Origin: Polyangium sp. 15x6
GTDB taxonomy: Bacteria; Myxococcota_A; Polyangia; Polyangiales; Polyangiaceae
Assembly (NCBI RefSeq): GCF_029960785.1
Contig: NZ_JASBQE010000028.1
Location: 1 to 64,000, forward strand
Length of the DNA stretch: 64,000 bases
Direction of reading: 5' to 3'
Shown here: positions 1 through 64,000 of the stretch, in pieces
Layout: every line of letters begins with the position of its first letter
Position numbering within the stretch: position 1 is the first letter of the stretch
Program-made: the position numbers and the translations under genes
The notes under the pieces: model-generated
Databases searched by the model: none
What the model was told of the DNA's origin: nothing
Seen by the model: the letters and a program-made list of their open reading frames with translations, nothing else

Positions 1-514
1 CGCCGCCGCCACCACCACCGCCGCTGCGACCGCCACCGTAGCCGCCGCCGCCGCCGCCGCGACCGCCGCCGCCACCACCACCGCCGCTGAAGTCGCCGTA
101 ATCGCCGCCGCCGCCGCCGCGCGCGGGCGGACCGGAGAAGTCGGCGGGCGGGCCCATGTCGTCACCGGCGGGCGCGCCGCGACCGCGGCCGGCGAGGATC
201 ACGTTGTTCGCGATGACCTCGGTCTTGTAGCGCTTGTTGCCGTCGCGATCGTCGTAGCTCGACGTGCGCAACGAGCCCTCGACGAAGAGCGACGAACCCT
301 TGCCGAGGATCTTCGCCAGCGCCTCGCCGCGCTTGCCCCACACGACGACGTTGTGCCAGTCGGTGCGCTCGCGGCGGACCTTGTCTTTGTCGAGGTAACT
401 CTCGGTCGTGGCGAGGCGGAGGTTGAGCACGGCCTGGCCACCCTGGGTGAACCGAAGCTCGGGATCCGCGCCCAGATTTCCGAGCAACATGACGCGATTG
501 AAGCCTTCCGCCAT
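1..514 (-). CDS. ssb: Single-stranded DNA-binding protein (3' end outside window)
   Basis: This is the OB-fold protein that coats single-stranded DNA in replication, recombination and repair. Translation from the ATG at 514 begins MAEGFNRVMLLGNLGADPEL, the usual SSB opening, and continues with the typical segments TDWHNVVVWGKRGE and SSLFVEGSLRT. After about residue 115 the protein becomes almost pure glycine with a few R, Y, S and D, encoded by the GCC/ACC-rich bases 1-170. The acidic C-terminal tail that recruits partner proteins would lie beyond the left edge, so the gene is 3'-truncated here. A good Shine-Dalgarno sequence (AGGAAGGA, 522-529) lies 7 nt before the start. It follows mgtE on the same strand with a 93-bp gap. 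Confidence 0.95.
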   Translation of the reverse strand, partial: MAEGFNRVMLLGNLGADPELRFTQGGQAVLNLRLATTESYLDKDKVRRERTDWHNVVVWGKRGEALAKILGKGSSLFVEGSLRTSSYDDRDGNKRYKTEVIANNVILAGRGRGAPAGDDMGPPADFSGPPARGGGGGDYGDFSGGGGGGGGRGGGGGGYGGGRSGGGGGGG

Positions 515-521
515 CGACTTG

Positions 522-529
522 TCCTTCCT
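522..529 (-). promoter_or_regulatory. Ribosome binding site of ssb
   Basis: Read on the minus strand this is AGGAAGGA, 7 nt upstream of the ATG at 514. It supports that start for ssb. Confidence 0.7.
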
Positions 530-607
530 CTCGTCCTCTCGTCTGGATGTCCCCCGTTCATGACGACGCGTCAAGGGCGAGGGTTTTACGTCGGGCTCGG
601 TCGCCTG

Positions 608-1996
608 CTAGTGCGCGCCCTTGGCGGCCTGCGCGATCACCTCGGCGAGCAGGAGCTTCGCCACGTTCAGATAAATCAAGATCCCGAGCACGTCGATCAA
701 GGTCGCGATGAACGGCGTCGAGCTCGTCGCCGGGTCGAGGCCGAGCTTGCGCAGGAGCAAAGGCAGCATCGAGCCCACCGTGCAGCCCATGATGACGATG
801 CCCATCAGCGTGATGCCGACCGTGAACATCAGCGCGTAGCCGTCGCCCCAGAGGTAGATGCGCGTCATGCCGATGATCGCGAGCATGAGCCCGAGCACCA
901 CGCCCTGACCGATCTCGCGCACGATGACGCGCTTCCAGTCCGTCGGCTTCACGTCGCCCACGGCCAAGCCCCGGATGATGAGCGACGACGACTGCGAGCC
1001 GGTGTTGCCGCCCGTCGAGATGAGCATCGGCACGTAGTAGGCGAGCTTCGAGACTGCCTCGATGATCTCGTCGTAGTGCCTGAGGACCGTGCCCGTGATG
1101 AACTCGCTCACGAGCAGCGCGGCGAGCCACGGCGCGCGCTTCTGGATGAACGTCCAGAAGGTCGTCTGGAAATAGCCCTCCTCGATCGGCTCGACGGCCG
1201 CGAGGCGCTGCAGGTCTTCGGTCTGCTCCTGCGTGAGCACGTCCATCACGTCGTCGACCGTGATCACGCCGAGCAGCTTTCGATCGGGGCCGACCACGGG
1301 CATCGCGGCGAAGTCGTACTTCGCCATCTTCCGCGCGACCTCCTCCTGATCGGTCTCGGGGCTCAGCGCGAAGATGTTCTCCGTCATCACGTCCGTGATC
1401 CGGTCCGTGGGCGCGGCGAGCAGGAGATCACGGAGCGACAAGATGCCGAGCAGGCGCTCGTCGTCCGTTAGTACGTAGACGTAATAAATCGTCTCGGCGT
1501 CCTGGGAGGACTTGCGGATGCGCTCGATCGCCTCGGCGACGGTGATCGTGGGCGGCACCGAGACGTAGTCGGTGGTCATCAGGCCGCCGGCGCTGTCCTC
1601 GGGCCATTTCGCGAGCTCCTCGACCTCGGCGGCGGCCTCGGGATCGACCTTCTCGAGCGACTCGAGCAGGTTGTCGCCGACCTCCTCGGGCAGCGCCTCG
1701 ATGAGGTCGGTCCGCTCGTCGGCGGCCATCTCCGAGACGATCGGCGCGGCGTTCTCGACGCCGAGCTCCTCGACGAGCGCCTCCTGCTGATCCTCGTCGA
1801 GGCGCTCGAAGATCGGCGCGGCCTCCTCGGGCTTCAGCGTCTTGAGGATGAGGGCCGCTTCGTGCTCCTCGAGCATGCCGAGCAGGTCGGCGAGGTCCTC
1901 GTCGTGGATCTCCTCGAGCAAGGCGCCGATCTGCGCGGGATCTTCGGCGAGGAGCTCTCGCACCTCGGGCAGCATCGCGACGGCGACTCGCATCAT
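608..1996 (-). CDS. mgtE: Magnesium transporter MgtE
   Basis: Inner-membrane Mg2+ channel of the MgtE/SLC41 family, about 462 aa, the normal family length. The order is an N-terminal helical MgtE_N superhelix (about residues 10-115), a CBS pair (about 120-250) that senses cytosolic Mg2+, and a C-terminal pore domain with about five membrane helices (from about 265). Two family signatures are plain: PMLISTGGNTGSQSSS, and GLDPATSSTP followed by a TM segment ending in YLNVAK. I chose the ATG at 1996, giving MMRVAVAMLPEVREL. An upstream in-frame ATG at 2053 would add 19 residues (Arg-, Pro- and Ala-rich) that do not look like family sequence. No M-box riboswitch was recognised upstream. Confidence 0.96.
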   Translation of the reverse strand: MMRVAVAMLPEVRELLAEDPAQIGALLEEIHDEDLADLLGMLEEHEAALILKTLKPEEAAPIFERLDEDQQEALVEELGVENAAPIVSEMAADERTDLIEALPEEVGDNLLESLEKVDPEAAAEVEELAKWPEDSAGGLMTTDYVSVPPTITVAEAIERIRKSSQDAETIYYVYVLTDDERLLGILSLRDLLLAAPTDRITDVMTENIFALSPETDQEEVARKMAKYDFAAMPVVGPDRKLLGVITVDDVMDVLTQEQTEDLQRLAAVEPIEEGYFQTTFWTFIQKRAPWLAALLVSEFITGTVLRHYDEIIEAVSKLAYYVPMLISTGGNTGSQSSSLIIRGLAVGDVKPTDWKRVIVREIGQGVVLGLMLAIIGMTRIYLWGDGYALMFTVGITLMGIVIMGCTVGSMLPLLLRKLGLDPATSSTPFIATLIDVLGILIYLNVAKLLLAEVIAQAAKGAH

Positions 1997-2123
1997 CGGG
2001 CGCCAATCAGCCAGAGGAGCCGCTCGCCCGCAAGCAGGATCGCGGGGGCGCAACGAAGCCCGCGGGCAGGGCCCTTCCGGCCTCCTGCTCCCGGTCCCGG
2101 ACCGGCTCGCTCGTTGTCCATGG

Positions 2124-2140
2124 TGCCAACTGAGTTGGCA
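2124..2140. promoter_or_regulatory. Perfect palindrome, possible operator
   Basis: TGCCAACTGAGTTGGCA: two 8-bp arms around a single G. It lies about 130 bp upstream of the mgtE start and about 120 bp upstream of the rightward promoter. The shape fits a dimeric repressor or activator site, but no regulator can be named. Confidence 0.35.
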
Positions 2141-2259
2141 AATGGCAGAGCAGGATCTCCACGGAAGTCAGGCCTCCAACGGGGCACGTTGTTTGCTCAC
2201 CATCGTCTTCTGATCGCGGGCTTTCGTGCAAATGGGCCGTTCCTAGGCCGGATCTCGAA

Positions 2260-2289
2260 TTGACAGCCTTCCCGGGACATCCCTAGCAT
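2260..2289 (+). promoter_or_regulatory. Sigma70-like promoter for the vWA lipoprotein gene
   Basis: A perfect -35 TTGACA (2260-2265), an 18-bp spacer and a -10 TAGCAT (2284-2289, 4 of 6 consensus). Transcription would start near 2297 and leave a leader of about 95 nt before the ATG at 2393. Confidence 0.5.
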
Positions 2290-2392
2290 CGAGGCCATCG
2301 ATCACGGACGGGCCCGGCAGCATGGGTCCCGTTCGTCGCGGCAACTCCGTTTCTGGGACGAGCCCAGCGTAAGGTCGGCTAAGGAGCTCAGC

Positions 2393-4795
2393 ATGAAAGG
2401 CTTACAGCGTCAGAAAAGCTTCCTGGGGAAGCGCGCGGCCCGAGCGGCCCTCTCGATGGTCGTAGCCACCACGGCGGCTGGCGCCGCAGGCTGCCTCGAT
2501 CGGCCCGTCGAGACCGTCGAGCCCCGCATCACGGCGACGATCGTCGAGCGGCTCACCCAGAGCTCGGTCGACAAGATCGACATCCTTCTCGCCATCGACA
2601 ACTCGCGCTCGATGGCCGACAAGCAGAACATCCTCGCGCTCGCGGTGCCCGACCTCGTGAAGGGCCTCGTGAACCCGCGCTGCGTCGACGACAACGGCGT
2701 GCCCGCGATGGTGCAGCCGGGCTTCCCGACCGAAGACTGCGAGGCGGGTACCAAGCGCGAGTTCGAGCCGATCCTCGACATCCACATCGGCGTCATCAGC
2801 TCCTCGATCGGCGGCCACGGCGCGGACTCGTGTCCGAACTCCGACGCGAACAGCAAGGAGTGCTCGCCGAGCCCGAACACGACGAACAACGACAAGGGTC
2901 ACCTGCTCTCGCGCCTCAGCCAGTGCGGCGGCGCGTCGGTCGACACCTATCCGTACGGCACGGGCAGCACGGACAAGGGCTTCCTCGCCTGGGATCCGAA
3001 GGCGAAGCTCTCGCCGCCCGGCGAGGTCGACATCCCGAACCTGCAGCAGAACCTGCGCGACATGGTCATCGGCACCGGCCAGATCGGCTGCGGGTACGAG
3101 TCCCAGCTCGAGAGCATCTACCGCTTCCTCGCGGACCCCGAGCCCTACGAGACGATCTCCGTCGTCAACAACCGCGCCACGCCCGACGGTACGGACACCG
3201 TCCTCCTGCAGCAGCGCGCCGAGTTCATGCGGCCCGACTCGCTGCTCGCGATCGTCATGCTCACCGACGAGAACGACTGCTCCATCAAGGAGTACGGCCA
3301 GTTCTACTACGTCGGCCAGCTCCGCATCGGCGCGACGAACGTCCGCATGCCGCGCGCGCGCCAGGAGTGCGCGGCGGATCCGAACGATCCGTGCTGCAAG
3401 TCGTGCGGTCAGGACAAGGGGAGCTGCCCCGACGATCCGACCTGCACGAACCCGCAGGGCGGCCCGGCGCTGCTCGGCGTCGAAGAGGACGACATCAACA
3501 TGCGCTGCTGGGATCAGAAGCGCCGCTTCGGCATCGACTTCCTCTACCCGACGGACCGCTACGTCCAGGCGTTCTCGGCCGCCGAGATCGCGAACCGCGC
3601 GGGTGACCTCGTCCCGAACCCGATCTTCTCGGACCTGAACCCGCAGGACGACATCACGAACATCCGCGACGCCGGCCTCGTGTTCTTCGCCGGCATCGTC
3701 GGCGTGCCCTGGCAGGACATCGCCCGCGACAAGACCGACCTGTCGAAGGGCTTCAAGAACGCGAACGAGATGAACGCGCCGATCGGCGCGGGCGGCGAGT
3801 CGACCTGGGACGTCATCCTCGGCAGCGAGAAGACGGGCGGCAAGCCGCTCGATCCGCTCATGATCGAGTCGATGGACAAGCGCACGGGCACGAACCCGAT
3901 CACGGGCGACGTGCTCGTCGACGCCTCCACGCCGAACGCGAACCCGCTGAACGGCCACGAGTGGACGATCAGCGCGCACGACGACCTCCAGTTCGCGTGC
4001 ATCTTCCCGCTGCCCACCAATGATCAGCGCGACTGCACGAACACGAACCTCACGGCCTGCGACTGCTTCGAGACGACCAACGACAACCCCCTCTGCCAGC
4101 AGGACCCGAACAACAACAACGCGCCGACGCTCCAGGTCCGCGCGAAGGCGTACCCCGGCGTCCGCCCGCTCGAGGTCATGCGTGACCTCGGCGATCAGGG
4201 CATCGTCGCCTCCGTGTGCCCCTCGAAGATCGACCCGGTCCTCGACATCGACAAGCCGGACTTCGGGTATCGCCCGGCCATCGGCTCGATCATCGACCGC
4301 CTGAAGAGCGCCCTCAAGGGCCAGTGCCTGCCCCGCACGCTCACGCCCGACGCCGAGGGCAACGTGCCTTGCCTCATCCTCGAGGCGCGCAACATGCAGG
4401 GCGCTGCTTGCGTCTGCGACCCGAACGCGGCGCGCGCCGACATCCCGAGCGAGGGCCCGAAGGCGAAGGCCGTCGAGCTCGCGAAGGAGGATCCGGCGTA
4501 CGACAAGGCCAAGTGGGACTGCTTCTGCGAGATCACGCAGACGCAGGACACCGAAACGCGTAAAGAGCGTACGGCCTGCCAGGACGACGCGGTCGAGCAG
4601 CCGCAGCTCGACGGCCAGCCGGTCAACGGCTGGTGCTACGTCGACGGGACGACCACGCCCCCGACGGGCAACGTCGAGATCGTCCAGGACTGCCCGGCGA
4701 ACGAGAAGCGCATCATCCGCTTCGTCGGCGCGGGCGAGGCGCAGCCCGGCTCGACGCTGTTCATCACCTGCTCGGGTGACACCGGCGGCGGCTGA
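2393..4795 (+). CDS. Large lipoprotein with a von Willebrand factor A-like domain
   Basis: An 800-aa exported protein. The N-terminus is basic and followed by a hydrophobic stretch ending in GAAGC (Cys about residue 34), a lipoprotein signal. Shortly after comes DILLAIDNSRSM (residues about 59-70), which matches the metal-coordinating DxSxS site of vWA domains and their first beta strand. A later segment, LLAIVMLTDENDCS (about 283-296), fits the central strand of the same fold. Cysteine clusters (CCKSCGQDKGSCPDDPTC, CDCF, CVC, CFC) suggest many disulfides outside the membrane. The start is supported by AAGGAG 6 nt upstream and a promoter at 2260. It is monocistronic, closed by a strong terminator at 4826. 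Such proteins are common in myxobacteria; the binding partner is unknown. Confidence 0.82.
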   Translation: MKGLQRQKSFLGKRAARAALSMVVATTAAGAAGCLDRPVETVEPRITATIVERLTQSSVDKIDILLAIDNSRSMADKQNILALAVPDLVKGLVNPRCVDDNGVPAMVQPGFPTEDCEAGTKREFEPILDIHIGVISSSIGGHGADSCPNSDANSKECSPSPNTTNNDKGHLLSRLSQCGGASVDTYPYGTGSTDKGFLAWDPKAKLSPPGEVDIPNLQQNLRDMVIGTGQIGCGYESQLESIYRFLADPEPYETISVVNNRATPDGTDTVLLQQRAEFMRPDSLLAIVMLTDENDCSIKEYGQFYYVGQLRIGATNVRMPRARQECAADPNDPCCKSCGQDKGSCPDDPTCTNPQGGPALLGVEEDDINMRCWDQKRRFGIDFLYPTDRYVQAFSAAEIANRAGDLVPNPIFSDLNPQDDITNIRDAGLVFFAGIVGVPWQDIARDKTDLSKGFKNANEMNAPIGAGGESTWDVILGSEKTGGKPLDPLMIESMDKRTGTNPITGDVLVDASTPNANPLNGHEWTISAHDDLQFACIFPLPTNDQRDCTNTNLTACDCFETTNDNPLCQQDPNNNNAPTLQVRAKAYPGVRPLEVMRDLGDQGIVASVCPSKIDPVLDIDKPDFGYRPAIGSIIDRLKSALKGQCLPRTLTPDAEGNVPCLILEARNMQGAACVCDPNAARADIPSEGPKAKAVELAKEDPAYDKAKWDCFCEITQTQDTETRKERTACQDDAVEQPQLDGQPVNGWCYVDGTTTPPTGNVEIVQDCPANEKRIIRFVGAGEAQPGSTLFITCSGDTGGG

Positions 4796-4825
4796 GCCTG
4801 GCCGTACCTGACGACCTGACGCAAT

Positions 4826-4863
4826 AACGCGACGAGGCCCGGCATCGGGCCTCGTCGCGTTTT
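4826..4863 (+). terminator. Strong intrinsic terminator
   Basis: A perfect 16-bp stem (4826-4841 with 4846-4861) around the loop GCAT, ending in TTTT (4860-4863). It closes the vWA lipoprotein transcript and ends only 21 nt before the preferred start of the response regulator. Confidence 0.85.
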
Positions 4864-4884
4864 GTGATAAGACGGCGCCCCGAG

Positions 4885-5580
4885 GTGACGTCGAAAAAGA
4901 AGATCCTGATCATCGAGGACGAGCCCCACATCGTCCTCGGCTTGACCGACGCGCTCGAGTTCGAGGGGTTCTCCGTCGTCTCGGCGGGCACGGGCAACGC
5001 CGGCGTGCAGCTCGCGCGGCAGGAGAAGCCTCAGGCGATCCTGCTCGACCTCATGCTCCCCGACACGAACGGGTTCAAGGTCTGCGAGGAGCTGCGCCGC
5101 TGGGATGCGTTCATCCCGATCATCATCCTCACGGCGCGTGGCCAGGAGCTCGACAAGATCCGCGGCCTCGACGCAGGCGCCGACGACTACGTCACGAAGC
5201 CCTTCAGCGTGGGCGAGCTCATCGCTCGCATGCGCGCGATCTTCCGGCGCACCACGCGTGGCCCCGGCGATCCGACGCCCGAGATCTTCTCGATCGGGCA
5301 GGCCAAGATCAACATGACGACCCACACGGTCGCGCGCGGCTCGAAGTCGAGCCCGCTCTCGTTCTACGAGGTCGAGCTCCTGCGCCTGCTCTACGAGCGC
5401 GTCGGCCAGCCCGTCTCGCGCGAGGAGATCCTCCAGAAGGTCTGGGGCGTCGAGGGTTCACCCACGAACCGCACCGTCGACAACTTCATCGTGAAGCTGC
5501 GCAAGAAGGTCGAGAAGTCCCCGGACAAACCGCAGCACATCCTGACGGTGTACGGGCACGGCTACAAGCTTGCGCCTTGA
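4885..5580 (+). CDS. OmpR/PhoB-family response regulator
   Basis: A cytoplasmic two-component transcription factor of about 231 aa. The receiver domain (residues about 5-120) has the acidic pocket ILIIEDE, the phospho-acceptor Asp in LLDLMLPD (Asp55), the Thr of ILTAR and the Lys of YVTKPF. The C-terminal winged helix (about 135-230) has the PhoB-type recognition region EEILQKVWG followed by [15 protein letters not shown] and the closing YGHGYKL. I prefer the GTG at 4885 ([10 protein letters not shown]) over the GTG at 4864, because 4864 sits immediately after the terminator tract and would add seven residues with no family resemblance. No histidine kinase is adjacent, so it is an orphan here. 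The upstream terminator makes its transcription unclear. Confidence 0.92.
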
Positions 5581-5581
5581 G

Positions 5582-5626
5582 GTGGGGGGCTCCGGTCGGA
5601 CCTGCGGTCCTTGCTCTGCCCCCCAC
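5582..5626. terminator. Hairpin between convergent genes
   Basis: Outer arms GTGGGGGGC (5582-5590) and GCCCCCCAC (5618-5626) are perfectly complementary, with a nested hairpin GGACC-TGC-GGTCC (5598-5610). It begins right after the response regulator stop and before the end of the opposing gene. There is no T-tract, so its efficiency is uncertain. Confidence 0.55.
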
Positions 5627-5651
5627 ACCCCCCGCGGTGCTTTCTGACAGG

Positions 5652-6455
5652 TCAGCGCAGGGGGAGTGCGTTGCGCACGTCGACGGGGACGCTGATGATG
5701 TCTTCGCGAATCCGGGAGGCGTCGAGGCCGCCGAGGCTCGTGCCTTCGCGGAGCTGACGCGCTTCGAGGTAGAGGCCGGGGCGACCGCGGAAGGCGCTGT
5801 CGCCGATGATGCCGATCTCGTCGCCCGCTTCGAGCGGCGCGCCCACGACCGCGCGTTCGCTCGGACGATCGAGGTTTCCGTGCACGAAGAGCACCTGCCG
5901 CAGCCGGCCTCCATCGCGCACGAGGTGCGCCGTGACGACCGTCTCGCCGAGCATCTCCCCGACGAACGCGACCTCCGCCGGCCCCTCTTGCCCTTCGAGC
6001 GAGAGCGCCACGACCGCATCGCCACTCGACGCATCGAGCAGCACGGCGCCGGGTCCGGGCGCGACGTCGCCTCGTTCGACCGACAGGTCGAAAGGCCGAT
6101 CGAGCCCCGCGAGCACCGACGGCGCTGCCTCGGCCGCCAGCGGGAAGCGGTACGCCGCCACCTCGGCGGGCCGCTCGGGCCTCCGCGGGACGAGCGTGCT
6201 CCGCTCGGTCGCGGTCTCCGGGCCCTCGGGCAGCGCCTCGCGCCCGTCCGGCTGCGGCGCTCGGCCTGGCGGGGGCAGGGGGATGCACACGTCACCTTCG
6301 GGCAACGTGCGCGGGCCACACGACGCGGCCACGGCCGGGGCGACCGTGGAGGGCGTTTTCGCGGGCTCGGGCGCCTTGGGCCTCGGGGTTTTCCCGAGCG
6401 CACCGAGGGCCGCGAGCAGGGCGGCGAAGGCGGCGGCCCGGACGAGCGGCTGCAT
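5652..6455 (-). CDS. Secreted protein with a degenerate LytM/M23-like domain
   Basis: About 267 aa. A hydrophobic N-terminus (about residues 1-22) looks like a signal peptide. A Pro-rich linker follows, then a C-terminal domain whose order of segments resembles an M23 (LytM) endopeptidase: FVHGNLDRPS, then APLEAGDEIGIIGDS, then GLYLEARQL. These correspond to YGHLS, VKAGQxIGxxG and HLHFEVR of active enzymes. The HxH zinc ligands are replaced by LYL, so catalysis is unlikely; inactive LytM proteins act as activators or binders of peptidoglycan hydrolases. The similarity is my reading of the pattern. The start is either the ATG at 6455 or the GTG at 6458. It faces the response regulator tail-to-tail. 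Confidence 0.6.
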   Translation of the reverse strand: MQPLVRAAAFAALLAALGALGKTPRPKAPEPAKTPSTVAPAVAASCGPRTLPEGDVCIPLPPPGRAPQPDGREALPEGPETATERSTLVPRRPERPAEVAAYRFPLAAEAAPSVLAGLDRPFDLSVERGDVAPGPGAVLLDASSGDAVVALSLEGQEGPAEVAFVGEMLGETVVTAHLVRDGGRLRQVLFVHGNLDRPSERAVVGAPLEAGDEIGIIGDSAFRGRPGLYLEARQLREGTSLGGLDASRIREDIISVPVDVRNALPLR

Positions 6456-6610
6456 CACCCTTCGCTATAGCCCAGCCCGCGGCGCCGTTCGAGCCGAGGA
6501 CGGCGGCTCCGCTGGGGACGGCGCCCTACGAACGTTCAGGGGGCCCCTGCGGCGCGTCCGTAGGCGGCTCGGCTTGCGAAAGCGCGACGCTGTTGATAGC
6601 TCCTGTCTTC

Positions 6611-7303
6611 GTGCAAGACCGCTCTTCGATCGAAAAGTCTCTGAACGCGCTCTTCGACGCCGAGCGCACGGTTCGCCGCCTGCACGACGAGCTCGCCGAC
6701 AAACCCGAAGGTACGCTCCTCGACGTGCTCACCGACGCGATCGCGGCTGCTCTCAAGGAGAGCGACGAGGACGAGTCGGCGCTGCGGCTCGTGCGGATCG
6801 CGGCGCTGCTCGGCGAGCTCCAGGGGCCGCGGGTCGTCGACGCGATGATCGACGTCCTCTCGTCCGAGCACCCGGAGGCGCGTCGCGCCGCGGGCGAGCA
6901 GCTCGAGGAGCTCAGCTTCGAGCGCTTCAAGGAGGTCGCGCTGGGCGTCGAGCGCGCGCTCAAGCGCTTGCCCGTTGGCTCGCCGGCGCTGCCCGAGCTC
7001 CCGTACATCCTCGCCGAGGTCCCCGAGCCCGGCGTCACCAAGGTGATCGGCCAGTTCCTGAAGCACGGCGACGCCGACGCGGTCGCGGCGGCGATCGAGG
7101 CGCTCGTGCAGATCGGCGACCCGGCATCGGCGCGGCTCATCGAGCCGCTCGTCGACGACACGCGCTCTGTCGAGCTCGAAGAGGACGGCTCGGATGCGAC
7201 GACCGAGGTCACGATCGGCGAGCTCGCCGAGGAGGCGCTCGAGATGCTCGAGGCCGTGAGTGAGGACGACGAAGAGAGCGGCGGGAACGGGAGAGCTTCG
7301 TGA
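6611..7303 (+). CDS. HEAT-repeat-like helical protein
   Basis: About 230 aa, acidic and almost entirely alpha-helical. Repeated units such as ALRLVRIAALLGELQGPRVV and DAVAAAIEALVQIGDPASA have the spacing of HEAT/Armadillo repeats, which form protein-binding solenoids. There is no signal peptide, so it is probably cytoplasmic. The start is uncertain: GTG at 6611 (MQDRSSIEKSL) or TTG at 6593; neither has a clear ribosome site. Its stop overlaps the GTG of the methyltransferase gene by 4 bp (GTGA), so the two are translationally coupled and probably act together. No specific function can be assigned. Confidence 0.7.
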   Translation: MQDRSSIEKSLNALFDAERTVRRLHDELADKPEGTLLDVLTDAIAAALKESDEDESALRLVRIAALLGELQGPRVVDAMIDVLSSEHPEARRAAGEQLEELSFERFKEVALGVERALKRLPVGSPALPELPYILAEVPEPGVTKVIGQFLKHGDADAVAAAIEALVQIGDPASARLIEPLVDDTRSVELEEDGSDATTEVTIGELAEEALEMLEAVSEDDEESGGNGRAS

Positions 7304-8127
7304 GCCTCGGGACCCCGCTCACGGGGGCGGAGGCCGAGGTTTTCGACACGTCCGTCATTCCGCGTTACCTCGCGTATTTCGGCACGTCCGCGGTGGAGAT
7401 GGTCATCCCGTATTCGCAGGCGTCCGTGGCCGACATCGGCTGCCGCACGGGGTACGTCGAGCCCATGCTCGCGGAGAAGCTGCCGGGCGCGAACATCGTC
7501 GGCGTCGATCCTTCGCCCGAGGCGCTCACGCTCGCGCGCGCGAAGGCGTCGGAGCTCTCGGACGTGAACGTGAGCCTCGAGCTCGCGACGGGCATGCCGT
7601 TGCCGCTACCGGATGCGACCTTCACGCACGGCCTGCTCGTGCATCCGGTCGTGAGCGCGCAGGCGCGGTATGCGCTGCTCGCCGAGCTTCGTCGCATCCT
7701 CGTCGTGGGCGGGCAGGGCCTCGTCGCGCTGCCCGTGCGCGGCTCGTTCCCCGAGATCTACGACATGCTGCGCGAGTACGCGTTGCGGCAGGACCTCGCG
7801 GATTTCGGCAAGGCCGTGGAGGTCGCGGCGGCGAGCCGTCCGACGATCGAGTCGCTCTCGGAGGAGCTCGAGAAGGTCGGCCTCGGCGAGGTCGACGTCG
7901 ACGTGCAGCTCATCGGCGTCGCCTTCAACAGCGGCAAGGAGTTCCTGGAGGATCCGATCGCGCAGATGATCGTCTTCCCCGACATGCGCGCGCTGCTCGA
8001 AGCCGACCCGGGCGGCGTCGAGGCCGGCTTCCGCTACGTGAGCGACGCGATCACGAAGTACTGGTCGGAGGGCTCCTTCGAGCTCACGGTCAACATCGGC
8101 TGCGCGAGCGGGCGAAGGTTCGAGTAG
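7300..8127 (+). CDS. Class I SAM-dependent methyltransferase
   Basis: A 275-aa cytoplasmic enzyme. Motif I, SVADIGCRTGYVEPML (residues about 42-57), is followed by the acidic strand end NIVGVDPSPEALTLAR (about 65-80), the standard adenosylmethionine-binding loop and ribose-binding Asp. ATGMPLPLPDATFTHGLLVH matches motifs II/III of the UbiE/Methyltransf_11 group. The substrate is not evident. The GTG start overlaps the stop of the HEAT-like gene. The gene ends directly against the stop of the convergent lipoprotein gene at 8128, with no room for a separate terminator. Confidence 0.85.
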   Translation: MSLGTPLTGAEAEVFDTSVIPRYLAYFGTSAVEMVIPYSQASVADIGCRTGYVEPMLAEKLPGANIVGVDPSPEALTLARAKASELSDVNVSLELATGMPLPLPDATFTHGLLVHPVVSAQARYALLAELRRILVVGGQGLVALPVRGSFPEIYDMLREYALRQDLADFGKAVEVAAASRPTIESLSEELEKVGLGEVDVDVQLIGVAFNSGKEFLEDPIAQMIVFPDMRALLEADPGGVEAGFRYVSDAITKYWSEGSFELTVNIGCASGRRFE

Positions 8128-9531
8128 TCAGCGCAGCACGAAGAACGGCACGAGCGCCCAGCCGCCCGCGTCTACTTTGACGTCGAACGTTCTGCGCTGC
8201 CCCCGCGCTTCGATCGTGACCGCGTGTTTCCCCGCGGGGACACGCGTCCTCGCGATCGCGATCCGCGCCGGCAGCGTCGTCCATGACCGCGTGTCGGGCG
8301 TGTCGAGCGCCGACATCGTCAGGCTCGTGGCGAAGCCGAGCAGCAAGCCCACGGCCTCCGCGCTCCCGTCGCGCCGCTGCCGCTCGTCCTGTGCTGCGTT
8401 GATCCCGGCCGCCGTCGCGCCGGCCACGGCCACGCTCGCCGCCGTGCGCGCGAGGAGCCGCGTGATCGCGGCGAGCACGAGCGTCCCTTCGCGCTTGTGC
8501 CACGCCGAGCGCACCTCGCCTTCCACGTCGAGCGCTTGCTCCAGCGGCAAGATCTCCTCGCCGATCGAGGCCTTCGGCGTCTCGTAGCCTCCGCGGCCCT
8601 GACCCAGCGTGGGATAGTTGATCCACGCCACTGCGCCCTGAAGCACGAGCGAATCGACCTCCCGGCGCTCCATCGGCGACAGCTCGTGCCCCACGATCTG
8701 CATCGCCATCCCGATCGGGATCCGCACCGGCGTCTTCGGCGGCACCCGCCCGAACCCTACGACGACGAGCAACTCCGCCTCGCCCGTCTCCTCCACCGGC
8801 GCGAGCGGCTCCGCGCCCTCCACGAGCGCGTCGATGGCCTCGTGGATCGTCGTCTTCTGCCCGCGCGTCAGCGTGCGCAGCGGATCGCGTAGCGACTTGT
8901 ACCGCGCGAACTCGAGCGCCTCGTCGTAATGCAAGAGCGCCTCGTCGCGCTGCTTCGACTTCTCGTACGTGAAGCCCGCGAGGTAACTCCCGAGCCCGAG
9001 CAGCGCGCCCTCGTCGCCCACGCTCTCGATGTACTTCTGCATGACCGCGAGCCGCCGCGCCTCCACGCGCGCCCCGTTGAGGTCGTGCCGCGCGAGGTAG
9101 CTCAGCATGTTGAGCGTGTTCAAGAGGAGCTTCTCGTACGCCGGCGCCTTGTACGGCCCCGCGTCGTCCGAGAACACGTAGCGGCCGAGGTCCGCCGCTT
9201 TGCTCGTCGAGAGGTCGAGCACCTCGATGGCCTGATCCGCGGCGCCGAGGTCGCGCGAGGCCTGCTCGTACTTTCCCATCGCGAGGTGGATGCTGCCGCG
9301 GTCGAGCAGGAGCAGCGCCTCGTCCTGTTTGACGGGCGGGATCTCGCCCGGCGACTTCACGCCGAGCTCTCGATCGAGCACGGCGACGGCTTGTTCCATC
9401 GAGCCACGATCGAGCGCCGCGAGCGAGTCGCGGACGCGCACCTCGTGCCCGGCGCAGCCCGCGTTTCCGAGCGCGCCGAGGGCGAACGTGATCACGCAGG
9501 CGGCGCGCCGGAGGCCGAGGAGCGGGCGCAC
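8128..9531 (-). CDS. TPR-type lipoprotein (COG3014-like) paired with an LpoB-like protein
   Basis: A 467-aa envelope lipoprotein: hydrophobic leader ending in LGNAGC (Cys26). The first half contains TPR-like helical pairs, for example EALLLLDRGSIHLAMGKYEQ (about 71-90), then LLLNTLNMLSYLARHDLNGA. A beta-rich C-terminal part includes a glycine/alanine membrane-like stretch (TAASVAVAGATAAGINAA). Arrangement and length fit the COG3014 group, which often neighbours LpoB-like lipoproteins. The GTG start at 9531 is one base after the stop of the upstream gene, so the two are coupled. A role with the LpoB-like partner at the outer membrane is inferred. Confidence 0.7.
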   Translation of the reverse strand: MRPLLGLRRAACVITFALGALGNAGCAGHEVRVRDSLAALDRGSMEQAVAVLDRELGVKSPGEIPPVKQDEALLLLDRGSIHLAMGKYEQASRDLGAADQAIEVLDLSTSKAADLGRYVFSDDAGPYKAPAYEKLLLNTLNMLSYLARHDLNGARVEARRLAVMQKYIESVGDEGALLGLGSYLAGFTYEKSKQRDEALLHYDEALEFARYKSLRDPLRTLTRGQKTTIHEAIDALVEGAEPLAPVEETGEAELLVVVGFGRVPPKTPVRIPIGMAMQIVGHELSPMERREVDSLVLQGAVAWINYPTLGQGRGGYETPKASIGEEILPLEQALDVEGEVRSAWHKREGTLVLAAITRLLARTAASVAVAGATAAGINAAQDERQRRDGSAEAVGLLLGFATSLTMSALDTPDTRSWTTLPARIAIARTRVPAGKHAVTIEARGQRRTFDVKVDAGGWALVPFFVLR

Positions 9532-9532
9532 G

Positions 9533-10153
9533 TCAATCCTGGTTGATGAGGGCCTTCGTGAAGGCCGCCTTGTTTTGCCAACGGACCGCGCTCGTCTCGG
9601 TCTCGATGACCTGCATGAACATGAAGTATTGCACGCGCCGACCGCCGGCCGTGCGCTCGTCCGAGGTGTAGACCTTGCCGGTCATGTAGTACTTCGCGCC
9701 GAGCTGACGGCCGTACTGGGCCGCGTGGTTCGGATCGAACTGGCCGCCGTTCTGCCGCTCGACCTCGGCGATCATCTGGTTCTGCCGCTCGCGGCTCACG
9801 ACCGTGACGAGCTGCGAGTTCACCATGAACGTCTCGGCGTCGGAGAGCACCGCCTGGAGCTGGCTGTCGACGTGCTGGCTCGTCTCGTTGATCATCGGGA
9901 AGATCGCCAGCGTGGGCTTGTCGCCCGTGTCGGCCCAGGCCTTGGCGAGGGGCGAGGCCACGAGATGCTTCATGTTCTCGTGGAGGAGCTGCTCCATGTC
10001 GCGCTTGTCGATGCCGGTGCTCATCGGCGGGTCGTCGAGGCCCTCGACCTCCGAGCCGCGGACGAACACGGGGTCGCTCGCGCAACCGACGGCGAGCGGC
10101 GCGAGCAGGAAAGCGACGGCGGGGACGAGGCGAAGGAAGCTTCGGTTTTTCAT
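9533..10153 (-). CDS. LpoB-like lipoprotein (penicillin-binding protein activator family)
   Basis: A 206-aa lipoprotein with a lipobox at AVGC (Cys24). The mature part shows the LpoB/FlgO-type fold signature: PTLAIFPMINETSQHVDS (about 80-97), then VTVVSRERQNQMIAEVERQ (about 117-135), and GRQLGAKYYMTGKVYT (about 148-163). LpoB-type lipoproteins reach from the outer membrane to activate PBP1b-type peptidoglycan synthases; whether this one does so is inference. It begins 17 nt after leuS ends and is directly coupled to the TPR lipoprotein gene (1-nt gap), so leuS, this gene and 8128-9531 probably share a transcript. Confidence 0.8.
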   Translation of the reverse strand: MKNRSFLRLVPAVAFLLAPLAVGCASDPVFVRGSEVEGLDDPPMSTGIDKRDMEQLLHENMKHLVASPLAKAWADTGDKPTLAIFPMINETSQHVDSQLQAVLSDAETFMVNSQLVTVVSRERQNQMIAEVERQNGGQFDPNHAAQYGRQLGAKYYMTGKVYTSDERTAGGRRVQYFMFMQVIETETSAVRWQNKAAFTKALINQD

Positions 10154-10170
10154 GGGTGGTGATGTGACGC

Positions 10171-12699
10171 TCAGGCGACGACGAGATTCACGATCTTGCC
10201 GGGAACGTAGATGAACTTCTTGAGGGTCTTGCCGGTCGTGAACGCAGAGATACCCTCGGCTGTGAGCGCGGCGTTACGGGCCTCGTCTTCGCTGGCCTTG
10301 ACCGGCAGCGTCACGCGGCCGCGGACCTTGCCATTCACCTGCACGGCCATCTCGATGACGTCGTCGACGCAGAGCGTCGGATCGAACGTCGGCCAGGCTT
10401 CGAGCGCGATCGAACGCTCGTTGCCCCACGAGCGCCATACCTCCTCGGCCACGTGCGGGGCGAACGGCGAGACGCAGAGCAAAAGGCCCTTCGCAGCCTC
10501 GCGCGGCAGCTCCTTCAGCGAGCCGAGGTGGTTCAGGAGGACCATCATCGCCGAGATCGCCGTGTTGAACGAGAGCGACTCGATGTCCTCGGTGACCTTC
10601 TTGATGGTCTTGTGCACGAGGCGCTTCGTGGCGTCGTCGATGGCGTCGACGAGCGGCCTGCCCGTGAGGATCGAGTAGATGCGGTCGCGGAAGCGGACGA
10701 CGCCCTGGATCTGCGCCGATTGCCAGGGTTTGACCGCCTCGAGCGGGCCCATGAACATCTCGTAGAGGCGCAGGCAATCGGCGCCGTAGGCCTTCACGAT
10801 GTCGTCCGGGTTCACCACGTTTCCGCGGGCCTTCGACATCTTCTCGCCGTCCTCGCCGAGGATGATGCCCTGGTGGACGAGCTTCATGAACGGCTCGGGG
10901 TGCGACACCTTGCCGATGTCGAAGAGCACCTTGTGCCAGAAGCGCGCGTAAAGCAGGTGCAGCACGCCGTGCTCGGCGCCGCCGATGTAGAGGTCGACCG
11001 GCATCCAATCGTCGTAGGCCTTCTGGCTCCACGGCTCGGCGTCGTTCTTCGGATCGGCGAAACGCAGGTAGTACCAGCACGAGCCAGCCCATTGCGGCAT
11101 CGTGTTCGTCTCGCGCGCGTACCACTGCCCGTCTTTCTGGAAGAACCTCCAATCGACGGCGCGGGCGAGCGGGCCCTGCGGGTCTTCGCCAGGGCGGAAG
11201 TCGACGAGATTGGGCAGGCGCAGCGGCAGCTCGTTCTCGGGCACCGCGATGGGTTTGTCGTAGCGGATCACATGCTCGTCGCCCTTGCGCGGGTCGCCGG
11301 CCGGATCCTTCATCTCCACGGGGAAGTAGACCGGGATCGGCTCGCCCCAGTACCGCTGCCGGGAAAACACCCAGTCGCGCAGCTTGTACGTGATCTTCGG
11401 CGCGCCTCTCCCCAGGCGGACGAGCTCTTCCACGATGGCGCGTTTCCCGTCGGTCGACTTGATCCCGTCGAACTTGCCGCTCCGCACGAGGATGCCCTCG
11501 TCGACGTAGGCCGCGTCGAGCGAATCGTGGAGCTTGCCGTCGGGGCTGATGACCTCGATGACGGGCAGCTCGAACGCCTTGGCGAACGCGAAGTCGCGCT
11601 CGTCGTGGCCCGGGACGGCCATGACCGCGCCCGTGCCGTAGCTACCGATGACGTAGTCCCCAACCCAGATCGGCACGGCCTGGCCCGTGAGGGGGTGGAT
11701 CGCCATCGCGCCCGTAGGCACGCCGGTCTTCGTCTTCTCCGAGGTGCGGTCGAGGTCGCTCTTGCTCGCGGCGGCCTGCACGTAGGCCCGGACGGCGGGG
11801 AGCTTGTCGGCCGAGGTGATCTTCTCGACGAGCGCGTGCTCGGGCGCGAGCACGACGTAGGTACACCCGAGCAGCGTATCGGGGCGCGTGGTGAAGACGT
11901 CGATCTTCGCGCCCTCGAATCCTTGGACGTCGAACGAAATGAGCGCGCCCTCGGATCGCCCGACCCAGTTCCTCTGCATGCTGACGGTGCCCTCGGGCCA
12001 GTCGACGAGCGAGAGGTCCTCGGCGAGGCGGTCGGCGTACGCGGTGATGCGCAGCATCCACTGGCGCAGCGGGGTGCGGACGACCGGGTGACCGCCGCGC
12101 TCGCTCTTGCCATCGATGACCTCCTCGTTGGCGAGGACGGTGCCGAGGGCGGGGCACCAGTTGACGAGGACCTTGTCCTGATAGGCGAGGCCGCGCTCGA
12201 AGAGCTTGACGAAGATCCACTGGGTCCAGCGGACGTAGTTTTCGTCGATGGTGCCGAACTCGCGCTCCCAGTCGTAGCTGAAGCCGAGCATCTTCAGCTG
12301 GCGCCGGAAGGTGTCGATGTTCTTGCGCGTGGTCTCGGCGGGGTGGGTGCCGGTCTGGATGGCGTACTGCTCGGCGGGCAAGCCGAAGGCGTCCCAGCCC
12401 ATCGGATGCAGGACGTCGTACCCCTTCATGCGGCTGTACCGGCAGAAGATGTCGGTGGCCGTGTAGCCCTCGGGGTGCCCGACGTGGAGGCCCGCGCCCG
12501 AGGGATAAGGGAACATGTCGAGCACGTAGCGCTTCGGCCGACCTTCGTGGCGAACGGCGCGGAAGACGCCGGTCTCCTCCCAGAAGCGCTGCCAGCGAGG
12601 CTCGGCCTCGGCGTGAACGTAACGAGCTGGCTCCTGCGCAGCCGGAGCGCCGTCCGCAGGCGTGCTCGGCGAGGTCGGGTTCGTGGTGGGGGACGTCAT
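10171..12699 (-). CDS. leuS: Leucyl-tRNA synthetase
   Basis: An 842-aa class I aminoacyl-tRNA synthetase that charges tRNA-Leu. Both nucleotide-binding signatures are present: the HIGH equivalent in GLHVGHPEGYT (about residues 70-80) and KMSKARGN (about 628-635). Between them lies the CP1 editing domain with GCTYVVLAPEHALV and a conserved TRPDTLLGCT segment. The C-terminus contains the anticodon-binding helices and the terminal MAVQVNGKVRGR segment typical of bacterial LeuRS. The first 25 residues are Ser/Thr/Pro-rich and not conserved, so the true start could be slightly downstream. The ATG at 12699 is the first in frame. Confidence 0.97.
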   Translation of the reverse strand: MTSPTTNPTSPSTPADGAPAAQEPARYVHAEAEPRWQRFWEETGVFRAVRHEGRPKRYVLDMFPYPSGAGLHVGHPEGYTATDIFCRYSRMKGYDVLHPMGWDAFGLPAEQYAIQTGTHPAETTRKNIDTFRRQLKMLGFSYDWEREFGTIDENYVRWTQWIFVKLFERGLAYQDKVLVNWCPALGTVLANEEVIDGKSERGGHPVVRTPLRQWMLRITAYADRLAEDLSLVDWPEGTVSMQRNWVGRSEGALISFDVQGFEGAKIDVFTTRPDTLLGCTYVVLAPEHALVEKITSADKLPAVRAYVQAAASKSDLDRTSEKTKTGVPTGAMAIHPLTGQAVPIWVGDYVIGSYGTGAVMAVPGHDERDFAFAKAFELPVIEVISPDGKLHDSLDAAYVDEGILVRSGKFDGIKSTDGKRAIVEELVRLGRGAPKITYKLRDWVFSRQRYWGEPIPVYFPVEMKDPAGDPRKGDEHVIRYDKPIAVPENELPLRLPNLVDFRPGEDPQGPLARAVDWRFFQKDGQWYARETNTMPQWAGSCWYYLRFADPKNDAEPWSQKAYDDWMPVDLYIGGAEHGVLHLLYARFWHKVLFDIGKVSHPEPFMKLVHQGIILGEDGEKMSKARGNVVNPDDIVKAYGADCLRLYEMFMGPLEAVKPWQSAQIQGVVRFRDRIYSILTGRPLVDAIDDATKRLVHKTIKKVTEDIESLSFNTAISAMMVLLNHLGSLKELPREAAKGLLLCVSPFAPHVAEEVWRSWGNERSIALEAWPTFDPTLCVDDVIEMAVQVNGKVRGRVTLPVKASEDEARNAALTAEGISAFTTGKTLKKFIYVPGKIVNLVVA

Positions 12700-12816
12700 G
12701 GCGAACGTACGATTAGCACCGACACGGCGCGTGTGTCAGCGGGCGGGCGCCCGGAGGCGCCGCGCGCGAGAGAAGCGGGAAAGACGGGGCGGTAGGGACG
12801 CAAGCGACGGACAGCC

Positions 12817-14247
12817 TCAACGCGACGGCGACGGCCTCGCCAGGGCAAGCTCCGCCGCCACCCACCGCCGCAAGATCTCCGCGTCCTTTGCTCGCGCGAT
12901 CCGCGCTTCGAGCCTCGGCTGGGTCATCGCCGCGGCCAGCTCCTCCGCGTCGAGGGGCCTCTTTTTCGCGCCGTCGATCACGATGAACAGCTTCCGCGCC
13001 GCCTTGTCGACCACGAGGCAAGCCCAGCCGGGCCCTTCCTCCGCGTGGACGAGCGTCCCGGCGATCACGCTGTCGAAGGAGGTCGCCGCTCCGTCGTGCA
13101 TCACCCGCATTCGCTCACCGTCGTCGGCCAGGTATGCGTGGTAGCGGCCGTCGGCGCTGAACGTCAGATCGCCCGCCCATGCGAAGGGCCTCTGCTCGCG
13201 CCCGTCGATCACCATGAATCGCGCCCCGCGGCTCGCGGCCGCGTATCCGAATTTCGCCCCGCGCCGCGCGAAGACCGGCTGATCCACCGCGTCATAGGCC
13301 GGGCCCTCCTCCCCATTCACCAGGATGTGCCAATCGCGCCCGCGCCGCGCCGCATAGGCCAGGCGCCCACCTTCGCCGCCGAAGACCAGGCTCCCGGGCG
13401 CGATTTCCTCGTAGGGCGGGCCCTCCACGCCATCGAGGACGATGACCTCGCCGTCCGCGCGCTTTCCGGCATACGCCACGTGCGCGCCGTCGTCGCTGAA
13501 CAGCACCTCCGAGACGCGGGCATACGGCGCGGATTCGACGCCGTCGACGGTCACGCGCCATTGCCCGTTGCGCTTCGCCACATACGCAAATCGACCCCCG
13601 TGCGGCGCGAGCGCGAGGTGCGCGATCGCCTCCGCGGGCGCCGATTCACGCCCGTTCATCCAGAAAAACGCCTCCTCGCCGCGCCGCCCCGCGTGCGCCA
13701 CCGCGGCGCCGTCGTCGCTGAACCGCAATGCGCCGATGCCGTCGTAGCGCGGCCCGGGGGTGCCGTCGACGATTGCGCGGACGAAGGCGCCTTGCCGCGC
13801 CACATAAGCGAAGCGGCCGCCGCGTCCAAAGAGCAGCGTGCCCTCCAGAATGGCATCGAATGCGGGCCCGGCCGTTCCGTCGAGCACCACGAACCACGCT
13901 CCCTTACGCTGCGCCGCATACGCTACGTGCGTGCCGTCCGGGCTCAGCACGACCTCGCCCAATCCGCCGAACGTCGGGCCCGCCCGCCCATCGACCACGA
14001 GCGACCAGCCCTTTTCCCGGCGCGCGGGGTAGGCGAGACGGCGGCCGTCCGCGCTCCAGACGATCGATTCGATGCCGATGCCCAGATATTCCGCGCCGTC
14101 CACGCCGTCGACGCGCACCCGCTGCTTGCCGGCGCTCTCCAGCACCTCGATGTGATGCCTCCGATCCGGGCTATGGCCCAGCCAAACCACGGACGGCCCG
14201 CAGCCCGCCAAAAAGAGCAGGGCGAGCGAGAGGGCGACGAGCTTCAT
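12817..14247 (-). CDS. Beta-propeller (WD40/TolB-like repeat) lipoprotein
   Basis: About 476 aa. MKLVALSLALLFLAGC is a clear lipoprotein signal (Cys16). The mature protein is a series of about nine repeats of roughly 43-46 residues, each with a core like LSPDGTHVAYAAQRKGAW followed by FVVLDGTAGPAFDAI, as in TolB/WD40-like propellers. A C-terminal helical tail (about 435-476) follows. The ATG overlaps the TGA of the dehydratase gene (ATGA), so it is the last gene of the ketosynthase operon and translationally coupled. I reject the long upstream extension to 14592 because it lies inside the dehydratase gene. Outer-membrane or periplasmic scaffolding for the pathway product is a guess. Confidence 0.8.
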   Translation of the reverse strand: MKLVALSLALLFLAGCGPSVVWLGHSPDRRHHIEVLESAGKQRVRVDGVDGAEYLGIGIESIVWSADGRRLAYPARREKGWSLVVDGRAGPTFGGLGEVVLSPDGTHVAYAAQRKGAWFVVLDGTAGPAFDAILEGTLLFGRGGRFAYVARQGAFVRAIVDGTPGPRYDGIGALRFSDDGAAVAHAGRRGEEAFFWMNGRESAPAEAIAHLALAPHGGRFAYVAKRNGQWRVTVDGVESAPYARVSEVLFSDDGAHVAYAGKRADGEVIVLDGVEGPPYEEIAPGSLVFGGEGGRLAYAARRGRDWHILVNGEEGPAYDAVDQPVFARRGAKFGYAAASRGARFMVIDGREQRPFAWAGDLTFSADGRYHAYLADDGERMRVMHDGAATSFDSVIAGTLVHAEEGPGWACLVVDKAARKLFIVIDGAKKRPLDAEELAAAMTQPRLEARIARAKDAEILRRWVAAELALARPSPSR

Positions 14248-14858
14248 CCGAAGATCGGCGCGGGCAGTGGCGGGATGCTTCGCGTGCTCGTCATCACGCC
14301 CTTCGCCACCGTGCGCCCCTCCACGCGGGCCTCGACCTCGTACCGCGCGAGCTCTGCCATGAGATGCGATTGCGAGACGATGTACTCGAGCCGCTGCCCG
14401 GCGAAGACCGGCTGGAGCAACTTCACGTCCACCGACGCGCTCATTCCCACGTGCAGATTCGAATGCGCCTTCAGCGACTCGACGAGCGCCGCCGAGACCT
14501 CGGGCTTGTACCCCGGTTGCAGCCGATATCCGAGCGCCAGATTTTGCAGGGCCTCGATCACCTCGTTCGGATCGTGGCCCTTCGCTTCCCACGCATCCTG
14601 ATACGCGGCGATGATGCCGAGGAGGTTACTGCTCTGACCGAGCCCCTCGATCGTGTACACGCCGGGCCAGAGATGCAGGCCGGGGAAATGGCCCTCGAAG
14701 ACGGGCTCGTTCGCCGAGACGCAGCGCGCGGCGCGCAACGTCGGCCGCGGCGTTCGCTCGTACGATTCGATCACGTCGACCATCGAGAACGGGCGACGGT
14801 GGGGGATGAGCAGGTTGATGACGTCCGCGCCGAGGGACAGACGGGCGCTCGTTTTCAT
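14244..14858 (-). CDS. FabZ-like hotdog 3-hydroxyacyl-ACP dehydratase
   Basis: A 204-aa enzyme that would remove water from a 3-hydroxyacyl-ACP. It has IPHRRPFSMVDVI (residues 18-30) and EGHFPGLHLWPG (55-66) followed by IEGLGQ (70-75). His57 and Glu71 are 14 residues apart, the same spacing as the catalytic His and Glu of FabZ. It is about 50 residues longer than ordinary FabZ. The ATG overlaps the stop of the acyltransferase gene (ATGA) and its own stop overlaps the lipoprotein start. Its position in a KS-ACP-KR-AT operon supports a dedicated dehydratase rather than the housekeeping fabZ. Confidence 0.85.
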   Translation of the reverse strand: MKTSARLSLGADVINLLIPHRRPFSMVDVIESYERTPRPTLRAARCVSANEPVFEGHFPGLHLWPGVYTIEGLGQSSNLLGIIAAYQDAWEAKGHDPNEVIEALQNLALGYRLQPGYKPEVSAALVESLKAHSNLHVGMSASVDVKLLQPVFAGQRLEYIVSQSHLMAELARYEVEARVEGRTVAKGVMTSTRSIPPLPAPIFG

Positions 14859-15823
14859 GAGAGGCTCCACCGCAGCGCGTCCACGGTGCGTCGGATGTCG
14901 GTCGCATGTTCGGTCGCGTGGACCCGCACCTCGGCGCCGAGGTTCGTCCGGACGAGCGATCGCAGCACTGCCCCCGGCGCCATGGTCACGAAATCGGTAA
15001 CACCGCGGTTTTTGAGGGTCGCCATGACGTCGGTCCAATGAACGGTATGGACGAGCTGGCCGGCGAGCAGGCCCGGCACGAGCCCCTCCTCCTCGGCGAG
15101 TTTTCCCGTCGCATTGAGCACCATGGGCACCTGCATGGCCCCGCGCCTCGCACGCGTGAGCGCCGCTTCGAGCTCGGGGACCGCGTCCTTCATCGAGTCG
15201 CTGTGCCAGGGACCGGCGACGGGCAAACGTCGCGCGCGGAACCGTGTGTCAGGATGGTCGACCTTGAACGCATCGAGGGTATCCTCCAGGGTCTTCAGCA
15301 AGACGTGAATGGTTTTCTCATCGCCGCTCACGACCAGTTCATCGGGTGTATTCGACGCGGCGACCTCGAGCCCGCAACGCGCGAGCGCGCGCTGGAGGAT
15401 CCCTCTCTCGCTCGTCGAGAGTCCGGAGAACGCGAACATCGCACCCGGGTGCCGCGCCGCCTCCTTCGCCATCAGCCGCCCGCGGAGCGCTGCAATCGTG
15501 ATCGCATCCTCGGGCGTGATCGCGCCCGTCGCGGCCCAGGCCGCAAGCTCACCGAGCGAATGACCTGCCACGACGTCGGGCTCGACCCCCGCGGCGACGA
15601 GCTCTGCGTGCACGAAAAGGCCGATCGCCGTGACCACCGGTTGCTGGATCTCGGTGTGTTCGAGAGCGCGTCCGCCTCTCGCCAGGAGATCGGCCGTCGC
15701 AATGCAAGCCGCCTCTGCCGCGCGATCGAGCATCTCCCTCCCGCGCAGCTCGCTCGCCGCGAATTGCGTGGCGGCGAAGAGATCCTTCGCGCCCTGCCCC
15801 GGGAACAGAAACGCCACCGTCAC
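14855..15823 (-). CDS. Malonyl-CoA:ACP transacylase-like acyltransferase (FabD family)
   Basis: A 322-aa acyltransferase that loads extender units onto the ACP. It starts MTVAFLFPGQG, the usual FabD opening. The nucleophile is Ser89 in VVAGHSLGELAAW; the partner His207 lies in VAGPWHSDSM; the Q of IQQP (about 59-62) and the TPDELVVSGD segment are in place. The GTG start at 15823 overlaps the stop of the reductase gene (GTGA). Substrate choice (malonyl or other) cannot be read with confidence: the residue after the GHSLG motif is E, as in malonyl-type enzymes, but the Arg expected around residue 114-116 is present only as RGR. Confidence 0.9.
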   Translation of the reverse strand: MTVAFLFPGQGAKDLFAATQFAASELRGREMLDRAAEAACIATADLLARGGRALEHTEIQQPVVTAIGLFVHAELVAAGVEPDVVAGHSLGELAAWAATGAITPEDAITIAALRGRLMAKEAARHPGAMFAFSGLSTSERGILQRALARCGLEVAASNTPDELVVSGDEKTIHVLLKTLEDTLDAFKVDHPDTRFRARRLPVAGPWHSDSMKDAVPELEAALTRARRGAMQVPMVLNATGKLAEEEGLVPGLLAGQLVHTVHWTDVMATLKNRGVTDFVTMAPGAVLRSLVRTNLGAEVRVHATEHATDIRRTVDALRWSLS

Positions 15824-16569
15824 AACGTGAGGCCCCCATCCACCACGAGCGCCTGCCCGATCACGTACGAGGCCTCCTCCGAGGCCAGAAACAGGACCGC
15901 CCGCGCGACCTCGTCGCCCGTCCCGAAGCGCCCGAGCGGAATCTGGGCGCGCGCCTTGTCCGCGATCCGTTTGTCCAGGCGCTTTGCCATTCCCGTGCCG
16001 AGCAGCCCTGGTACCACGGCATTGACCCGGATCCCGCGCGGCGCGAGCTCGGCCGCGAGCGTGCGCGTGAACGCGAGGATCGCGCCCTTCGAGGCCGCGT
16101 AATTCGATTGCCCCGGGCTCGCGTGCTGGCCCGCGACCGAGGCGACGTTGACGATCGCGCCCCGCCGCTTCGCCATCATCGGCCGCACGACGGCGCGGCA
16201 GCCGTGAAAGGCGCCGCCCGCATTGACGCGCATCACCTCGTCCCAGCTCTCCTCGGCCATGAGCGGAAAGAGCTCGTCCGCCGCGACGCCGGCATTGTTC
16301 ACGAGCACGTCGATCGCGCCCCGCGCGGCGAGCGCGTGCTCCACGGCCGCGTTCATCGACGCCGCGCTCGTGACGTCCATCGCGAGCAACGCGCTGCGGC
16401 CGCCGGCTTCTTCGATCGCACACCGCGTCTCTTTCGCCTCGTCCTCGCGCGACCGGTATCCGACGAAGACGAACGCCCCCTCGGCGCCGAACGCCGTCGC
16501 GATGCTCCGGCCGAGCCCCCGCGAGGCGCCGGTCACGATCACCGTGCTGTCTTCGAATCGCGCATTCAT
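15820..16569 (-). CDS. 3-oxoacyl-ACP reductase (FabG-like SDR)
   Basis: A 249-aa NAD(P)H-dependent short-chain dehydrogenase. The cofactor loop is TGASRGLG (residues 13-20), followed by NNAG (91-94). The catalytic tetrad is complete: Asn116, Ser144 (NVASVAG), Tyr157 and Lys161 (YAASK). The C-terminus AFLFLASEEASYV-type segment and VVDGGLTL are the FabG-typical ending. The ATG overlaps the stop of the GcvT-like gene by 4 bp. Within the operon it would reduce the 3-oxo intermediate made by the ketosynthase. Confidence 0.92.
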   Translation of the reverse strand: MNARFEDSTVIVTGASRGLGRSIATAFGAEGAFVFVGYRSREDEAKETRCAIEEAGGRSALLAMDVTSAASMNAAVEHALAARGAIDVLVNNAGVAADELFPLMAEESWDEVMRVNAGGAFHGCRAVVRPMMAKRRGAIVNVASVAGQHASPGQSNYAASKGAILAFTRTLAAELAPRGIRVNAVVPGLLGTGMAKRLDKRIADKARAQIPLGRFGTGDEVARAVLFLASEEASYVIGQALVVDGGLTL

Positions 16570-17615
16570 AGAGACAACACGAACGGCGGCATTCTCGCCT
16601 CGTCCCGGTGCCGGTAGCTATGCCGCTGCGGGCTCACGTACAGGCTGCGGTTGTTGATGAGCGGCGCCGAGACGGTGCGGATCGGCCGGCGCTCCCCCGC
16701 GCTTTGGACTTCATAACGATCGATGCCCGCATGTGCATGTGGCCGATCGAGCAGCAACAGCGCCACCCATTCGCCGCGGATGACCGAAAACCCCGATACG
16801 AGGACATGGCCGATCCGTCGCTCGTCCAGAAAAACCTCGTCCCCTTCGGCCACGGGCGCGCCGGCGACGGCCCACACGACCCGCGCCTTTGCGCCCGCCT
16901 CGCGTCGCGCTCGCAGCGCAGCGGAGCCCACGTATTCCTTGCGGTACGAGACGCGCCATTGCAGGCCGAGCTCCAGCGGCGAGAGGCCGGCCCGGCCCTC
17001 GCGCCGGATGTTGAAGAAGCCATTTTCGAGCGCGCATTGCTCCAGCGCGGGCAGGCTCGCGAGCGCGAGGTCGAACGCCGCGCCCTCCCTGAGGAACGAT
17101 TCGCGCACGGTCTCGATTTCGCCCGTGGGGATCAGCAAATCATACCCGTACTCGCCGGTCTTCCCCGACCGGAAAAACACCGCGTCGTCGGCGCGGTAAA
17201 ACGCGAGGTACGGAAGGCTCCCGACGTCGGGGCCGAGCACGGCCGTACAGAGCTCCCAGGCATACGGCCCGTGTAACGAGAGCAGCGTCCCGTCGCATCG
17301 CTCGACAGTCGCATCGACACCCACCGGAAAACGTTTTTCCAGGAACGCGACGAGCTCCTCGGGGGACGGCCCTTCGGCGAGCAAAAAGAACGATTCGTCG
17401 TCGCGGGCCACATGAATGTCCGCGAACGGGCGGGCCTCCTCGTCGAGCAGGAGGCTCGGGCGCATCTGGCCGTCCTGCAGGAAGAGATCACAGGCGACCA
17501 CGTGATCGAGCGCCTCGTATGCGCCTTCGCCCTCGATGCGCAGGCACGTGACGTGATCTCCCGCGGCGAGCGCCACGCTCGTGCGCAAGGCACGGATCTC
17601 GTCATCCATCGACAT
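16566..17615 (-). CDS. GcvT-like (aminomethyltransferase family) protein in a ketosynthase operon
   Basis: About 349 aa. The layout follows the folate-binding glycine cleavage T-protein family: an N-terminal half with CLRIEGEGAYEALDHVV and VARDDESFFLLAE, a middle FRSGKTGEYGYDLLIP, and SPLELGLQWRVSYRKEYVG followed by SAALRARR, which matches the family PLEAGLGW...KxxFxGxxAL segment. A C-terminal barrel-like part follows. Family members transfer one-carbon groups between an amino group and tetrahydrofolate. Glycine cleavage is unlikely here because no gcvH or gcvP is near and the gene is wedged between an ACP gene and a ketoreductase gene. A one-carbon step on an ACP-bound chain, or a non-catalytic role, is possible. 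The start is ATG 17615 or 17609, overlapping the ACP gene. Confidence 0.75.
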   Translation of the reverse strand: MSMDDEIRALRTSVALAAGDHVTCLRIEGEGAYEALDHVVACDLFLQDGQMRPSLLLDEEARPFADIHVARDDESFFLLAEGPSPEELVAFLEKRFPVGVDATVERCDGTLLSLHGPYAWELCTAVLGPDVGSLPYLAFYRADDAVFFRSGKTGEYGYDLLIPTGEIETVRESFLREGAAFDLALASLPALEQCALENGFFNIRREGRAGLSPLELGLQWRVSYRKEYVGSAALRARREAGAKARVVWAVAGAPVAEGDEVFLDERRIGHVLVSGFSVIRGEWVALLLLDRPHAHAGIDRYEVQSAGERRPIRTVSAPLINNRSLYVSPQRHSYRHRDEARMPPFVLSL

Positions 17616-17904
17616 CGTCCGTCCTCCCGTGGGCGAGGGCCAGGTCGACCAGCGTATTCACCGTGCGCATGGCCGGCCGCGACAAACCTTCGTGGGGCAG
17701 CTTCACGCCGAGCTCGGATTCCATGCTGACCAGGAGCTCGACCGCGTCCACCGAATCCAGGCCGAGCCCCGTGCCGAAGAGCGGCGCGTCGGGGTCGATT
17801 TCGTCGGGCGCGCGGCTCACGTGCAGGCGCTCGACGAGGATCGTGCGTACCTTGTCGAGGATACGCTCGCGACGCTGGATGTACCGGGCAAGCTCGGGGT
17901 TCAT
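17602..17904 (-). CDS. Acyl carrier protein
   Basis: A 100-aa acidic carrier protein. The phosphopantetheine attachment site is Ser51 in GLGLDSVDAVEL, the DSV variant of the usual DSL. Helices before and after (ERILDKVRTILVERLHV; LVSMESELGVKLPHE) match the four-helix ACP fold; it is about 20 residues longer than FabF-pathway ACP at both ends. The ATG overlaps the stop of the ketosynthase gene (ATGA), and the 3' end overlaps the start of the GcvT-like gene by 8-14 bp. It is the expected tether for all enzymes of this operon. Confidence 0.93.
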   Translation of the reverse strand: MNPELARYIQRRERILDKVRTILVERLHVSRAPDEIDPDAPLFGTGLGLDSVDAVELLVSMESELGVKLPHEGLSRPAMRTVNTLVDLALAHGRTDDVDG

Positions 17905-19943
17905 GCGGCTCCTTTTCGGCTGAAGACGACGGCGGCCGCGACGGTGCCGCCCGGGTCGGGGACCAGCACGTGCTCCCAGGTCCCCCGCAAGATCGAAGCG
18001 ACGGCGAATGCGCAGGCGAACATGGCCGCGGCCGCCGGCGCGGGGCCGAGCACGGGCGTGACGTCCGGCGCCACGAAAATGTCTTTTGCGTCGATCCCGG
18101 CCATTCGAATCGCGAGGCGCGTGGCTCCTTCCACGTCGCCCGGGCCGGCGAGCCCGAATCCCGCGACGCGTACGGCCTTCGAGGCGTCTTGCGCGGGTGT
18201 TTTGCCGAGGACGAGGCACGCCGCGCCTTCTCCCTCGTGCGCCTCGGATTCGGCGGAGACGCGCTCGTCGACGCCCGCCGCGAGGAGCAGATCGACGTCG
18301 GGCCGCGCCGAGAGGTGCATGGCCGCGTAAAGGAGCGCGACGAGGCCGCTGCCTTCGCCCGTGGTGAGCGTCGTCGTCGGGCCTTTGAGCGCGCAGAGCT
18401 TCGTGCACGTCCCCGCGGACGCATTGAGGACCATACGCGTGAACGCCGTGGCCGAGAGGCGCGCGAGCCCACGCTCGCGAATGCTGTCCCTGAATTCGCG
18501 CTCGCTCTCGGTCGAGGCGCGCGTCATGCCGACGAAGAGCCCCGCCCGCTCGCGTTTCGCGCCGCGCAGCGTGATTCCCGCGTCGGCGAGCGCGAGCGCC
18601 GCGGCGGCCGAGAGGTATCGCGAGGCAGGATCCATCCCGCGGCCATCCGCCGTGGGAATCAGGCTCTCGATGCGAAATGCAGGCGCGCGGCGGCGGAGCG
18701 GGACATTCGCGGCGAGCGCGGCCCCGAGCGCGTCGAGATCCATCCCGTGTGGGCCCACGGCGGAGGCGCCGAGGACCAGCACTTCGGCCGCGGTTTGTCT
18801 CGGCGCAACGTGTTCCGCCCTGCCCACGATCACGGCCGCATTGGCGCCCCCGAACGCGGAGTTGTTGCAGAGCGCGCGCTCGACGCGGGCCACGCGGGGC
18901 CGGTCGCCGGCCACCGGATCGGCCGGAGAGCGCGGACGCGGCTTTTCGTAATGCAAGGTGGGAGGGATCTTGTCCTCTGCCATGCCACACAGGGTCGCGA
19001 TGAGCTCCAGCACGCCCGCGGCGCCCTGCGCGTGGCCGAGAAAACTCTTCGTCGAGCTCACGGGCAAACGCGCCACACGTTCGCCGAACACCTGCTCGAT
19101 GGCGCGGTATTCGGCGGCGTCGTTGGCCGCGGTGCCCGTGCCGTGGGCATTCACGTAATCGATACCCTCGGCCTCCATCCCCGCATCGATGAGCGCGCCT
19201 CGCAGCGCGCGCGCGACGCCGGCGCCCGTGGGGTCGGGCGTGGTCGGATGATAGGCGTCGGCCGAGAGGCCATACCCGAGCATCGTCGCGAGCACCCGCG
19301 CGCCCCGGGCCCGGGCCTCGTCACCGCGTTCGAGGACCAGAAACCCCGCGCCCTCGCCCAGCGTGGTCCCCACGGGCTCGCTGAACGGCGCGCATTTCGA
19401 GGTGCAAAGCAGCCCGAGCGCGTGAAAGCCGGCGAAAATCTCCGGCGTGAGCTCGTCCGTGCCGCCGGCAATGGCCAGATCGCAAAGCCCCGCTTCGAGC
19501 AGATCGCGGCCGAGCCCGATCGCGTTCGTCGAGGAGGAGCACGCCGTCGAAACGGTGAGCGTCGGCCCCTCGATCCCGAGGGCACGCGCGACCTCCGCGG
19601 CGACGAGGTGCAGGCCGTCCACGTGAATGCCGAGGCTCGTGCCGAGGACGAGGGCCACGCGGCGCGCCGCCATGCCGCCCGGCCCGATCTGCAAGCCGGC
19701 ATTCGCGAGGGCCTCGCGCGCGGCGGTCGTCGCGAATGTGACGCATGGATCACCGGAGACCGCCCCCGGCACCATCCCGCCGAGCGAGACGGAAAAACCC
19801 TCGGTCGAGAACCGCTCGATCGGACGAATCCCGTCGCGGCCCTCCTCGATGGCGGCCCACAACGCAGGCGCGGTCGCGCCGAGCGCCGAGACGGCGCCCA
19901 TTCCCGTGATCGCAACCGGGAGGCTCTGCATTGGCGAGAGCAT
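17901..19943 (-). CDS. Ketosynthase fused to an inactive ketosynthase-like (chain-length-factor-like) domain
   Basis: A 680-aa protein. Residues about 8-390 are a complete FabF/KAS II-type ketosynthase with the catalytic triad: Cys135 in STACSSS, His267 in NAHGTGT and His304 in SFLGHAQGAAG. Residues about 388-680 form a second, shorter ketosynthase-like half. It restarts with LVLGASAVGPHG and contains GPTTTLTTGEGSG, where the active-site Cys is replaced by Glu530; it also lacks an HGTGT motif. This is like the inactive KS-beta (chain length factor) of type II polyketide synthases, but fused in one chain. The start could also be ATG 19931 (MQSLPVAITGMG). The upstream gene ends 14 nt away and the stop overlaps the ACP start. 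Confidence 0.88.
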   Translation of the reverse strand: MLSPMQSLPVAITGMGAVSALGATAPALWAAIEEGRDGIRPIERFSTEGFSVSLGGMVPGAVSGDPCVTFATTAAREALANAGLQIGPGGMAARRVALVLGTSLGIHVDGLHLVAAEVARALGIEGPTLTVSTACSSSTNAIGLGRDLLEAGLCDLAIAGGTDELTPEIFAGFHALGLLCTSKCAPFSEPVGTTLGEGAGFLVLERGDEARARGARVLATMLGYGLSADAYHPTTPDPTGAGVARALRGALIDAGMEAEGIDYVNAHGTGTAANDAAEYRAIEQVFGERVARLPVSSTKSFLGHAQGAAGVLELIATLCGMAEDKIPPTLHYEKPRPRSPADPVAGDRPRVARVERALCNNSAFGGANAAVIVGRAEHVAPRQTAAEVLVLGASAVGPHGMDLDALGAALAANVPLRRRAPAFRIESLIPTADGRGMDPASRYLSAAAALALADAGITLRGAKRERAGLFVGMTRASTESEREFRDSIRERGLARLSATAFTRMVLNASAGTCTKLCALKGPTTTLTTGEGSGLVALLYAAMHLSARPDVDLLLAAGVDERVSAESEAHEGEGAACLVLGKTPAQDASKAVRVAGFGLAGPGDVEGATRLAIRMAGIDAKDIFVAPDVTPVLGPAPAAAAMFACAFAVASILRGTWEHVLVPDPGGTVAAAVVFSRKGAA

Positions 19944-19957
19944 GCCGCGAGGCGAGA

Positions 19958-20956
19958 TCAGTCCTCGGCCGCCCGCATGATCGCGCCCACGATGAGCGTG
20001 ATGAGCCCCGCGATGCCGAGGATCGCGCCGGCCGTCATCGCGAACACGCCGCCGCCCATGCCGGCCGAGACGCAGATGCCGCCGATCAGGAGCGCGAGCG
20101 CGCCGACGCCGAGCAGAATGCCGCCCACCGAGAGCACCGTGCTACTGCGTTGATGCGGGTCCGACTTGGGGGCATAAGGCCCATTCGCGTCGTTCGTCGG
20201 ATCGGTGCTCGCCACGTTCCAGCGCCGCGCGTGCATCTCCGTGCGCTCCCGGAGCTGGAAAAACGCCTCCTCGCCCATTTGCGCGACGAGGCGGCGCTCG
20301 AACTCCGCGGCCGTCGCCGGCCGCGCCGCGACCTTGTTCACCTTCGTCACGTATTCATCGATGAGCAGCGGCGTCGATTGTTTCATGCGCGCGCACGCCT
20401 CGGTCGCAATCGAGCGCAAATGCAGCCGCCGCTCCATGGAAATTCCGGTCTTGGCCGCGTCCTCGTCGATCGCCTCGACGATCCGCATCCCGAGACCCGG
20501 ATCCTTGCGCATCCGGAGGCCGATGTCCGCGCGTTCGGTGGGGGTCAAAGCTTCGAGCTCGCTCGTCATGCCGAGCATCGCTTCGTCCATCTCGCCCATC
20601 CCGTTCCACATCCGCGCCTGCATGCCGGGATGCACGCGCGCCTCCTCGGGCAGGTCGTTGAACGAGCCCACGAGGAGCAGCGAGCGGAGCGTCTTGCGGA
20701 CGAGCTTCTCCTGCTTCTGATACTTCGGATCCGTAGCATCGAGCTTCGGATACATCGACGTGAGGGGGCCTCCGCCGGTCTTCAGCGCGTCGAGGCCTCC
20801 ATCGAGGCGCGCGAGGAACCTGTCCATTTCCTCCGGGCTCATCACCGCGATCGGCGACGCGGCCGCGCCTGTCGCACCCGCGCAACCCAGGGTCCCCGCG
20901 GCCGCCGTCCCCGCGCCGCCGATCACGCCCACCTTCAGGAAATCACGTCGTTCCAT
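19958..20956 (-). CDS. Tat-exported protein with two C-terminal membrane helices, unknown function
   Basis: 332 aa. The N-terminus MERRDFLKVGVIGGAG is a twin-arginine signal (RRDFLK), and GTLGC (Cys25) could be a non-canonical lipobox. The middle (about 35-250) is helical and soluble, with charged segments such as YQKQEKLVRKTLRSLLLVG and LTPTERADIGLRMRKD. The end (about 262-328) has two strongly hydrophobic glycine-rich segments joined by a short turn. I do not recognise the family. It is the first gene of the ketosynthase operon (14-nt gap to the ketosynthase start), so it may anchor the pathway or its product at the membrane. Confidence 0.7.
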   Translation of the reverse strand: MERRDFLKVGVIGGAGTAAAGTLGCAGATGAAASPIAVMSPEEMDRFLARLDGGLDALKTGGGPLTSMYPKLDATDPKYQKQEKLVRKTLRSLLLVGSFNDLPEEARVHPGMQARMWNGMGEMDEAMLGMTSELEALTPTERADIGLRMRKDPGLGMRIVEAIDEDAAKTGISMERRLHLRSIATEACARMKQSTPLLIDEYVTKVNKVAARPATAAEFERRLVAQMGEEAFFQLRERTEMHARRWNVASTDPTNDANGPYAPKSDPHQRSSTVLSVGGILLGVGALALLIGGICVSAGMGGGVFAMTAGAILGIAGLITLIVGAIMRAAED

Positions 20957-21019
20957 GACCCACCCCGAACGTTGAGGAAGAAAAGTCCCTCCGTGAGGAT
21001 GCCCAACTGGATGGGGACG

Positions 21020-24000
21020 TCAAGCCGCGCCCGGTGACGCACCGAGCCATGCCTCCGCGAGCACGAGCGTGCGCGCATTGTCCGGAACGGCGCGCAGGAA
21101 GCGCGTCCGGCGCGCCGGGTCGCCGATCTTCTCGGCCCGGCCGAGGAGATGCGCGCGCGCGGCCGAGAGCGCTTCCTTCGCGCGTTCGTGCTGGCCGTTC
21201 GCGTCGAGCGCCTCGGCATACACGAGCCGCACGAGCGGCTCGTCCGAGAGGAGCGCGCCGACCTGCTCGAGGAGCTGCATCGCCTCCTCCGCCGCCGAGA
21301 GCGCCTCCGCAGGGCGGCCGCACGCGAGCAGCACGCGCGCCAGCGTCGCGAGGTACGAGCAGCGACGGTTCGGCGGCGCGTCGACGAGCGCCACGGCCTC
21401 GATCGCGGCGCGCTCGGCGGCCTCGCTGTCGCCCTGCCGCACGAGCACGAGCGCGAGGAACTGCCGCACGTCGTGCGCCGAGAGCACGAGGCCGGCGTTC
21501 GTGAGCGTCTCCAGGATGTCTTCGAGCAGCGCGCGCGCCTCGGCGAGCGCCCCGCGCGCCGCGAGCGCCTCGGCGAGCCCGTGGCGCGCGCTCGCCGCGA
21601 GCATCGGCAAGCACTGCGCTTCGGCGCGCGCGACGAGCGTGGCGAGCTCCTCCTCGGCGCGCGCATGATCGCCGAGGTCGCAGAGCACGAGCGCCGCATA
21701 GATGCGCATCGAGATGCCGAACCTGTCGACCTCGGCCGCCTCGAAGCACCGCGCGGCTTCGAGGAAAAACTCGTACGACGGTTCGAGGTCTCCCTCGACG
21801 AGCGCGCGCGTCGCCGAGACGGCCGCCCACTCGGCCCGCACGATCGGCTCGCCCCGCGTGGACTCGGGCGCTTGATGGAACCGCTCGGTGAGCGTCTCGG
21901 CCGCGCTGCGCTGCCCGGAGCGCAGCAGCATCCGCGCGATCCAGCCCATCGCCGCGAGCCTGCGCGTGAACGGCGAGGCCTCGCGATCGGCGCGCTCGAG
22001 CATCGACTCCGCGATCCCGAGGAGCTGCCTTCGTTCGCCGCGCGAGCTCTCGGCCCACGCCGCCGCGCTCGCCGCGCCGAACCAGAGCGGGCTGTCCGGC
22101 GAGAGGAGCTGCATCGCCTCGCGCGCGCGCCGCGCCGCCTCCGCGAGCTCACCGCGGTAGAAATGCGCCTCGGCCTGCGCTTGTCGTACCTCGCCGAGCA
22201 GGCCGCCGTCCGCGCCGCACGCCTCGGCGCGCTCGGTCCGTTCGAGCACCGCCTCGAAGTCGTTCGCGCTGAGGGCCTGCGTCGAGGCGCGCACGAACCA
22301 CACCGCGGCCTTCTCGCGCTCCTCGCCGCGCTCGCAGTGCTCGGCGAGGACCATCGCGTCACGCTCGCCCGCGACTTCCAGCCACTCCGCGGCGAGCCTG
22401 TGGCCAAGCGCGCGATCGACCTCCGTCAGCGCCGCATAGGCGACGTCGCGCAGGAGGTCGTGCCGGAACGCGAGCTCCTCCTCGCCGGGAAAACGGCTCT
22501 CGCGGCGACGCATGAGGAGCTCGCGGTGGACGAGCGTCTCGATCCAGCGACCCACGTCGACGACGCTGCTCTCGCCGCCGAGCAGCGCGCGCACGCCGCC
22601 GGTCCAGAACGTCTCGCCGAAGACGCTGCCCGCGCGGAGCAGCCAGCGCGCCTCGCTCGGCAGCGCTTCGAGGCGCGCTTGCAGCATCGCGAGCACCGTC
22701 TTCGGCAGCGCGGTCTCCTGGCCCTCGGCCACCGCGCGCAAGAGCTCCTCCAGGTAAAACGGATTGCCCGCGGCCTGCGCCACGACACGCGCGAGCAACG
22801 ACGGCGGCGCGTCGTCGCCGAGCACGTGCCGCGCGAGCCGCTCGCTCGCGCGCCGCGAGAGCTCGCCGAGCCGGATCTCCTGCATGCCGCGATCCGCCCA
22901 GAGCCCCGGGAACCGCTCGTGTACGTCGGGCCGCGCGAGCGCGAGGACGAACAGCGAGCGCTCGCGCGCGAGCCGGAGCGCTGCATCGAGGAGCTGCACG
23001 CTCGGCGTGTCGGCCCAGTGCAGATCCTCGAGCACCAGCACCACGGGCCGCGCCGCGCTCGCCGCGCTCACGAAGTCCTCGAAGCCGCGGCGGAGCTGGT
23101 CACCCATGAGCACGGGATCTTTCCGCGCCGCGCGCAGAAACGTGCTCGCCTCCTCGGCAGCCCACGGCGCGCCCACGAGCTCGCCGTAGAGCTCCATCAC
23201 GCGCCCCGCGTCCGCGCCGAGGTGCCGCGTCACCGCGCCGCGGATCTTCTCCCGCCGCACCTCGATCGGATCCTCCTCGTGCAGCGACGAAGCCCGCCGC
23301 AAGAGCTCGGCGGCCATCCCGAAGGGCGCGCCCGTGCGCGTCGGATCTCCCTGCGCGAGCCAGATCTCGGGGCGCGGCTCGGACGCGGCGAGCTTCTGCA
23401 AGAGCTCGTGCCGGATCCGCGACTTGCCGATGCCGGCCACGCCCGTCACGAGCACCGCGCGCGCCTGGGGCTCGCTCGCGCACTCCTCGTAGAGCGCGAG
23501 CAACGTCGAGAGCTCACGCTCGCGGCCCACGCACGGCGTCAAACGCCCGAGCAAGAGCCGCGATCCATCCTGCGCCTGCGCCTCGCCGAGGAGCGACCGC
23601 ACCTCCTCGCTCCCCTCGATCACGAAGCGCGCTTCGAGCAACTCCGCCGTCAGTTCGTCGAGGCGCACCGGCCGACGCGCGCCGCTCTCCGCATCCTCGC
23701 TCTTCGCCGTGCGCCGCTCCTCCTCGCGCAAGAGCTTTGCCGCGCGATCGATGCCTTCCCCGACGGGCAGCGCATGCGACAGCACCCCTCGCCCCGTCAC
23801 GAGCACCAACGGCGCATCCGGCACCATCGCCCGCAACGCGAGCGCGCACCGCGCGGCTTGCGCCGCCTGATCCGTCGCCATCCCCGCGCCCGACAGCACG
23901 AGCGCCGCCGACCCGTCCGCCAGCGCCTCCACGCGCGCCCCGTACGATCGCGCCACCGCGCGCAGCGCCGCGAGAGGCGCGATGCCGGCCGAATCCATCG

Positions 24001-24967
24001 TCATGCCCAGCGGATCGATGGGCGGCAGGACCTCCTTCGGCGCGGACACCAGGATCACGCTCACGAGACGCTGCTCCCCACTGCCGAGGGCGCCCTTCGA
24101 TCGCAGCGTATGCGGCGGCTCGCTCGTGATCTCGTCGTTCGCCACGCGCGCGAGTGCGCCCACCACCGCGTCGCCGTCGGCGAGCCGCTCTTCCGGCTGC
24201 TTCGCGACCATCCGCGCGATGAGCATGTCGAGCGCGGGCGGCACGCCGGGCCGGAGCGCCGAGACCTTCGGCACCTCCTCGAAGAGCACCTTCGCCAGCA
24301 CGGCCACCACGTGCTGCCCGGTGAACGCGGGCTTGCCCGCGAGGCACTCGAACAGCACGCATCCGAGGGCGAACACGTCGGCCCGTGCGTTCACCGCGCG
24401 ATCCCCGCGCGCTTGCTCGGGCGCCACGTAGCCCGGCGTCCCCATGAACACGCCCGTCCTCGTGACGACGTTCGGGTCCGAGGCGCGCCGCGCGATCCCG
24501 AAGTCGAGCAGCATCGCGCGCCGTACGTCGCCGTCACGCAGGAAGATGTTGCTCGGCTTGATGTCGCGGTGGACGATCCCGTGCCGGTGCGCGAGCGCGA
24601 GCGCGCCGGCCATGCGCTCGGCGAGCGCCATCGTCTCCTCGACGCTCAGCCGCTCTCGCGCGATGCGCGCGTCGAGCCCCTCGCCCGAGAGCCACTCCAT
24701 CGCGAGGTACGGCTCGCCCGAGTCGAGCTCGCCGTAGCCGAGGTATCGCACGATGGCCGGATGCGAGAGCGTGGCGAGCACGCGCGCCTCGCGATCGAAC
24801 CGCGCGCGCTCCTCGACGCTCGCGCCGTTCATGATCTTGATCGCGACCTTGTCGCCGGTCTCGCGGTCGCGGGCCTCGAAGACGGCGCCCATGCCGCCTT
24901 GGCCTGCGAGACGCGCGAGCTCGAAGCGCTCGCCAACCGACACTCCTACCCGCATCTCCAGCATCAT
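21020..24967 (-). CDS. Ser/Thr protein kinase with AAA ATPase and TPR region
   Basis: A 1315-aa cytoplasmic signalling protein. The eukaryotic-type kinase domain (about 12-275) is complete: Gly-rich loop GQGGMGAV, Lys44 in VAIK, the HRDIKPSN loop (133-140), DFG (155-157) and APEQ (182-185). After a linker, a predicted cyclase-like/AAA16 ATPase region carries LTPCVGRERELSTLL and a Walker A in GVAGIGKS (509-516) with Walker B-like VVLVLEDLHWAD. The C-terminal third is made of helical TPR-like repeats rich in Ala/Arg/Glu. This layout is common in myxobacteria and similar to the paralogue at 26022-29924. No clear ribosome site marks the start; ATG 24967, 24964 or 24955 are possible. Confidence 0.92.
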   Translation of the reverse strand: MMLEMRVGVSVGERFELARLAGQGGMGAVFEARDRETGDKVAIKIMNGASVEERARFDREARVLATLSHPAIVRYLGYGELDSGEPYLAMEWLSGEGLDARIARERLSVEETMALAERMAGALALAHRHGIVHRDIKPSNIFLRDGDVRRAMLLDFGIARRASDPNVVTRTGVFMGTPGYVAPEQARGDRAVNARADVFALGCVLFECLAGKPAFTGQHVVAVLAKVLFEEVPKVSALRPGVPPALDMLIARMVAKQPEERLADGDAVVGALARVANDEITSEPPHTLRSKGALGSGEQRLVSVILVSAPKEVLPPIDPLGMTMDSAGIAPLAALRAVARSYGARVEALADGSAALVLSGAGMATDQAAQAARCALALRAMVPDAPLVLVTGRGVLSHALPVGEGIDRAAKLLREEERRTAKSEDAESGARRPVRLDELTAELLEARFVIEGSEEVRSLLGEAQAQDGSRLLLGRLTPCVGRERELSTLLALYEECASEPQARAVLVTGVAGIGKSRIRHELLQKLAASEPRPEIWLAQGDPTRTGAPFGMAAELLRRASSLHEEDPIEVRREKIRGAVTRHLGADAGRVMELYGELVGAPWAAEEASTFLRAARKDPVLMGDQLRRGFEDFVSAASAARPVVLVLEDLHWADTPSVQLLDAALRLARERSLFVLALARPDVHERFPGLWADRGMQEIRLGELSRRASERLARHVLGDDAPPSLLARVVAQAAGNPFYLEELLRAVAEGQETALPKTVLAMLQARLEALPSEARWLLRAGSVFGETFWTGGVRALLGGESSVVDVGRWIETLVHRELLMRRRESRFPGEEELAFRHDLLRDVAYAALTEVDRALGHRLAAEWLEVAGERDAMVLAEHCERGEEREKAAVWFVRASTQALSANDFEAVLERTERAEACGADGGLLGEVRQAQAEAHFYRGELAEAARRAREAMQLLSPDSPLWFGAASAAAWAESSRGERRQLLGIAESMLERADREASPFTRRLAAMGWIARMLLRSGQRSAAETLTERFHQAPESTRGEPIVRAEWAAVSATRALVEGDLEPSYEFFLEAARCFEAAEVDRFGISMRIYAALVLCDLGDHARAEEELATLVARAEAQCLPMLAASARHGLAEALAARGALAEARALLEDILETLTNAGLVLSAHDVRQFLALVLVRQGDSEAAERAAIEAVALVDAPPNRRCSYLATLARVLLACGRPAEALSAAEEAMQLLEQVGALLSDEPLVRLVYAEALDANGQHERAKEALSAARAHLLGRAEKIGDPARRTRFLRAVPDNARTLVLAEAWLGASPGAA

Positions 24968-25060
24968 CGCACGTCACGCGTGGGCTTCGAGAAGGCAGTT
25001 CGGCTGCGCAGCTTCTTTTCCAGTCTGTCGCGACCGGCTATCTTGCGCGCCCCTTTTCCC

Positions 25061-25966
25061 ATGTCCATCCCTCTCGGAGAGCTCGCGGCCCTCGGCACGG
25101 CCCTTTGCTGGACCGCGAGTTCCCTCGCGTTCGCGGCCGCTGGACGCCGCATGGGCTCCTTGTCGCTCAACCTCGTCCGCCTCGTCCTCGCGTTCGTTTT
25201 TCTCGGCGTGTACAATTTCGGTCGTCGTGGCCTTGCATTGCCCGTCGACGCCTCTGCGGAGGCGTGGGGCTGGCTCTTCGTGAGTGGCCTCGTCGGATTC
25301 GTCTTCGGCGACATGTGCCTCTTTCGGGCTTTTTTGCTCATTGGCCCGCGCGTCGCGATGCTCGTCATGTCGCTCGCCCCGCCGATCGCGGCCGTCCTCG
25401 GGTGGCTCGTCCTCGGCGAACGGATCGGGGACCTCGGTATCGTCGGAATGATCGTGACGCTCGTGGGCGTCGCGGTCGTCGTGCTCGAACGAACGGATCC
25501 TACGAATACCGCGGGCGCCGGGCCGAAAGGGGAATCGGGGAAAGGCGTCCTGCTCGCATTGGGCGGCGCTGCCGGGCAGGCCGTGGGCCTCGTGCTGAGC
25601 AAGATCGGCATGAAGACCTACGACCCGTTCGCCGCGACGCAAATTCGCATCATCGCGGGCATCGTGGGTTTTTCCTTCCTGTTCACGTTCATCCAATGGT
25701 GGGGCCGGACGGCCGTGGCGGTCCGCGACCGCACGGCGCTCGGATTCGCGGCGCTCGGCGCGATTGCGGGCCCGTTCGTGGGCGTATCGCTATCGCTCCT
25801 CTCGATTCAGCACACGGAGACGGGCGTCGCGGCCACGATCATGGCGACGACCCCCGTCCTCCTCATTCCGGCCGTCATTCTGGTCCACAAGGAATACGTG
25901 AGCCTGCGCGCCATCCTCGGCGCGCTCGTCGCCGTCGGCGGCGTCGCGTTGCTCTGCATCCGGTAA
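25061..25966 (+). CDS. DMT-superfamily (EamA) transporter
   Basis: A 301-aa inner-membrane protein with about ten hydrophobic helices in two EamA repeats. The first repeat begins MSIPLGELAALGTALCWTAS and the second restarts near GVLLALGGAAGQAVGLVLSK (about 167-186). The motif LGWLVLGERI (about 111-120) at the end of helix 4 is a DMT hallmark. Members export metabolites, amino acids or drugs; the substrate here is unknown. It sits alone on the plus strand between two large kinases transcribed the other way. Confidence 0.88.
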   Translation: MSIPLGELAALGTALCWTASSLAFAAAGRRMGSLSLNLVRLVLAFVFLGVYNFGRRGLALPVDASAEAWGWLFVSGLVGFVFGDMCLFRAFLLIGPRVAMLVMSLAPPIAAVLGWLVLGERIGDLGIVGMIVTLVGVAVVVLERTDPTNTAGAGPKGESGKGVLLALGGAAGQAVGLVLSKIGMKTYDPFAATQIRIIAGIVGFSFLFTFIQWWGRTAVAVRDRTALGFAALGAIAGPFVGVSLSLLSIQHTETGVAATIMATTPVLLIPAVILVHKEYVSLRAILGALVAVGGVALLCIR

Positions 25967-26021
25967 CGGAATGCGGTGAGGGATTTCGTTCTGGACCCGC
26001 AGCGGTAAAACCTGAGCCGAT

Positions 26022-29000
26022 CTACGCGCCCGGGCCGAGCCAGACCCGGGCGAGCTCCAGCGTTCGCGCATTCTCGGGCACGTCTTCGAGGAAGCTCCGC
26101 CGATATGCCGGGTCCGGCGTCCGATCCGCCATCCGAAGGAGCCGATCGCGCGCCGCCGCGAGCGTCGCACGCGCCTCGTCTCGCGCGCCCGCCGCGTCGA
26201 GGCATTCGGCGAGCACGAGCTGTAAAAACACACCACGATAACCGAATCCGCGCACGGCCTCGTACCGCGCATGCGACTCCCGCGCCGCCGCGAGCGCCTC
26301 GTCCACGCGCCCTTCCGAGAGCAACGCCCGCGCGAGCACCGCGCCCGCCGCGGCGCGATCGAGCGGAAGCACCCCGCCGAGTTCCATCGCCGCCCGCGTG
26401 TGCCGCGCCGCCTCCTCGTGATTGCCCGCGCGCCGCGCCACCTCGGCGAGCCCCCAGCGCCCGCGCGCCTCGTCCGCCTCGTTGCCCGTCATCTTCGCCG
26501 CCGCGAAGAGCCGCATCGCCTCGTCGCGCGCCTCGCCGAGCCGGCCTCCGTCCGAGAGCGCGAGCACCCGGAAGAGCGCGCGAAGCGAGGCCACGATCGC
26601 GAAATCCTCGTCGGTCCGCGCCTCCGGCCGGAGCGTCTCGGCCGCGCGCGCATTGGCCCCGAGCATCCACTCGTTCATCCCGACGAACACCCGCGCGAGC
26701 ACCACGCCCCGCCTCGAGCCGGCCTCGTTGAACGCCTGGAGCGCCGCGAGCGACCGCGACAAACTCTGCCAGGGGTCCTCCTTGATCCACGCCTCCCAGC
26801 GCGGATACGAGAGGTGCCAGAAGGCCCGGGCCATCGGGTCGCGATCGGCGGCGGGCGCGACGAGCGCGTCGAGCCTGCGTTGAATGGGCTCGACGATATC
26901 GATGCGCCCCTCCGTCAGGAGCAGGACCGTGGCCATCGCGAGCGCGAGCGCGACGGTGCCGAGGACCTCGGGCGCGGGCTCGATCGTGGCGATCGCGTCG
27001 AGCAGCGCGATCGACTCGTCGACGTGCTTCATGCGGAGGGCGTACGTGAATTGCGCCAGCGCGCCGCGCACCCAGGGCGCGCTGCCGGGCGGGGCCCTGC
27101 GCGTGAGCCGCGCGCCGTGCGTCGCCGCCTCTTCGAGGTGGTTTTGCCACATGCGCGCCTCGGACACGATGCCGAGCAGCCCGATTTCCGTCTCGGGGTC
27201 GGGGCCGAGGGCGAGGGCGCGCTCGGCGCGGCGGACGGCGTCCTCGTCGTCGCCGGCGCGATGCGCCTGCTCGGCCGCGCGCAGAAGGTGGCGCACGGCG
27301 CGGCTCGGCTTCTGGCCTCGCTCGAAATGGGTCGCGAGGACGAGCGGGTCCGTCTCGCCGTGGGATTCGAGCCACGCCCCCGCGAGCCTGTGCCCGAGCT
27401 CGCGGTCCTCCTCGGTCAGCATCGTATAGGCGCCCTCGCGCACGAGCGCGTGCAGGAACGCGATCTCTTCCTCGCCGGGGAGCCGACTTTGCCCGCGGAA
27501 CGACACGAGCTCCCGCTCTTCGAGCGCCACGAGCCGCTCGCGGACGGCATTCTTGCCGACGGCTTCGCCGAGCAGCGCCCGCGCGCCGCCGGCCCAGAAC
27601 ACGTCCCCGAATACACTGGCCGCGCGGAGCAGCCGCCGATCCTCGTCGTCGAGCGAGGCCAGGCGCGATTGCACCATCGCCACCACCGTCTCCGGCAGCT
27701 CCGCGTCCCGCCCCTCCGCCGCGGCGCGGATCAGCTCTTCCAGGTAAAACGCATTTCCCTGCGCGCGCTGGACGATCCGCTCGACGACCTCTTGCGGCGC
27801 GCTCTCGCCGAGCGCCCCCCGCACGAGCTTCTCGCTCGCCCGCTTGCCGAGCTCCGTGAGGCTGATCTCCTGCAATCGGCGCCCCTCCCAGAGCCGCGGG
27901 AATCGCTCCCGCACGTCGGGCCGCGCCGTGGCGAGGACGAAAAAGGGTTTGTCGGAGAGCGTGCGCAGCGCCGCGTCCACGAGCCGCACGCTCGGCAGGT
28001 CGCCCCATTGCAGATCCTCGAGCACCAGGAGCACGGGCGCCGCGTCGCACTCGGCCCCGAGGAAATCGAGGAACGCCGCGCGGATCTGGTCGATCATGAG
28101 CTGCACGTCCGCGCGCGCGGCGCGGAGCGGCAGGTCGTCCTCGTCCGGGAACGGCGCGTCCACGATCTCGCCGAGGAACCGCGCCACGCGTTTCGCCTCC
28201 GCCCCCGAGAAGCGCGCCGACACCCGCTCGAGAAGTTTGTCACGGCGCACGTTCGGCCCATCGCCGGCCGCGATGCCGAGCGCGGTGCAGAGCGCCGGCG
28301 ACACGAGCCGGAATGCAGATCCCGCCCGGCGCGCGTCGCCGCCCGAGACCCACGCGTTCGCGAGCGGCGCCTCGCGCAGCGCGATCTGCACGAACTCCTG
28401 CGCGAGCCTGGATTTGCCGAGGCCCGCGGCCGCCGTCACGAGCGCGGCCTGCGCGGCCGGCTCCTCGATGCAGTCCTCGAACAGGCCCGCGAGCGTGCGC
28501 AGCTCGCGTTCCCGGCCCACGCAAGGCGTGGGGTTGCCGAGCAGCGTGCGCGTGCCGAGCAGCGCCGGACGCTCGCCGTGTAGCGAGAAGCCCGTGCCAT
28601 CCTTTCGCACCTCGAAGCGCGCGTCGAGCAGGCCCGCCGTGAGCTCGTCGAGCGCGATCGGGCACTCCTCGTAGCTTGCGCCGCGATGCTCCGCGAGCGC
28701 GTGCGCCGCCCTGTCGATCGCGTCCCCGAGCGGGCTCGGCCCCGCGAGCGAGCCCCATCCGACCGCGAGAGCGAACGGCCGCCCGCCGCCGATCGACCGG
28801 AGCTCCATCGCGATGCGCGCCGCCCGCGCCGCGAGGTCCTTCGCGCCCGCGCCCGCGGTCCAGAGCGCGAGCGAGCCATCGCGGAGGATCTCGCACGGCA
28901 CCCCGCGCGCCTCGGCCTCGGCTTGCAGCGATCGATCGAGCTCCGAGGCGCGACGCTCGCGGCTCTCGAACGATCGGCCGAACGCCGGCGGAGGCAGCGA

Positions 29001-29924
29001 GTTTTTCGAGCGCCCGATGAGCAGCGCCGCGACGGGCCGGCGCTCGGTGCTCGTGAGCGAGGGCGGGCGGAGCGAGAGCGGCGTGACGGCGCGCACCGTG
29101 GCCGCGCCGCTCTCCAGAAGCTGGAGCTCCTCCACCACGGCGCGTCCGTCGCGAGGCCTGTCCGCCGGGTCCTTCGCGAGCATGCGCATCACGAGCGTTT
29201 CGAGTTCATACGGAATTTCCGGCCGGAGCTCCGCGAGGGACGGCGGCTCGGCGAAGAGCACCTTCGCGAGGATCGCGTGCAGGTGATCGCCCGGGAACGC
29301 GGGCGCGCCCGCGAGGCATTCGAAAAGAAGACAGCCGAGGGCGAACACGTCGGCGCGCGCGTCCACCTCGGCCTCGCCGCGCACCTGCTCGGGCGCCATG
29401 AAGCCCGGCGTGCCGACGATGCTGTCGGTCCCCGTGATGCGCGTGCGTCGCCCGAGCTTGGCGATGCCGAAGTCGAGCAGCTTCGGCTGGTCGGGCCGGC
29501 CGTTCACGAGAAAGACATTCTCGGGCTTGAGATCGCGATGGACGATGAGTTTTTCGTGGGCCGCGGCGAGCGCCTCGGCGACCTTGCGCGCGAGGGCGAC
29601 GGTGTCCTCCACCGACAGCCGCCCGCGCGCGAGCGTGCGCGCGAGCTCCTCGCCGTCGAGCCATTCCATCACGAGGTAGCGCGTCCCGTTCACGAGCGTG
29701 CCGTGCCCGAGGTAGCGGACGATGCCCGGGTGATCGAGCGATCCGAGCGCCTCGATCTCGCGGTCGAAACGCGCGTCGTCCACGGGGCTCGCCTCGGAGA
29801 CGAGCTTCAGCGCGACCGGCGTCATGCTCTGCCGATCCCGCGCCTGATGCACTTCGGCCATGCCGCCGGTCCCTGCAAGATGCAGGATCTCGTACCGCTC
29901 GGCGAAAACCGTACCTTCCCTCAT
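26022..29924 (-). CDS. Ser/Thr protein kinase with AAA ATPase and TPR region (paralogue)
   Basis: A 1300-aa protein with the same order as 21020-24967. The kinase domain is complete: GTGGMAEVH loop, Lys40 in VALK, HRDLKPEN (129-136), DFG (151-153) and APEQ (177-180). The ATPase part has PCVGRERELRTLAGLFEDC and the Walker A Lys504-Ser505 in AAAGLGKSRL, followed by VLLVLEDLQWGD. The C-terminal part is TPR-like. Both paralogues have a segment between kinase and ATPase beginning with VAALLIGRSKNSLPPPAFGR (here) or VSVILVSAPKEVLPPIDPLG (the other), reminiscent of a degenerate adenylate cyclase domain. The gene ends 55 bp from the convergent transporter gene. The sensing input and targets are unknown. 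Confidence 0.92.
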   Translation of the reverse strand: MREGTVFAERYEILHLAGTGGMAEVHQARDRQSMTPVALKLVSEASPVDDARFDREIEALGSLDHPGIVRYLGHGTLVNGTRYLVMEWLDGEELARTLARGRLSVEDTVALARKVAEALAAAHEKLIVHRDLKPENVFLVNGRPDQPKLLDFGIAKLGRRTRITGTDSIVGTPGFMAPEQVRGEAEVDARADVFALGCLLFECLAGAPAFPGDHLHAILAKVLFAEPPSLAELRPEIPYELETLVMRMLAKDPADRPRDGRAVVEELQLLESGAATVRAVTPLSLRPPSLTSTERRPVAALLIGRSKNSLPPPAFGRSFESRERRASELDRSLQAEAEARGVPCEILRDGSLALWTAGAGAKDLAARAARIAMELRSIGGGRPFALAVGWGSLAGPSPLGDAIDRAAHALAEHRGASYEECPIALDELTAGLLDARFEVRKDGTGFSLHGERPALLGTRTLLGNPTPCVGRERELRTLAGLFEDCIEEPAAQAALVTAAAGLGKSRLAQEFVQIALREAPLANAWVSGGDARRAGSAFRLVSPALCTALGIAAGDGPNVRRDKLLERVSARFSGAEAKRVARFLGEIVDAPFPDEDDLPLRAARADVQLMIDQIRAAFLDFLGAECDAAPVLLVLEDLQWGDLPSVRLVDAALRTLSDKPFFVLATARPDVRERFPRLWEGRRLQEISLTELGKRASEKLVRGALGESAPQEVVERIVQRAQGNAFYLEELIRAAAEGRDAELPETVVAMVQSRLASLDDEDRRLLRAASVFGDVFWAGGARALLGEAVGKNAVRERLVALEERELVSFRGQSRLPGEEEIAFLHALVREGAYTMLTEEDRELGHRLAGAWLESHGETDPLVLATHFERGQKPSRAVRHLLRAAEQAHRAGDDEDAVRRAERALALGPDPETEIGLLGIVSEARMWQNHLEEAATHGARLTRRAPPGSAPWVRGALAQFTYALRMKHVDESIALLDAIATIEPAPEVLGTVALALAMATVLLLTEGRIDIVEPIQRRLDALVAPAADRDPMARAFWHLSYPRWEAWIKEDPWQSLSRSLAALQAFNEAGSRRGVVLARVFVGMNEWMLGANARAAETLRPEARTDEDFAIVASLRALFRVLALSDGGRLGEARDEAMRLFAAAKMTGNEADEARGRWGLAEVARRAGNHEEAARHTRAAMELGGVLPLDRAAAGAVLARALLSEGRVDEALAAARESHARYEAVRGFGYRGVFLQLVLAECLDAAGARDEARATLAAARDRLLRMADRTPDPAYRRSFLEDVPENARTLELARVWLGPGA

Positions 29925-30016
29925 CCTTAACGAATCAGTCTACTTGCAGCGCGAGGGCCTTGCAAACCCGGAAGCGCGCGCCGCCCCGGGCATCCCTCGA
30001 CGCGTGATTGCCTCGC

Positions 30017-30556
30017 TCAGCGCGCCGGCGGCATTTTCGCAATCTTGCGCTGGAGCGAACGCCGGTGCATCCGCAGTCGTCGCGCGGCCTCCGAGATATT
30101 GCCGCCGCAATCGCCGAGCACCCGGTGCAGATACTCCCACTCCACACGATCGAGCGAGGGCACGTCGTCCGGCGCGCCCTCCGCGGACGGACGACCGGCG
30201 AGGGCCCGCTCGCACGCGGCCGCGTTCACGGGCTTCGTCAGGTAATCGAATGCCCCCGCGCGCATCGCCTCCACCGCATTCGCGATCGTGCCGTATCCGG
30301 TGAGCACCACGATTCGTGTCCCCTCGTCGAGGGCCCTTAGCGATCGCACGAGGTCGATCCCGCTGCCGCCCGGCATTCGCACGTCGACGAGCGCATATTC
30401 GAAGACCTGCCGCTCGGCGAGCGCGAGCGCCGCCGCGGGCCCCTCGGCGAGCGACACCGAAAAACCCCGGCGTTCGAGGGCTTCCCCGAGCGCGGCCCGG
30501 AACGCGGCGTCGTCGTCCACCACGAGCAGCGTGGGTTTTCCCTCGGCCGCCGTCAC
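30017..30556 (-). CDS. regA: RegA/PrrA/ActR-type response regulator
   Basis: A 179-aa regulator. The receiver has LLVVDDDAAFR, the phospho-acceptor Asp58 in LVDVRMPGGSG, and VVLTGYGTIANAVEAMRAGA with Lys in DYLTKPV. The C-terminal Fis-type helix-turn-helix, NISEAARRLRMHRRSLQRKI (about 153-172), is nearly the RegA/PrrA recognition helix. The GTG at 30556 overlaps the stop of the histidine kinase gene (GTGA), so the pair is co-translated. In alphaproteobacteria this system switches photosynthesis, respiration and nitrogen genes on low redox; the role here must be inferred. Confidence 0.9.
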   Translation of the reverse strand: MTAAEGKPTLLVVDDDAAFRAALGEALERRGFSVSLAEGPAAALALAERQVFEYALVDVRMPGGSGIDLVRSLRALDEGTRIVVLTGYGTIANAVEAMRAGAFDYLTKPVNAAACERALAGRPSAEGAPDDVPSLDRVEWEYLHRVLGDCGGNISEAARRLRMHRRSLQRKIAKMPPAR

Positions 30557-31848
30557 GCCCGCGCCTCCGCGAGCCGGATCGTCACGCGCGTCCCCCGCGG
30601 CTCGCGCGGCCCGATATCGAGCGTCCCTCCGGCGATCTCCACGACGCGCCGCACGAGCCAGAGCCCGAGGCCCATTCCCTCGCCGGGCTCCTTCGTCGTC
30701 AAGAACGGCTCGCCGAGACGCTCGCAGAGATCCGCGGGCACGCCCGTGCCTTCGTCCTCCACCGCCACGAGGATCCGCTCGCCCTCGCGCCGCACGTGCA
30801 CGCCGATCGGCGCCGTCACCGACCCGGCTCGGCACGCGAAGAGCGCATTGTCGAGCAAGGCCCCGAGCGCGCCCTCCACTTCGGCCGCGGACAAACCCAC
30901 GCGCGCGCCTGGATCACACGACATCGAAATCGTGACCTTCGCGTCCGGGTGCGCCGCCCGCCAAGCCGCGACCGCGCGCGTCGCGGCGTCCGTGATGCTC
31001 GCGTGTTCGCCCTCGGCGCTGCGCGTGCTGCCCGCGGACAGGCGCGTGATCACCTGCCGGCATCGCTCGACCTGCGCGCCGATCGCCGCGCCGTGCCGCT
31101 TCGCCGCGTCGGGCTCGCAGCCGTCGCCGATCTCGTACGCGAGCACGGCGATCGTCCCGAGCGGCGTGTTGAGCTCGTGCGCGGTGCCTGCCGCGAGCGT
31201 CGCGAGCGCGCGGAACCGCGCGTTCGCCTCGGCCTCGCGGCGCAAGCGCGCGATCTCGCGGCCGCGCGCGGCGAGCGCGCCGCGCACGTGCGTGACGAAC
31301 GTGGCGATGATCCCCGCGGAGATCGCGAAGGCGAACCACATCCCGTAGAGGTGCGTCGAGAAGGCCCCGTTCTCCGGGTGGCTCGGACAGCAGGCCCCGG
31401 ACGGCACGCTGAAGAGCGCGAGGAAGAGGCACGCGGCGAAGCCCGAGAGCGCGAGCGTCGTGCCGAGCGGCAAGACCGCGGCCGCGAGCGCGACGTGGAT
31501 CAAAAAGAGCGCGCTCCACGGGTTCGCCGCGCCGCCCGAGCACGCGAGGACCACGAAGATGCCGGCGAGGTCGAGCGCGAGCCCGGCCGCGAGCGCGCGC
31601 GGCGACGGCGGCGGACGGCCCCTTCCCGCGCGCGAAGCCACGAGCGCGTTCGCCGCGGCGACGAGCAGCGTCGCGGGCACGGCGATCTCGTAGCGGACGT
31701 GAAAGCCGAGGATGTGCTCGCTGAAGGGCAGCGTCGCGAGCAAGAGGACGGAGATCGCGATGCGCAGCCCGGACAGGCCTCGCTCGACGATCCCGATCGC
31801 GTCGTCTTCCTCGTGGGCCGCGGGCAGGCCCAGGGGTGCGCCGGACAT
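30553..31848 (-). CDS. regB: RegB/PrrB-type redox-sensing histidine kinase
   Basis: A 431-aa membrane kinase. About six N-terminal helices (30-190) precede the catalytic core. In the third helix region the sequence SGGAANPWSALF (104-115) matches the GGxxNPF quinone-binding signature of RegB. The H-box LAAGTAHELNTPLGTIAVLA carries phospho-accepting His224, typical of RegB. ATP-binding motifs follow: LDNALFAC, VEDEGTG and GEGMGLGLWLVRRVVE. A Cys pair lies in GACCPSHPE (151-159), in the periplasmic or loop part of the fifth segment. The start is ATG 31848; an in-frame ATG at 31920 would add a poorly conserved tail and overlap the divergent promoter region. Confidence 0.88.
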   Translation of the reverse strand: MSGAPLGLPAAHEEDDAIGIVERGLSGLRIAISVLLLATLPFSEHILGFHVRYEIAVPATLLVAAANALVASRAGRGRPPPSPRALAAGLALDLAGIFVVLACSGGAANPWSALFLIHVALAAAVLPLGTTLALSGFAACLFLALFSVPSGACCPSHPENGAFSTHLYGMWFAFAISAGIIATFVTHVRGALAARGREIARLRREAEANARFRALATLAAGTAHELNTPLGTIAVLAYEIGDGCEPDAAKRHGAAIGAQVERCRQVITRLSAGSTRSAEGEHASITDAATRAVAAWRAAHPDAKVTISMSCDPGARVGLSAAEVEGALGALLDNALFACRAGSVTAPIGVHVRREGERILVAVEDEGTGVPADLCERLGEPFLTTKEPGEGMGLGLWLVRRVVEIAGGTLDIGPREPRGTRVTIRLAEARA

Positions 31849-31960
31849 GGGCGCGAGCGTAGCAACCGCGAGGCGCGCCGGGGTGCGTCCGATCGTCGCA
31901 CCGGACCGTTCGGACGTCATGCGACAACGTGTCTCATGGATCTTCGGGCCGCGCGGCTCC

Positions 31961-32905
31961 ATGGATGCACCCGTGCTCGGCGCCTGCAAGACCTTCGCCT
32001 CGGCCCTGCTTGGCTGTGTGCTTCTTCTGGCCTCCCGTGATGCCTCGGCGTCCGCTTGTTGCGGCAGCGGACACGGCCTCGGCCAGCGGCTCGGCCCGCT
32101 CGAGCGCGCGGCGGTCGGGCTCTCGTTTCGTTTCTCCGATCGGTTCGGCTCGCACGGACACGCGGGCGGCTTCACGCTCGCGCCGCCCGGCACCCTCGAC
32201 GCCGAGGGCCGCGCCGAGCTCGGCGTTTTGTTCGCGCCGGTGCCGCGCCTGCAGCTCGGCCTCGTGGCGCCGGTCCTCCTCAACGTCCGAAGCTCGCGCG
32301 ATGATACGTTCGTCGGCGGCGGCTTCGGCGACCTCGCGTTCTCGGCGCGCTTCGACCTCGTCCCGCTCACCACGACGAGCGCCTGGCCCGCGATCGCTCT
32401 CACGGCCGGCGTCGGCCTCCCGACGGGCCGATCCGCGACGGACGCGAAGGACCCGCTCGCCACGGACGCCACGGGCCTCGGCGCGGCCGAGGTTCGTCCG
32501 GGCGTGTTCGTCGAGAAAAACTGGGCGGGCGAGGCCACGGCCGTCTTCAGCGCGTCGATCGGCTTTCGTACGCCGATGACGGGCGCGCGTGGCGAGCGGA
32601 TCGGGCTCGGCCCGCGGGCGCGGTTCGTCGCGGCGGCGGGGCCGGTGTTCTCCTCGGGGTGGTCGCTCTCGGCGGGGCTCGTGCACGAGCGCGAATCGGC
32701 GCCTTCCATCGGCGGCGTGACCACGCCCGACGCGGATCGGCGACGCACGGCTGCGCTTTTGTTTGCCGGCTACGACATCACCGAGCGCTTCACGGCGCTC
32801 GCTTCGCTCGAGGTGGACCTGCCGGTCCCCTCGCTCGGCAAGAACGAACCATCCGCCGTGGCGTTCGCCATCGGCCTACGGAGATCATTTCCGCGTTATG
32901 AATGA
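31961..32905 (+). CDS. Outer-membrane beta-barrel-like protein next to the redox two-component system
   Basis: 314 aa. The first 29 residues form a signal peptide (TFASALLGCVLLLASRDASA, cleaved near Ala29). The mature N-terminus reads ACCGSGHGLGQRLG. The rest alternates hydrophobic and polar residues with Gly and aromatic residues, for example GLVAPVLLNVRSS and GGFGDLAFSARFDLVPL, and ends with LRRSFPRYE, a typical porin-like aromatic ending. No specific family is recognised. I start at ATG 31961 because the signal peptide begins there, not at the in-frame ATG 31919. It overlaps the next gene by 8 bp and is divergent from regB with about 110 bp between them. Confidence 0.65.
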   Translation: MDAPVLGACKTFASALLGCVLLLASRDASASACCGSGHGLGQRLGPLERAAVGLSFRFSDRFGSHGHAGGFTLAPPGTLDAEGRAELGVLFAPVPRLQLGLVAPVLLNVRSSRDDTFVGGGFGDLAFSARFDLVPLTTTSAWPAIALTAGVGLPTGRSATDAKDPLATDATGLGAAEVRPGVFVEKNWAGEATAVFSASIGFRTPMTGARGERIGLGPRARFVAAAGPVFSSGWSLSAGLVHERESAPSIGGVTTPDADRRRTAALLFAGYDITERFTALASLEVDLPVPSLGKNEPSAVAFAIGLRRSFPRYE

Positions 32906-33338
32906 GACGAACCGCATCTCCCGCGCCCGTTTTTCGAGGATGCTCCTTTGCGCGATCGCCTTCTCGTCGCTCGCCGCGTGCGGCGGCGCGGAGGGGACCT
33001 CGGGGAGCCCGGACCAGGAGTCGATCGGCCTGCGCGGCGCGCTCGAATTCACGCTCGTCCCCGAGGCGCCGATCGTGCAGGGCGAGAACGATCTGCGATT
33101 GACCCTGCACGACGCCGCGACCGGCGCGGTGATCGAGGGGGCTTCGATCGAAGTGACGGCGATCATGCCGGCGATGGGGCACGAGGCGACGGACGCGCCC
33201 GCGATCGAGGAGGCGGGCGCCGGCGCCTATGCCGTGCGAGGCCTCGCGCTCTCCATGCCGGGACGCTGGGACGTCCACGTGAAGGTCGAGCACCAGGGCA
33301 CGACCGATGAGGTCCATTTCTATTACGACGTCCCCTGA
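32898..33338 (+). CDS. YtkA/FixH-like lipoprotein
   Basis: A 146-aa lipoprotein with lipobox SLAAC (Cys28). The mature domain, beginning GALEFTLVPEAPIVQGENDL, has the pattern of YtkA-like domains: NDLRLTLHDAATGAVIEGASIE, then IMPAMGHEATDAP and MPGRWDVHVKVEHQGT. The PAMGHE segment is typical of periplasmic metal/copper-handling relatives. The ATG lies 8 bp inside the end of the barrel gene. The 3' end overlaps the convergent thioesterase gene by 16 bp. A shared envelope redox or metal role with its neighbour is inferred. Confidence 0.75.
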   Translation: MNETNRISRARFSRMLLCAIAFSSLAACGGAEGTSGSPDQESIGLRGALEFTLVPEAPIVQGENDLRLTLHDAATGAVIEGASIEVTAIMPAMGHEATDAPAIEEAGAGAYAVRGLALSMPGRWDVHVKVEHQGTTDEVHFYYDVP

Positions 33339-34123
33339 GCCCCTCGGCAATCCACGAACACCTGGCGCAGCGCCTCCAGGAACACCGGCTTCGATTGCTC
33401 GAACAGATAAAAATGGCCGCCCTCGAACATCCGCGAGGTGAAGGCCGCGCTCGTGTGCTCGCGCCACGGCTCGATTTGCTCGGCGCGCGTCGAAAGATCC
33501 TGTCGCCCGCCGAACGCCGTGATCGGGAGCGCGAGCGGCGCTTCGGGCTCGAAGGTGTTCGTCTCGTAAATCCGGAGGTCGGCGCAGAGCGGCGGCAGGA
33601 AGAGATCCATGAGCTCGGCGTTCGACAGGACGGCTTCGGGCGTGCCGCCATAACGACGGAGCTCCTCGATGAGGCGCGGCCTCGGCAGGTCGTGCAGGGG
33701 CATGCGTCCGAGCGGCAGGTGCGGCGCGCGGCTGCTGGAGACGACGAGGGCCCGGGGCGTCGCGGCGCCTCGCGCGCGGAGTGACCGCGCCATCGCGAAT
33801 GCGACGTGGCCGCCGAAGCTGTGCCCGAAAAACACGAACGGGAGGTCGAGCTTCGGCGCGAGCACGGGGACGAGCGCCTCCACGAGCGGGGGCATCGACC
33901 GGTAGGGCGTCACCGAGAAGAGCGACTCGCGGCCGGGGAGTTGCACGGCGTGGAGCTCGACCCAGGGAGGCAAACCCGCGGCGAGCGCGCGGTAGGGGAA
34001 TGCGCCGCTCCCCGCGTGCGGAAAGGCGAAGAGGCGAAGCGCGGGCACTTCTTTGGCGGGGACGCTGACGAGGGCAGGGGACGGAGGCGGGGTCTGAGCC
34101 ATGGGTTCGTGAGCGTTAGGCAT
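33323..34123 (-). CDS. Type II thioesterase (alpha/beta hydrolase, GrsT-like)
   Basis: About 266 aa. This editing thioesterase family removes wrong or stalled acyl groups from carrier proteins of polyketide or peptide synthases. LFAFPHAGSGAFPYRALA near the N-terminus and VQLPGRE are family signatures. The catalytic Ser102 is in FFGHSFGGHVAFA; the Asp lies in TAFGGRQDLSTR and the His in FEGGHFYLFEQ. The start is ATG 34123 or GTG 34126. No modular synthase is within the window, so the partner is elsewhere; the ketosynthase operon at 12.8-21 kb is 12 kb away. Confidence 0.88.
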   Translation of the reverse strand: MPNAHEPMAQTPPPSPALVSVPAKEVPALRLFAFPHAGSGAFPYRALAAGLPPWVELHAVQLPGRESLFSVTPYRSMPPLVEALVPVLAPKLDLPFVFFGHSFGGHVAFAMARSLRARGAATPRALVVSSSRAPHLPLGRMPLHDLPRPRLIEELRRYGGTPEAVLSNAELMDLFLPPLCADLRIYETNTFEPEAPLALPITAFGGRQDLSTRAEQIEPWREHTSAAFTSRMFEGGHFYLFEQSKPVFLEALRQVFVDCRGAQGTS

Positions 34124-34193
34124 CACGAAGGCCCGCGGAGGTCAAGCCCGCCGTGTTGACGGCCCGCGCGCGTGTCCGTAGCCTCACCGGGCC

Positions 34194-34847
34194 ATGGAAA
34201 CCTCCTTCGAGGCGCTCGCGAACGATCCCATCCTCGCCCGGCTCGTGAATGAATTGGTCACGCGCCATGGCTGCCACACGGTCGTTCTTTATGGCTCGCG
34301 CGCGCTCGGGGCGGCGGCGCCGGAGAGCGACTGGGACATGCTCGGGATCCGCGCGGAGGGCGAGGCGACGCGGGACGCGAGGCTCGTGGACGGGGTTTTT
34401 CTCGACGCATTCATCGTGCCCGAAAAGGACGTCGTCGACGCGGGGGCGAATTTCCTGCACGTGCGCGGGGGCGTGGCCGTGCTCGATCCGCGGGGGCTCG
34501 GCGCGCGCCTCGTCGAGGATGTTACGGCCGCGCTCGCTCTGCCGCCGAAGGGTTTGCCCGAGGCGGAGATGGAGGCGCGGCGGGCCTGGTGCTGGAAGAT
34601 GCTCGGGCGCATCCGGCGCGGCGGGCCCGCGGACGTGGAGGCGCATTATCGGCGCGTGTGGCTGCTCTTCGATCTGCTGGAGCTCCATTTCGTGCTCCGG
34701 GGTCGCCATTTCCTCGGGCCCAAGGAGAGCTTCCGCTGGCTTCACGCCGAGGATCCGGCGGCGCACGCGGCGTTCTCGGCCGCGCTCGCGCCCGCCGCGC
34801 CGATCGAAGCCATCGAGGCGCTCGTCCGGCGCGTGCTCTCCGGTTGA
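34194..34847 (+). CDS. Nucleotidyltransferase-domain protein
   Basis: A 217-aa protein of the DNA polymerase beta nucleotidyltransferase superfamily. The signature is VVLYGSRALG (31-39) followed by PESDWDML: Gly34-Ser35 and the metal-binding Asp46 and Asp48. These proteins transfer a nucleotide to another molecule; many small ones are toxin-like or act as tRNA or protein modifiers. The C-terminal half (about 110-217) is helical, with RRAWCWKMLGRIRRGG. I do not recognise a specific subfamily. It ends on the first copy of a 12-bp direct repeat shared with the opposing gene. Confidence 0.8.
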   Translation: METSFEALANDPILARLVNELVTRHGCHTVVLYGSRALGAAAPESDWDMLGIRAEGEATRDARLVDGVFLDAFIVPEKDVVDAGANFLHVRGGVAVLDPRGLGARLVEDVTAALALPPKGLPEAEMEARRAWCWKMLGRIRRGGPADVEAHYRRVWLLFDLLELHFVLRGRHFLGPKESFRWLHAEDPAAHAAFSAALAPAAPIEAIEALVRRVLSG

Positions 34848-34873
34848 TCCGGTCAAACCCCGATCCGGTCAAA
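34846..34873. repeat. 12-bp direct repeat at a gene junction
   Basis: GATCCGGTCAAA occurs at 34846-34857 and again at 34862-34873, separated by CCCC. The first copy covers the last codon of the nucleotidyltransferase gene and the stop of the opposing dehydrogenase gene; the second encodes its final codons. It may mark a deletion or replication-slippage junction. Confidence 0.6.
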
Positions 34874-35575
34874 GGTACCGCAAAAGCTCGGGGCTGTGCT
34901 GCGACGCTTGGTCGGCGAGCGGGCAGGCGCGCCCCGGGTCGCCCCGAGCCGGGCGCCTTGCGACTGAAGAAGGAGGCAAGCGGGCGTGTCGCGGACGATC
35001 ACCGCGTGCTTGCCGAGCGCCTTCACGAATTGCACGGCCGTCTCGACCACGGTAGGCTGCGTCCGGTTCGTCACGGACACCTCGCAGAACCCGGCCAGCA
35101 CCGCGGGGGCGAAGAAATGCAGTCCCACGAAGTTTTCACGTACGTCGAGGCGCGTCGCGAGCGCCCGGAGCAGCGCGGTCGGGGCCGTCGTGGCCAGAAT
35201 GGCGCGACCATGCGTGGCGCGCTCGGCCTGCGTGAGCAGGGTTTGTCGCGCTTTCCAGGCCGAATCGGTGGATTCGAGGACGAGGTCGGCGCTCGCCGCG
35301 GCCCCGATGTCCCCGGACGCACGGAACCGGTCGAGGGCGCGCTCGACGGCGTCCCGGTCGAGCCGGCCGTCTTGGCGTTTGTCTTCGAACGAGGAGGCCA
35401 ATCGGCGGCGAACCTCGGAGGCGCTGCCGTGCGTGGTTCGAATCATCGTGGCGGACAGGCCAGCGAGCAGGCAGGCCTCGATGACGCCGATGCTGCCGGC
35501 GCCTCCGCCGATGACGGCCACGTCCGTGATCGCGCGGGCCGTCGCATCGCCGTTCGCGTTCTCCAGCGGCTCCAT
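34853..35575 (-). CDS. 3-hydroxyacyl-CoA dehydrogenase-like protein, C-terminal domain missing
   Basis: 240 aa. The N-terminal NAD-binding half of 3-hydroxyacyl-CoA dehydrogenases is recognisable: AVIGGGAGSIGVIEACLLAG (Rossmann loop), then LVLESTDSAWKARQTLL, TTAPTALLRALATRLDVRENFVG with LHFFAPAVLAGFCEVS, and KALGKHAVIVRDTPA. In complete enzymes DTPGF leads into a helical C-terminal domain that forms the substrate side; here the reading frame runs into about 35 residues of basic, low-complexity sequence and stops. The truncation ends on a 12-bp direct repeat. It is either a pseudogene-like remnant or a stand-alone NAD-binding protein. The start is ATG 35575. Confidence 0.7.
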   Translation of the reverse strand: MEPLENANGDATARAITDVAVIGGGAGSIGVIEACLLAGLSATMIRTTHGSASEVRRRLASSFEDKRQDGRLDRDAVERALDRFRASGDIGAAASADLVLESTDSAWKARQTLLTQAERATHGRAILATTAPTALLRALATRLDVRENFVGLHFFAPAVLAGFCEVSVTNRTQPTVVETAVQFVKALGKHAVIVRDTPACLLLQSQGARLGATRGAPARSPTKRRSTAPSFCGTFDRIGV

Positions 35576-35736
35576 GGTCCCCCTCTCGAAACACCTCCGG
35601 AACGGCCGCGTCCGAGCGCCCGGGGTGCGTTGTCGTATGGGTCCTACATGGGCACCGTCAATACGGCCGCGTTCGTCTGGGCCAGGCGGCATCGCGGGCG
35701 CAATCGGGGCGGCACGTGCGTGCGAGGCGTAGGCGA

Positions 35737-36648
35737 ATGAGCCGCAGCGGATCGTCTTTGCGAGGGGCGGACGAGGCGCTGCGGCGCGCGCTCGACGACG
35801 TGCGCGCGCGTTGCGACGTCGAGGCGCGCAAGGCGGCCGATCCGGTGCATTTCGTGCATCGTTATGCCCGTCGCGACGACCAGGAGATCGTGGCGATGAT
35901 CGCGTCGGCGCTGGCGTTCGGCAACGTGAAGGCGCTTTGCGCGAAGATCGAGGACGCGCTCGCGCGGCTCGGCCCGCGTGTCGCGGAGATCGCCGACGAT
36001 CCGGCGGCGGTGCGCGCGCGGCTCGCGGGGTTCCGGCATCGCGTGTATCGGGACGAAGATCTCGCGGGGCTCGTGATTGGCGCTCGCGCGGTGCAGCGCG
36101 TCCATGGCTCGCTCGGCAAAGCGCTCACGGACAAACTCGCGGCGACGGGCCATCTGCGGGAGGCGCTCGGGGCCTGGGTCCGCGAAATCCGGGAGCGGGG
36201 CGGGCTCGGCGCCGGCGCAGGGGGGCGGCGGGGCGCGGAGCATATCTTGCCGGATCCGAGCAAAGGCAGCGCCGTGAAGCGGATCCTGCTCCTCGTGCGA
36301 TGGATGGCGCGGCCGGCGGACGGGGTGGATCTCGGGTTATGGGACGTCCCGACGTCGCGGCTCATCATCCCCGTGGATACGCACATCCACAAGCTCTCGC
36401 GGAACCTCGGGCTCACGGAACGCAAGTCGGCCGATTTCCGGGCGGCCGAGGAGATCACGGCCGCGCTCGCGCGGCTCGACCCCGACGATCCGGTGAAATA
36501 CGATTTTTCCTTGTGCCACCTCGGCATGCTCCAGACGTGCCCGTCGAAGCGGGACCCGGAGGCGTGCGAAGGATGCGGGGTCAAGCCGGTCTGCCGGCAC
36601 TGGCGGCGTGACGCGACGCCCGGCCATCGCGGCACGCGACGTTCGTAA
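35737..36648 (+). CDS. TIGR02757/DUF2400 family protein (EndoIII-like fold)
   Basis: 303 aa. The sequence FGNVKALCAKIEDALARLGP and the region LWDVPTSRLIIPVDTHIHKL (about 208-227) fit the TIGR02757 family, which resembles helix-hairpin-helix DNA glycosylases. The C-terminus has four Cys in CPSKRDPEACEGCGVKPVC (about 269-287), which could bind an iron-sulfur cluster as in endonuclease III. Substrate and reaction are unknown. The start is ATG 35737; the preceding 160 bp lacks a clear promoter. Confidence 0.82.
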   Translation: MSRSGSSLRGADEALRRALDDVRARCDVEARKAADPVHFVHRYARRDDQEIVAMIASALAFGNVKALCAKIEDALARLGPRVAEIADDPAAVRARLAGFRHRVYRDEDLAGLVIGARAVQRVHGSLGKALTDKLAATGHLREALGAWVREIRERGGLGAGAGGRRGAEHILPDPSKGSAVKRILLLVRWMARPADGVDLGLWDVPTSRLIIPVDTHIHKLSRNLGLTERKSADFRAAEEITAALARLDPDDPVKYDFSLCHLGMLQTCPSKRDPEACEGCGVKPVCRHWRRDATPGHRGTRRS

Positions 36649-36672
36649 ATCGAGCCCAGCCTGGCGAATCCG

Positions 36673-36680
36673 TATACAAT
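36673..36680 (+). promoter_or_regulatory. Possible -10 element upstream of the clan GH-A glycosidase gene
   Basis: TATACAAT stands out in a GC-rich setting and contains a good -10 hexamer. No convincing -35 is seen about 17 bp upstream. It is followed by the strong ribosome site AAGGAGG (36697-36703), 8 nt before the ATG at 36712. Confidence 0.35.
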
Positions 36681-36711
36681 GGTCCTTCCCGCGTCCAAGG
36701 AGGGACTTTCC

Positions 36712-38298
36712 ATGCTTCGATTCATTCGTCCTGCATTCGCGACCGCATTTATTTTTTGCAGCCTCGCCGCATGCTCGGGCGGCGGGAGCGGCGATGACGG
36801 CTCCGGCGCCTCGGGCGCCTCCGGGGGCTCCGGCGGCGCGGGCGCGTCGGGCGGCTCGGGCTCGGCCTCGGGCGGCGGTGGACCGGGTGGATCCGGGGGC
36901 GGAGGTGCGCTCGGCGGGCCGTTCCGGTATGGCATCAATTATGGATTTCCGAACCCTGGCTGGAACGATCAGGACCTCGCCTTCCTGTCGCACGAGGCGG
37001 GCGCGAACAGCGCGCGGCTGAAGCTCTCCGAGGGGCACCTCGCGACGTGGGGCTACGACATCGAGGTCGGGGACATGCAAGGGTACGGGTCGCTCGGAAT
37101 GGGCGAGCACGTGGCGTTCCTCGGCGTGCCCACGGCCGAGCACTCGACGGCGCCGGGGGGCATTCCGAGCTGGGAGCTCGAGCATTACATCCCGAAGAAC
37201 CTCTACGAGCCGGTCTTCAATGGGGACGGGTCGATCAACCCGAACAATTACTGGGGCGCGTACGTGTACCAGACCGTGACGACGTACAAGCCCTGGGTGC
37301 GGGTGTGGGAGGTGTGGAACGAGCCGGACTGGGTCTCCGATTGGCAGGTCACGCAGACGTGGGAGACGGAGCCGCCGACGAAGGAGCATCTCGTGCGCTT
37401 CGGGGGGTCGATCTACGATTACGTGCGCATGCTGCGCGTGAGCTTCGAGGCGGCGAAGAAGGCCGATCCCGAGGCCCGGATCGCGCTCGGCGGGATCGGA
37501 TATCCGAGCTTCCTCTCGGCCGTGCTGCGGTACACGGACAACCCCTCGGGCGGCGCCGTGACGGACGACTTCCCGAAGACGGGCAGCTCGTATTTCGACG
37601 TCGTGAGCTTCCATTATTATCCGGTCTTCGGGCCCGGCGGCTCGGAGGAGGGCGTCGCGGGGTTCTTGAAGCTGAAGTCGGATCTCGCAAAGAAGCTCAC
37701 GGACGCGGGCGTGACGGGCAAGGGCTGGATCGTGACCGAGACCGGGGCGCCGCACGTGGCCGTGGGCGGCGCCCCGGGCGGGCCCGAATACGCGCCGAAT
37801 TATCTGGCCAAGGTGATGACGGCCGCGCAGACCGTGGGGATCGAGCGGATCGATTGGTTCTGCCTGTCCGATGGAAAGGCGGTCGGGCAGAGCACGAACG
37901 CGTTCGATTACATGGGCCTTTACGTGGACGTGTCGAAGCTCGGACAAACGAGCGAGGCCGTGCGCACCGAGGCCGGCCGCGCGTACCGGACGCTCGGCAA
38001 GCTCCTCGAAGGCGCGCTGTTCGACCAGGCCGGCACGACGGCGCTCGGTTTGTCCGATGCGATCGGCGGCGCCGCCTTCCGTTTGCCCGACATGCGCCGC
38101 GTGCTTGTGCTCTGGGCCCGCACGTCGGGCGGCAGCGAGTCCGCGAGCGCATCGTATTCGCTCGCCGCGGAGGGCGCGTACGAGTCGTACTCGCTCGATT
38201 TCAGCGAGTCCGGCGCCGTGGAGACGCTCGACCCCGAGGGCGGAAAGATCACGCTCACGCTCGGCGGCGCGCCGCGGATCTACGTGCAGAAGCCCTGA
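36712..38298 (+). CDS. Secreted lipoprotein glycoside hydrolase (clan GH-A type)
   Basis: 528 aa. Signal and lipobox: MLRFIRPAFATAFIFCSLAAC (Cys21). A Gly/Ser-rich linker (about 22-68) leads to a TIM-barrel enzyme beginning YGINYGFPNPGW. The acid/base Glu204 sits in WEVWNEPDW, the usual NEP motif, and the nucleophile Glu343 is in WIVTETGAPH. These features define clan GH-A (GH5/39/51-like); the exact family is not clear. It would act on plant or fungal polysaccharide at the cell surface. The start at 36712 is supported by AAGGAGG. It ends 1 nt from the convergent phosphoesterase gene. Confidence 0.82.
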   Translation: MLRFIRPAFATAFIFCSLAACSGGGSGDDGSGASGASGGSGGAGASGGSGSASGGGGPGGSGGGGALGGPFRYGINYGFPNPGWNDQDLAFLSHEAGANSARLKLSEGHLATWGYDIEVGDMQGYGSLGMGEHVAFLGVPTAEHSTAPGGIPSWELEHYIPKNLYEPVFNGDGSINPNNYWGAYVYQTVTTYKPWVRVWEVWNEPDWVSDWQVTQTWETEPPTKEHLVRFGGSIYDYVRMLRVSFEAAKKADPEARIALGGIGYPSFLSAVLRYTDNPSGGAVTDDFPKTGSSYFDVVSFHYYPVFGPGGSEEGVAGFLKLKSDLAKKLTDAGVTGKGWIVTETGAPHVAVGGAPGGPEYAPNYLAKVMTAAQTVGIERIDWFCLSDGKAVGQSTNAFDYMGLYVDVSKLGQTSEAVRTEAGRAYRTLGKLLEGALFDQAGTTALGLSDAIGGAAFRLPDMRRVLVLWARTSGGSESASASYSLAAEGAYESYSLDFSESGAVETLDPEGGKITLTLGGAPRIYVQKP

Positions 38299-38299
38299 T

Positions 38300-39208
38300 T
38301 CAGCCGGGCCAATCGAGGCGAAATCGATCCATCGGCGAGACGCGCGCCGCGCCCTTGGCCAGGCCGAGGGCGCGGACGTCGAGGCCGGTCTCGTCGGGGG
38401 CGAGGGTCAGGAAGTGAAAATCGCGAATCGAGGGGCCGTCGAAGAGATCGCGGAACGTCTGCCGCTCCTTCGGGAGAAGCCGATGCCGCGGCCCTCCTCC
38501 GCCGCCGCAGACGACGAAATGGCGGCCCTGCCGGACGAAATGCTCATAAGCGTGCACGTGCCCCGAGAGCATCAAGACGGTCTTTCGGGAGCGCAGGAAC
38601 GAAGGGACGAACGAGCGCTCGACGAGGGCTGAAGGGCCGGTGACGGTGCCATTCGTGAACGGCGGGTGGTGGATGAGCACGAGAATGCCCCGCACGTCCG
38701 GATCGGCGTCGAGATCGGCGAGGGTTTTGTCGTACCAGCGGAATTGTTCGTCCCATTGGGATGACGGGAGGAAAAACCGGTTCGAATCGAGCGCGACGAC
38801 GCCGAGGGGCCCGAGGCACGTCGTGTAGAATCGGCGTCCTTCGAGCCGGGGGAACCGCGAGAAGTAATGCCGGAGGCCCCGCGGCCCGATCGACCAGCAA
38901 TCGTGGTTGCCGAGGATCGGCAAGAGCTCGATGCCCGCGGCCCGGAGCGGCTCGACCAGCCGATCGAAAAAGGCCCAGGCCCGGGACGAGGCGCCGAGGA
39001 AGACGTGATCGCCGAGCAGGAGCAGGGCGTCGGGGCGCGTCGCCGCGAGCGCCGCCATGATGCCCGTCCGCTCGGCGTCGTTCTGCTCGGCGAGCCGGAA
39101 GAGCCGCTCGATGAGGGACGTGCGTTGCAGGTCGGAGACGACCGCGATGCGCCCGCCCTCGGGAAAAGGGACCACGATCGAAGGCGAAGGCGTCGGGGCA
39201 GGGGCCAT
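38300..39208 (-). CDS. Calcineurin-like metallophosphoesterase
   Basis: A 302-aa protein with the full set of metal-binding blocks: VVSDLQ (23-28), LLGDHVF (about 63-69), ILGNHDCWS (about 97-105), LIHHPP (about 183-188) and MLSGHVHAYE (about 219-228). No signal peptide is evident. The substrate (phosphoester, nucleotide or phosphoprotein) cannot be read from the sequence. The gene is divergent from the EI24-like gene with about 80 bp between the starts. Confidence 0.88.
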   Translation of the reverse strand: MAPAPTPSPSIVVPFPEGGRIAVVSDLQRTSLIERLFRLAEQNDAERTGIMAALAATRPDALLLLGDHVFLGASSRAWAFFDRLVEPLRAAGIELLPILGNHDCWSIGPRGLRHYFSRFPRLEGRRFYTTCLGPLGVVALDSNRFFLPSSQWDEQFRWYDKTLADLDADPDVRGILVLIHHPPFTNGTVTGPSALVERSFVPSFLRSRKTVLMLSGHVHAYEHFVRQGRHFVVCGGGGGPRHRLLPKERQTFRDLFDGPSIRDFHFLTLAPDETGLDVRALGLAKGAARVSPMDRFRLDWPG

Positions 39209-39288
39209 GGGCGAGGGGATGGATCCTAGCGCGCGGTCGCGCAGAAGACGTTGACCCGATGCCCGCGCGTGAACACGTTCGTAGCCGA

Positions 39289-40122
39289 ATGATCACCCCC
39301 GATGCGTCCCCCGGCGTCCCCGTCGCTCCTGGTCCGAGCCCGTCCGCGGCCCTCGCGCCGCTCGAACGACCCGGCTTCGTCGCGGGACTCAAGGCCGTGC
39401 TCGGCGGCTACGGCTACCTCTTCCGCACGCCGGACATCTGGCCGCTCGCGATCGTCCCCACGGGCATCGCGCTCGTGCTCACCGTCGTGCTCGGCTTCGC
39501 GGGCGTAAAACTCGCGCCCGCGCTCGTCGCGTTGATCGTGAAGGAGCCCGGGACGGGCGCGCTCTGGACCGTGCTCGGCGTGCTGCTGAAGGTCCTCTCG
39601 ATCGTGGTGATGCTCGTGGCCGCGCTCGCCACCTCGTTCGCGCTCGCGAAGCCGCTCGCCGGGCCCGCGCTCGAGCGGATGGTGCGGCGCGCCTCGGCCG
39701 ATCTCGGCGCGCCGCCGTGGCCCGAGGTCCCCTTTTTCGTGGACATGTGGCGCGCGCTCCAGTCGTCGCTCGTGGCGCTCGCGTTCACCGCGCCGATCCT
39801 CATCGTGCTCGGCGTCCTGAGCTTCTTCTTCGCGCCGGTGAGCGTCATCGCGTTCCCACTCCAGCTCGCGATCGCTGCGCTCGCGGGGGCGTGGGACCTC
39901 TGCGACTGCCCGCTCTCGATCCGCGGCGTGCCCGTGGGCGCGCGCATCGATTTCGTGCGCCGCAACATCGGCGCCGTGATGGGCTTCGGCCTCGGGCTCG
40001 CGTTGCTCTCGTTCTTGCCGTGCGCGCTGCTCATCGTGCTGCCGGCCGGCGTGCTCGGCGCGGCGCGGCTCGTCGTCATGCTCGAACGGCACGAGGCCGC
40101 CGCGCTGCAGCAGCCGCGCTGA
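39289..40122 (+). CDS. EI24/CysZ-like membrane protein
   Basis: About 277 aa with a hydrophobic core of four to six helices, for example AIVPTGIALVLTVVLGFAGV, VLLKVLSIVVMLVAALATSF and IGAVMGFGLGLALLSFLPCA. GAWDLCDCPL and FFVDMWRALQ fit the EI24 superfamily, to which the sulfate transporter CysZ belongs. Transport of a small anion is possible but unproved. I prefer ATG 39289 (MITPDASPG); ATG 39259 is also in frame. The first 30 residues are Pro/Ala-rich and cytoplasmic-looking. Confidence 0.72.
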   Translation: MITPDASPGVPVAPGPSPSAALAPLERPGFVAGLKAVLGGYGYLFRTPDIWPLAIVPTGIALVLTVVLGFAGVKLAPALVALIVKEPGTGALWTVLGVLLKVLSIVVMLVAALATSFALAKPLAGPALERMVRRASADLGAPPWPEVPFFVDMWRALQSSLVALAFTAPILIVLGVLSFFFAPVSVIAFPLQLAIAALAGAWDLCDCPLSIRGVPVGARIDFVRRNIGAVMGFGLGLALLSFLPCALLIVLPAGVLGAARLVVMLERHEAAALQQPR

Positions 40123-40182
40123 GCTTCGCGGAAGGGCGCTTCGTCGTTGCCACGGGCGAGGCCCGAGGTCACTGTTCCGGCC

Positions 40183-41217
40183 ATGTTCGATCGGTTTTTG
40201 CGCGCCTGCCGCCGCGAGGCGACGGACGTCACGCCCGTCTGGTTCATGCGACAGGCCGGCCGCTACATGGCGGAGTACCGCGCGCTTCGGGAAAAACACA
40301 CGCTGCTCGAGATCTGCAAGACGCCGGAGCTCGCGCTCGAGGTCACGCTGCAGCCGCTGCGGCTCGGCGTCGACGCCGCCATCCTGTTCGCGGACATCCT
40401 CCTGCCGCTCGAACCGATGGGCGCGCCGTTCTCGTTCGAGAAGGGCGAAGGGCCCGTGATCCACGAGCCGGTGCGCGACCGCGCGGCGATCGATCGGATG
40501 CGCGTCTTCGAGCCGGAAGAAGGGCTCGGCTACGTGCTCGAGGCGATCCGCCTGATCCGGCGCGAGCTCGACGGCAAGACGCCGCTCATCGGCTTCGCGG
40601 GCGCGCCGTTCACGATGGCGAGTTACCTCGTCGAGGGCGGCAAATCGTCGGATTATTTCCGCACGAAGCAGCTCATGTGGGGCGATCCGGAGTCGTTCTC
40701 GCTGCTCATGAGCAAGATCTCCGAGGTCGTCCGGCGCTACTTGCACGCGCAGGTCGAGGCTGGCGCGCAGGCGGTGCAGCTCTTCGACTCGTGGATCGGC
40801 GCGCTCTCGCCCGAGGATTACAGGACGCACGTGGCGCCGCACGTGAAGAACATCCTCCAGAGCATCGAAAAGACGGGCGTGCCGGTGATCCACTTCGGCA
40901 CGAACACGTCGACGCTGCTCGAAGCGCAGCGCGATTGTGGCGGCACGGTGATCGGCGTCGACTGGCGTTTGCCGCTCGGCGAGGCGTGGAAGCGCATCGG
41001 CTACGATCACGCGATCCAGGGCAACCTCGATCCGCTCCTGCTCTGCGCCCCGCGTGACGTGGCCGCGGCGCGCGCGCGCGCCGTGCTCGCGGAGGCCGCC
41101 GGCAGGCCGGGGCACATCTTCAACCTCGGGCACGGGATCGTGCCGCAGACGCCCGTCGACAACGTGAAGGCGCTCGTGGACGTGATCCACGCATATCGGC
41201 ACGAGGGCGCGGCGTGA
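40183..41217 (+). CDS. hemE: Uroporphyrinogen decarboxylase
   Basis: A 344-aa cytosolic enzyme that removes the four acetate carboxylates of uroporphyrinogen III to give coproporphyrinogen III. The signature PVWFMRQAGRYMAEYRALR (18-36) contains the catalytic Arg/Asp environment, and FSFEKGEGPV, GFAGAPFTMASYLVEGG and AVQLFDSWIGAL are typical. The ending GHIFNLGHGIVPQTPVDNV is also conserved. The ATG start is in frame with no strong ribosome site. It overlaps hemY by 4 bp (GTGA), forming a haem operon. Confidence 0.97.
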   Translation: MFDRFLRACRREATDVTPVWFMRQAGRYMAEYRALREKHTLLEICKTPELALEVTLQPLRLGVDAAILFADILLPLEPMGAPFSFEKGEGPVIHEPVRDRAAIDRMRVFEPEEGLGYVLEAIRLIRRELDGKTPLIGFAGAPFTMASYLVEGGKSSDYFRTKQLMWGDPESFSLLMSKISEVVRRYLHAQVEAGAQAVQLFDSWIGALSPEDYRTHVAPHVKNILQSIEKTGVPVIHFGTNTSTLLEAQRDCGGTVIGVDWRLPLGEAWKRIGYDHAIQGNLDPLLLCAPRDVAAARARAVLAEAAGRPGHIFNLGHGIVPQTPVDNVKALVDVIHAYRHEGAA

Positions 41218-42650
41218 GCGTTCGCCGCGTCGTCGTGGTCGGCGGCGGCATCACCGGCCTCGTCGTCGCCTACCGCTTGCTCTCCGCGCAAAAAGGCTCG
41301 CGGTTCGAGGTCACGCTGCTCGAATCGCGGGCGCGGCTCGGCGGCAACATCCAGACCGAGCGCGAAGGCGGGTTCGTGATCGACGGCGGGCCCGACTCGT
41401 TCGTCGTCGCCAAGCCCTTCGCCACGGACCTCTGCAAGGAGCTCGGGCTCGGCGAGCGGCTGATCGGTACGACCCCGAAGAATCGTCGCGTCTACATCCC
41501 GCGCCGCGGCGCGCTGCACACGATGCCCGAGGGCCTCGTGCTCGCGGTGCCCACGCGTTTTTTGCCGTTCGCGCGGACGCCGCTCTTCAGCCTGCCGGGC
41601 AAGGCCCGCATGGCGCTCGACCTCGTTTTGCCGCAGCGCCCGAAGGAGAAGGGCGACGAGTCGATCGGGAGCTTTTTCCGCAGGCGCCTCGGCGCGGAGG
41701 CGCTCGACGTCCTCGCCGAGCCGCTGCTCGGCGGCATCTACGCGGGCGACGTCGATCTGCTCAGCATCCGCAGCACCTTCCCGCAGCTCGCCGAGCTCGA
41801 AGATCGCCACGGCAGCCTGATCCGCGGCGCGCTCGCCGAGCGCCGGAAAAAGCCCGCGCCGAAGGGACCACCGCCGAGCCCGTTCCATTCGCTCCTCGGG
41901 GGCATGGGCGAGCTCATCGAAGCGCTCGCCCGGCGCATCGAGAAGGCGGGCGGCGACATCCGCGTGGGCGCGCCCGTCGCCTCGGTCGAGCGATCGAGCG
42001 GCGCGGACTCGAATGCTCCGGCGCGCTGGATGGTGCGGTACGGCGCGCGGGACGGGCAGACCGAGTCGATCGAGGCCGACGACGTGGTGATGGCGGCGCC
42101 CGCGCACGCGGCCGCGAGCGCGCTCGGGCCCATCGACGCGGAGCTCGGCGCGCTTCTCCGCGGCATTCCATACCTCTCGACGGGCACCGTCGTCCTCGCG
42201 TACGCACGGCCCGACGTCCCGCACCCGCTCGACGCGGTGGGCGTCGTGATCCCCAAGGAAGAGCGGCGCCGCATCCTCGCGGCGACGTTCATCTCCAGCA
42301 AGTGGGGGGGTCGCGCCCCGCAGGATGCGGCGCTCGTGCGTGTCTTCGTGGGTGGGCATCGGGATCCCGGCGCGCTCGCGGCGAGCGACGAATCCCTCGT
42401 CTCGCTCGCGCGCGAGGAGCTCGGCTCGCTCATCGGCGTCCGCGCCGCGCCCATGCTCGCGCGTGTGTTTCGGTACGAACAGGCGAACGCGCAGCCGGTC
42501 GTGGGGCACGCGGCGCGGGTGCGGCGGATTCGCGACATCGCGCGCAGGCTCCCCGGCCTGCACTTTGCGGGCGCCGCGTTCGACGGCGTCGGCATCCCCG
42601 ACTGCGTGCGGCAGGCGAACGAGGCCGCGGAGGCCGTCGCGGCCCGCTGA
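41214..42650 (+). CDS. hemY: Protoporphyrinogen/coproporphyrinogen oxidase (HemY-type)
   Basis: A 478-aa FAD enzyme that oxidises the porphyrinogen ring with oxygen. The N-terminus VVVVGGGITGLVVAYRL is the dinucleotide-binding loop; LESRARLGGNIQTE and FVIDGGPDSF are HemY/HemG2-family motifs, and the C-terminal GLHFAGAAFDGVGIPDC carries the FAD tail motif. The GTG start overlaps the hemE stop, so the pair is translationally coupled. Whether it acts on protoporphyrinogen or coproporphyrinogen is not decided by this sequence. Confidence 0.95.
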   Translation: MSVRRVVVVGGGITGLVVAYRLLSAQKGSRFEVTLLESRARLGGNIQTEREGGFVIDGGPDSFVVAKPFATDLCKELGLGERLIGTTPKNRRVYIPRRGALHTMPEGLVLAVPTRFLPFARTPLFSLPGKARMALDLVLPQRPKEKGDESIGSFFRRRLGAEALDVLAEPLLGGIYAGDVDLLSIRSTFPQLAELEDRHGSLIRGALAERRKKPAPKGPPPSPFHSLLGGMGELIEALARRIEKAGGDIRVGAPVASVERSSGADSNAPARWMVRYGARDGQTESIEADDVVMAAPAHAAASALGPIDAELGALLRGIPYLSTGTVVLAYARPDVPHPLDAVGVVIPKEERRRILAATFISSKWGGRAPQDAALVRVFVGGHRDPGALAASDESLVSLAREELGSLIGVRAAPMLARVFRYEQANAQPVVGHAARVRRIRDIARRLPGLHFAGAAFDGVGIPDCVRQANEAAEAVAAR

Positions 42651-42679
42651 CTTTCGCCTATACTCCCCGGCGCGCGGAG

Positions 42680-43531
42680 ATGTGCGAGCTACTCGGGATG
42701 GAGTGCAACGTCCCCACGGACATCGTCTTCTCGTTCTCTGGCTTGTGCCAGCGAGGTGGGAAGACGGGGCCGCATGCGGACGGCTGGGGCCTATCGTTTT
42801 ACGAGGGGTACGCCGCGCGCGTCTTCCTCGAACCGACGCCGGCGGCCGAGAGCCCGCTCGCGCGGTTCCTCGCGCAAAACCCCATCAAGACGATGCTTGC
42901 GATCGGCCACGTCCGCAAGCGCACGCGCGGGCCCACGAGCCTCGCGAACACGCACCCGTTCGCGCGTGAGCTCTGGGGCCGGCACTGGGTCTTCGCGCAC
43001 AACGGCACGCTCCCGCGCGTGCGGCAGCGCAAGCTCGGCCGCTTCACCCCGATCGGCACGACCGACAGCGAGTACGCTTTCTGCGTCCTGCTCGAAGAGC
43101 TCCGACGCACCTTCGACGATTATCCGCGCAGGCCGAGCGAGCTCTGGCAGGTCGTGGCGAACGCCGGCGCGCGCATCGCGAAAGACGGCACGTTCAACTT
43201 CCTGCTCGGCGATGGCCGGCACCTGTTTGCCCGGTGCGGCACGCGGCTCTGCTACATCATCCGTCAGGCCCCGTTTGGCCTCGCGCACCTCGCGGACGAC
43301 GACGTCGCGGTCGACTTCTCGGCCGTGACCACGCCGCGCGATCGCGTGGCCGTCGTGGCGACGGCGCCGCTCACGAAGAACGAGACGTGGACGCAGGGCA
43401 AACCCGGCGAGATGTGGGTCTTCGATCATGGCCGGCTGCTCGCGACGTTGCCGTCGGGCGCTCCGGATCGACGGCCTGCGCGGGTGTCCCGGGAGTCACG
43501 CGTGACTGCGGCGCGAGGCCTCACCGCTTGA
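42680..43531 (+). CDS. Class II glutamine amidotransferase (YafJ-like)
   Basis: A 283-aa protein. The N-terminal nucleophile Cys2 in MCELLGME is processed from the initiator Met, as in Ntn-type amidotransferases. HADGWGLSFYEG, AIGHVRKRTRGP, NTHPF and WVFAHNGTLP follow the GATase II pattern. Stand-alone proteins of this family release ammonia from glutamine or hydrolyse related amides; the acceptor is unknown. It starts 29 bp after hemY and may be read from the same transcript. Confidence 0.88.
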   Translation: MCELLGMECNVPTDIVFSFSGLCQRGGKTGPHADGWGLSFYEGYAARVFLEPTPAAESPLARFLAQNPIKTMLAIGHVRKRTRGPTSLANTHPFARELWGRHWVFAHNGTLPRVRQRKLGRFTPIGTTDSEYAFCVLLEELRRTFDDYPRRPSELWQVVANAGARIAKDGTFNFLLGDGRHLFARCGTRLCYIIRQAPFGLAHLADDDVAVDFSAVTTPRDRVAVVATAPLTKNETWTQGKPGEMWVFDHGRLLATLPSGAPDRRPARVSRESRVTAARGLTA

Positions 43532-43853
43532 GGTACTTCGCGACGTCCCGGGCGCACGAGTCCGTCGCTGCTGTCCCGAGCGGGCACCTTGCATTCGTAC
43601 AATCGTCGCACAACAATGTCGCAAATCTCGCCGTGGCAGCATCTGGGCAACCGGGCATCCACGACGAGACACGACGAGGACGAAACCCAGTAATCGAATT
43701 CACCTTGACGCCTGCGCAGGGGGATGGATACGCTGAAGCTGGAAGACTGGCTGGATCCGGGTGATTGAGCTTGGAAAGGGCGTCTTTCGAGGGGCCCTGC
43801 TTCGATTGCTTGTCGACGAGACCGAAATAGCAGGCAGACCGGGCTGAAACCGC
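43532..43853. other. Intergenic region before the FHA-GGDEF gene
   Basis: About 320 bp, visibly less GC-rich than its neighbours. On the minus strand a 45-codon frame from ATG 43658 to 43521 reads MPGCPDAATARFATLLCDDC and is Cys-rich. It could be a small protein or the remnant of a longer one, but no ribosome site or family supports it. No promoter stands out. Confidence 0.3.
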
Positions 43854-44759
<906 letters not shown>

Positions 44760-44767
44760 CCTCCGGG

Positions 44768-44795
44768 GTCCCTCGGTTCCGTCCTTCCGGGGGAC
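44768..44795 (+). terminator. Weak hairpin after the FHA-GGDEF gene
   Basis: GTCCCTCGG (44768-44776) pairs with CCGGGGGAC (44787-44795), including one G-U pair, around a 10-nt loop. No T-tract follows. Confidence 0.35.
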
Positions 44796-44845
44796 GCTTG
44801 TGTCCACGCCTGCCCGCCACGCTCGTGCGTGCTAGTTGAAACGAC

Positions 44846-46195
44846 ATGCCCCTCAGCGAGTTTCCCGCCCCCGCAGAGGAACAGACGGGTGATCAGCTCC
44901 CCGAGATCCGTGTCCCGCCTCCGGGCCCCGCGTCGCGCAGCCTCCTCGGCAGGCTCGAACGCGTCGAGTGCCCGGCGTTCGGCACGCGGAGGAAAACACG
45001 CGAGGAGTCGAGCGGCGCCGAGATGACGCCGATCGTCCTCGCCTCGGGCAAGGGCGCGAACCTGTTCGACGTCGACGGCAACCGCTACGTCGACCTCGTG
45101 GCCGGCTTCGGATCGCTCCTGCTCGGTCACGGCGCGACGAGCGTCACGCGCGCGATCGAGGCGCAGACCGATCGGCTCATCCAGGCGCTCGGCGACGTGT
45201 ACGCCGCCGACATCAAGGTCGCGCTGCTCGAACGGCTCGCGTCGCTCCATCCGGGCACCTCGCCGCGCGTGCTGCTCTGCCAGAGCGGCAGCGACGCCAT
45301 CACGGCCGCGTTGAAGACGGTGACGCTCGCCACGGGCAAACCCGGCGTCGTCGCGTTCGAAGGCGCGTATCACGGCCTCGGGTACGGGCCGCTCGCGGCG
45401 CTCGGGCTACGCGAGAGTTACCGCGAGCCGTTCAACCTCCAGCTCAACCCGCACGTCTCGTTCGCGCCGTATCCCGCGGCGGAGGCCGACCTCGATCGCT
45501 CGCTCGGCGCCGTGGAGAAGGCGCTCGCGGTGGGCAACGTGGGCGCGGTGCTGGTCGAGCCGATCCTCGGCCGCGGCGGCATCATCGTGCCGCCCGAGCG
45601 GTTCTTGCGGGACCTCTGCGAGCTTGCGCATCGGCATGGCGCGCTCGTGGTCGCCGACGAGATCTGGACCGGGCTCGGTCGTTCGGGCTCGCTGGTTCGA
45701 TCGACGGCCGTGGGCGCGCCGGTCGACATTCTCGTGCTCGGCAAGGGCCTCGGCGGAGGCTTGCCGATCGCGGCGTGCATCGCGGCCGACGAGGTCATGC
45801 AGGCGTGGGCGCGCGAGGGCGAGGTCGTGCACACGTCCACGCACGCGGGCGCGCCGCTCGCGTGCGCGACGGCGATCGCCACGCTCGACTCGCTGCGCTT
45901 CCGGCAGCTCGTCACCAAGACGCGTGAGATGGGCGCGCGAACGAAGGAGTACCTCGCGGCGGTGCTCGCGGGCGCGCCGGGCGTCGTCGAGGTGCGCGGC
46001 GAGGGCTTGATGCTCGGCGTCGCGTTCGAGAGCGGCGCGCTCGCCTTGCAGACGATGCGGCGTATGCTCGAGGCCGGTTACGTGGTGATCACGGGCGGAC
46101 AGAAGGGCGAGGTGATCACCTGGACGCCGCCGCTCACGATCGCCGAGGAGCAACTCACGGCGGCGGCGAACGCGATGAAAGCGTCGCTCGGCTGA
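44846..46195 (+). CDS. Class III PLP-dependent aminotransferase
   Basis: A 449-aa enzyme of the ornithine/GABA aminotransferase class. VDLVAGFGSLLLGHG, CQSGSDAITAALK, FEGAYHGLGYGPL and VVADEIWTGLGRSG are class motifs; the PLP-binding Lys300 lies in VLGKGLGGGLPIA. The amino donor and acceptor are not readable. The first 50 residues are poorly conserved. It is a single gene between the FHA-GGDEF gene and the LuxE-LuxC pair, with small hairpins on both sides. Confidence 0.92.
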   Translation: MPLSEFPAPAEEQTGDQLPEIRVPPPGPASRSLLGRLERVECPAFGTRRKTREESSGAEMTPIVLASGKGANLFDVDGNRYVDLVAGFGSLLLGHGATSVTRAIEAQTDRLIQALGDVYAADIKVALLERLASLHPGTSPRVLLCQSGSDAITAALKTVTLATGKPGVVAFEGAYHGLGYGPLAALGLRESYREPFNLQLNPHVSFAPYPAAEADLDRSLGAVEKALAVGNVGAVLVEPILGRGGIIVPPERFLRDLCELAHRHGALVVADEIWTGLGRSGSLVRSTAVGAPVDILVLGKGLGGGLPIAACIAADEVMQAWAREGEVVHTSTHAGAPLACATAIATLDSLRFRQLVTKTREMGARTKEYLAAVLAGAPGVVEVRGEGLMLGVAFESGALALQTMRRMLEAGYVVITGGQKGEVITWTPPLTIAEEQLTAAANAMKASLG

Positions 46196-46208
46196 CGGGA
46201 TGGGTGAG

Positions 46209-46227
46209 GGCCGCTCGCTTGGCGGCC
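46209..46227 (+). terminator. Weak hairpin after the aminotransferase gene
   Basis: GGCCGC (46209-46214) and GCGGCC (46222-46227) around a 7-nt loop, followed by TTG rather than a T-run. Confidence 0.35.
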
Positions 46228-46255
46228 TTGCCTCGCTCCTGCTAGGAATCGCCGC

Positions 46256-47371
46256 GTGACGGTACGGCCCACGAGCGAAGCGCTGCATGAGCGTGTGCGG
46301 GCGTTCGTCGAGGGAATCTTGCGTGGCGCGCCGCCCGAGCCCTTCGACGACCTCGCGCTCGCGCTCGCGCGTTTCCAGGCCGCGCACGTGCCCGCCCTCG
46401 GGCGCCTCGTCCGCGCGCGCGGCATCGACCTCGCGAGCGCGCGTGACACCTCCGTGATCCCCGCGCTGCCTTGCGACGTCTTCCGCCTCGCGCGTATCGC
46501 CGCGCACGCGCCCGACGAGGACATGCGCGTGTTCCGGACGAGCGGCACCTCGCAGGGCAAGGAAGCGCGCGGGGAGCACCCGTTCCGCACCACCGCCACG
46601 TACGAGCTCGTCGCTCTACGCTGGGGCGAGCGGATGCTCTGGCCGGATCGTCAAAACCTTGGCGTCCTCGTACTCGCGCCGTCGGTCGATGAGGTCGCCG
46701 ACTCGTCGCTCGGCTTCATGCTCGACCTCTTCGCCCGCAAGCTCCGCGGCCCCGCGAGCTTCCACGTGCGTGAAGGCGTGCTCGACATCGAGGGCGTGGC
46801 GCGCGCCGCGGCCGAAGCGCGCACCTCGGGGAAACCCGTGCTCGTCCTCGGCGCGTCCTTCGCGTTCGTGCACCTGCTCGACGGCGCCGGTTCGAAGGAT
46901 CTCGCCCTCCCGCCGGGCAGCCGCGTCATGCAGACCGGCGGCTTCAAAGGTCGCTCGCGCGAGGTCGAGCCGACCGAACTGCGGCGCGCGATCGCCTCCG
47001 TGTTCGGCGTCCCTGAGGCCCACGTCGTGGGCGAGTACGGCATGACCGAGCTCTCGAGCCAGCTCTACGAAGGCACGCTCGCGGCCGCGCTCGGCGCTCG
47101 GACCCCGACGCGACACGGCGTCTACGTCGCGCCGCCGTGGATGCGCGTGACGGCCTGCGATCCCACGACGCTCGCGCCGCTCTCGCCGGGCGAGACGGGC
47201 ATCCTGCGGTTCGTCGATCTCGCGAACGTCGACTCGTCCGTGGCGATCCAGACGTCGGACCTCGGGCGTGTCACCGACGAGGGCGTCGAGCTCTTCGGCC
47301 GCGCGCCCGGCGCCACGCCGCGAGGATGCTCGCTCGCGATCGACGAGGTCCTCTCGCGCGGTTCGTCATGA
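46256..47371 (+). CDS. luxE: LuxE-like acyl-protein synthetase
   Basis: A 371-aa adenylating enzyme of the LuxE (acyl-protein thioester synthetase) family. It would activate a fatty acid with ATP and pass the acyl group to a reductase. Signatures: MRVFRTSGTSQGKEARGEH (about 92-110, the ATP-binding P-loop-like stretch), VMQTGGFKGRSREVE and VVGEYGMTELSSQLY, followed by the C-terminal LRFVDLANVDS. The GTG start has AGGAA 7 nt upstream. The stop overlaps the start of the LuxC-like gene. No luciferase (luxAB) genes lie nearby, so the aldehyde product serves another purpose. Confidence 0.85.
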   Translation: MTVRPTSEALHERVRAFVEGILRGAPPEPFDDLALALARFQAAHVPALGRLVRARGIDLASARDTSVIPALPCDVFRLARIAAHAPDEDMRVFRTSGTSQGKEARGEHPFRTTATYELVALRWGERMLWPDRQNLGVLVLAPSVDEVADSSLGFMLDLFARKLRGPASFHVREGVLDIEGVARAAAEARTSGKPVLVLGASFAFVHLLDGAGSKDLALPPGSRVMQTGGFKGRSREVEPTELRRAIASVFGVPEAHVVGEYGMTELSSQLYEGTLAAALGARTPTRHGVYVAPPWMRVTACDPTTLAPLSPGETGILRFVDLANVDSSVAIQTSDLGRVTDEGVELFGRAPGATPRGCSLAIDEVLSRGSS

Positions 47372-48453
47372 GCGCCGAGGCCGAGGCCGAGGCGCGCGTT
47401 CTGCGCGTGATCGCCGCGGGCCGGCGGATCCAGGATCCGAACGATCCGCTCGGCGCCGAGGCGCGGGCGCGTTTGCCCGAGGTCACCGGGCTCGATCCGA
47501 GGGGCGTCGAGCTCGCGCTCTCCGCGCACCTGGAGACGCATCCAACGGACGCCGAGATCGACGCGCTGCTCGCGCGCACGGGCCGCGCGCCCCGCTGTCA
47601 CGTCATCCTCGCGGCCAACGTCTGCACCGCGCCGCTCCGTGCGCTCGCGCTCGCCGCCGCGACCTCGCCCGTGATCGTCGTCCGTCCCTCGCGCCGTGAT
47701 CCCGTCGTGACCGACCTCCTCGTCCGCGCGCTCTCCGCCGACGAAGCGTTCGTCCAGACGCACCGCGCCTCCCTCACGCGCGCCGCCTCCATCGCGCCCG
47801 CGCCCGGCGACGAGCTGCACGTCTACGGCTCGGACGCCTCGATCGAAGCCGTCACACGAGGCCTTCCGGCAGGCGTATTCGTGCGGGGACATGGCACCGG
47901 CATCGGGCTCGCGGTCATCGGTAGGGACGCCGCGCTCGAGGACGCAGCCGAGGCCCTCGCGTGGGACGTCGTCCCCTTCGATCAACGCGGCTGTTTGTCC
48001 CCGCGCTTCGTCCTCGTCGAGGGCGGCGAACACCACGCGGAGCGGTTTGTCCAAGCGCTCGACGCGGCCCTCTCGCGCGCCGCCGAGCGTGTCCCCCGCG
48101 GCTCCCTCGACCCTGCGCTCGCCGCGGAAATCGCGCTGTATGGCGCATCCATGGACGCCGTCGGCCTCTTCCTCTCACGCCCCTCGCATGCCGTCGGCTT
48201 CGATCCTTCCCCACGAGCGCTCGTCTTGCCTCCGGCTGCGCGCGTCGTGCACGTCGTCGCGCTCGCGCCCACCGATGCGCCAAACCTCCTCGCCCCGTGG
48301 GCTCCGTACGTCACGTCCGTGGGCCTTTGTGATGACGGTGCCCTTGCGCGCGCCATCCTCGAACGCGCACCGTTTGCGCGCCGCTCACCGCTCGGTGGGA
48401 TGCAGCGCCCGCCCCTCGATGGCCCCGTGGACTTGCGCCCATCCCGCGCTTGA
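47368..48453 (+). CDS. luxC: LuxC-like acyl-CoA/acyl-protein reductase
   Basis: A 361-aa NAD(P)H-dependent reductase of the LuxC family, which makes fatty aldehyde from the acyl intermediate. The catalytic Cys209 is in PFDQRGCLSPRF; other family segments are GHGTGIGLAVIG, CHVILAANVCTAPLRA and SPVIVVRPSRRDPVV. It starts at ATG 47368 (MSAEAEAEAR) overlapping the LuxE stop by 4 bp, so the two enzymes are co-translated as in the lux operon. The C-terminus ends RRSPLGGMQRPPLDG. Confidence 0.85.
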   Translation: MSAEAEAEARVLRVIAAGRRIQDPNDPLGAEARARLPEVTGLDPRGVELALSAHLETHPTDAEIDALLARTGRAPRCHVILAANVCTAPLRALALAAATSPVIVVRPSRRDPVVTDLLVRALSADEAFVQTHRASLTRAASIAPAPGDELHVYGSDASIEAVTRGLPAGVFVRGHGTGIGLAVIGRDAALEDAAEALAWDVVPFDQRGCLSPRFVLVEGGEHHAERFVQALDAALSRAAERVPRGSLDPALAAEIALYGASMDAVGLFLSRPSHAVGFDPSPRALVLPPAARVVHVVALAPTDAPNLLAPWAPYVTSVGLCDDGALARAILERAPFARRSPLGGMQRPPLDGPVDLRPSRA

Positions 48454-48510
48454 TCGGGACCGTCTGCGACCGCTTTCCAAGACCGACCCTCCTGGTATGG
48501 TACGGCCCGA

Positions 48511-49932
48511 ATGCCGTCGCATCCCCCCGACGAAGTCTTCGAGAGCGACCCCGCCGTGACGCCGGTCGTCTCGACCTTGCCCCCGCCGCCCGAGTCGCTG
48601 AACCCCGCGCGACGCGAGGCTCGCCTCGACCGCGTGCTCGACTTCGTTTCGTTTGTGGCCAAACCGATGCCGCTCTCGGTCTTCCTCGACGAGGCTCCGA
48701 AGCGCATCGCCGCCATCGTCCAGGCCGAGATCGTCTCGCTCTACCTGCTCGAGGGCGACGGCGACGCGCTCGTCCTTCGTGGCAACGTCGGTTTTCCCGT
48801 GGGCGCGCGCGGCACCGTGCGCATGTCCGTCGGCGAGGGCCTCACGGGCACGGCCGTCGCGACCATGCGGCCCGTCGCCGTCGTGAAGGCGCCCGGGGAT
48901 CAGCGCTGGCGCGCGTTCCCCGGCATCGACGAGGACCACTACCCCGTCTTCCTCGCCGTCCCGATCCTCGGCTTCGGCCGCGCGCTCGGCGCGATCGTCG
49001 TCCAGCGCTCGGGCGACAAGGCGTACCGCCCGAGCGACGTTCGCCTGCTCGTCGCGCTCACCGCGCCGATCGCCTCGGCGATCCGGCATGCCGAGGTGCT
49101 TCGGGAGCTGCGCGACAAGAAGCTTCGCCGCACGGGCGGCGGCACGCGCAAGGTCACGCTCCCCGGCGTCCCTTCGGTCCCTGGACGCTCGCTCGGCGCC
49201 GTCGCGGCCCTGCGCCGCCCGGCCACTTCACCGCAGCGCAAGGCCACGGCCGAGGACGCGAAGCTCTTGCGAGGTGCCTGGAGCGCGGCCGAGAAGGCTC
49301 TCTCGTCGCTCGTCGCCCGCGCGCAGAAGCTCGGGCTCTCGCGCGAGTCGGCGTTCCTCTCCACGTACGAGCTCATGATCGGCGACCTGCGGCTGCGTCA
49401 ACGCGCGTTCGAGCTCGTCGCCGAGGGCCACGGCGTCGCGCAGGCGCTCGGCCTCGTCGCGCGCGAGGGCGTGCGCGCGGCGAACGGCATCGTCGGCGAT
49501 CCCTTCCTGCAAGAGCGCGCGCGCGACATGGAAGACCTCTGCGACGCGCTCGTCATGCTCGCGACGCCGGATGCGCGCGCCGAGCTCCCGACGAAGGCCG
49601 TGCTCATCGGCGATCGGCTCACCGTCTTCGACCTCGTCGTCTCGGCGCGCACGCGTCCCGTGGGCGTCGTGCTCAGCGAGCGCGCCTCGGATCCGCGCAC
49701 GCCCGTGCTCTTGCGGCTCCTCGGCGTCCCGTCGATCACCCAGGTCGAGGGCCTCTTCCAGTGGGCGTCCCCCGGCGACGTGGCGCTGCTCGACGCGGAT
49801 CACGGCTTCCTCGTGATCAACCCGTCACGCGCGGAGATGGCCTCGATCCGCGCCGAGCGGAAGAAGGGCAAAGCGCCGTCGGACGCGTCCGAAACGACCG
49901 AGGCCGAGGCGGACAGCGGCGAGATGGAATGA
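48511..49932 (+). CDS. GAF domain fused to a degenerate PTS enzyme I N-terminal module
   Basis: A 473-aa cytoplasmic protein. Residues about 35-200 form a GAF domain (RLDRVLDFVSFVAKP, IVQAEIVSLYLLEG, VGEGLTGTAVATMRP). The rest follows the start of PtsP/EI: a helical HPr-binding-like region (KLLRGAWSAAEKALSSLVAR) and a swivelling beta domain (VGVVLSERASDP followed by TPVLLRLLGVPSI). In active enzyme I this segment reads GGxTSHxAIxAR with the phospho-His; here the His is absent and Asp/Pro occupies the spot. No PEP-binding barrel follows. It cannot act as a phosphotransferase and may be a ligand-sensing regulator. Confidence 0.75.
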   Translation: MPSHPPDEVFESDPAVTPVVSTLPPPPESLNPARREARLDRVLDFVSFVAKPMPLSVFLDEAPKRIAAIVQAEIVSLYLLEGDGDALVLRGNVGFPVGARGTVRMSVGEGLTGTAVATMRPVAVVKAPGDQRWRAFPGIDEDHYPVFLAVPILGFGRALGAIVVQRSGDKAYRPSDVRLLVALTAPIASAIRHAEVLRELRDKKLRRTGGGTRKVTLPGVPSVPGRSLGAVAALRRPATSPQRKATAEDAKLLRGAWSAAEKALSSLVARAQKLGLSRESAFLSTYELMIGDLRLRQRAFELVAEGHGVAQALGLVAREGVRAANGIVGDPFLQERARDMEDLCDALVMLATPDARAELPTKAVLIGDRLTVFDLVVSARTRPVGVVLSERASDPRTPVLLRLLGVPSITQVEGLFQWASPGDVALLDADHGFLVINPSRAEMASIRAERKKGKAPSDASETTEAEADSGEME

Positions 49933-49989
49933 AGCTACCACGCGCGGCGTGCTCACGCGCGCTCGGCTTCGTCGTGCGTCGAGAACGTC

Positions 49990-50028
49990 CGTCCGGTGCC
50001 GTGCGCGCGGGGACGCACGGCACGGACG
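49990..50028. terminator. Hairpin between convergent genes
   Basis: GTGCCGTGCG (49996-50005) is the exact complement of CGCACGGCAC (50014-50023), extended by five more pairs with one bulge. It separates the GAF gene (+) from the small basic gene (-). No T-tract. Confidence 0.5.
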
Positions 50029-50034
50029 TCGGCT

Positions 50035-50169
50035 TCAGGACGCCGACTTCGGCGCGGGGCTCTGCTGCGCCTGCGCCTGGGCTTCGGCAGCCTTCTTCGC
50101 ACGCCAGCGGGCGAGCCTGCGCGTCTGGCGGACCTTCTCTTTGGCACGAACCTGCGGTTTCTGAGGCAT
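50035..50169 (-). CDS. Small basic protein, unknown function
   Basis: 44 aa from ATG 50169: MPQKPQVRAKEKVRQTRRLA, then a run rich in Arg, Lys and Ala (RWRAKKAAEAQAQAQQ) and a short Ser/Pro/Ala tail. It would be helical and strongly positive, like small nucleic-acid-binding or ribosome-associated proteins. Codon use matches the neighbours. An alternative ATG at 50178 adds three residues (MGR) and has a GGGGGG run 9 nt upstream. It faces the GAF gene and is divergent from the BFD-like gene. It was not recognised as a known family. Confidence 0.55.
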   Translation of the reverse strand: MPQKPQVRAKEKVRQTRRLARWRAKKAAEAQAQAQQSPAPKSAS

Positions 50170-50227
50170 GCGCCCCATATAGCCGATCCCCCCGGGGGGG
50201 CGCTACCATCCCGCGAGAGGTTCGTGC

Positions 50228-50599
50228 ATGAAAACCCTGGTTTGCCGCTGTGAGGACGTGACGCTCCACGAGCTCGAAGCGGCCCTCGAGCGCGGCTACC
50301 GCGACATCGAGTCGGTCAAGCGTTACACCGGCTTCGGGACTGGCTGGTGCCAGGGCAAGTGGTGCCTCGCGCTCTGCGCGCGCCTCGTGCACGAGCACGG
50401 CGGCGACGTCGACAAGCCCATCACGCCGCGGCCCCCGTACCACCCCGTCTCGCTCTCCGTCCTCGCGGGCCTCGACGAGCTCGACCTGCCCGGCGGCGGC
50501 ACGCACCACGGCGAGGGCGAGGGCGCGGCCCCGAAGGCCGAGTCTCCGTCTCACGCCGGCACGCTGGTGACCTCGTCCCCGCCGAACCGCTCCACGTAG
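50228..50599 (+). CDS. BFD-like (2Fe-2S) ferredoxin-type protein
   Basis: 123 aa. MKTLVCRCEDVTLHELEAAL and GFGTGWCQGKWC give the four Cys ligands (Cys6, Cys8, Cys41, Cys46) with the CxC...CxxxxC spacing of bacterioferritin-associated ferredoxin-like domains. Such domains are usually attached to oxidoreductases such as sarcosine or hydroxyproline dehydrogenase; here the domain stands alone with a Pro/Gly-rich tail (about 66-123). The last 49 bp overlap the convergent radical SAM gene. Partner unknown. Confidence 0.85.
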   Translation: MKTLVCRCEDVTLHELEAALERGYRDIESVKRYTGFGTGWCQGKWCLALCARLVHEHGGDVDKPITPRPPYHPVSLSVLAGLDELDLPGGGTHHGEGEGAAPKAESPSHAGTLVTSSPPNRST

Positions 50600-51444
50600 T
50601 CGGGACGCAGCCCCGGGCACGCATCGAAGAACCGGCAGCCCTCGCAACCCGCGGGCTTCACGCCTCCCGTGAGGCGCGAGTTTTTCAGATCGAACACCTC
50701 GTCCGGCGTCACGACCCGCACGAGGTCCGCGCCCGGGTGCCGCACGTTCTCCTCGTACCCCGGCAAAAAGCAGCGCGGGATGTGCAGCGCGTGCACCTCG
50801 TAGCCTCCTTCTCGCGCCGCCTCGAACGCCTCGCGCGCCTTCGCGGCCACGTCCGTGAGCCGCGGGAGCTGATGCACGTTCGCGCGATTGTTGTCCGTCA
50901 GCGACACGAGCCAGAGCCGAAACTGCCGGATCCCCTGCGCGAAAAGCCCATCGACCCAGCCGCGCACGTCCCGGTACGTATCCTCCTTCAGGATCAGATC
51001 CGCGATCGGATCGAGCTTGCGCGCGACCAGGTTCTCGATCGCCTTCCGCCGCAGCTCGGCCGTGCCTTCGCGTTGCACCGTCTCCTCGTATGCCGCGTCG
51101 CTCGGCGCGTGCATCGACACGTGGAACTGATCGACCCCTGCGTCGACGAGCAGATCCAGGTACGGCGCGTGCGCGTACCGGAGGCCGTTCGACGCGACTT
51201 TCACGTGCTCGAACCCGCGCTTTTTCGCGTACCGCACGAGCGCTGGCAGATCGCTCCGGATCGTCGGCTCGCCGCCGGTGAACGCGACGTCCCGAAAACC
51301 TCGTGTGGCGGCCCGATCGATCTCCCGCGCCACCTGCTCCGTCGTCAGCGCGCGACGCCGCATCGCCTCGGTGATCGTGCAGTAGGTACACGCGAGGTTG
51401 CAGTCGTAGCCGAGGACCACGTCGAGCAGCGGCACGCCTGCCAT
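50551..51444 (-). CDS. Radical SAM protein
   Basis: 297 aa. The [4Fe-4S]/adenosylmethionine site is Cys15-Cys19-Cys22 in YDCNLACTYC. The partial TIM barrel follows with FRDVAFTGGEPTIRSDLPAL, DQFHVSMHAPSDAAYEET and LTDNNRANVHQ. The C-terminal CEGCRFFDACPG is a short extra Cys cluster, as in SPASM-type enzymes that bind an auxiliary iron-sulfur cluster. The substrate (peptide or cofactor) is unknown. The start is ATG 51444 (MAGVPLLDVV); an in-frame region upstream to 51963 belongs to the parvulin gene on the other strand. Confidence 0.88.
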   Translation of the reverse strand: MAGVPLLDVVLGYDCNLACTYCTITEAMRRRALTTEQVAREIDRAATRGFRDVAFTGGEPTIRSDLPALVRYAKKRGFEHVKVASNGLRYAHAPYLDLLVDAGVDQFHVSMHAPSDAAYEETVQREGTAELRRKAIENLVARKLDPIADLILKEDTYRDVRGWVDGLFAQGIRQFRLWLVSLTDNNRANVHQLPRLTDVAAKAREAFEAAREGGYEVHALHIPRCFLPGYEENVRHPGADLVRVVTPDEVFDLKNSRLTGGVKPAGCEGCRFFDACPGLRPDYVERFGGDEVTSVPA

Positions 51445-51517
51445 CGTATCAGACGAGTCAGACGCGCCCTCCAAACCCCCTTGCGCGCCCGCGGCCCCTG
51501 GTCCACGTTCCCGCCCC

Positions 51518-52024
51518 ATGGCAGCCCTCGCTGGCCGAGTTTCCGTTCTCCTCGCGCTCGCGTTCGTCTGTCCCGCGTGCACCACGCTCGCCACGGGGCC
51601 GGATTGGACGGGGGGCGGGCTCGAAACGATCGGGCCTGCGCGGGCGGCCGAGCGCGAGGCTGTCGAGGAGCGTGAGCGACAGCGGCTCGCGCGCCAGCCG
51701 ACACGCATCGGCGCGCGCCACATCCTCGTCATGCACCAGCGCTCGCAACAGCGCCCCGAGGACGTGACGCGCACCCGCGAAGAAGCGAAGCAAAAGGCGC
51801 AGGAGTGCTTGCGCGCACTGCGCTCGGGCGCCGCATGGGAGTCGCTCGTCACCGAGTGCTCCGACGAGCCGGGGGCGGCCGAGCGCGGCGGGGATCTCGG
51901 CCAGTTCGAGCGCGGCGCCATGGTCAAGTCCTTCTCGGACGCGGCCTTCGGGCTCCAGATCAACGAGATCAGCGAAGTTGTCGAGACCGCTTACGGCTTT
52001 CACATCATCCAGCGCACCGAGTGA
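51518..52024 (+). CDS. Parvulin-type peptidyl-prolyl isomerase lipoprotein
   Basis: 168 aa. Signal and lipobox: MAALAGRVSVLLALAFVCPAC (Cys21). The rotamase domain (about 65-168) has GARHILVMH, CSDEPGAAERGGDLGQFERG and KSFSDAAFGLQINEISEVVE followed by TAYGFHIIQR, matching PpiC/SurA-type parvulins that assist envelope protein folding. There is no SurA-like chaperone arm, so it is a short stand-alone type. It starts 73 bp upstream-divergent from the radical SAM gene. Confidence 0.88.
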   Translation: MAALAGRVSVLLALAFVCPACTTLATGPDWTGGGLETIGPARAAEREAVEERERQRLARQPTRIGARHILVMHQRSQQRPEDVTRTREEAKQKAQECLRALRSGAAWESLVTECSDEPGAAERGGDLGQFERGAMVKSFSDAAFGLQINEISEVVETAYGFHIIQRTE

Positions 52025-52072
52025 TCGTTCCCCTCGGGCGCTCGGGGCCTCGAATCCTGTTATGTTCGAGGC

Positions 52073-54724
52073 ATGCAGGCGTGGAGGACGGAGGAGCACC
52101 ATCGACTGGCCCAGGAGCGCGAGCGCGTCCTTCGCTGGAAGGACTGGGGCCCCTACGTCGCGGAGCGCGCCTGGGGCACGGTGCGCGAGGACTACAGCGC
52201 GAGCGGCGATGCCTGGGGGTATTTCCCGCACGACCACGCGCGTAGCCGCGCCTATCGCTGGAACGAGGACGGCCTCGCGGGGATCTGCGATCGCACGCAG
52301 ATCCTCTGCCTCGCGCTCGCCCTGTGGAACGGCCGGGATGCCATTCTGAAAGAGCGCCTCTTCGGCGTCACCAACGCCGAGGGCAATCACGGCGAGGACG
52401 TCAAGGAAGTCTACCATTACGAAGACGCGACCCCGACGTCGAGTTACCTCCGTTTCCTCTACAAATACCCCCATCGCCGCTATCCCTACGAGGAGCTCGT
52501 CGCGGGAAACCGCATGCGCGGCGGCGACGAGCCCGAGCTCGAAACCTGGGACCTCGGCCTCTACGACGAGGGCCGCTACTTCGACGTCCGTGTCGAATAC
52601 GCGAAACGCACGCCGAATGACATCTTGATGGTCGTCACCGTCGAGAACCGCGGCCCCGAGGACGCCCCCCTTCATCTCCTGCCGCACCTCTGGTTCCGCA
52701 ACACCTGGTCGTGGGACGAGGTCGTCGTCGCGCCCCCCGAGATCCACGAAGGCGAGCGCGGCGAAGGGTTTTTCTCTCTTCGCTCCAGCCACCACGATCT
52801 CGGCTCCCATTACCTCTACATCGAGGGTGACGACACGACCCTCCTTTTCACGAACAACGAGACCAATACCGAGCGCCTCTACGGCTCGCCGTCGCGCACG
52901 CCCTACGTCAAGGACGCCTTCCACGCGCGGGTCGTCCACGGCGACGAATCCAGGACAAACCCCGAGGGCCGCGGCTCGAAGGCAGCGGCGTGGCGCGTCT
53001 TCAACGTCCCCGCCGGCGGCCGCGTCGTCCTCCGCGCGCGGCTCTGCCCCGGGCCCGAGCGGGCCCCGTTCGAGGGCTCGGACGAGCTCCTCGCGAAACG
53101 CAAGGCCGAGGCCGACGAGTTTTACCTGGCCATTCAAGGCCCGCACATGTCGGACGAGCGCCGATCGATCCAGCGCCAGGCCTCCGCGGGCTTGCTCTGG
53201 TCGATGCAGTTTTACCATTACGACGTCGACGTCTGGCTCCGCGGCGACGCGATCGCGCCGCCGGCCGCGCGGCTCCGCGGCCGGAACAAGGATTTCCGCC
53301 ACCTCTCGGTCGCGGACGTCATCTCCATGCCCGACAAGTGGGAATACCCCTGGTTCGCGGCCTGGGACCTCGCGTTCCATGCGCTCGCGCTCGCGCCGAT
53401 CGACATGGACCGCGCGAAAAACCAGCTCAAGCTGATGGTCAAGGAGTGGTACCAGCACCCGAACGGCCAGATCCCCGCCTATGAATGGGAGTTCGGCGAC
53501 CTCAATCCGCCGATCCTCGCCTGGGCCGCCTACCAGCTCTACAAGATCGAGCGCAAGCAGCGCGGCAAGGGCGACCGCCTCTTCCTCGAGCGCATGTTCC
53601 ACAAGCTGCTCATCAACTTCGCCTGGTGGGTGAACAAGCGCGACGCCGAGGGGAACAACGTCTTCGAGGGCGGCTTCCTCGGCCTCGACAACATCTCCGT
53701 CTTCGATCGCAGCGAGCCGCCCCCGCCCGGCATGAAGCTCGAACAGGCCGACGCCACCGCCTGGATGGCGATGTATTGCATCGACCTCATGCGCATCGCG
53801 CTCGAGCTCGCGATGGAGAACTCCGCGTACGAGGACGCCGCGAGCAAGTTCTTCGAGCATTTCCTCCGCATCGCCTACACCTTCCACCACGCCGAGCCGC
53901 CCGAGATCCCGCTCTGGGACGACGCCGAGGGGTTTTACTTCGACATCCTCACGATCCACGGACAGCCCCACCACCTGCCCGTGCGCTCCATGGTCGGCCT
54001 CATTCCGCTCTTCGCCGTGCACGTCATCGGCCCCGAGGTCTATCGCAAGCTCGACAACTTCCGCCGCCGCATGGAGTGGTTCCTCGGGAAAAACCCTCAC
54101 CTCGCCGAGGCCCTCGTCAAGCGCCCCGACGGCCGCTACGTCCTCACGGCCGTCCCGCCCGGCAAGCTCGAACGCGTGCTCGGCCACCTCTTCAACGAGG
54201 ACGAGTTCCTCTCGCCCTTCGGCCCGCGCTCCCTCTCGAAGGAGCACAAGAAGCGGCCCGTCGTCGTTTGGCAGGGCGAACGACGGCTCGAGGTCGGTTA
54301 CGAGCCGGGGGAATCGAAGAGCCGCATGAAAGGCGGAAACTCGAACTGGCGCGGGCCCGTCTGGATGCCGACGGCGTACATGATCTATCGCTCGCTGCTC
54401 CGCCTCGAGCACGGCTTCGGCGACATCCTGCGCGTCCCCGCCACGCGCACGCACGGGCCGCGCACGCTCGGCCAGGCCGCCGACGAGATCGCGGCCCGCA
54501 TCGTCGCCCTCTTCGAGCGTGGCCCCGACGGGAAAAGGCCCGTCTACGGCGACACCGACCTCTTCCAGCTCGACCCCCATTTCCGGGACAACCTTCTCTT
54601 TTACGAATACTTCCATGGGGACACCGGCGAGGGGCTCGGGGCCTCGCACCAGACCGGCTGGACGGGCCTCGTCGGGGATCTCGTGCTGCGACTCGAACGG
54701 CATCGGAGGCACGATTCGGCATGA
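52073..54724 (+). CDS. GH63-like glucosidase (MGH1 type)
   Basis: An 883-aa protein similar to bacterial and eukaryotic GH63 glucosidases. An N-terminal beta-rich half (about 1-350) includes [20 protein letters not shown] and [20 protein letters not shown]; the (alpha/alpha)6 barrel half has [50 protein letters not shown] and [15 protein letters not shown]. These are the GH63 core signatures. No signal peptide is seen, so it is likely cytoplasmic and acts on small alpha-glucosides. The stop overlaps the start of the pseudokinase gene by 4 bp (ATGA), a tight coupling to a signalling protein. Confidence 0.88.
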
Positions 54725-57700
54725 GCCGCCTGGGCAAAGGAGACGAGCGCGGGCAAACGACCCTCGCCGCCCTCCTCGCGTCTTCCATGCAAACCCCGGA
54801 GGCGGCTGCGCGCCTTTCGCTCGCGCTCGCGCTCGCGCTCGACGAGCTGCACCGCGCGGGCCGCGTCCACGGCGATCTGTCTCCCGCGACGATCCTCGTC
54901 GAGCCCGCGTCGGAGGACGCATTCTTCACGGATTCCGGCCCCCGCAGCGGGGCCGATGGCCGCGGGCCTTGCCGCGAAGCCTCGCTCGCGTATGCGGCCC
55001 CGGAGCGTACGAGGCGCGCGAGCCGCGGATTCGACGGGCGCGCGGATCTCTATTCGCTCGGCGCCGTCCTCTATGAAATGCTCGCGGGCGCGCCGCCGTT
55101 CGTCTCCGCCGACCCCCTCGCGCTCGCCCACGCGCACCTCGCGCGCGCGCCCGTGCCCGTGCACGAGCGCATGGCATCCGTCCCGCGCGTGCTCTCCGAC
55201 GTCGCGCAGAAGCTCCTCGCGAAGGCGCCCGCGGATCGTTATCAAACGGGCCGCGCGCTCGCGCTCGACCTCGAACGATTCTTGCGTGAAGGCCCCGAGG
55301 CCACGCCCTTTCCGCTCGGCGCCGGCGACGGCCCCGACGATCGGCGTATCTGGGACAAAACCTTCGGTCGCGAGGCCGAGGCCCGCGCGATTGCCGAATC
55401 CGCGCGGCGGGCCATGTCCGGCGCGCCCGAACTCGTGCTCGTCGTGGGCCCGGCCGGCTCCGGTAAATCCACGCTCGTCGCCGAGGCGCGCGAGCGAATC
55501 ATCCACCAGGGCGGCCTGTTCGTCGCGACCAAACCGAGCGAAGGCGCGGCGCCCCGCGCGCCCCTCGCCGAGGTCATGACGGCCCTCGCGCGCCGCGCCC
55601 TCACCGAGCCGCAAGAGCGCCTCGATGCGATTCGCGCCCGCCTCCTCGAGGCCCTCGACGGCCATGGCGCCGTGCTCGAAGACCTCGCGCCGGACGTCTC
55701 CCTCGTCCTCGGAAAATCACCCCCGCTCCCGGATCTCGGCGCCGCAGAATCACGAAGGCGCCTGGGACGCGCCGTTTCCGCCTTCCTCCGCGTCTTCTGC
55801 GCGCATTGGCCGCTCGTCGCCGTCTTTTTCGACGACCTCGATCGCGCCGATTCCGACACGCTCTCCATTCTCGGCGACGTCCTCGCCGAGGAAGGCCTCT
55901 CGCATCTGCTCGTCCTCGGCGCGGCGCACGAGGAAGATACCGCGCCCGCGCGGCCGCTCGGCGCGTTCCTCGAATCCATCGTCCCGCGCGGCGTCGCCCT
56001 TCAAAAGGTCCTCCTCGGCCCGCTCGAGCCCGAGGACGTCGGGCGCATCGTCGCGGACGTCCTCTCCGTGCCCGAGCCCGAGGTCGCGGCGCTCGCGCGC
56101 CTCTTGCACCGCAAATCGCGCGGCAATCCATTCCTCGTCCTGCACGTGCTCGACGCCCTCTTCTCCGAGGGCCTCGTCGATCGGGATCCTGCGACGAACG
56201 CCGTTCGCTGGGACGAACGGCGCATCCTCGAAGTGCCCATTCCGGACGACGCCGCCCGTTTCGTGGCCGACCGGCTGAGCAAGCTCTCCCCCGAGGCGCG
56301 CCGCGTCCTCGGCGCCGCGGCCGTGCTGGGCCACGGATTCGAGGAGGACAAACTCGACGCCGTGCTCGGCGCGCCCGAGGCGGGCCTCTCCGCGGCGCTC
56401 GCCGAGGCGATCGATCTCGGGATGATCGTCCCGGGGACCGGCACCTACCATTTCGTTCACGAAAAAGTGCGCGAGGCGGCTCGATCGCTCCTCGAAGAAG
56501 ACGAGCGGGCGCGCGTGCATCTCGCCATCGGTCGCGCCATGCGCGCCGAGCCCGGCGCCGCAGACGATCGGCTCTTCGAACTCGCCCACCATTTCCGCGA
56601 GGGCGCCTCGCTGCTCGACGACGAGAACGAGCGCCGCTCCGTCGCGCGCCTGCTCTTCGAGGCGGCCCGCAAGGCGCAATCGCAGGCTGCATTTCGCGTC
56701 GCCGTCGATTTCTACGACGCCTCGGCCGCCCTCCTCTCGGCGCCCGCGCTCGCGTCCGATCCCGCGTTCGCCGTCGCGCTTTTCTCCTCGCGGGCCGAAT
56801 GCGCGTACATCGAAGGCCATGCCGAGCGCGCGGAGGTGCTCTTCTCCGAGGCGCTCTCGCACGCGCAGACGCCCCTCGAACGAGCGCGCGTGCACGGGCA
56901 ACGCCTCTCCCTCCGGGTCTCGCGCGGCCGATACATGGACGCGATCGCCGCTGGACGCGAAGGTTTGTCCGAGCTCTCCGTCGTTTTGCCCGAGCGCGGG
57001 GCCGAGGCTGCGTCCCTCCCGGCGGCGCTCGCCGATATCGCGCGCCTCGTCGGCGGGCGTTCGCCGGAGGACCTCGCCCGCGCCCCGCGTATCGAAGATC
57101 CGCACGCCGTCGCGCAGCTCGATCTGCTCACGGCGCTCGTCCCGCCCACGTACATCGCCGATCAGGCCCTTTATCTCGTGGTCGTCGTGCGACTCGTCGC
57201 CGCGTGCGTCGAGCACGGCCACGCCGACGTCGCAGCGTATGCGTACGCGAGTTATGCCCTCATGCTGGCGATGATCCTCGGCGACGCGAAGGCCTCGCGG
57301 GCATTCTTCGACCTCGCGGTGCTGCTCGAAGATCGCATCGAAAACCCGGGGCTCCGCGGCAGGACGTCCTGGACCATCGGCGCATGCGCCACGCCGTTTT
57401 TGCCTGTCCGAGGCGCGCTCCCGTTCGTCGACCGCGGGCTCGTCCATAGCCTCGAAGTGGGCGACGTCCCGTACGTCTCGTATTCGCTCCACCTCGGCGT
57501 CGCCCTGCGATACTGGTCGGCCGATCCGCTCACCTCCGTGCGCGAGGCGTGGAGCAAAGCGACGGGGATCTTGCCGGACGTGCGGGATCCGATCGCCACG
57601 CACACGCTCGCCGCGCTCGGCCGGATGCTCCACGCCCTCGAAGGGCGCACGCAGGCGCCGACCTCGTTCGACGGCGACGATTTCGACGACGCGGCGTTCG

Positions 57701-59367
57701 TCCAGACGATCGAGCCGAGCTTCGGATATGCGGCGTGCATGCACCACGCCCTCCGGACGCAGCTCTGCCTGCTCCACGGCGATCTCGACGGCGCGCTCGT
57801 ATGGGCCGAGCGCACCGAGGGGCAGATGGCCGCGGGTATGTGGCTCTACCTCGAGACCTTCTCCACCTTCACCACCGCCCTCACATTCGCGGCGCGCCTC
57901 TCCTCCGGCGCGGACGAGGCCGAGCGCGCGCGCCTCCGGGAGCGCCTCGCGCCCCATCTCACGAAGCTCGGCGCCTGGGTCGCGCTTTATCCGGACCACT
58001 GGCTCCCGCTGCATCGCCTCGTTTCCGCGGAAATCAAGGTCGCGGACGGGCATCACGGCGAGGCCCGCGAGCTTTACGACGAGGCGATCGAGGCGGCCCG
58101 GAAAAACGGGTTCCTTCACCACGAGGCGCTCGCCTGCGAGCGCGCGGCGCATTATTACGCCGGCCGCGAGAGGCCCGAGCTCGCGCGGCCGTACCTCGAA
58201 GCCGCCATGCGCGCGTACGTACGCTGGGGCGCCACGGCGAAGGTGCGCGACCTCGAAGCGCGGCACCCCGACGTCTTCGGCGGAACATCGTCGGAAGATT
58301 GGGGGAGCGGCTCCGCGGACAAACCGACGCGCCACGCCGATCGTCCCTCGCGCGGCGGCCGGTCGCTCGACGTGATGGCCATCGTGCGCGCGGCGCAGGC
58401 CATTGCCGGCGAAATCGACCTCGATCGCCTGCTCGAACGCCTCCTCCGCACGGTCCTCGAAGTCGCGGGCGCCGATCGCGCCGCGCTCGTCCTCGTGCGC
58501 CGCGGTGAGCTCTTCGTCGGCGCCACGTTGACCGTCGACGGCGCGGACGTCGGCGCCATGCGCCCGCTCGCCGAGGCCTCGGGCGTCGCGCCGAGCGTCG
58601 TGCAATACGTCGCCCGCACGCGCGCGCCGATTGTCGTCGGTCGCGGCGTGGCTGGAACGCCGTTCGAGGCCGATCCGCACCTCGGCAGCGCCGCGCCCTG
58701 CTCCTTCCTCGGATTGCCGCTCGTCCACCGCGACGCGCTCTCGGGCGTCCTCTATCTCGAAAATCGCCTCGTCGAGGACGCATTCTCGGAGGACCGCGTC
58801 GAGCTCCTCTCGCTCCTCTCGTCGCAGGCGGCCATCGCGCTCGAAAATGCGATTCTCCTCGCCGACGTCCGGCGCCGGACGGACGACCTGGCGCGGGCAA
58901 ACGACGGCCTCCAGGCCGAGCTCTTTCGCCGGGCCAAGGCCGAGGCGGAGCGCGCGTCGTTCGAGCAGGCGATGATCGAAATGCAGCGCGCGCGCCTCGC
59001 CGAGCTCTCCGCGCCGCTCGTGCCGATCACCGACAACGTCATGGTGATCCCGCTCGTTGGCACGGTGGACGCCGCGCGCGCCGAGGACCTCCAGCGCGTC
59101 GCGCTCGACGGGGCGAGCAAGCGGGCCTTGCGCGCGCTCATCATCGACATCACGGGCGTGCGCGTGGTCGACAGCCACGTCGCGGGCCGCCTGCTCGACA
59201 CGGTGCGAGCCGTCGAATTGCTCGGCGCTGAAGTCGTGATCACTGGTATCCGCGGTGACGTCGCGCAGGCGCTCGTGAAGCTCGACATCGACTTCGGCGC
59301 GAAGGTCCCCACGCGGAGCACGCTCCAGGCGGGGATCGCGTATGCTCTCTCTCGCTGCCGACGCTAG
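54721..59367 (+). CDS. Pseudokinase-AAA-TPR-GAF-STAS signalling protein
   Basis: A 1548-aa protein. Residues about 15-190 resemble only the C-lobe of a Ser/Thr kinase: HGDLSPATIL (50-59) in place of HRDLKPxNIL, TDSG (70-73) in place of DFG, and YAAPERT, DLYSLGAVLYEMLAG. The Gly-rich loop and the VAIK Lys are missing, so it is a pseudokinase. An AAA ATPase follows with Walker A GPAGSGKS (243-250) and FFDDLDRADSD. A long TPR-like region (about 480-1200) leads to a GAF domain (about 1216-1390) and a C-terminal STAS domain (about 1426-1548) like stressosome RsbR: IDITGVRVVDSHVAGRLL. Its start overlaps the GH63-like gene stop. Confidence 0.88.
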   Translation: MSRLGKGDERGQTTLAALLASSMQTPEAAARLSLALALALDELHRAGRVHGDLSPATILVEPASEDAFFTDSGPRSGADGRGPCREASLAYAAPERTRRASRGFDGRADLYSLGAVLYEMLAGAPPFVSADPLALAHAHLARAPVPVHERMASVPRVLSDVAQKLLAKAPADRYQTGRALALDLERFLREGPEATPFPLGAGDGPDDRRIWDKTFGREAEARAIAESARRAMSGAPELVLVVGPAGSGKSTLVAEARERIIHQGGLFVATKPSEGAAPRAPLAEVMTALARRALTEPQERLDAIRARLLEALDGHGAVLEDLAPDVSLVLGKSPPLPDLGAAESRRRLGRAVSAFLRVFCAHWPLVAVFFDDLDRADSDTLSILGDVLAEEGLSHLLVLGAAHEEDTAPARPLGAFLESIVPRGVALQKVLLGPLEPEDVGRIVADVLSVPEPEVAALARLLHRKSRGNPFLVLHVLDALFSEGLVDRDPATNAVRWDERRILEVPIPDDAARFVADRLSKLSPEARRVLGAAAVLGHGFEEDKLDAVLGAPEAGLSAALAEAIDLGMIVPGTGTYHFVHEKVREAARSLLEEDERARVHLAIGRAMRAEPGAADDRLFELAHHFREGASLLDDENERRSVARLLFEAARKAQSQAAFRVAVDFYDASAALLSAPALASDPAFAVALFSSRAECAYIEGHAERAEVLFSEALSHAQTPLERARVHGQRLSLRVSRGRYMDAIAAGREGLSELSVVLPERGAEAASLPAALADIARLVGGRSPEDLARAPRIEDPHAVAQLDLLTALVPPTYIADQALYLVVVVRLVAACVEHGHADVAAYAYASYALMLAMILGDAKASRAFFDLAVLLEDRIENPGLRGRTSWTIGACATPFLPVRGALPFVDRGLVHSLEVGDVPYVSYSLHLGVALRYWSADPLTSVREAWSKATGILPDVRDPIATHTLAALGRMLHALEGRTQAPTSFDGDDFDDAAFVQTIEPSFGYAACMHHALRTQLCLLHGDLDGALVWAERTEGQMAAGMWLYLETFSTFTTALTFAARLSSGADEAERARLRERLAPHLTKLGAWVALYPDHWLPLHRLVSAEIKVADGHHGEARELYDEAIEAARKNGFLHHEALACERAAHYYAGRERPELARPYLEAAMRAYVRWGATAKVRDLEARHPDVFGGTSSEDWGSGSADKPTRHADRPSRGGRSLDVMAIVRAAQAIAGEIDLDRLLERLLRTVLEVAGADRAALVLVRRGELFVGATLTVDGADVGAMRPLAEASGVAPSVVQYVARTRAPIVVGRGVAGTPFEADPHLGSAAPCSFLGLPLVHRDALSGVLYLENRLVEDAFSEDRVELLSLLSSQAAIALENAILLADVRRRTDDLARANDGLQAELFRRAKAEAERASFEQAMIEMQRARLAELSAPLVPITDNVMVIPLVGTVDAARAEDLQRVALDGASKRALRALIIDITGVRVVDSHVAGRLLDTVRAVELLGAEVVITGIRGDVAQALVKLDIDFGAKVPTRSTLQAGIAYALSRCRR

Positions 59368-59489
59368 AATCGATTCGAACCAGGACCCCTTACCGACCTT
59401 GGCCGATCCGTCCCCTGCGCTCGTCCCGTCTTCGCGTGCTCCACGCATGACGAACGGCCGCTCGGTGTGGTAATGCATAACGAGGAGCC

Positions 59490-61631
59490 ATGCGAACGAC
59501 GTTCTTTCTTCACGCATGGGTTTTGGCGCTCGGGCTCGCCTCCGTGGGTTGCGGCGGGCCCGAGGTGCCGCGGCGCGATTGCACGACCGTGATCTGGGCC
59601 GAACCCGGCTCGAAGGGCGACATACGCGTCGAGGGGAGCTGGGACGACTGGGCCGAGGCGAAGCCCCTCACGCAGCGCGACGATGGATGGTTTCTGCTCC
59701 CATTGAATTTTTCTCCCGGCGAGTATGGATACCGCATCGTTCGCGACGGCGAGCGATCGCTCGATCGGCTCAATCCTCTGACCACGTGGAAGGGCGAAGA
59801 GGAGGTGTCGCTCGTGATCGCCGAGAGCTGCGGCGCGCCCGAGATTCGTATCGACGCGGTCGAGGTCTCCGGCGACGAGGTCACGGTGAGCGGTGTTTTT
59901 CTGGCCGCGCCCGAGGGAGCCGCGCTCGACCCCGCATCGCTACGGGCCGAGCTCCGCGCCGGCGGCGATATTTTGCCATCGAACGCGCAGGCGTCCGATG
60001 GGCGATTCACGTTCGTCGCGCGTGGCCTCGGCCGCGGCAAACATACCTTCACCCTTCGCGGCGCCGACGAATCCGGCAACGAGGCGAGCCCCGAGATCGC
60101 CGTCGCGTGGATCGATCCGGCCCAGGCCTCCTGGGACGAGGGCCTTTTGTATCACCTCATGATCGACCGTTTCCGGGGCGACGGAGGCGCGCCGCTCGCG
60201 CCGTTGCCCCCGGACAAATCCGGCTCGCGCGCGGGAGGCACGCTCGACGGCGTGCGCGCGGAAATCGAGCGCGGCACGTTCGACGAGCTCGGCGTCACGG
60301 CGATCTGGATTTCGCCCGCCTACACGAATCCGATCGAGGTCCGCGAGGGCCGCGGCGACGGCCGGCCCTATGAAGGATATCATGGCTACTGGCCGCTCGA
60401 ATCACGCGGGGTCGAGCCGCGGATCGGCGGCGAGGACGCCCTCCGCGCCATGGTCGACGAGGCCCATCGGCACGGGATCCGCGTGATCTTCGACCTCGTG
60501 CCGAACCACGTCTACGAGCACAACGAGCGATACATCCAGAACCGGAACAAGGGCTGGTTCAACGACGGCGTCGACAAATGCGTGTGTGGCTCGCCCGGCT
60601 GCGGCTGGAGCGAGAAGCTCCCCACGTGCTGGTTCACCTCGTACATGCCCGACGTGCGATTCGAGCACCCCGATTCGATGCGCGCCGAGGTCGACGACGC
60701 CGTCTTCTGGATGAAGGAGTTCGACGCGGACGGCGTGCGCATCGACGCCGTCCCCATGATGCCGCGCGCGGCCACGCGCCGGATCTCGCACGCGCTCGAT
60801 CGCCTCGCGACGGGCAAGGACGCGCTCTTTTCGATCGGCGAGGTCTTCACCGGCCCCGGCGCGATCGGCATCGAGAGCATCCGGTATTTCCTCGGCCCGC
60901 ATACCCTCTCCGGCGCCTTCGATTTCCCGCTCATGTGGAAGCTCCGTGAAGCATTTGGCCACGACCGCGGCAGCCTCTCCGAGCTCGAAGAAATTCTCGT
61001 CTCGACCGACGCAGCCATCGAAGGCTCGGGCGCGGCGCTCGGCCGCATGATCGACAACCACGACACCTCGCGGTTCGTCTCGGAGGTCACGGGCGACGGC
61101 GCGAACGACCCCTGGTACGACAAACCCGCGCAGCCCACGGATCCGGTCGTGTATGCGCGGGCGAAAATGGCGCTCGCGTTCATTTTGACGCTGCACGGCC
61201 TGCCGGTGCTTTATTACGGCGACGAGATTGCGCTCGCCGGCGCGGGGGATCCGGACTCGCGGCGGGTGATGCCGGATCCCGCCACCGTCGGGCCGCTGCA
61301 ATCCGAGGTGCGGGACCTCGTCCGCCGGCTCGGCCAGCTGCGCCGCTGCTCGCCTGCGCTCCGCACGGGCACGCGCAGGCCCATCGTGGCGACGAAGGAC
61401 GAATATGCTTATTTGCGCGACGCGGGGGATGGGGATCCGGTGCTCGTGTTTTTCGCGCGCAAGACGACGCTCGTCTCCGTGCCGACCGGCGCCGTGCCGC
61501 TCGGCAGCTACGTCGACGTCATGACCGGCGAGACGATCGAAATCACCGCCGGCGGCGCCGTCCCGCTCGAAGCCCTCTCCTTCCGCGTGCTCGTGCGCGC
61601 GGGGAGCCCTTGCCGCAACCCTTCACCCTGA
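59490..61631 (+). CDS. Secreted GH13 alpha-amylase-like lipoprotein with N-terminal carbohydrate-binding module
   Basis: A 713-aa protein. The signal ends at SVGC (Cys21). The first 120 residues (VIWAEPGSKGDIRVEGSWDD, followed by PLNFSPGEYGYRIVRDG) look like a CBM48/CBM20-type starch-binding beta-sandwich, followed by a second beta domain (about 115-205). The catalytic barrel has LLYHLMIDRFRGD, FDLVPNHVYEHN, the nucleophile Asp419 in DGVRIDAV, the acid Glu451 in SIGEVFTG and Asp525 in MIDNHDTS. It should cleave alpha-1,4-glucans outside the cell. The start is supported by GAGGAG just before ATG 59490. It is followed after 11 nt by a second GH13 gene. Confidence 0.9.
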   Translation: MRTTFFLHAWVLALGLASVGCGGPEVPRRDCTTVIWAEPGSKGDIRVEGSWDDWAEAKPLTQRDDGWFLLPLNFSPGEYGYRIVRDGERSLDRLNPLTTWKGEEEVSLVIAESCGAPEIRIDAVEVSGDEVTVSGVFLAAPEGAALDPASLRAELRAGGDILPSNAQASDGRFTFVARGLGRGKHTFTLRGADESGNEASPEIAVAWIDPAQASWDEGLLYHLMIDRFRGDGGAPLAPLPPDKSGSRAGGTLDGVRAEIERGTFDELGVTAIWISPAYTNPIEVREGRGDGRPYEGYHGYWPLESRGVEPRIGGEDALRAMVDEAHRHGIRVIFDLVPNHVYEHNERYIQNRNKGWFNDGVDKCVCGSPGCGWSEKLPTCWFTSYMPDVRFEHPDSMRAEVDDAVFWMKEFDADGVRIDAVPMMPRAATRRISHALDRLATGKDALFSIGEVFTGPGAIGIESIRYFLGPHTLSGAFDFPLMWKLREAFGHDRGSLSELEEILVSTDAAIEGSGAALGRMIDNHDTSRFVSEVTGDGANDPWYDKPAQPTDPVVYARAKMALAFILTLHGLPVLYYGDEIALAGAGDPDSRRVMPDPATVGPLQSEVRDLVRRLGQLRRCSPALRTGTRRPIVATKDEYAYLRDAGDGDPVLVFFARKTTLVSVPTGAVPLGSYVDVMTGETIEITAGGAVPLEALSFRVLVRAGSPCRNPSP

Positions 61632-61642
61632 CGGGTCTCCGA

Positions 61643-63694
61643 ATGAAACTTTCGACGAACACGTTCACAGCGCTCGCCCTCTCGGGCCTCCTCGTCGCGC
61701 CTTTGCTCGGCGCGGCGTCCTGCTCGAGCGACGACCTCAATGGTTATCAGCCGCCCGATGGATTCGGAGGCTACGATCCGGGGGAAAAACCCCCGGTGCT
61801 CAGCGGCTCCGGCTCCGGCGTCGGCGCGGGCGGCCCCGGCCAGGGCGGCGCGGGCGGCGGCGAGCCCCCGGGGCCGCCCATGTGTGACGACAGCTTGAAG
61901 CGCTGCGATTACCTCTTCACGCTCGCCGACATGGGCCAGAGCAGCGTGGTCGTGCGCGGAAACTTCGCGGCCGACGGCTGGGACGTCGGCGTCCCGCTGG
62001 AGAAGGCGAACGGGCAATGGGAAGCCACCGTCCCGATCCCCTACAACCAGCCCGTCCAGTACAAGTTCGTCATCGACGGGAGCAACTGGATCAACGATCC
62101 GGGCAACCCGAACACGATCGATGACGGGTTTGGCGGGAAAAATAGCCTCGTCTCGCCGACGACCTGCGATCCCTGGACGTGCGACGATCCGCCGGAGGAC
62201 AGCCCCGTCGAGGCCTGGCGCGACGCGGTCCTTTATTTCGTCTTCGTGGACCGCTTCCTCGACGGCGACGCCTCGAACAACGGCGCGCCGGTGCCGAACG
62301 TCCCGCAGGCGTCCAATTACCAGGGCGGCGACTGGCAGGGCGTCATCAACAAGATCAAGGACGGTTATTTCACGAAGCTCGGCGTGAACTCGCTCTGGCT
62401 CACGGTCCCGATCGACAACACCGACCTCGCTGGATTCGGCAACGACGGCAAGAACTACAGCGCCTACCACGGCTACTGGCCGACGGATTTCTACAAGGCC
62501 GAGGAGCGTTTCGGCACGATGGCGAAGCTCAAGGAGCTCGTCGACGAGGCGCACAAGGTGAACATCACCGTCCTCATCGATTACGCAGCGAACCACGCGC
62601 ACGACTCGGCCCAGGTCTACAAGGACAACGCGAGCTGGTTCTGGCCGAACACGAACGGCAGCGGCGGCAACTGCGTCTGCGGCGAGGGCTGCTCCTGGGA
62701 CGACCCCGCGACCACCGAGAAATGCTGGTTCACGCCGTACCTGCCGGATTTCAATTACGAGAATGCGGCGGCGCGTAAGTACAGCATCGACAACATGGTC
62801 TGGTGGTGGCAGCAGACGGGCATCGACGGCTTCCGCCTCGACGCGCTCAAGCACATGCACATGTCGTGGCTGACGGAGCTCCGCTCGCGCGTGACGGCCG
62901 AGATCGACTCGGTCACGGGCAAGCATTTTTACATGGTCGGCGAGACGTACACGGGCAACAAGTCGCTCATCAAGAAATACGTCAATCCGTCCACCATGCT
63001 CGACGGACAGTTCGATTTCCCGCTCCGCGCCGAGATCTGCTCGAAGGTCCTCATGCGCCAGGGCACGATGCAAGACCTCGAAGGCTTCCTGAACGGCAAC
63101 GACGACGCCTATGGCAATGGCGTCATGAGCACGTTCATCGGCAATCACGACCTGCCCCGCGTCATTCACCTGGCCCAGCAAACCCCGCTCTGGAGCGACG
63201 CCTGGGACGGCGGCAAGAACATGAACTGGCAAAACCAGCCGGGTTTGCCCTCCGGGACGGACGCATTCGAGCGCATGGCGAACGGGTTCACGCTCATCAT
63301 GACCACGCGCGGCGTGCCGCTCATCTATTACGGCGACGAGATCGGCCTGCCCGGCGCGGGTGACCCGGACAACCGGCGTTTCATGCAATGGAACGGCTAC
63401 TCCGCCGGTCAAACCCTGCTACGCACGCACCTCGAAAAGCTCGGGCAGATCCGAAAGGATCACATCGCGCTCCGTCGAGGCAAGCGCTCGTCGCTCTGGG
63501 CCTCGGCCGATACGATGGCCTACAAGATGGTGCACGCCACCGAGACGGTCTACATCGCCATCAACCGCGGGGACATGCAGGGCTCCGTCGGGAACCTGCC
63601 GAGCGGCAACCTCACGAACCTGCTGACGGGTCAGAGCGTGAGTGGTCCCACTGTAAACCTTCCGCCACGCAGCTCGATGATTCTCGTGCAGTAA
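61643..63694 (+). CDS. Second secreted GH13 alpha-amylase-like lipoprotein
   Basis: A 683-aa protein with lipobox ASC (Cys27) and a Gly/Ser linker (about 40-75). A starch-binding-like module (about 85-180: VVVRGNFAADGWDVGVPLEK, VQYKFVIDGSNWINDPGN) precedes the barrel. Catalytic residues: Asp400 in GIDGFRLDALK, Glu434 in MVGETYTG and Asp503 in FIGNHDLPR. A Cys-rich insert (CVCGEGCSWDDPATTEKCWF) parallels CVCGSPGCGW in the upstream enzyme, which supports a duplication. The catalytic triad is intact. The C-terminal domain ends with PPRSSMILVQ. Confidence 0.9.
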   Translation: MKLSTNTFTALALSGLLVAPLLGAASCSSDDLNGYQPPDGFGGYDPGEKPPVLSGSGSGVGAGGPGQGGAGGGEPPGPPMCDDSLKRCDYLFTLADMGQSSVVVRGNFAADGWDVGVPLEKANGQWEATVPIPYNQPVQYKFVIDGSNWINDPGNPNTIDDGFGGKNSLVSPTTCDPWTCDDPPEDSPVEAWRDAVLYFVFVDRFLDGDASNNGAPVPNVPQASNYQGGDWQGVINKIKDGYFTKLGVNSLWLTVPIDNTDLAGFGNDGKNYSAYHGYWPTDFYKAEERFGTMAKLKELVDEAHKVNITVLIDYAANHAHDSAQVYKDNASWFWPNTNGSGGNCVCGEGCSWDDPATTEKCWFTPYLPDFNYENAAARKYSIDNMVWWWQQTGIDGFRLDALKHMHMSWLTELRSRVTAEIDSVTGKHFYMVGETYTGNKSLIKKYVNPSTMLDGQFDFPLRAEICSKVLMRQGTMQDLEGFLNGNDDAYGNGVMSTFIGNHDLPRVIHLAQQTPLWSDAWDGGKNMNWQNQPGLPSGTDAFERMANGFTLIMTTRGVPLIYYGDEIGLPGAGDPDNRRFMQWNGYSAGQTLLRTHLEKLGQIRKDHIALRRGKRSSLWASADTMAYKMVHATETVYIAINRGDMQGSVGNLPSGNLTNLLTGQSVSGPTVNLPPRSSMILVQ

Positions 63695-63728
63695 CGTTCC
63701 ACGTCCGTCAGGCGCGTCATGGCGTGCT

Positions 63729-64000
63729 ATGAATACGCCCATGACGACGACGCTCCCTGCTCTGCGTTACGATCCGATGGATCCTTCCTACGTGAAGGAT
63801 CCGTACCCCTTGCTCACCCGCTTTCGCGAAGAGGCTCCCGTATACTACTGGGAGCAGGGAGGCGGGCCGGTCTTTTTCCGCTACAAGGATTGCATTGCCC
63901 TGTTGAGGGACGCGCGGCTGGGACACGATCCCACCGTCGGGGCCGGCTTTCCGCCGGAAATGAAGGCCGCCTATCCCGACTTCGTGACGCTGCGCGAAAA
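63729..64000 (+). CDS. Cytochrome P450, N-terminal part (3' end outside window)
   Basis: The first 90 residues are visible. MTTTLPALRYDPMDPSYVKD and PYPLLTRFREEAPVYYWEQG, then FRYKDCIALLRDARLGHDP and PEMKAAYPDFVTLRE match bacterial class I P450 enzymes, which oxidise small molecules with two electrons from redox partners. The haem-binding Cys lies beyond the edge. The start is ATG 63729 or 63741. It may belong to a secondary-metabolite region continuing to the right. Confidence 0.85.
   Translation, partial: MNTPMTTTLPALRYDPMDPSYVKDPYPLLTRFREEAPVYYWEQGGGPVFFRYKDCIALLRDARLGHDPTVGAGFPPEMKAAYPDFVTLRE

Follow-up and report, generated by a model that had tools for sequence, protein, structure and literature searches.

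What does a large regulatory protein do when its gene sits between those of a glycoside hydrolase and two alpha-amylase family enzymes? The question is raised by a stretch of 64,000 nucleotides from Polyangium sp. 15x6 (contig NZ_JASBQE010000028.1, positions 1–64,000; hereafter the window). The regulator gene, named REG here, lies at 54721–59367 on the plus strand, as do the neighbouring genes and the domains given below. As had been proposed, its frame is uninterrupted from the ATG at 54721 and encodes 1548 aa, the stop codon being included in the coordinates. The ATGA at its start overlaps the stop of the hydrolase gene (52073–54724).

The protein begins with the C-lobe of a kinase without its N-lobe (54721–55320), followed by an ATPase, more precisely a STAND nucleotide-binding and oligomerisation region (55333–56580), and a helical, TPR-like repeat region with a fold like MalT domain III (56581–58386). 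Behind these come a GAF domain (58417–58842), a helix joining GAF to STAS (58849–59010) and an RsbR-type STAS domain (59011–59364); the segment RLAELSAPLVPITD (58993–59034) continues from this helix into the STAS domain. Pfam gave matches to AAA_16 (E 1e-25), GAF (E 6e-16) and STAS (E 6e-15), and these E-values, together with those of the Listeria RsbR alignment described below, put the domain matches far from chance. The architecture in the original prediction, with a kinase lobe and intact ATPase, GAF and STAS domains, is thus secure. It missed the STAND switch and the TPR-like sensor at the centre of REG.

The kinase part had been described as a degenerate C-lobe with HGD, DSG and no VAIK Lys. 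The first two motifs are present (HGDLSPATIL at 54868–54897 and DSG within TDSG at 54928–54939), and the N-lobe is wholly gone. The Pfam Pkinase model is matched over positions 85–256 of 263 only (E 5e-12), and PknB, the best PDB kinase for REG, enters the alignment only at its residue 111. The N-lobe, Gly loop and VAIK Lys included, is therefore absent and not merely mutated. Alignment with 30 other kinase-ATPase frames from the same genome likewise showed no N-lobe residues in REG, and placed it beside the STAS-tailed L018 as lacking the N-lobe. In the six Polyangium orthologues the HRD Asp persists throughout as HGD. The catalytic Asn site holds Thr in five, REG included, and Val in one, while the DFG site reads DSG in two, DAG in three and EV with a deletion in one. 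With the N-lobe missing, Asn replaced by Thr and DFG by DSG, the REG kinase is almost certainly dead. A link between kinase death and STAS tails was considered and found no support: the full set of Lys, Asp, Asn and Asp survives in 5/13 STAS-tailed frames vs 9/16 other frames (6/16 when the whole DFG must be present). Dead kinases are thus common with and without such a tail.

The central region, residues 205–1222, was modelled from 59 aligned relatives with a mean pLDDT of 88.5, giving a NOD fold and then a TPR superhelix. The best Foldseek match of this model was 6mfv (E 1e-9), a STAND-TPR crystal structure named PH0952 in PMC6468293, and the second was Avs3. VIA-align ranked MalT domain III first (Z 21.9). 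Over the NOD it gave 8bob_C, a maltose-system regulator entry from a MalT study (Z 19.1), and it also returned 6mfv (Z 18.3) and Apaf-1 (Z 16.4). Rap proteins scored Z 20.2 on the helical part, near MalT domain III, so the sensor match by itself is unspecific. Walker A (55447–55473), Walker B (55825–55851), the GxP motif (56119–56139) and the winged-helix His motif (56446–56475) are intact in all six orthologues and invariant or nearly so over the 59 aligned members. The nSTAND1 model scores above its Pfam cut-off in REG, whereas TPR is matched in Pfam weakly and under the cut-off. A PDB search with the 59-member profile of the ATPase-TPR part found no STAND protein, its hits being generic P-loop chains and a single TPR chain; motifs and fold are therefore what identifies the region. 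On that footing the prediction that residues 205–1222 form a STAND switch with a TPR-like sensor is well supported. The proposal of a scaffold governed by ligand binding and nucleotide hydrolysis stands as far as the ATPase motifs are concerned. A STAND switch with such a sensor suggests ligand-gated oligomerisation in place of a passive scaffold. Serine-threonine kinases are listed among bacterial STAND proteins in PMC6468293, and MalT is described as being activated by maltotriose via its arm and sensor in PMC4381067.

Selection on REG was estimated from 15 pairs of orthologues (NG86, ratio of summed values). Mean dN/dS was 0.25 for the kinase lobe, 0.34 for the NOD, 0.37 for the TPR region, 0.28 for GAF, 0.11 for the linker helix and 0.16 for STAS. 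All domains are under purifying selection (0.11 to 0.37), strongest in linker and STAS; the dead kinase lobe is therefore maintained, and constraint is highest at the output end. REG thus offers a naturally occurring kinase domain that has lost its whole N-lobe and is nonetheless under selection.

The gene order prolyl isomerase, (hydrolase), REG, amy1, amy2 is found in 6/6 Polyangium genomes, the window included. In the window the PpiC-type prolyl isomerase, a neighbour in all six, lies at 51518–52024. Amy1 (59490–61631) is an alpha-amylase family enzyme with an N-terminal glycogen-binding-like domain and amy2 (61643–63694) a second member of that family. The hydrolase matches PF22422 (MGH1-like; E 4e-24), with the GH63 Pfam model below cut-off and no PDB match at E 0.01, and is best described as an MGH1-like (GH63-like) glycoside hydrolase. 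Both amylases start with what we take, judging by eye, to be lipoprotein-like signal sequences; the products of these enzymes would therefore need import before being sensed. A promoter scan found no sigma-70-like site, and terminator-like sites occurred at chance level. Elsewhere in the window, a 473 aa protein (48511–49932) matches GAF and the N-terminal part of PEP-utilisers. It resembles a PtsP without the C-terminal PEP-binding domain.

The amylase pair adjoins REG in all six genomes and the GH63-like gene in five. In the sixth (G088) that gene is cut in frame to a 21-codon remnant (8389–8454 of L086), which still overlaps the REG start through ATGA, so the start-stop overlap has outlived the enzyme. 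The overlap predicted with GH63 therefore holds in the window, and the coupling to the enzyme itself does not hold in G088. Nor did the expectation of the same fusion beside GH63 in related genomes hold outside the genus: across the order, 17 other genomes gave 18 GH63-like loci, and REG was absent from the flanks (up to 1.5 kb) of all of them; the downstream flank of one locus, L058, is cut by the contig end. With the enzyme deleted in one genome and REG at 0/18 other loci, we rejected GH63 as a fixed REG partner. Relatives of amylase 1 occur in 55/98 genomes of the family, its own genus included. Upstream of 20 amylase loci outside Polyangium, several of them with short upstream sequence, neither REG nor the hydrolase was found (0/20), nor did these loci show a shared regulator ahead of their amylase genes. 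At three of the 20 loci a complete Ser/Thr kinase lies directly upstream of the amylase 1 relative (L174 5321–6877, L176 6019–8001 and L179 5756–8065); these kinases gave no AAA, GAF or STAS matches and showed no STAND parts. From these flanks, the likeliest history is that the amylase pair is the older part and that REG and the hydrolase were added to it within the Polyangium lineage.

The predicted character of the output end was borne out. The STAS domain aligns with full-length Listeria RsbR chains at E 8e-24 to 4e-23 and has RsbR as its nearest match (E about 1e-23), ahead of RsbS (2e-9) and SpoIIAA (5e-4), and REG has an ELS-type linker as in Listeria RsbR. In this alignment VVDT becomes VVDS at the first phospho-site, with Ser1485 (59173–59175) at the position of the first RsbR Thr, and AQT becomes AQA at the second, with Ala1517 (59269–59271). 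The second RsbR Thr is T205 in B. subtilis. A model of residues 1216–1548 (pLDDT 87, pTM 0.56) has an RsbR-type fold and matches the Listeria stressosome best, with YtvA and RsbS also among the matches. GAF and STAS are joined in it by a 73-residue helix, and Ser1485 (model residue 270) lies after this helix, at the start of helix 270–285. Site 1 is Ser in four and Thr in two of the six orthologues, and site 2 is Ala in all six.

RsbR-like STAS matches are very numerous over many contigs of the REG genome (G000), and 27 domains were sampled (30 rows, from which two RsbS and a duplicate were removed). Thirteen of the 27 carry Ser or Thr at site 1; of these, 12 have Thr at site 2 and REG alone has Ala. 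In the other 14, site 1 has been lost to Ala, Glu, Ile, Gly, Pro or Arg. With about half of the sampled domains lacking the phospho-residue, phosphorylation need not be the general output. Genetics in B. subtilis also found signalling without phosphorylation, according to PMC3944199.

Candidate partners lie in two rsb-like clusters of the same genome, apart from REG. The cluster C42 holds two RsbR-like genes and RsbS-like, RsbT-like and RsbX-like genes, and C261 holds RsbR-, RsbS-, RsbT- and RsbX-like genes; the RsbX-like label is a reading by eye in both. The RsbS of C261 matches PDB RsbS (E 5e-24), and that of C42 (L130 4939–5343) has Ala (VIDA) in place of the RsbS phospho-Ser. The RsbT naming rests on the HATPase_c_2 domain and gene order, the proteins matching SpoIIAB weakly in the PDB, or nothing. 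All six Polyangium genomes have RsbT-like matches of the C261 kind, and for the C42 protein the other five have only matches of about 40–49% identity. The contig of the window itself gave no RsbT-like match. The existence of the two clusters makes the predicted stressosome-like output of REG plausible, and from the sequence it is reasonable to suppose that REG may feed a candidate RsbT-type partner via Ser1485.

The same STAS domain could instead act with a SpoIIAB-type kinase, or with another paralogue, in a plain anti-sigma partner switch that involves no stressosome shell, the amylase locus being incidental. The genome has forty HATPase_c_2 matches, most in long frames and the short ones including proteins of the two rsb-like clusters. 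STAS domains without a phospho-residue are common, and the absence of REG from the amylase loci of other genera would suit an incidental location. We nevertheless regard this account as unlikely, though worth keeping in view, in the light of the closer match to RsbR than to RsbS or SpoIIAA and of the ELS-type linker.

REG belongs to a family that is large in its own genome. The 29 kinase-ATPase-TPR-GAF frames examined are a subset of more than 29 matches of the kinase-ATPase kind. Thirteen of them, REG included, end in STAS and 11 carry a histidine-kinase motif, while two (L026 and L030) have neither by pattern, one (L015) was not classified and two (L027 and L028) are cut by contig ends. The latter two and L016 are closely similar kinase-ATPase paralogues, two of them stopping at contig ends (C210 and C33), as might be expected if the assembly had broken at recent duplicates. 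The 12 further STAS-tailed copies overturn the idea that the arrangement is not known, and other genera of the family have STAS-tailed relatives as well (L087, L088 and L090–L093). On a tree of 59 members, built by a quick method and with long-branch warnings, the STAS label needs six changes, at least five of them forced by supported branches. STAS and histidine-kinase tails thus seem to have been swapped several times on one kinase-STAND-TPR-GAF chassis. The REG orthologues form a Polyangium-only clade of six with SH-aLRT 100 and a long stem.

Given this abundance of frames with STAS or histidine-kinase ends, and the constraint on the dead C-lobe (dN/dS 0.25), REG might partner active paralogues, co-oligomerising with STAND kinases via the ATPase and tuning their kinase or histidine-kinase output. 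The long stem and an identity to the paralogues of only 25–35% in the ATPase-TPR part argue against mixed oligomers, and we hold this proposal to be doubtful. That REG is a decaying gene hitch-hiking with the hydrolase genes is very improbable: the N-lobe is lost, DFG is drifting and the ATPase and TPR parts change fastest, but the frame is full-length in all six species, dN/dS is well below 1 in every domain and REG has been retained where the GH63-like gene was deleted. Hardly credible at all is an anti-phage STAND (Avs-like) protein, since, despite the Avs3 match and the PADLOC kinase models that match REG, the PADLOC matches are generic and on the kinase part, bar one weak MkoA stretch, and the neighbours in 6/6 Polyangium genomes are sugar enzymes.

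The reading that we prefer, at a probability of about 0.5, is that REG is a MalT-like STAND sensor with a dead kinase at its front and an RsbR-type STAS domain that gives output into partner switching. A cue, plausibly maltodextrin freed by the neighbouring enzymes, would bind the TPR sensor, upon which the STAND switch would exchange ADP for ATP and oligomerise. The dead C-lobe may offer a surface for docking or for autoinhibition. Once clustered, the GAF-helix-STAS ends would alter their binding, or their phosphorylation by an RsbT-type kinase, and alpha-glucan status would in this way enter partner switching. That REG might sense maltodextrin is guessed from the neighbouring genes and from the parallel with MalT. 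Against the ligand reading counts that the ATPase-TPR region is common to the 59 aligned relatives, and against a link to the locus that the amylase pairs of other genera do without REG.

A bolder and rather improbable version would have a sugar-gated STAND oligomer directly seed or remodel a stressosome. Maltodextrin would multimerise REG via the NOD so that a ring of STAS domains is presented and alpha-glucan supply is passed to partner switching, with the dead lobe as a regulatory face and no shut-off at the second site. If true, two large signalling assemblies would be tied together in one polypeptide. To our knowledge, most stressosome sensors and bacterial STAND kinases have no known ligand. 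As REG unites both kinds of sensor and lies next to enzymes that yield an obvious candidate ligand, the ligand question becomes testable here.

REG shares the switch motifs, NOD fold, TPR-like sensor and alpha-glucan gene context with the pair formed by E. coli MalT and PH0952. Unlike both it adds a dead kinase in front and GAF and STAS behind, and the C-terminal LuxR-type DNA-binding domain of MalT proper is absent, the C-terminus being GAF-STAS. With RsbR and YtvA (Listeria 7b0u and B. subtilis) it has the helical linker, the STAS fold and the phospho-residue of site 1 in common. It differs in the Ala at site 2, in its 1548 aa compared with 278 aa for the Listeria RsbR chain, and in a location outside any rsb cluster.

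A kinase ahead of a MalT-like module, as in REG, is also seen in a M. tuberculosis protein that is presumably PknK. The accessible part of a 2005 survey describes this joining, and also kinases fused with GAF and histidine-kinase parts, which have the same kinase-GAF chassis as REG; a STAS end like that of REG is not described there for these kinases (PMC1262709). In the titles and abstract openings searched, with most subscription journals out of reach, the full kinase-STAND-GAF-STAS set was not named. A 2010 study of Sorangium cellulosum, as far as its accessible text goes, reports 71 COG1366 proteins, some fused to kinases, the likeness to REG described there being kinase and STAS in one protein (PMC2887360). 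Together with the paralogues in the same genome, these fusions rule out the uniqueness of the arrangement. As the family in the REG genome, the Sorangium fusions and the surveyed kinases indicate, within what those two sources describe, the ground plan is already known, and the STAS-tailed version without an N-lobe is a variant of it.
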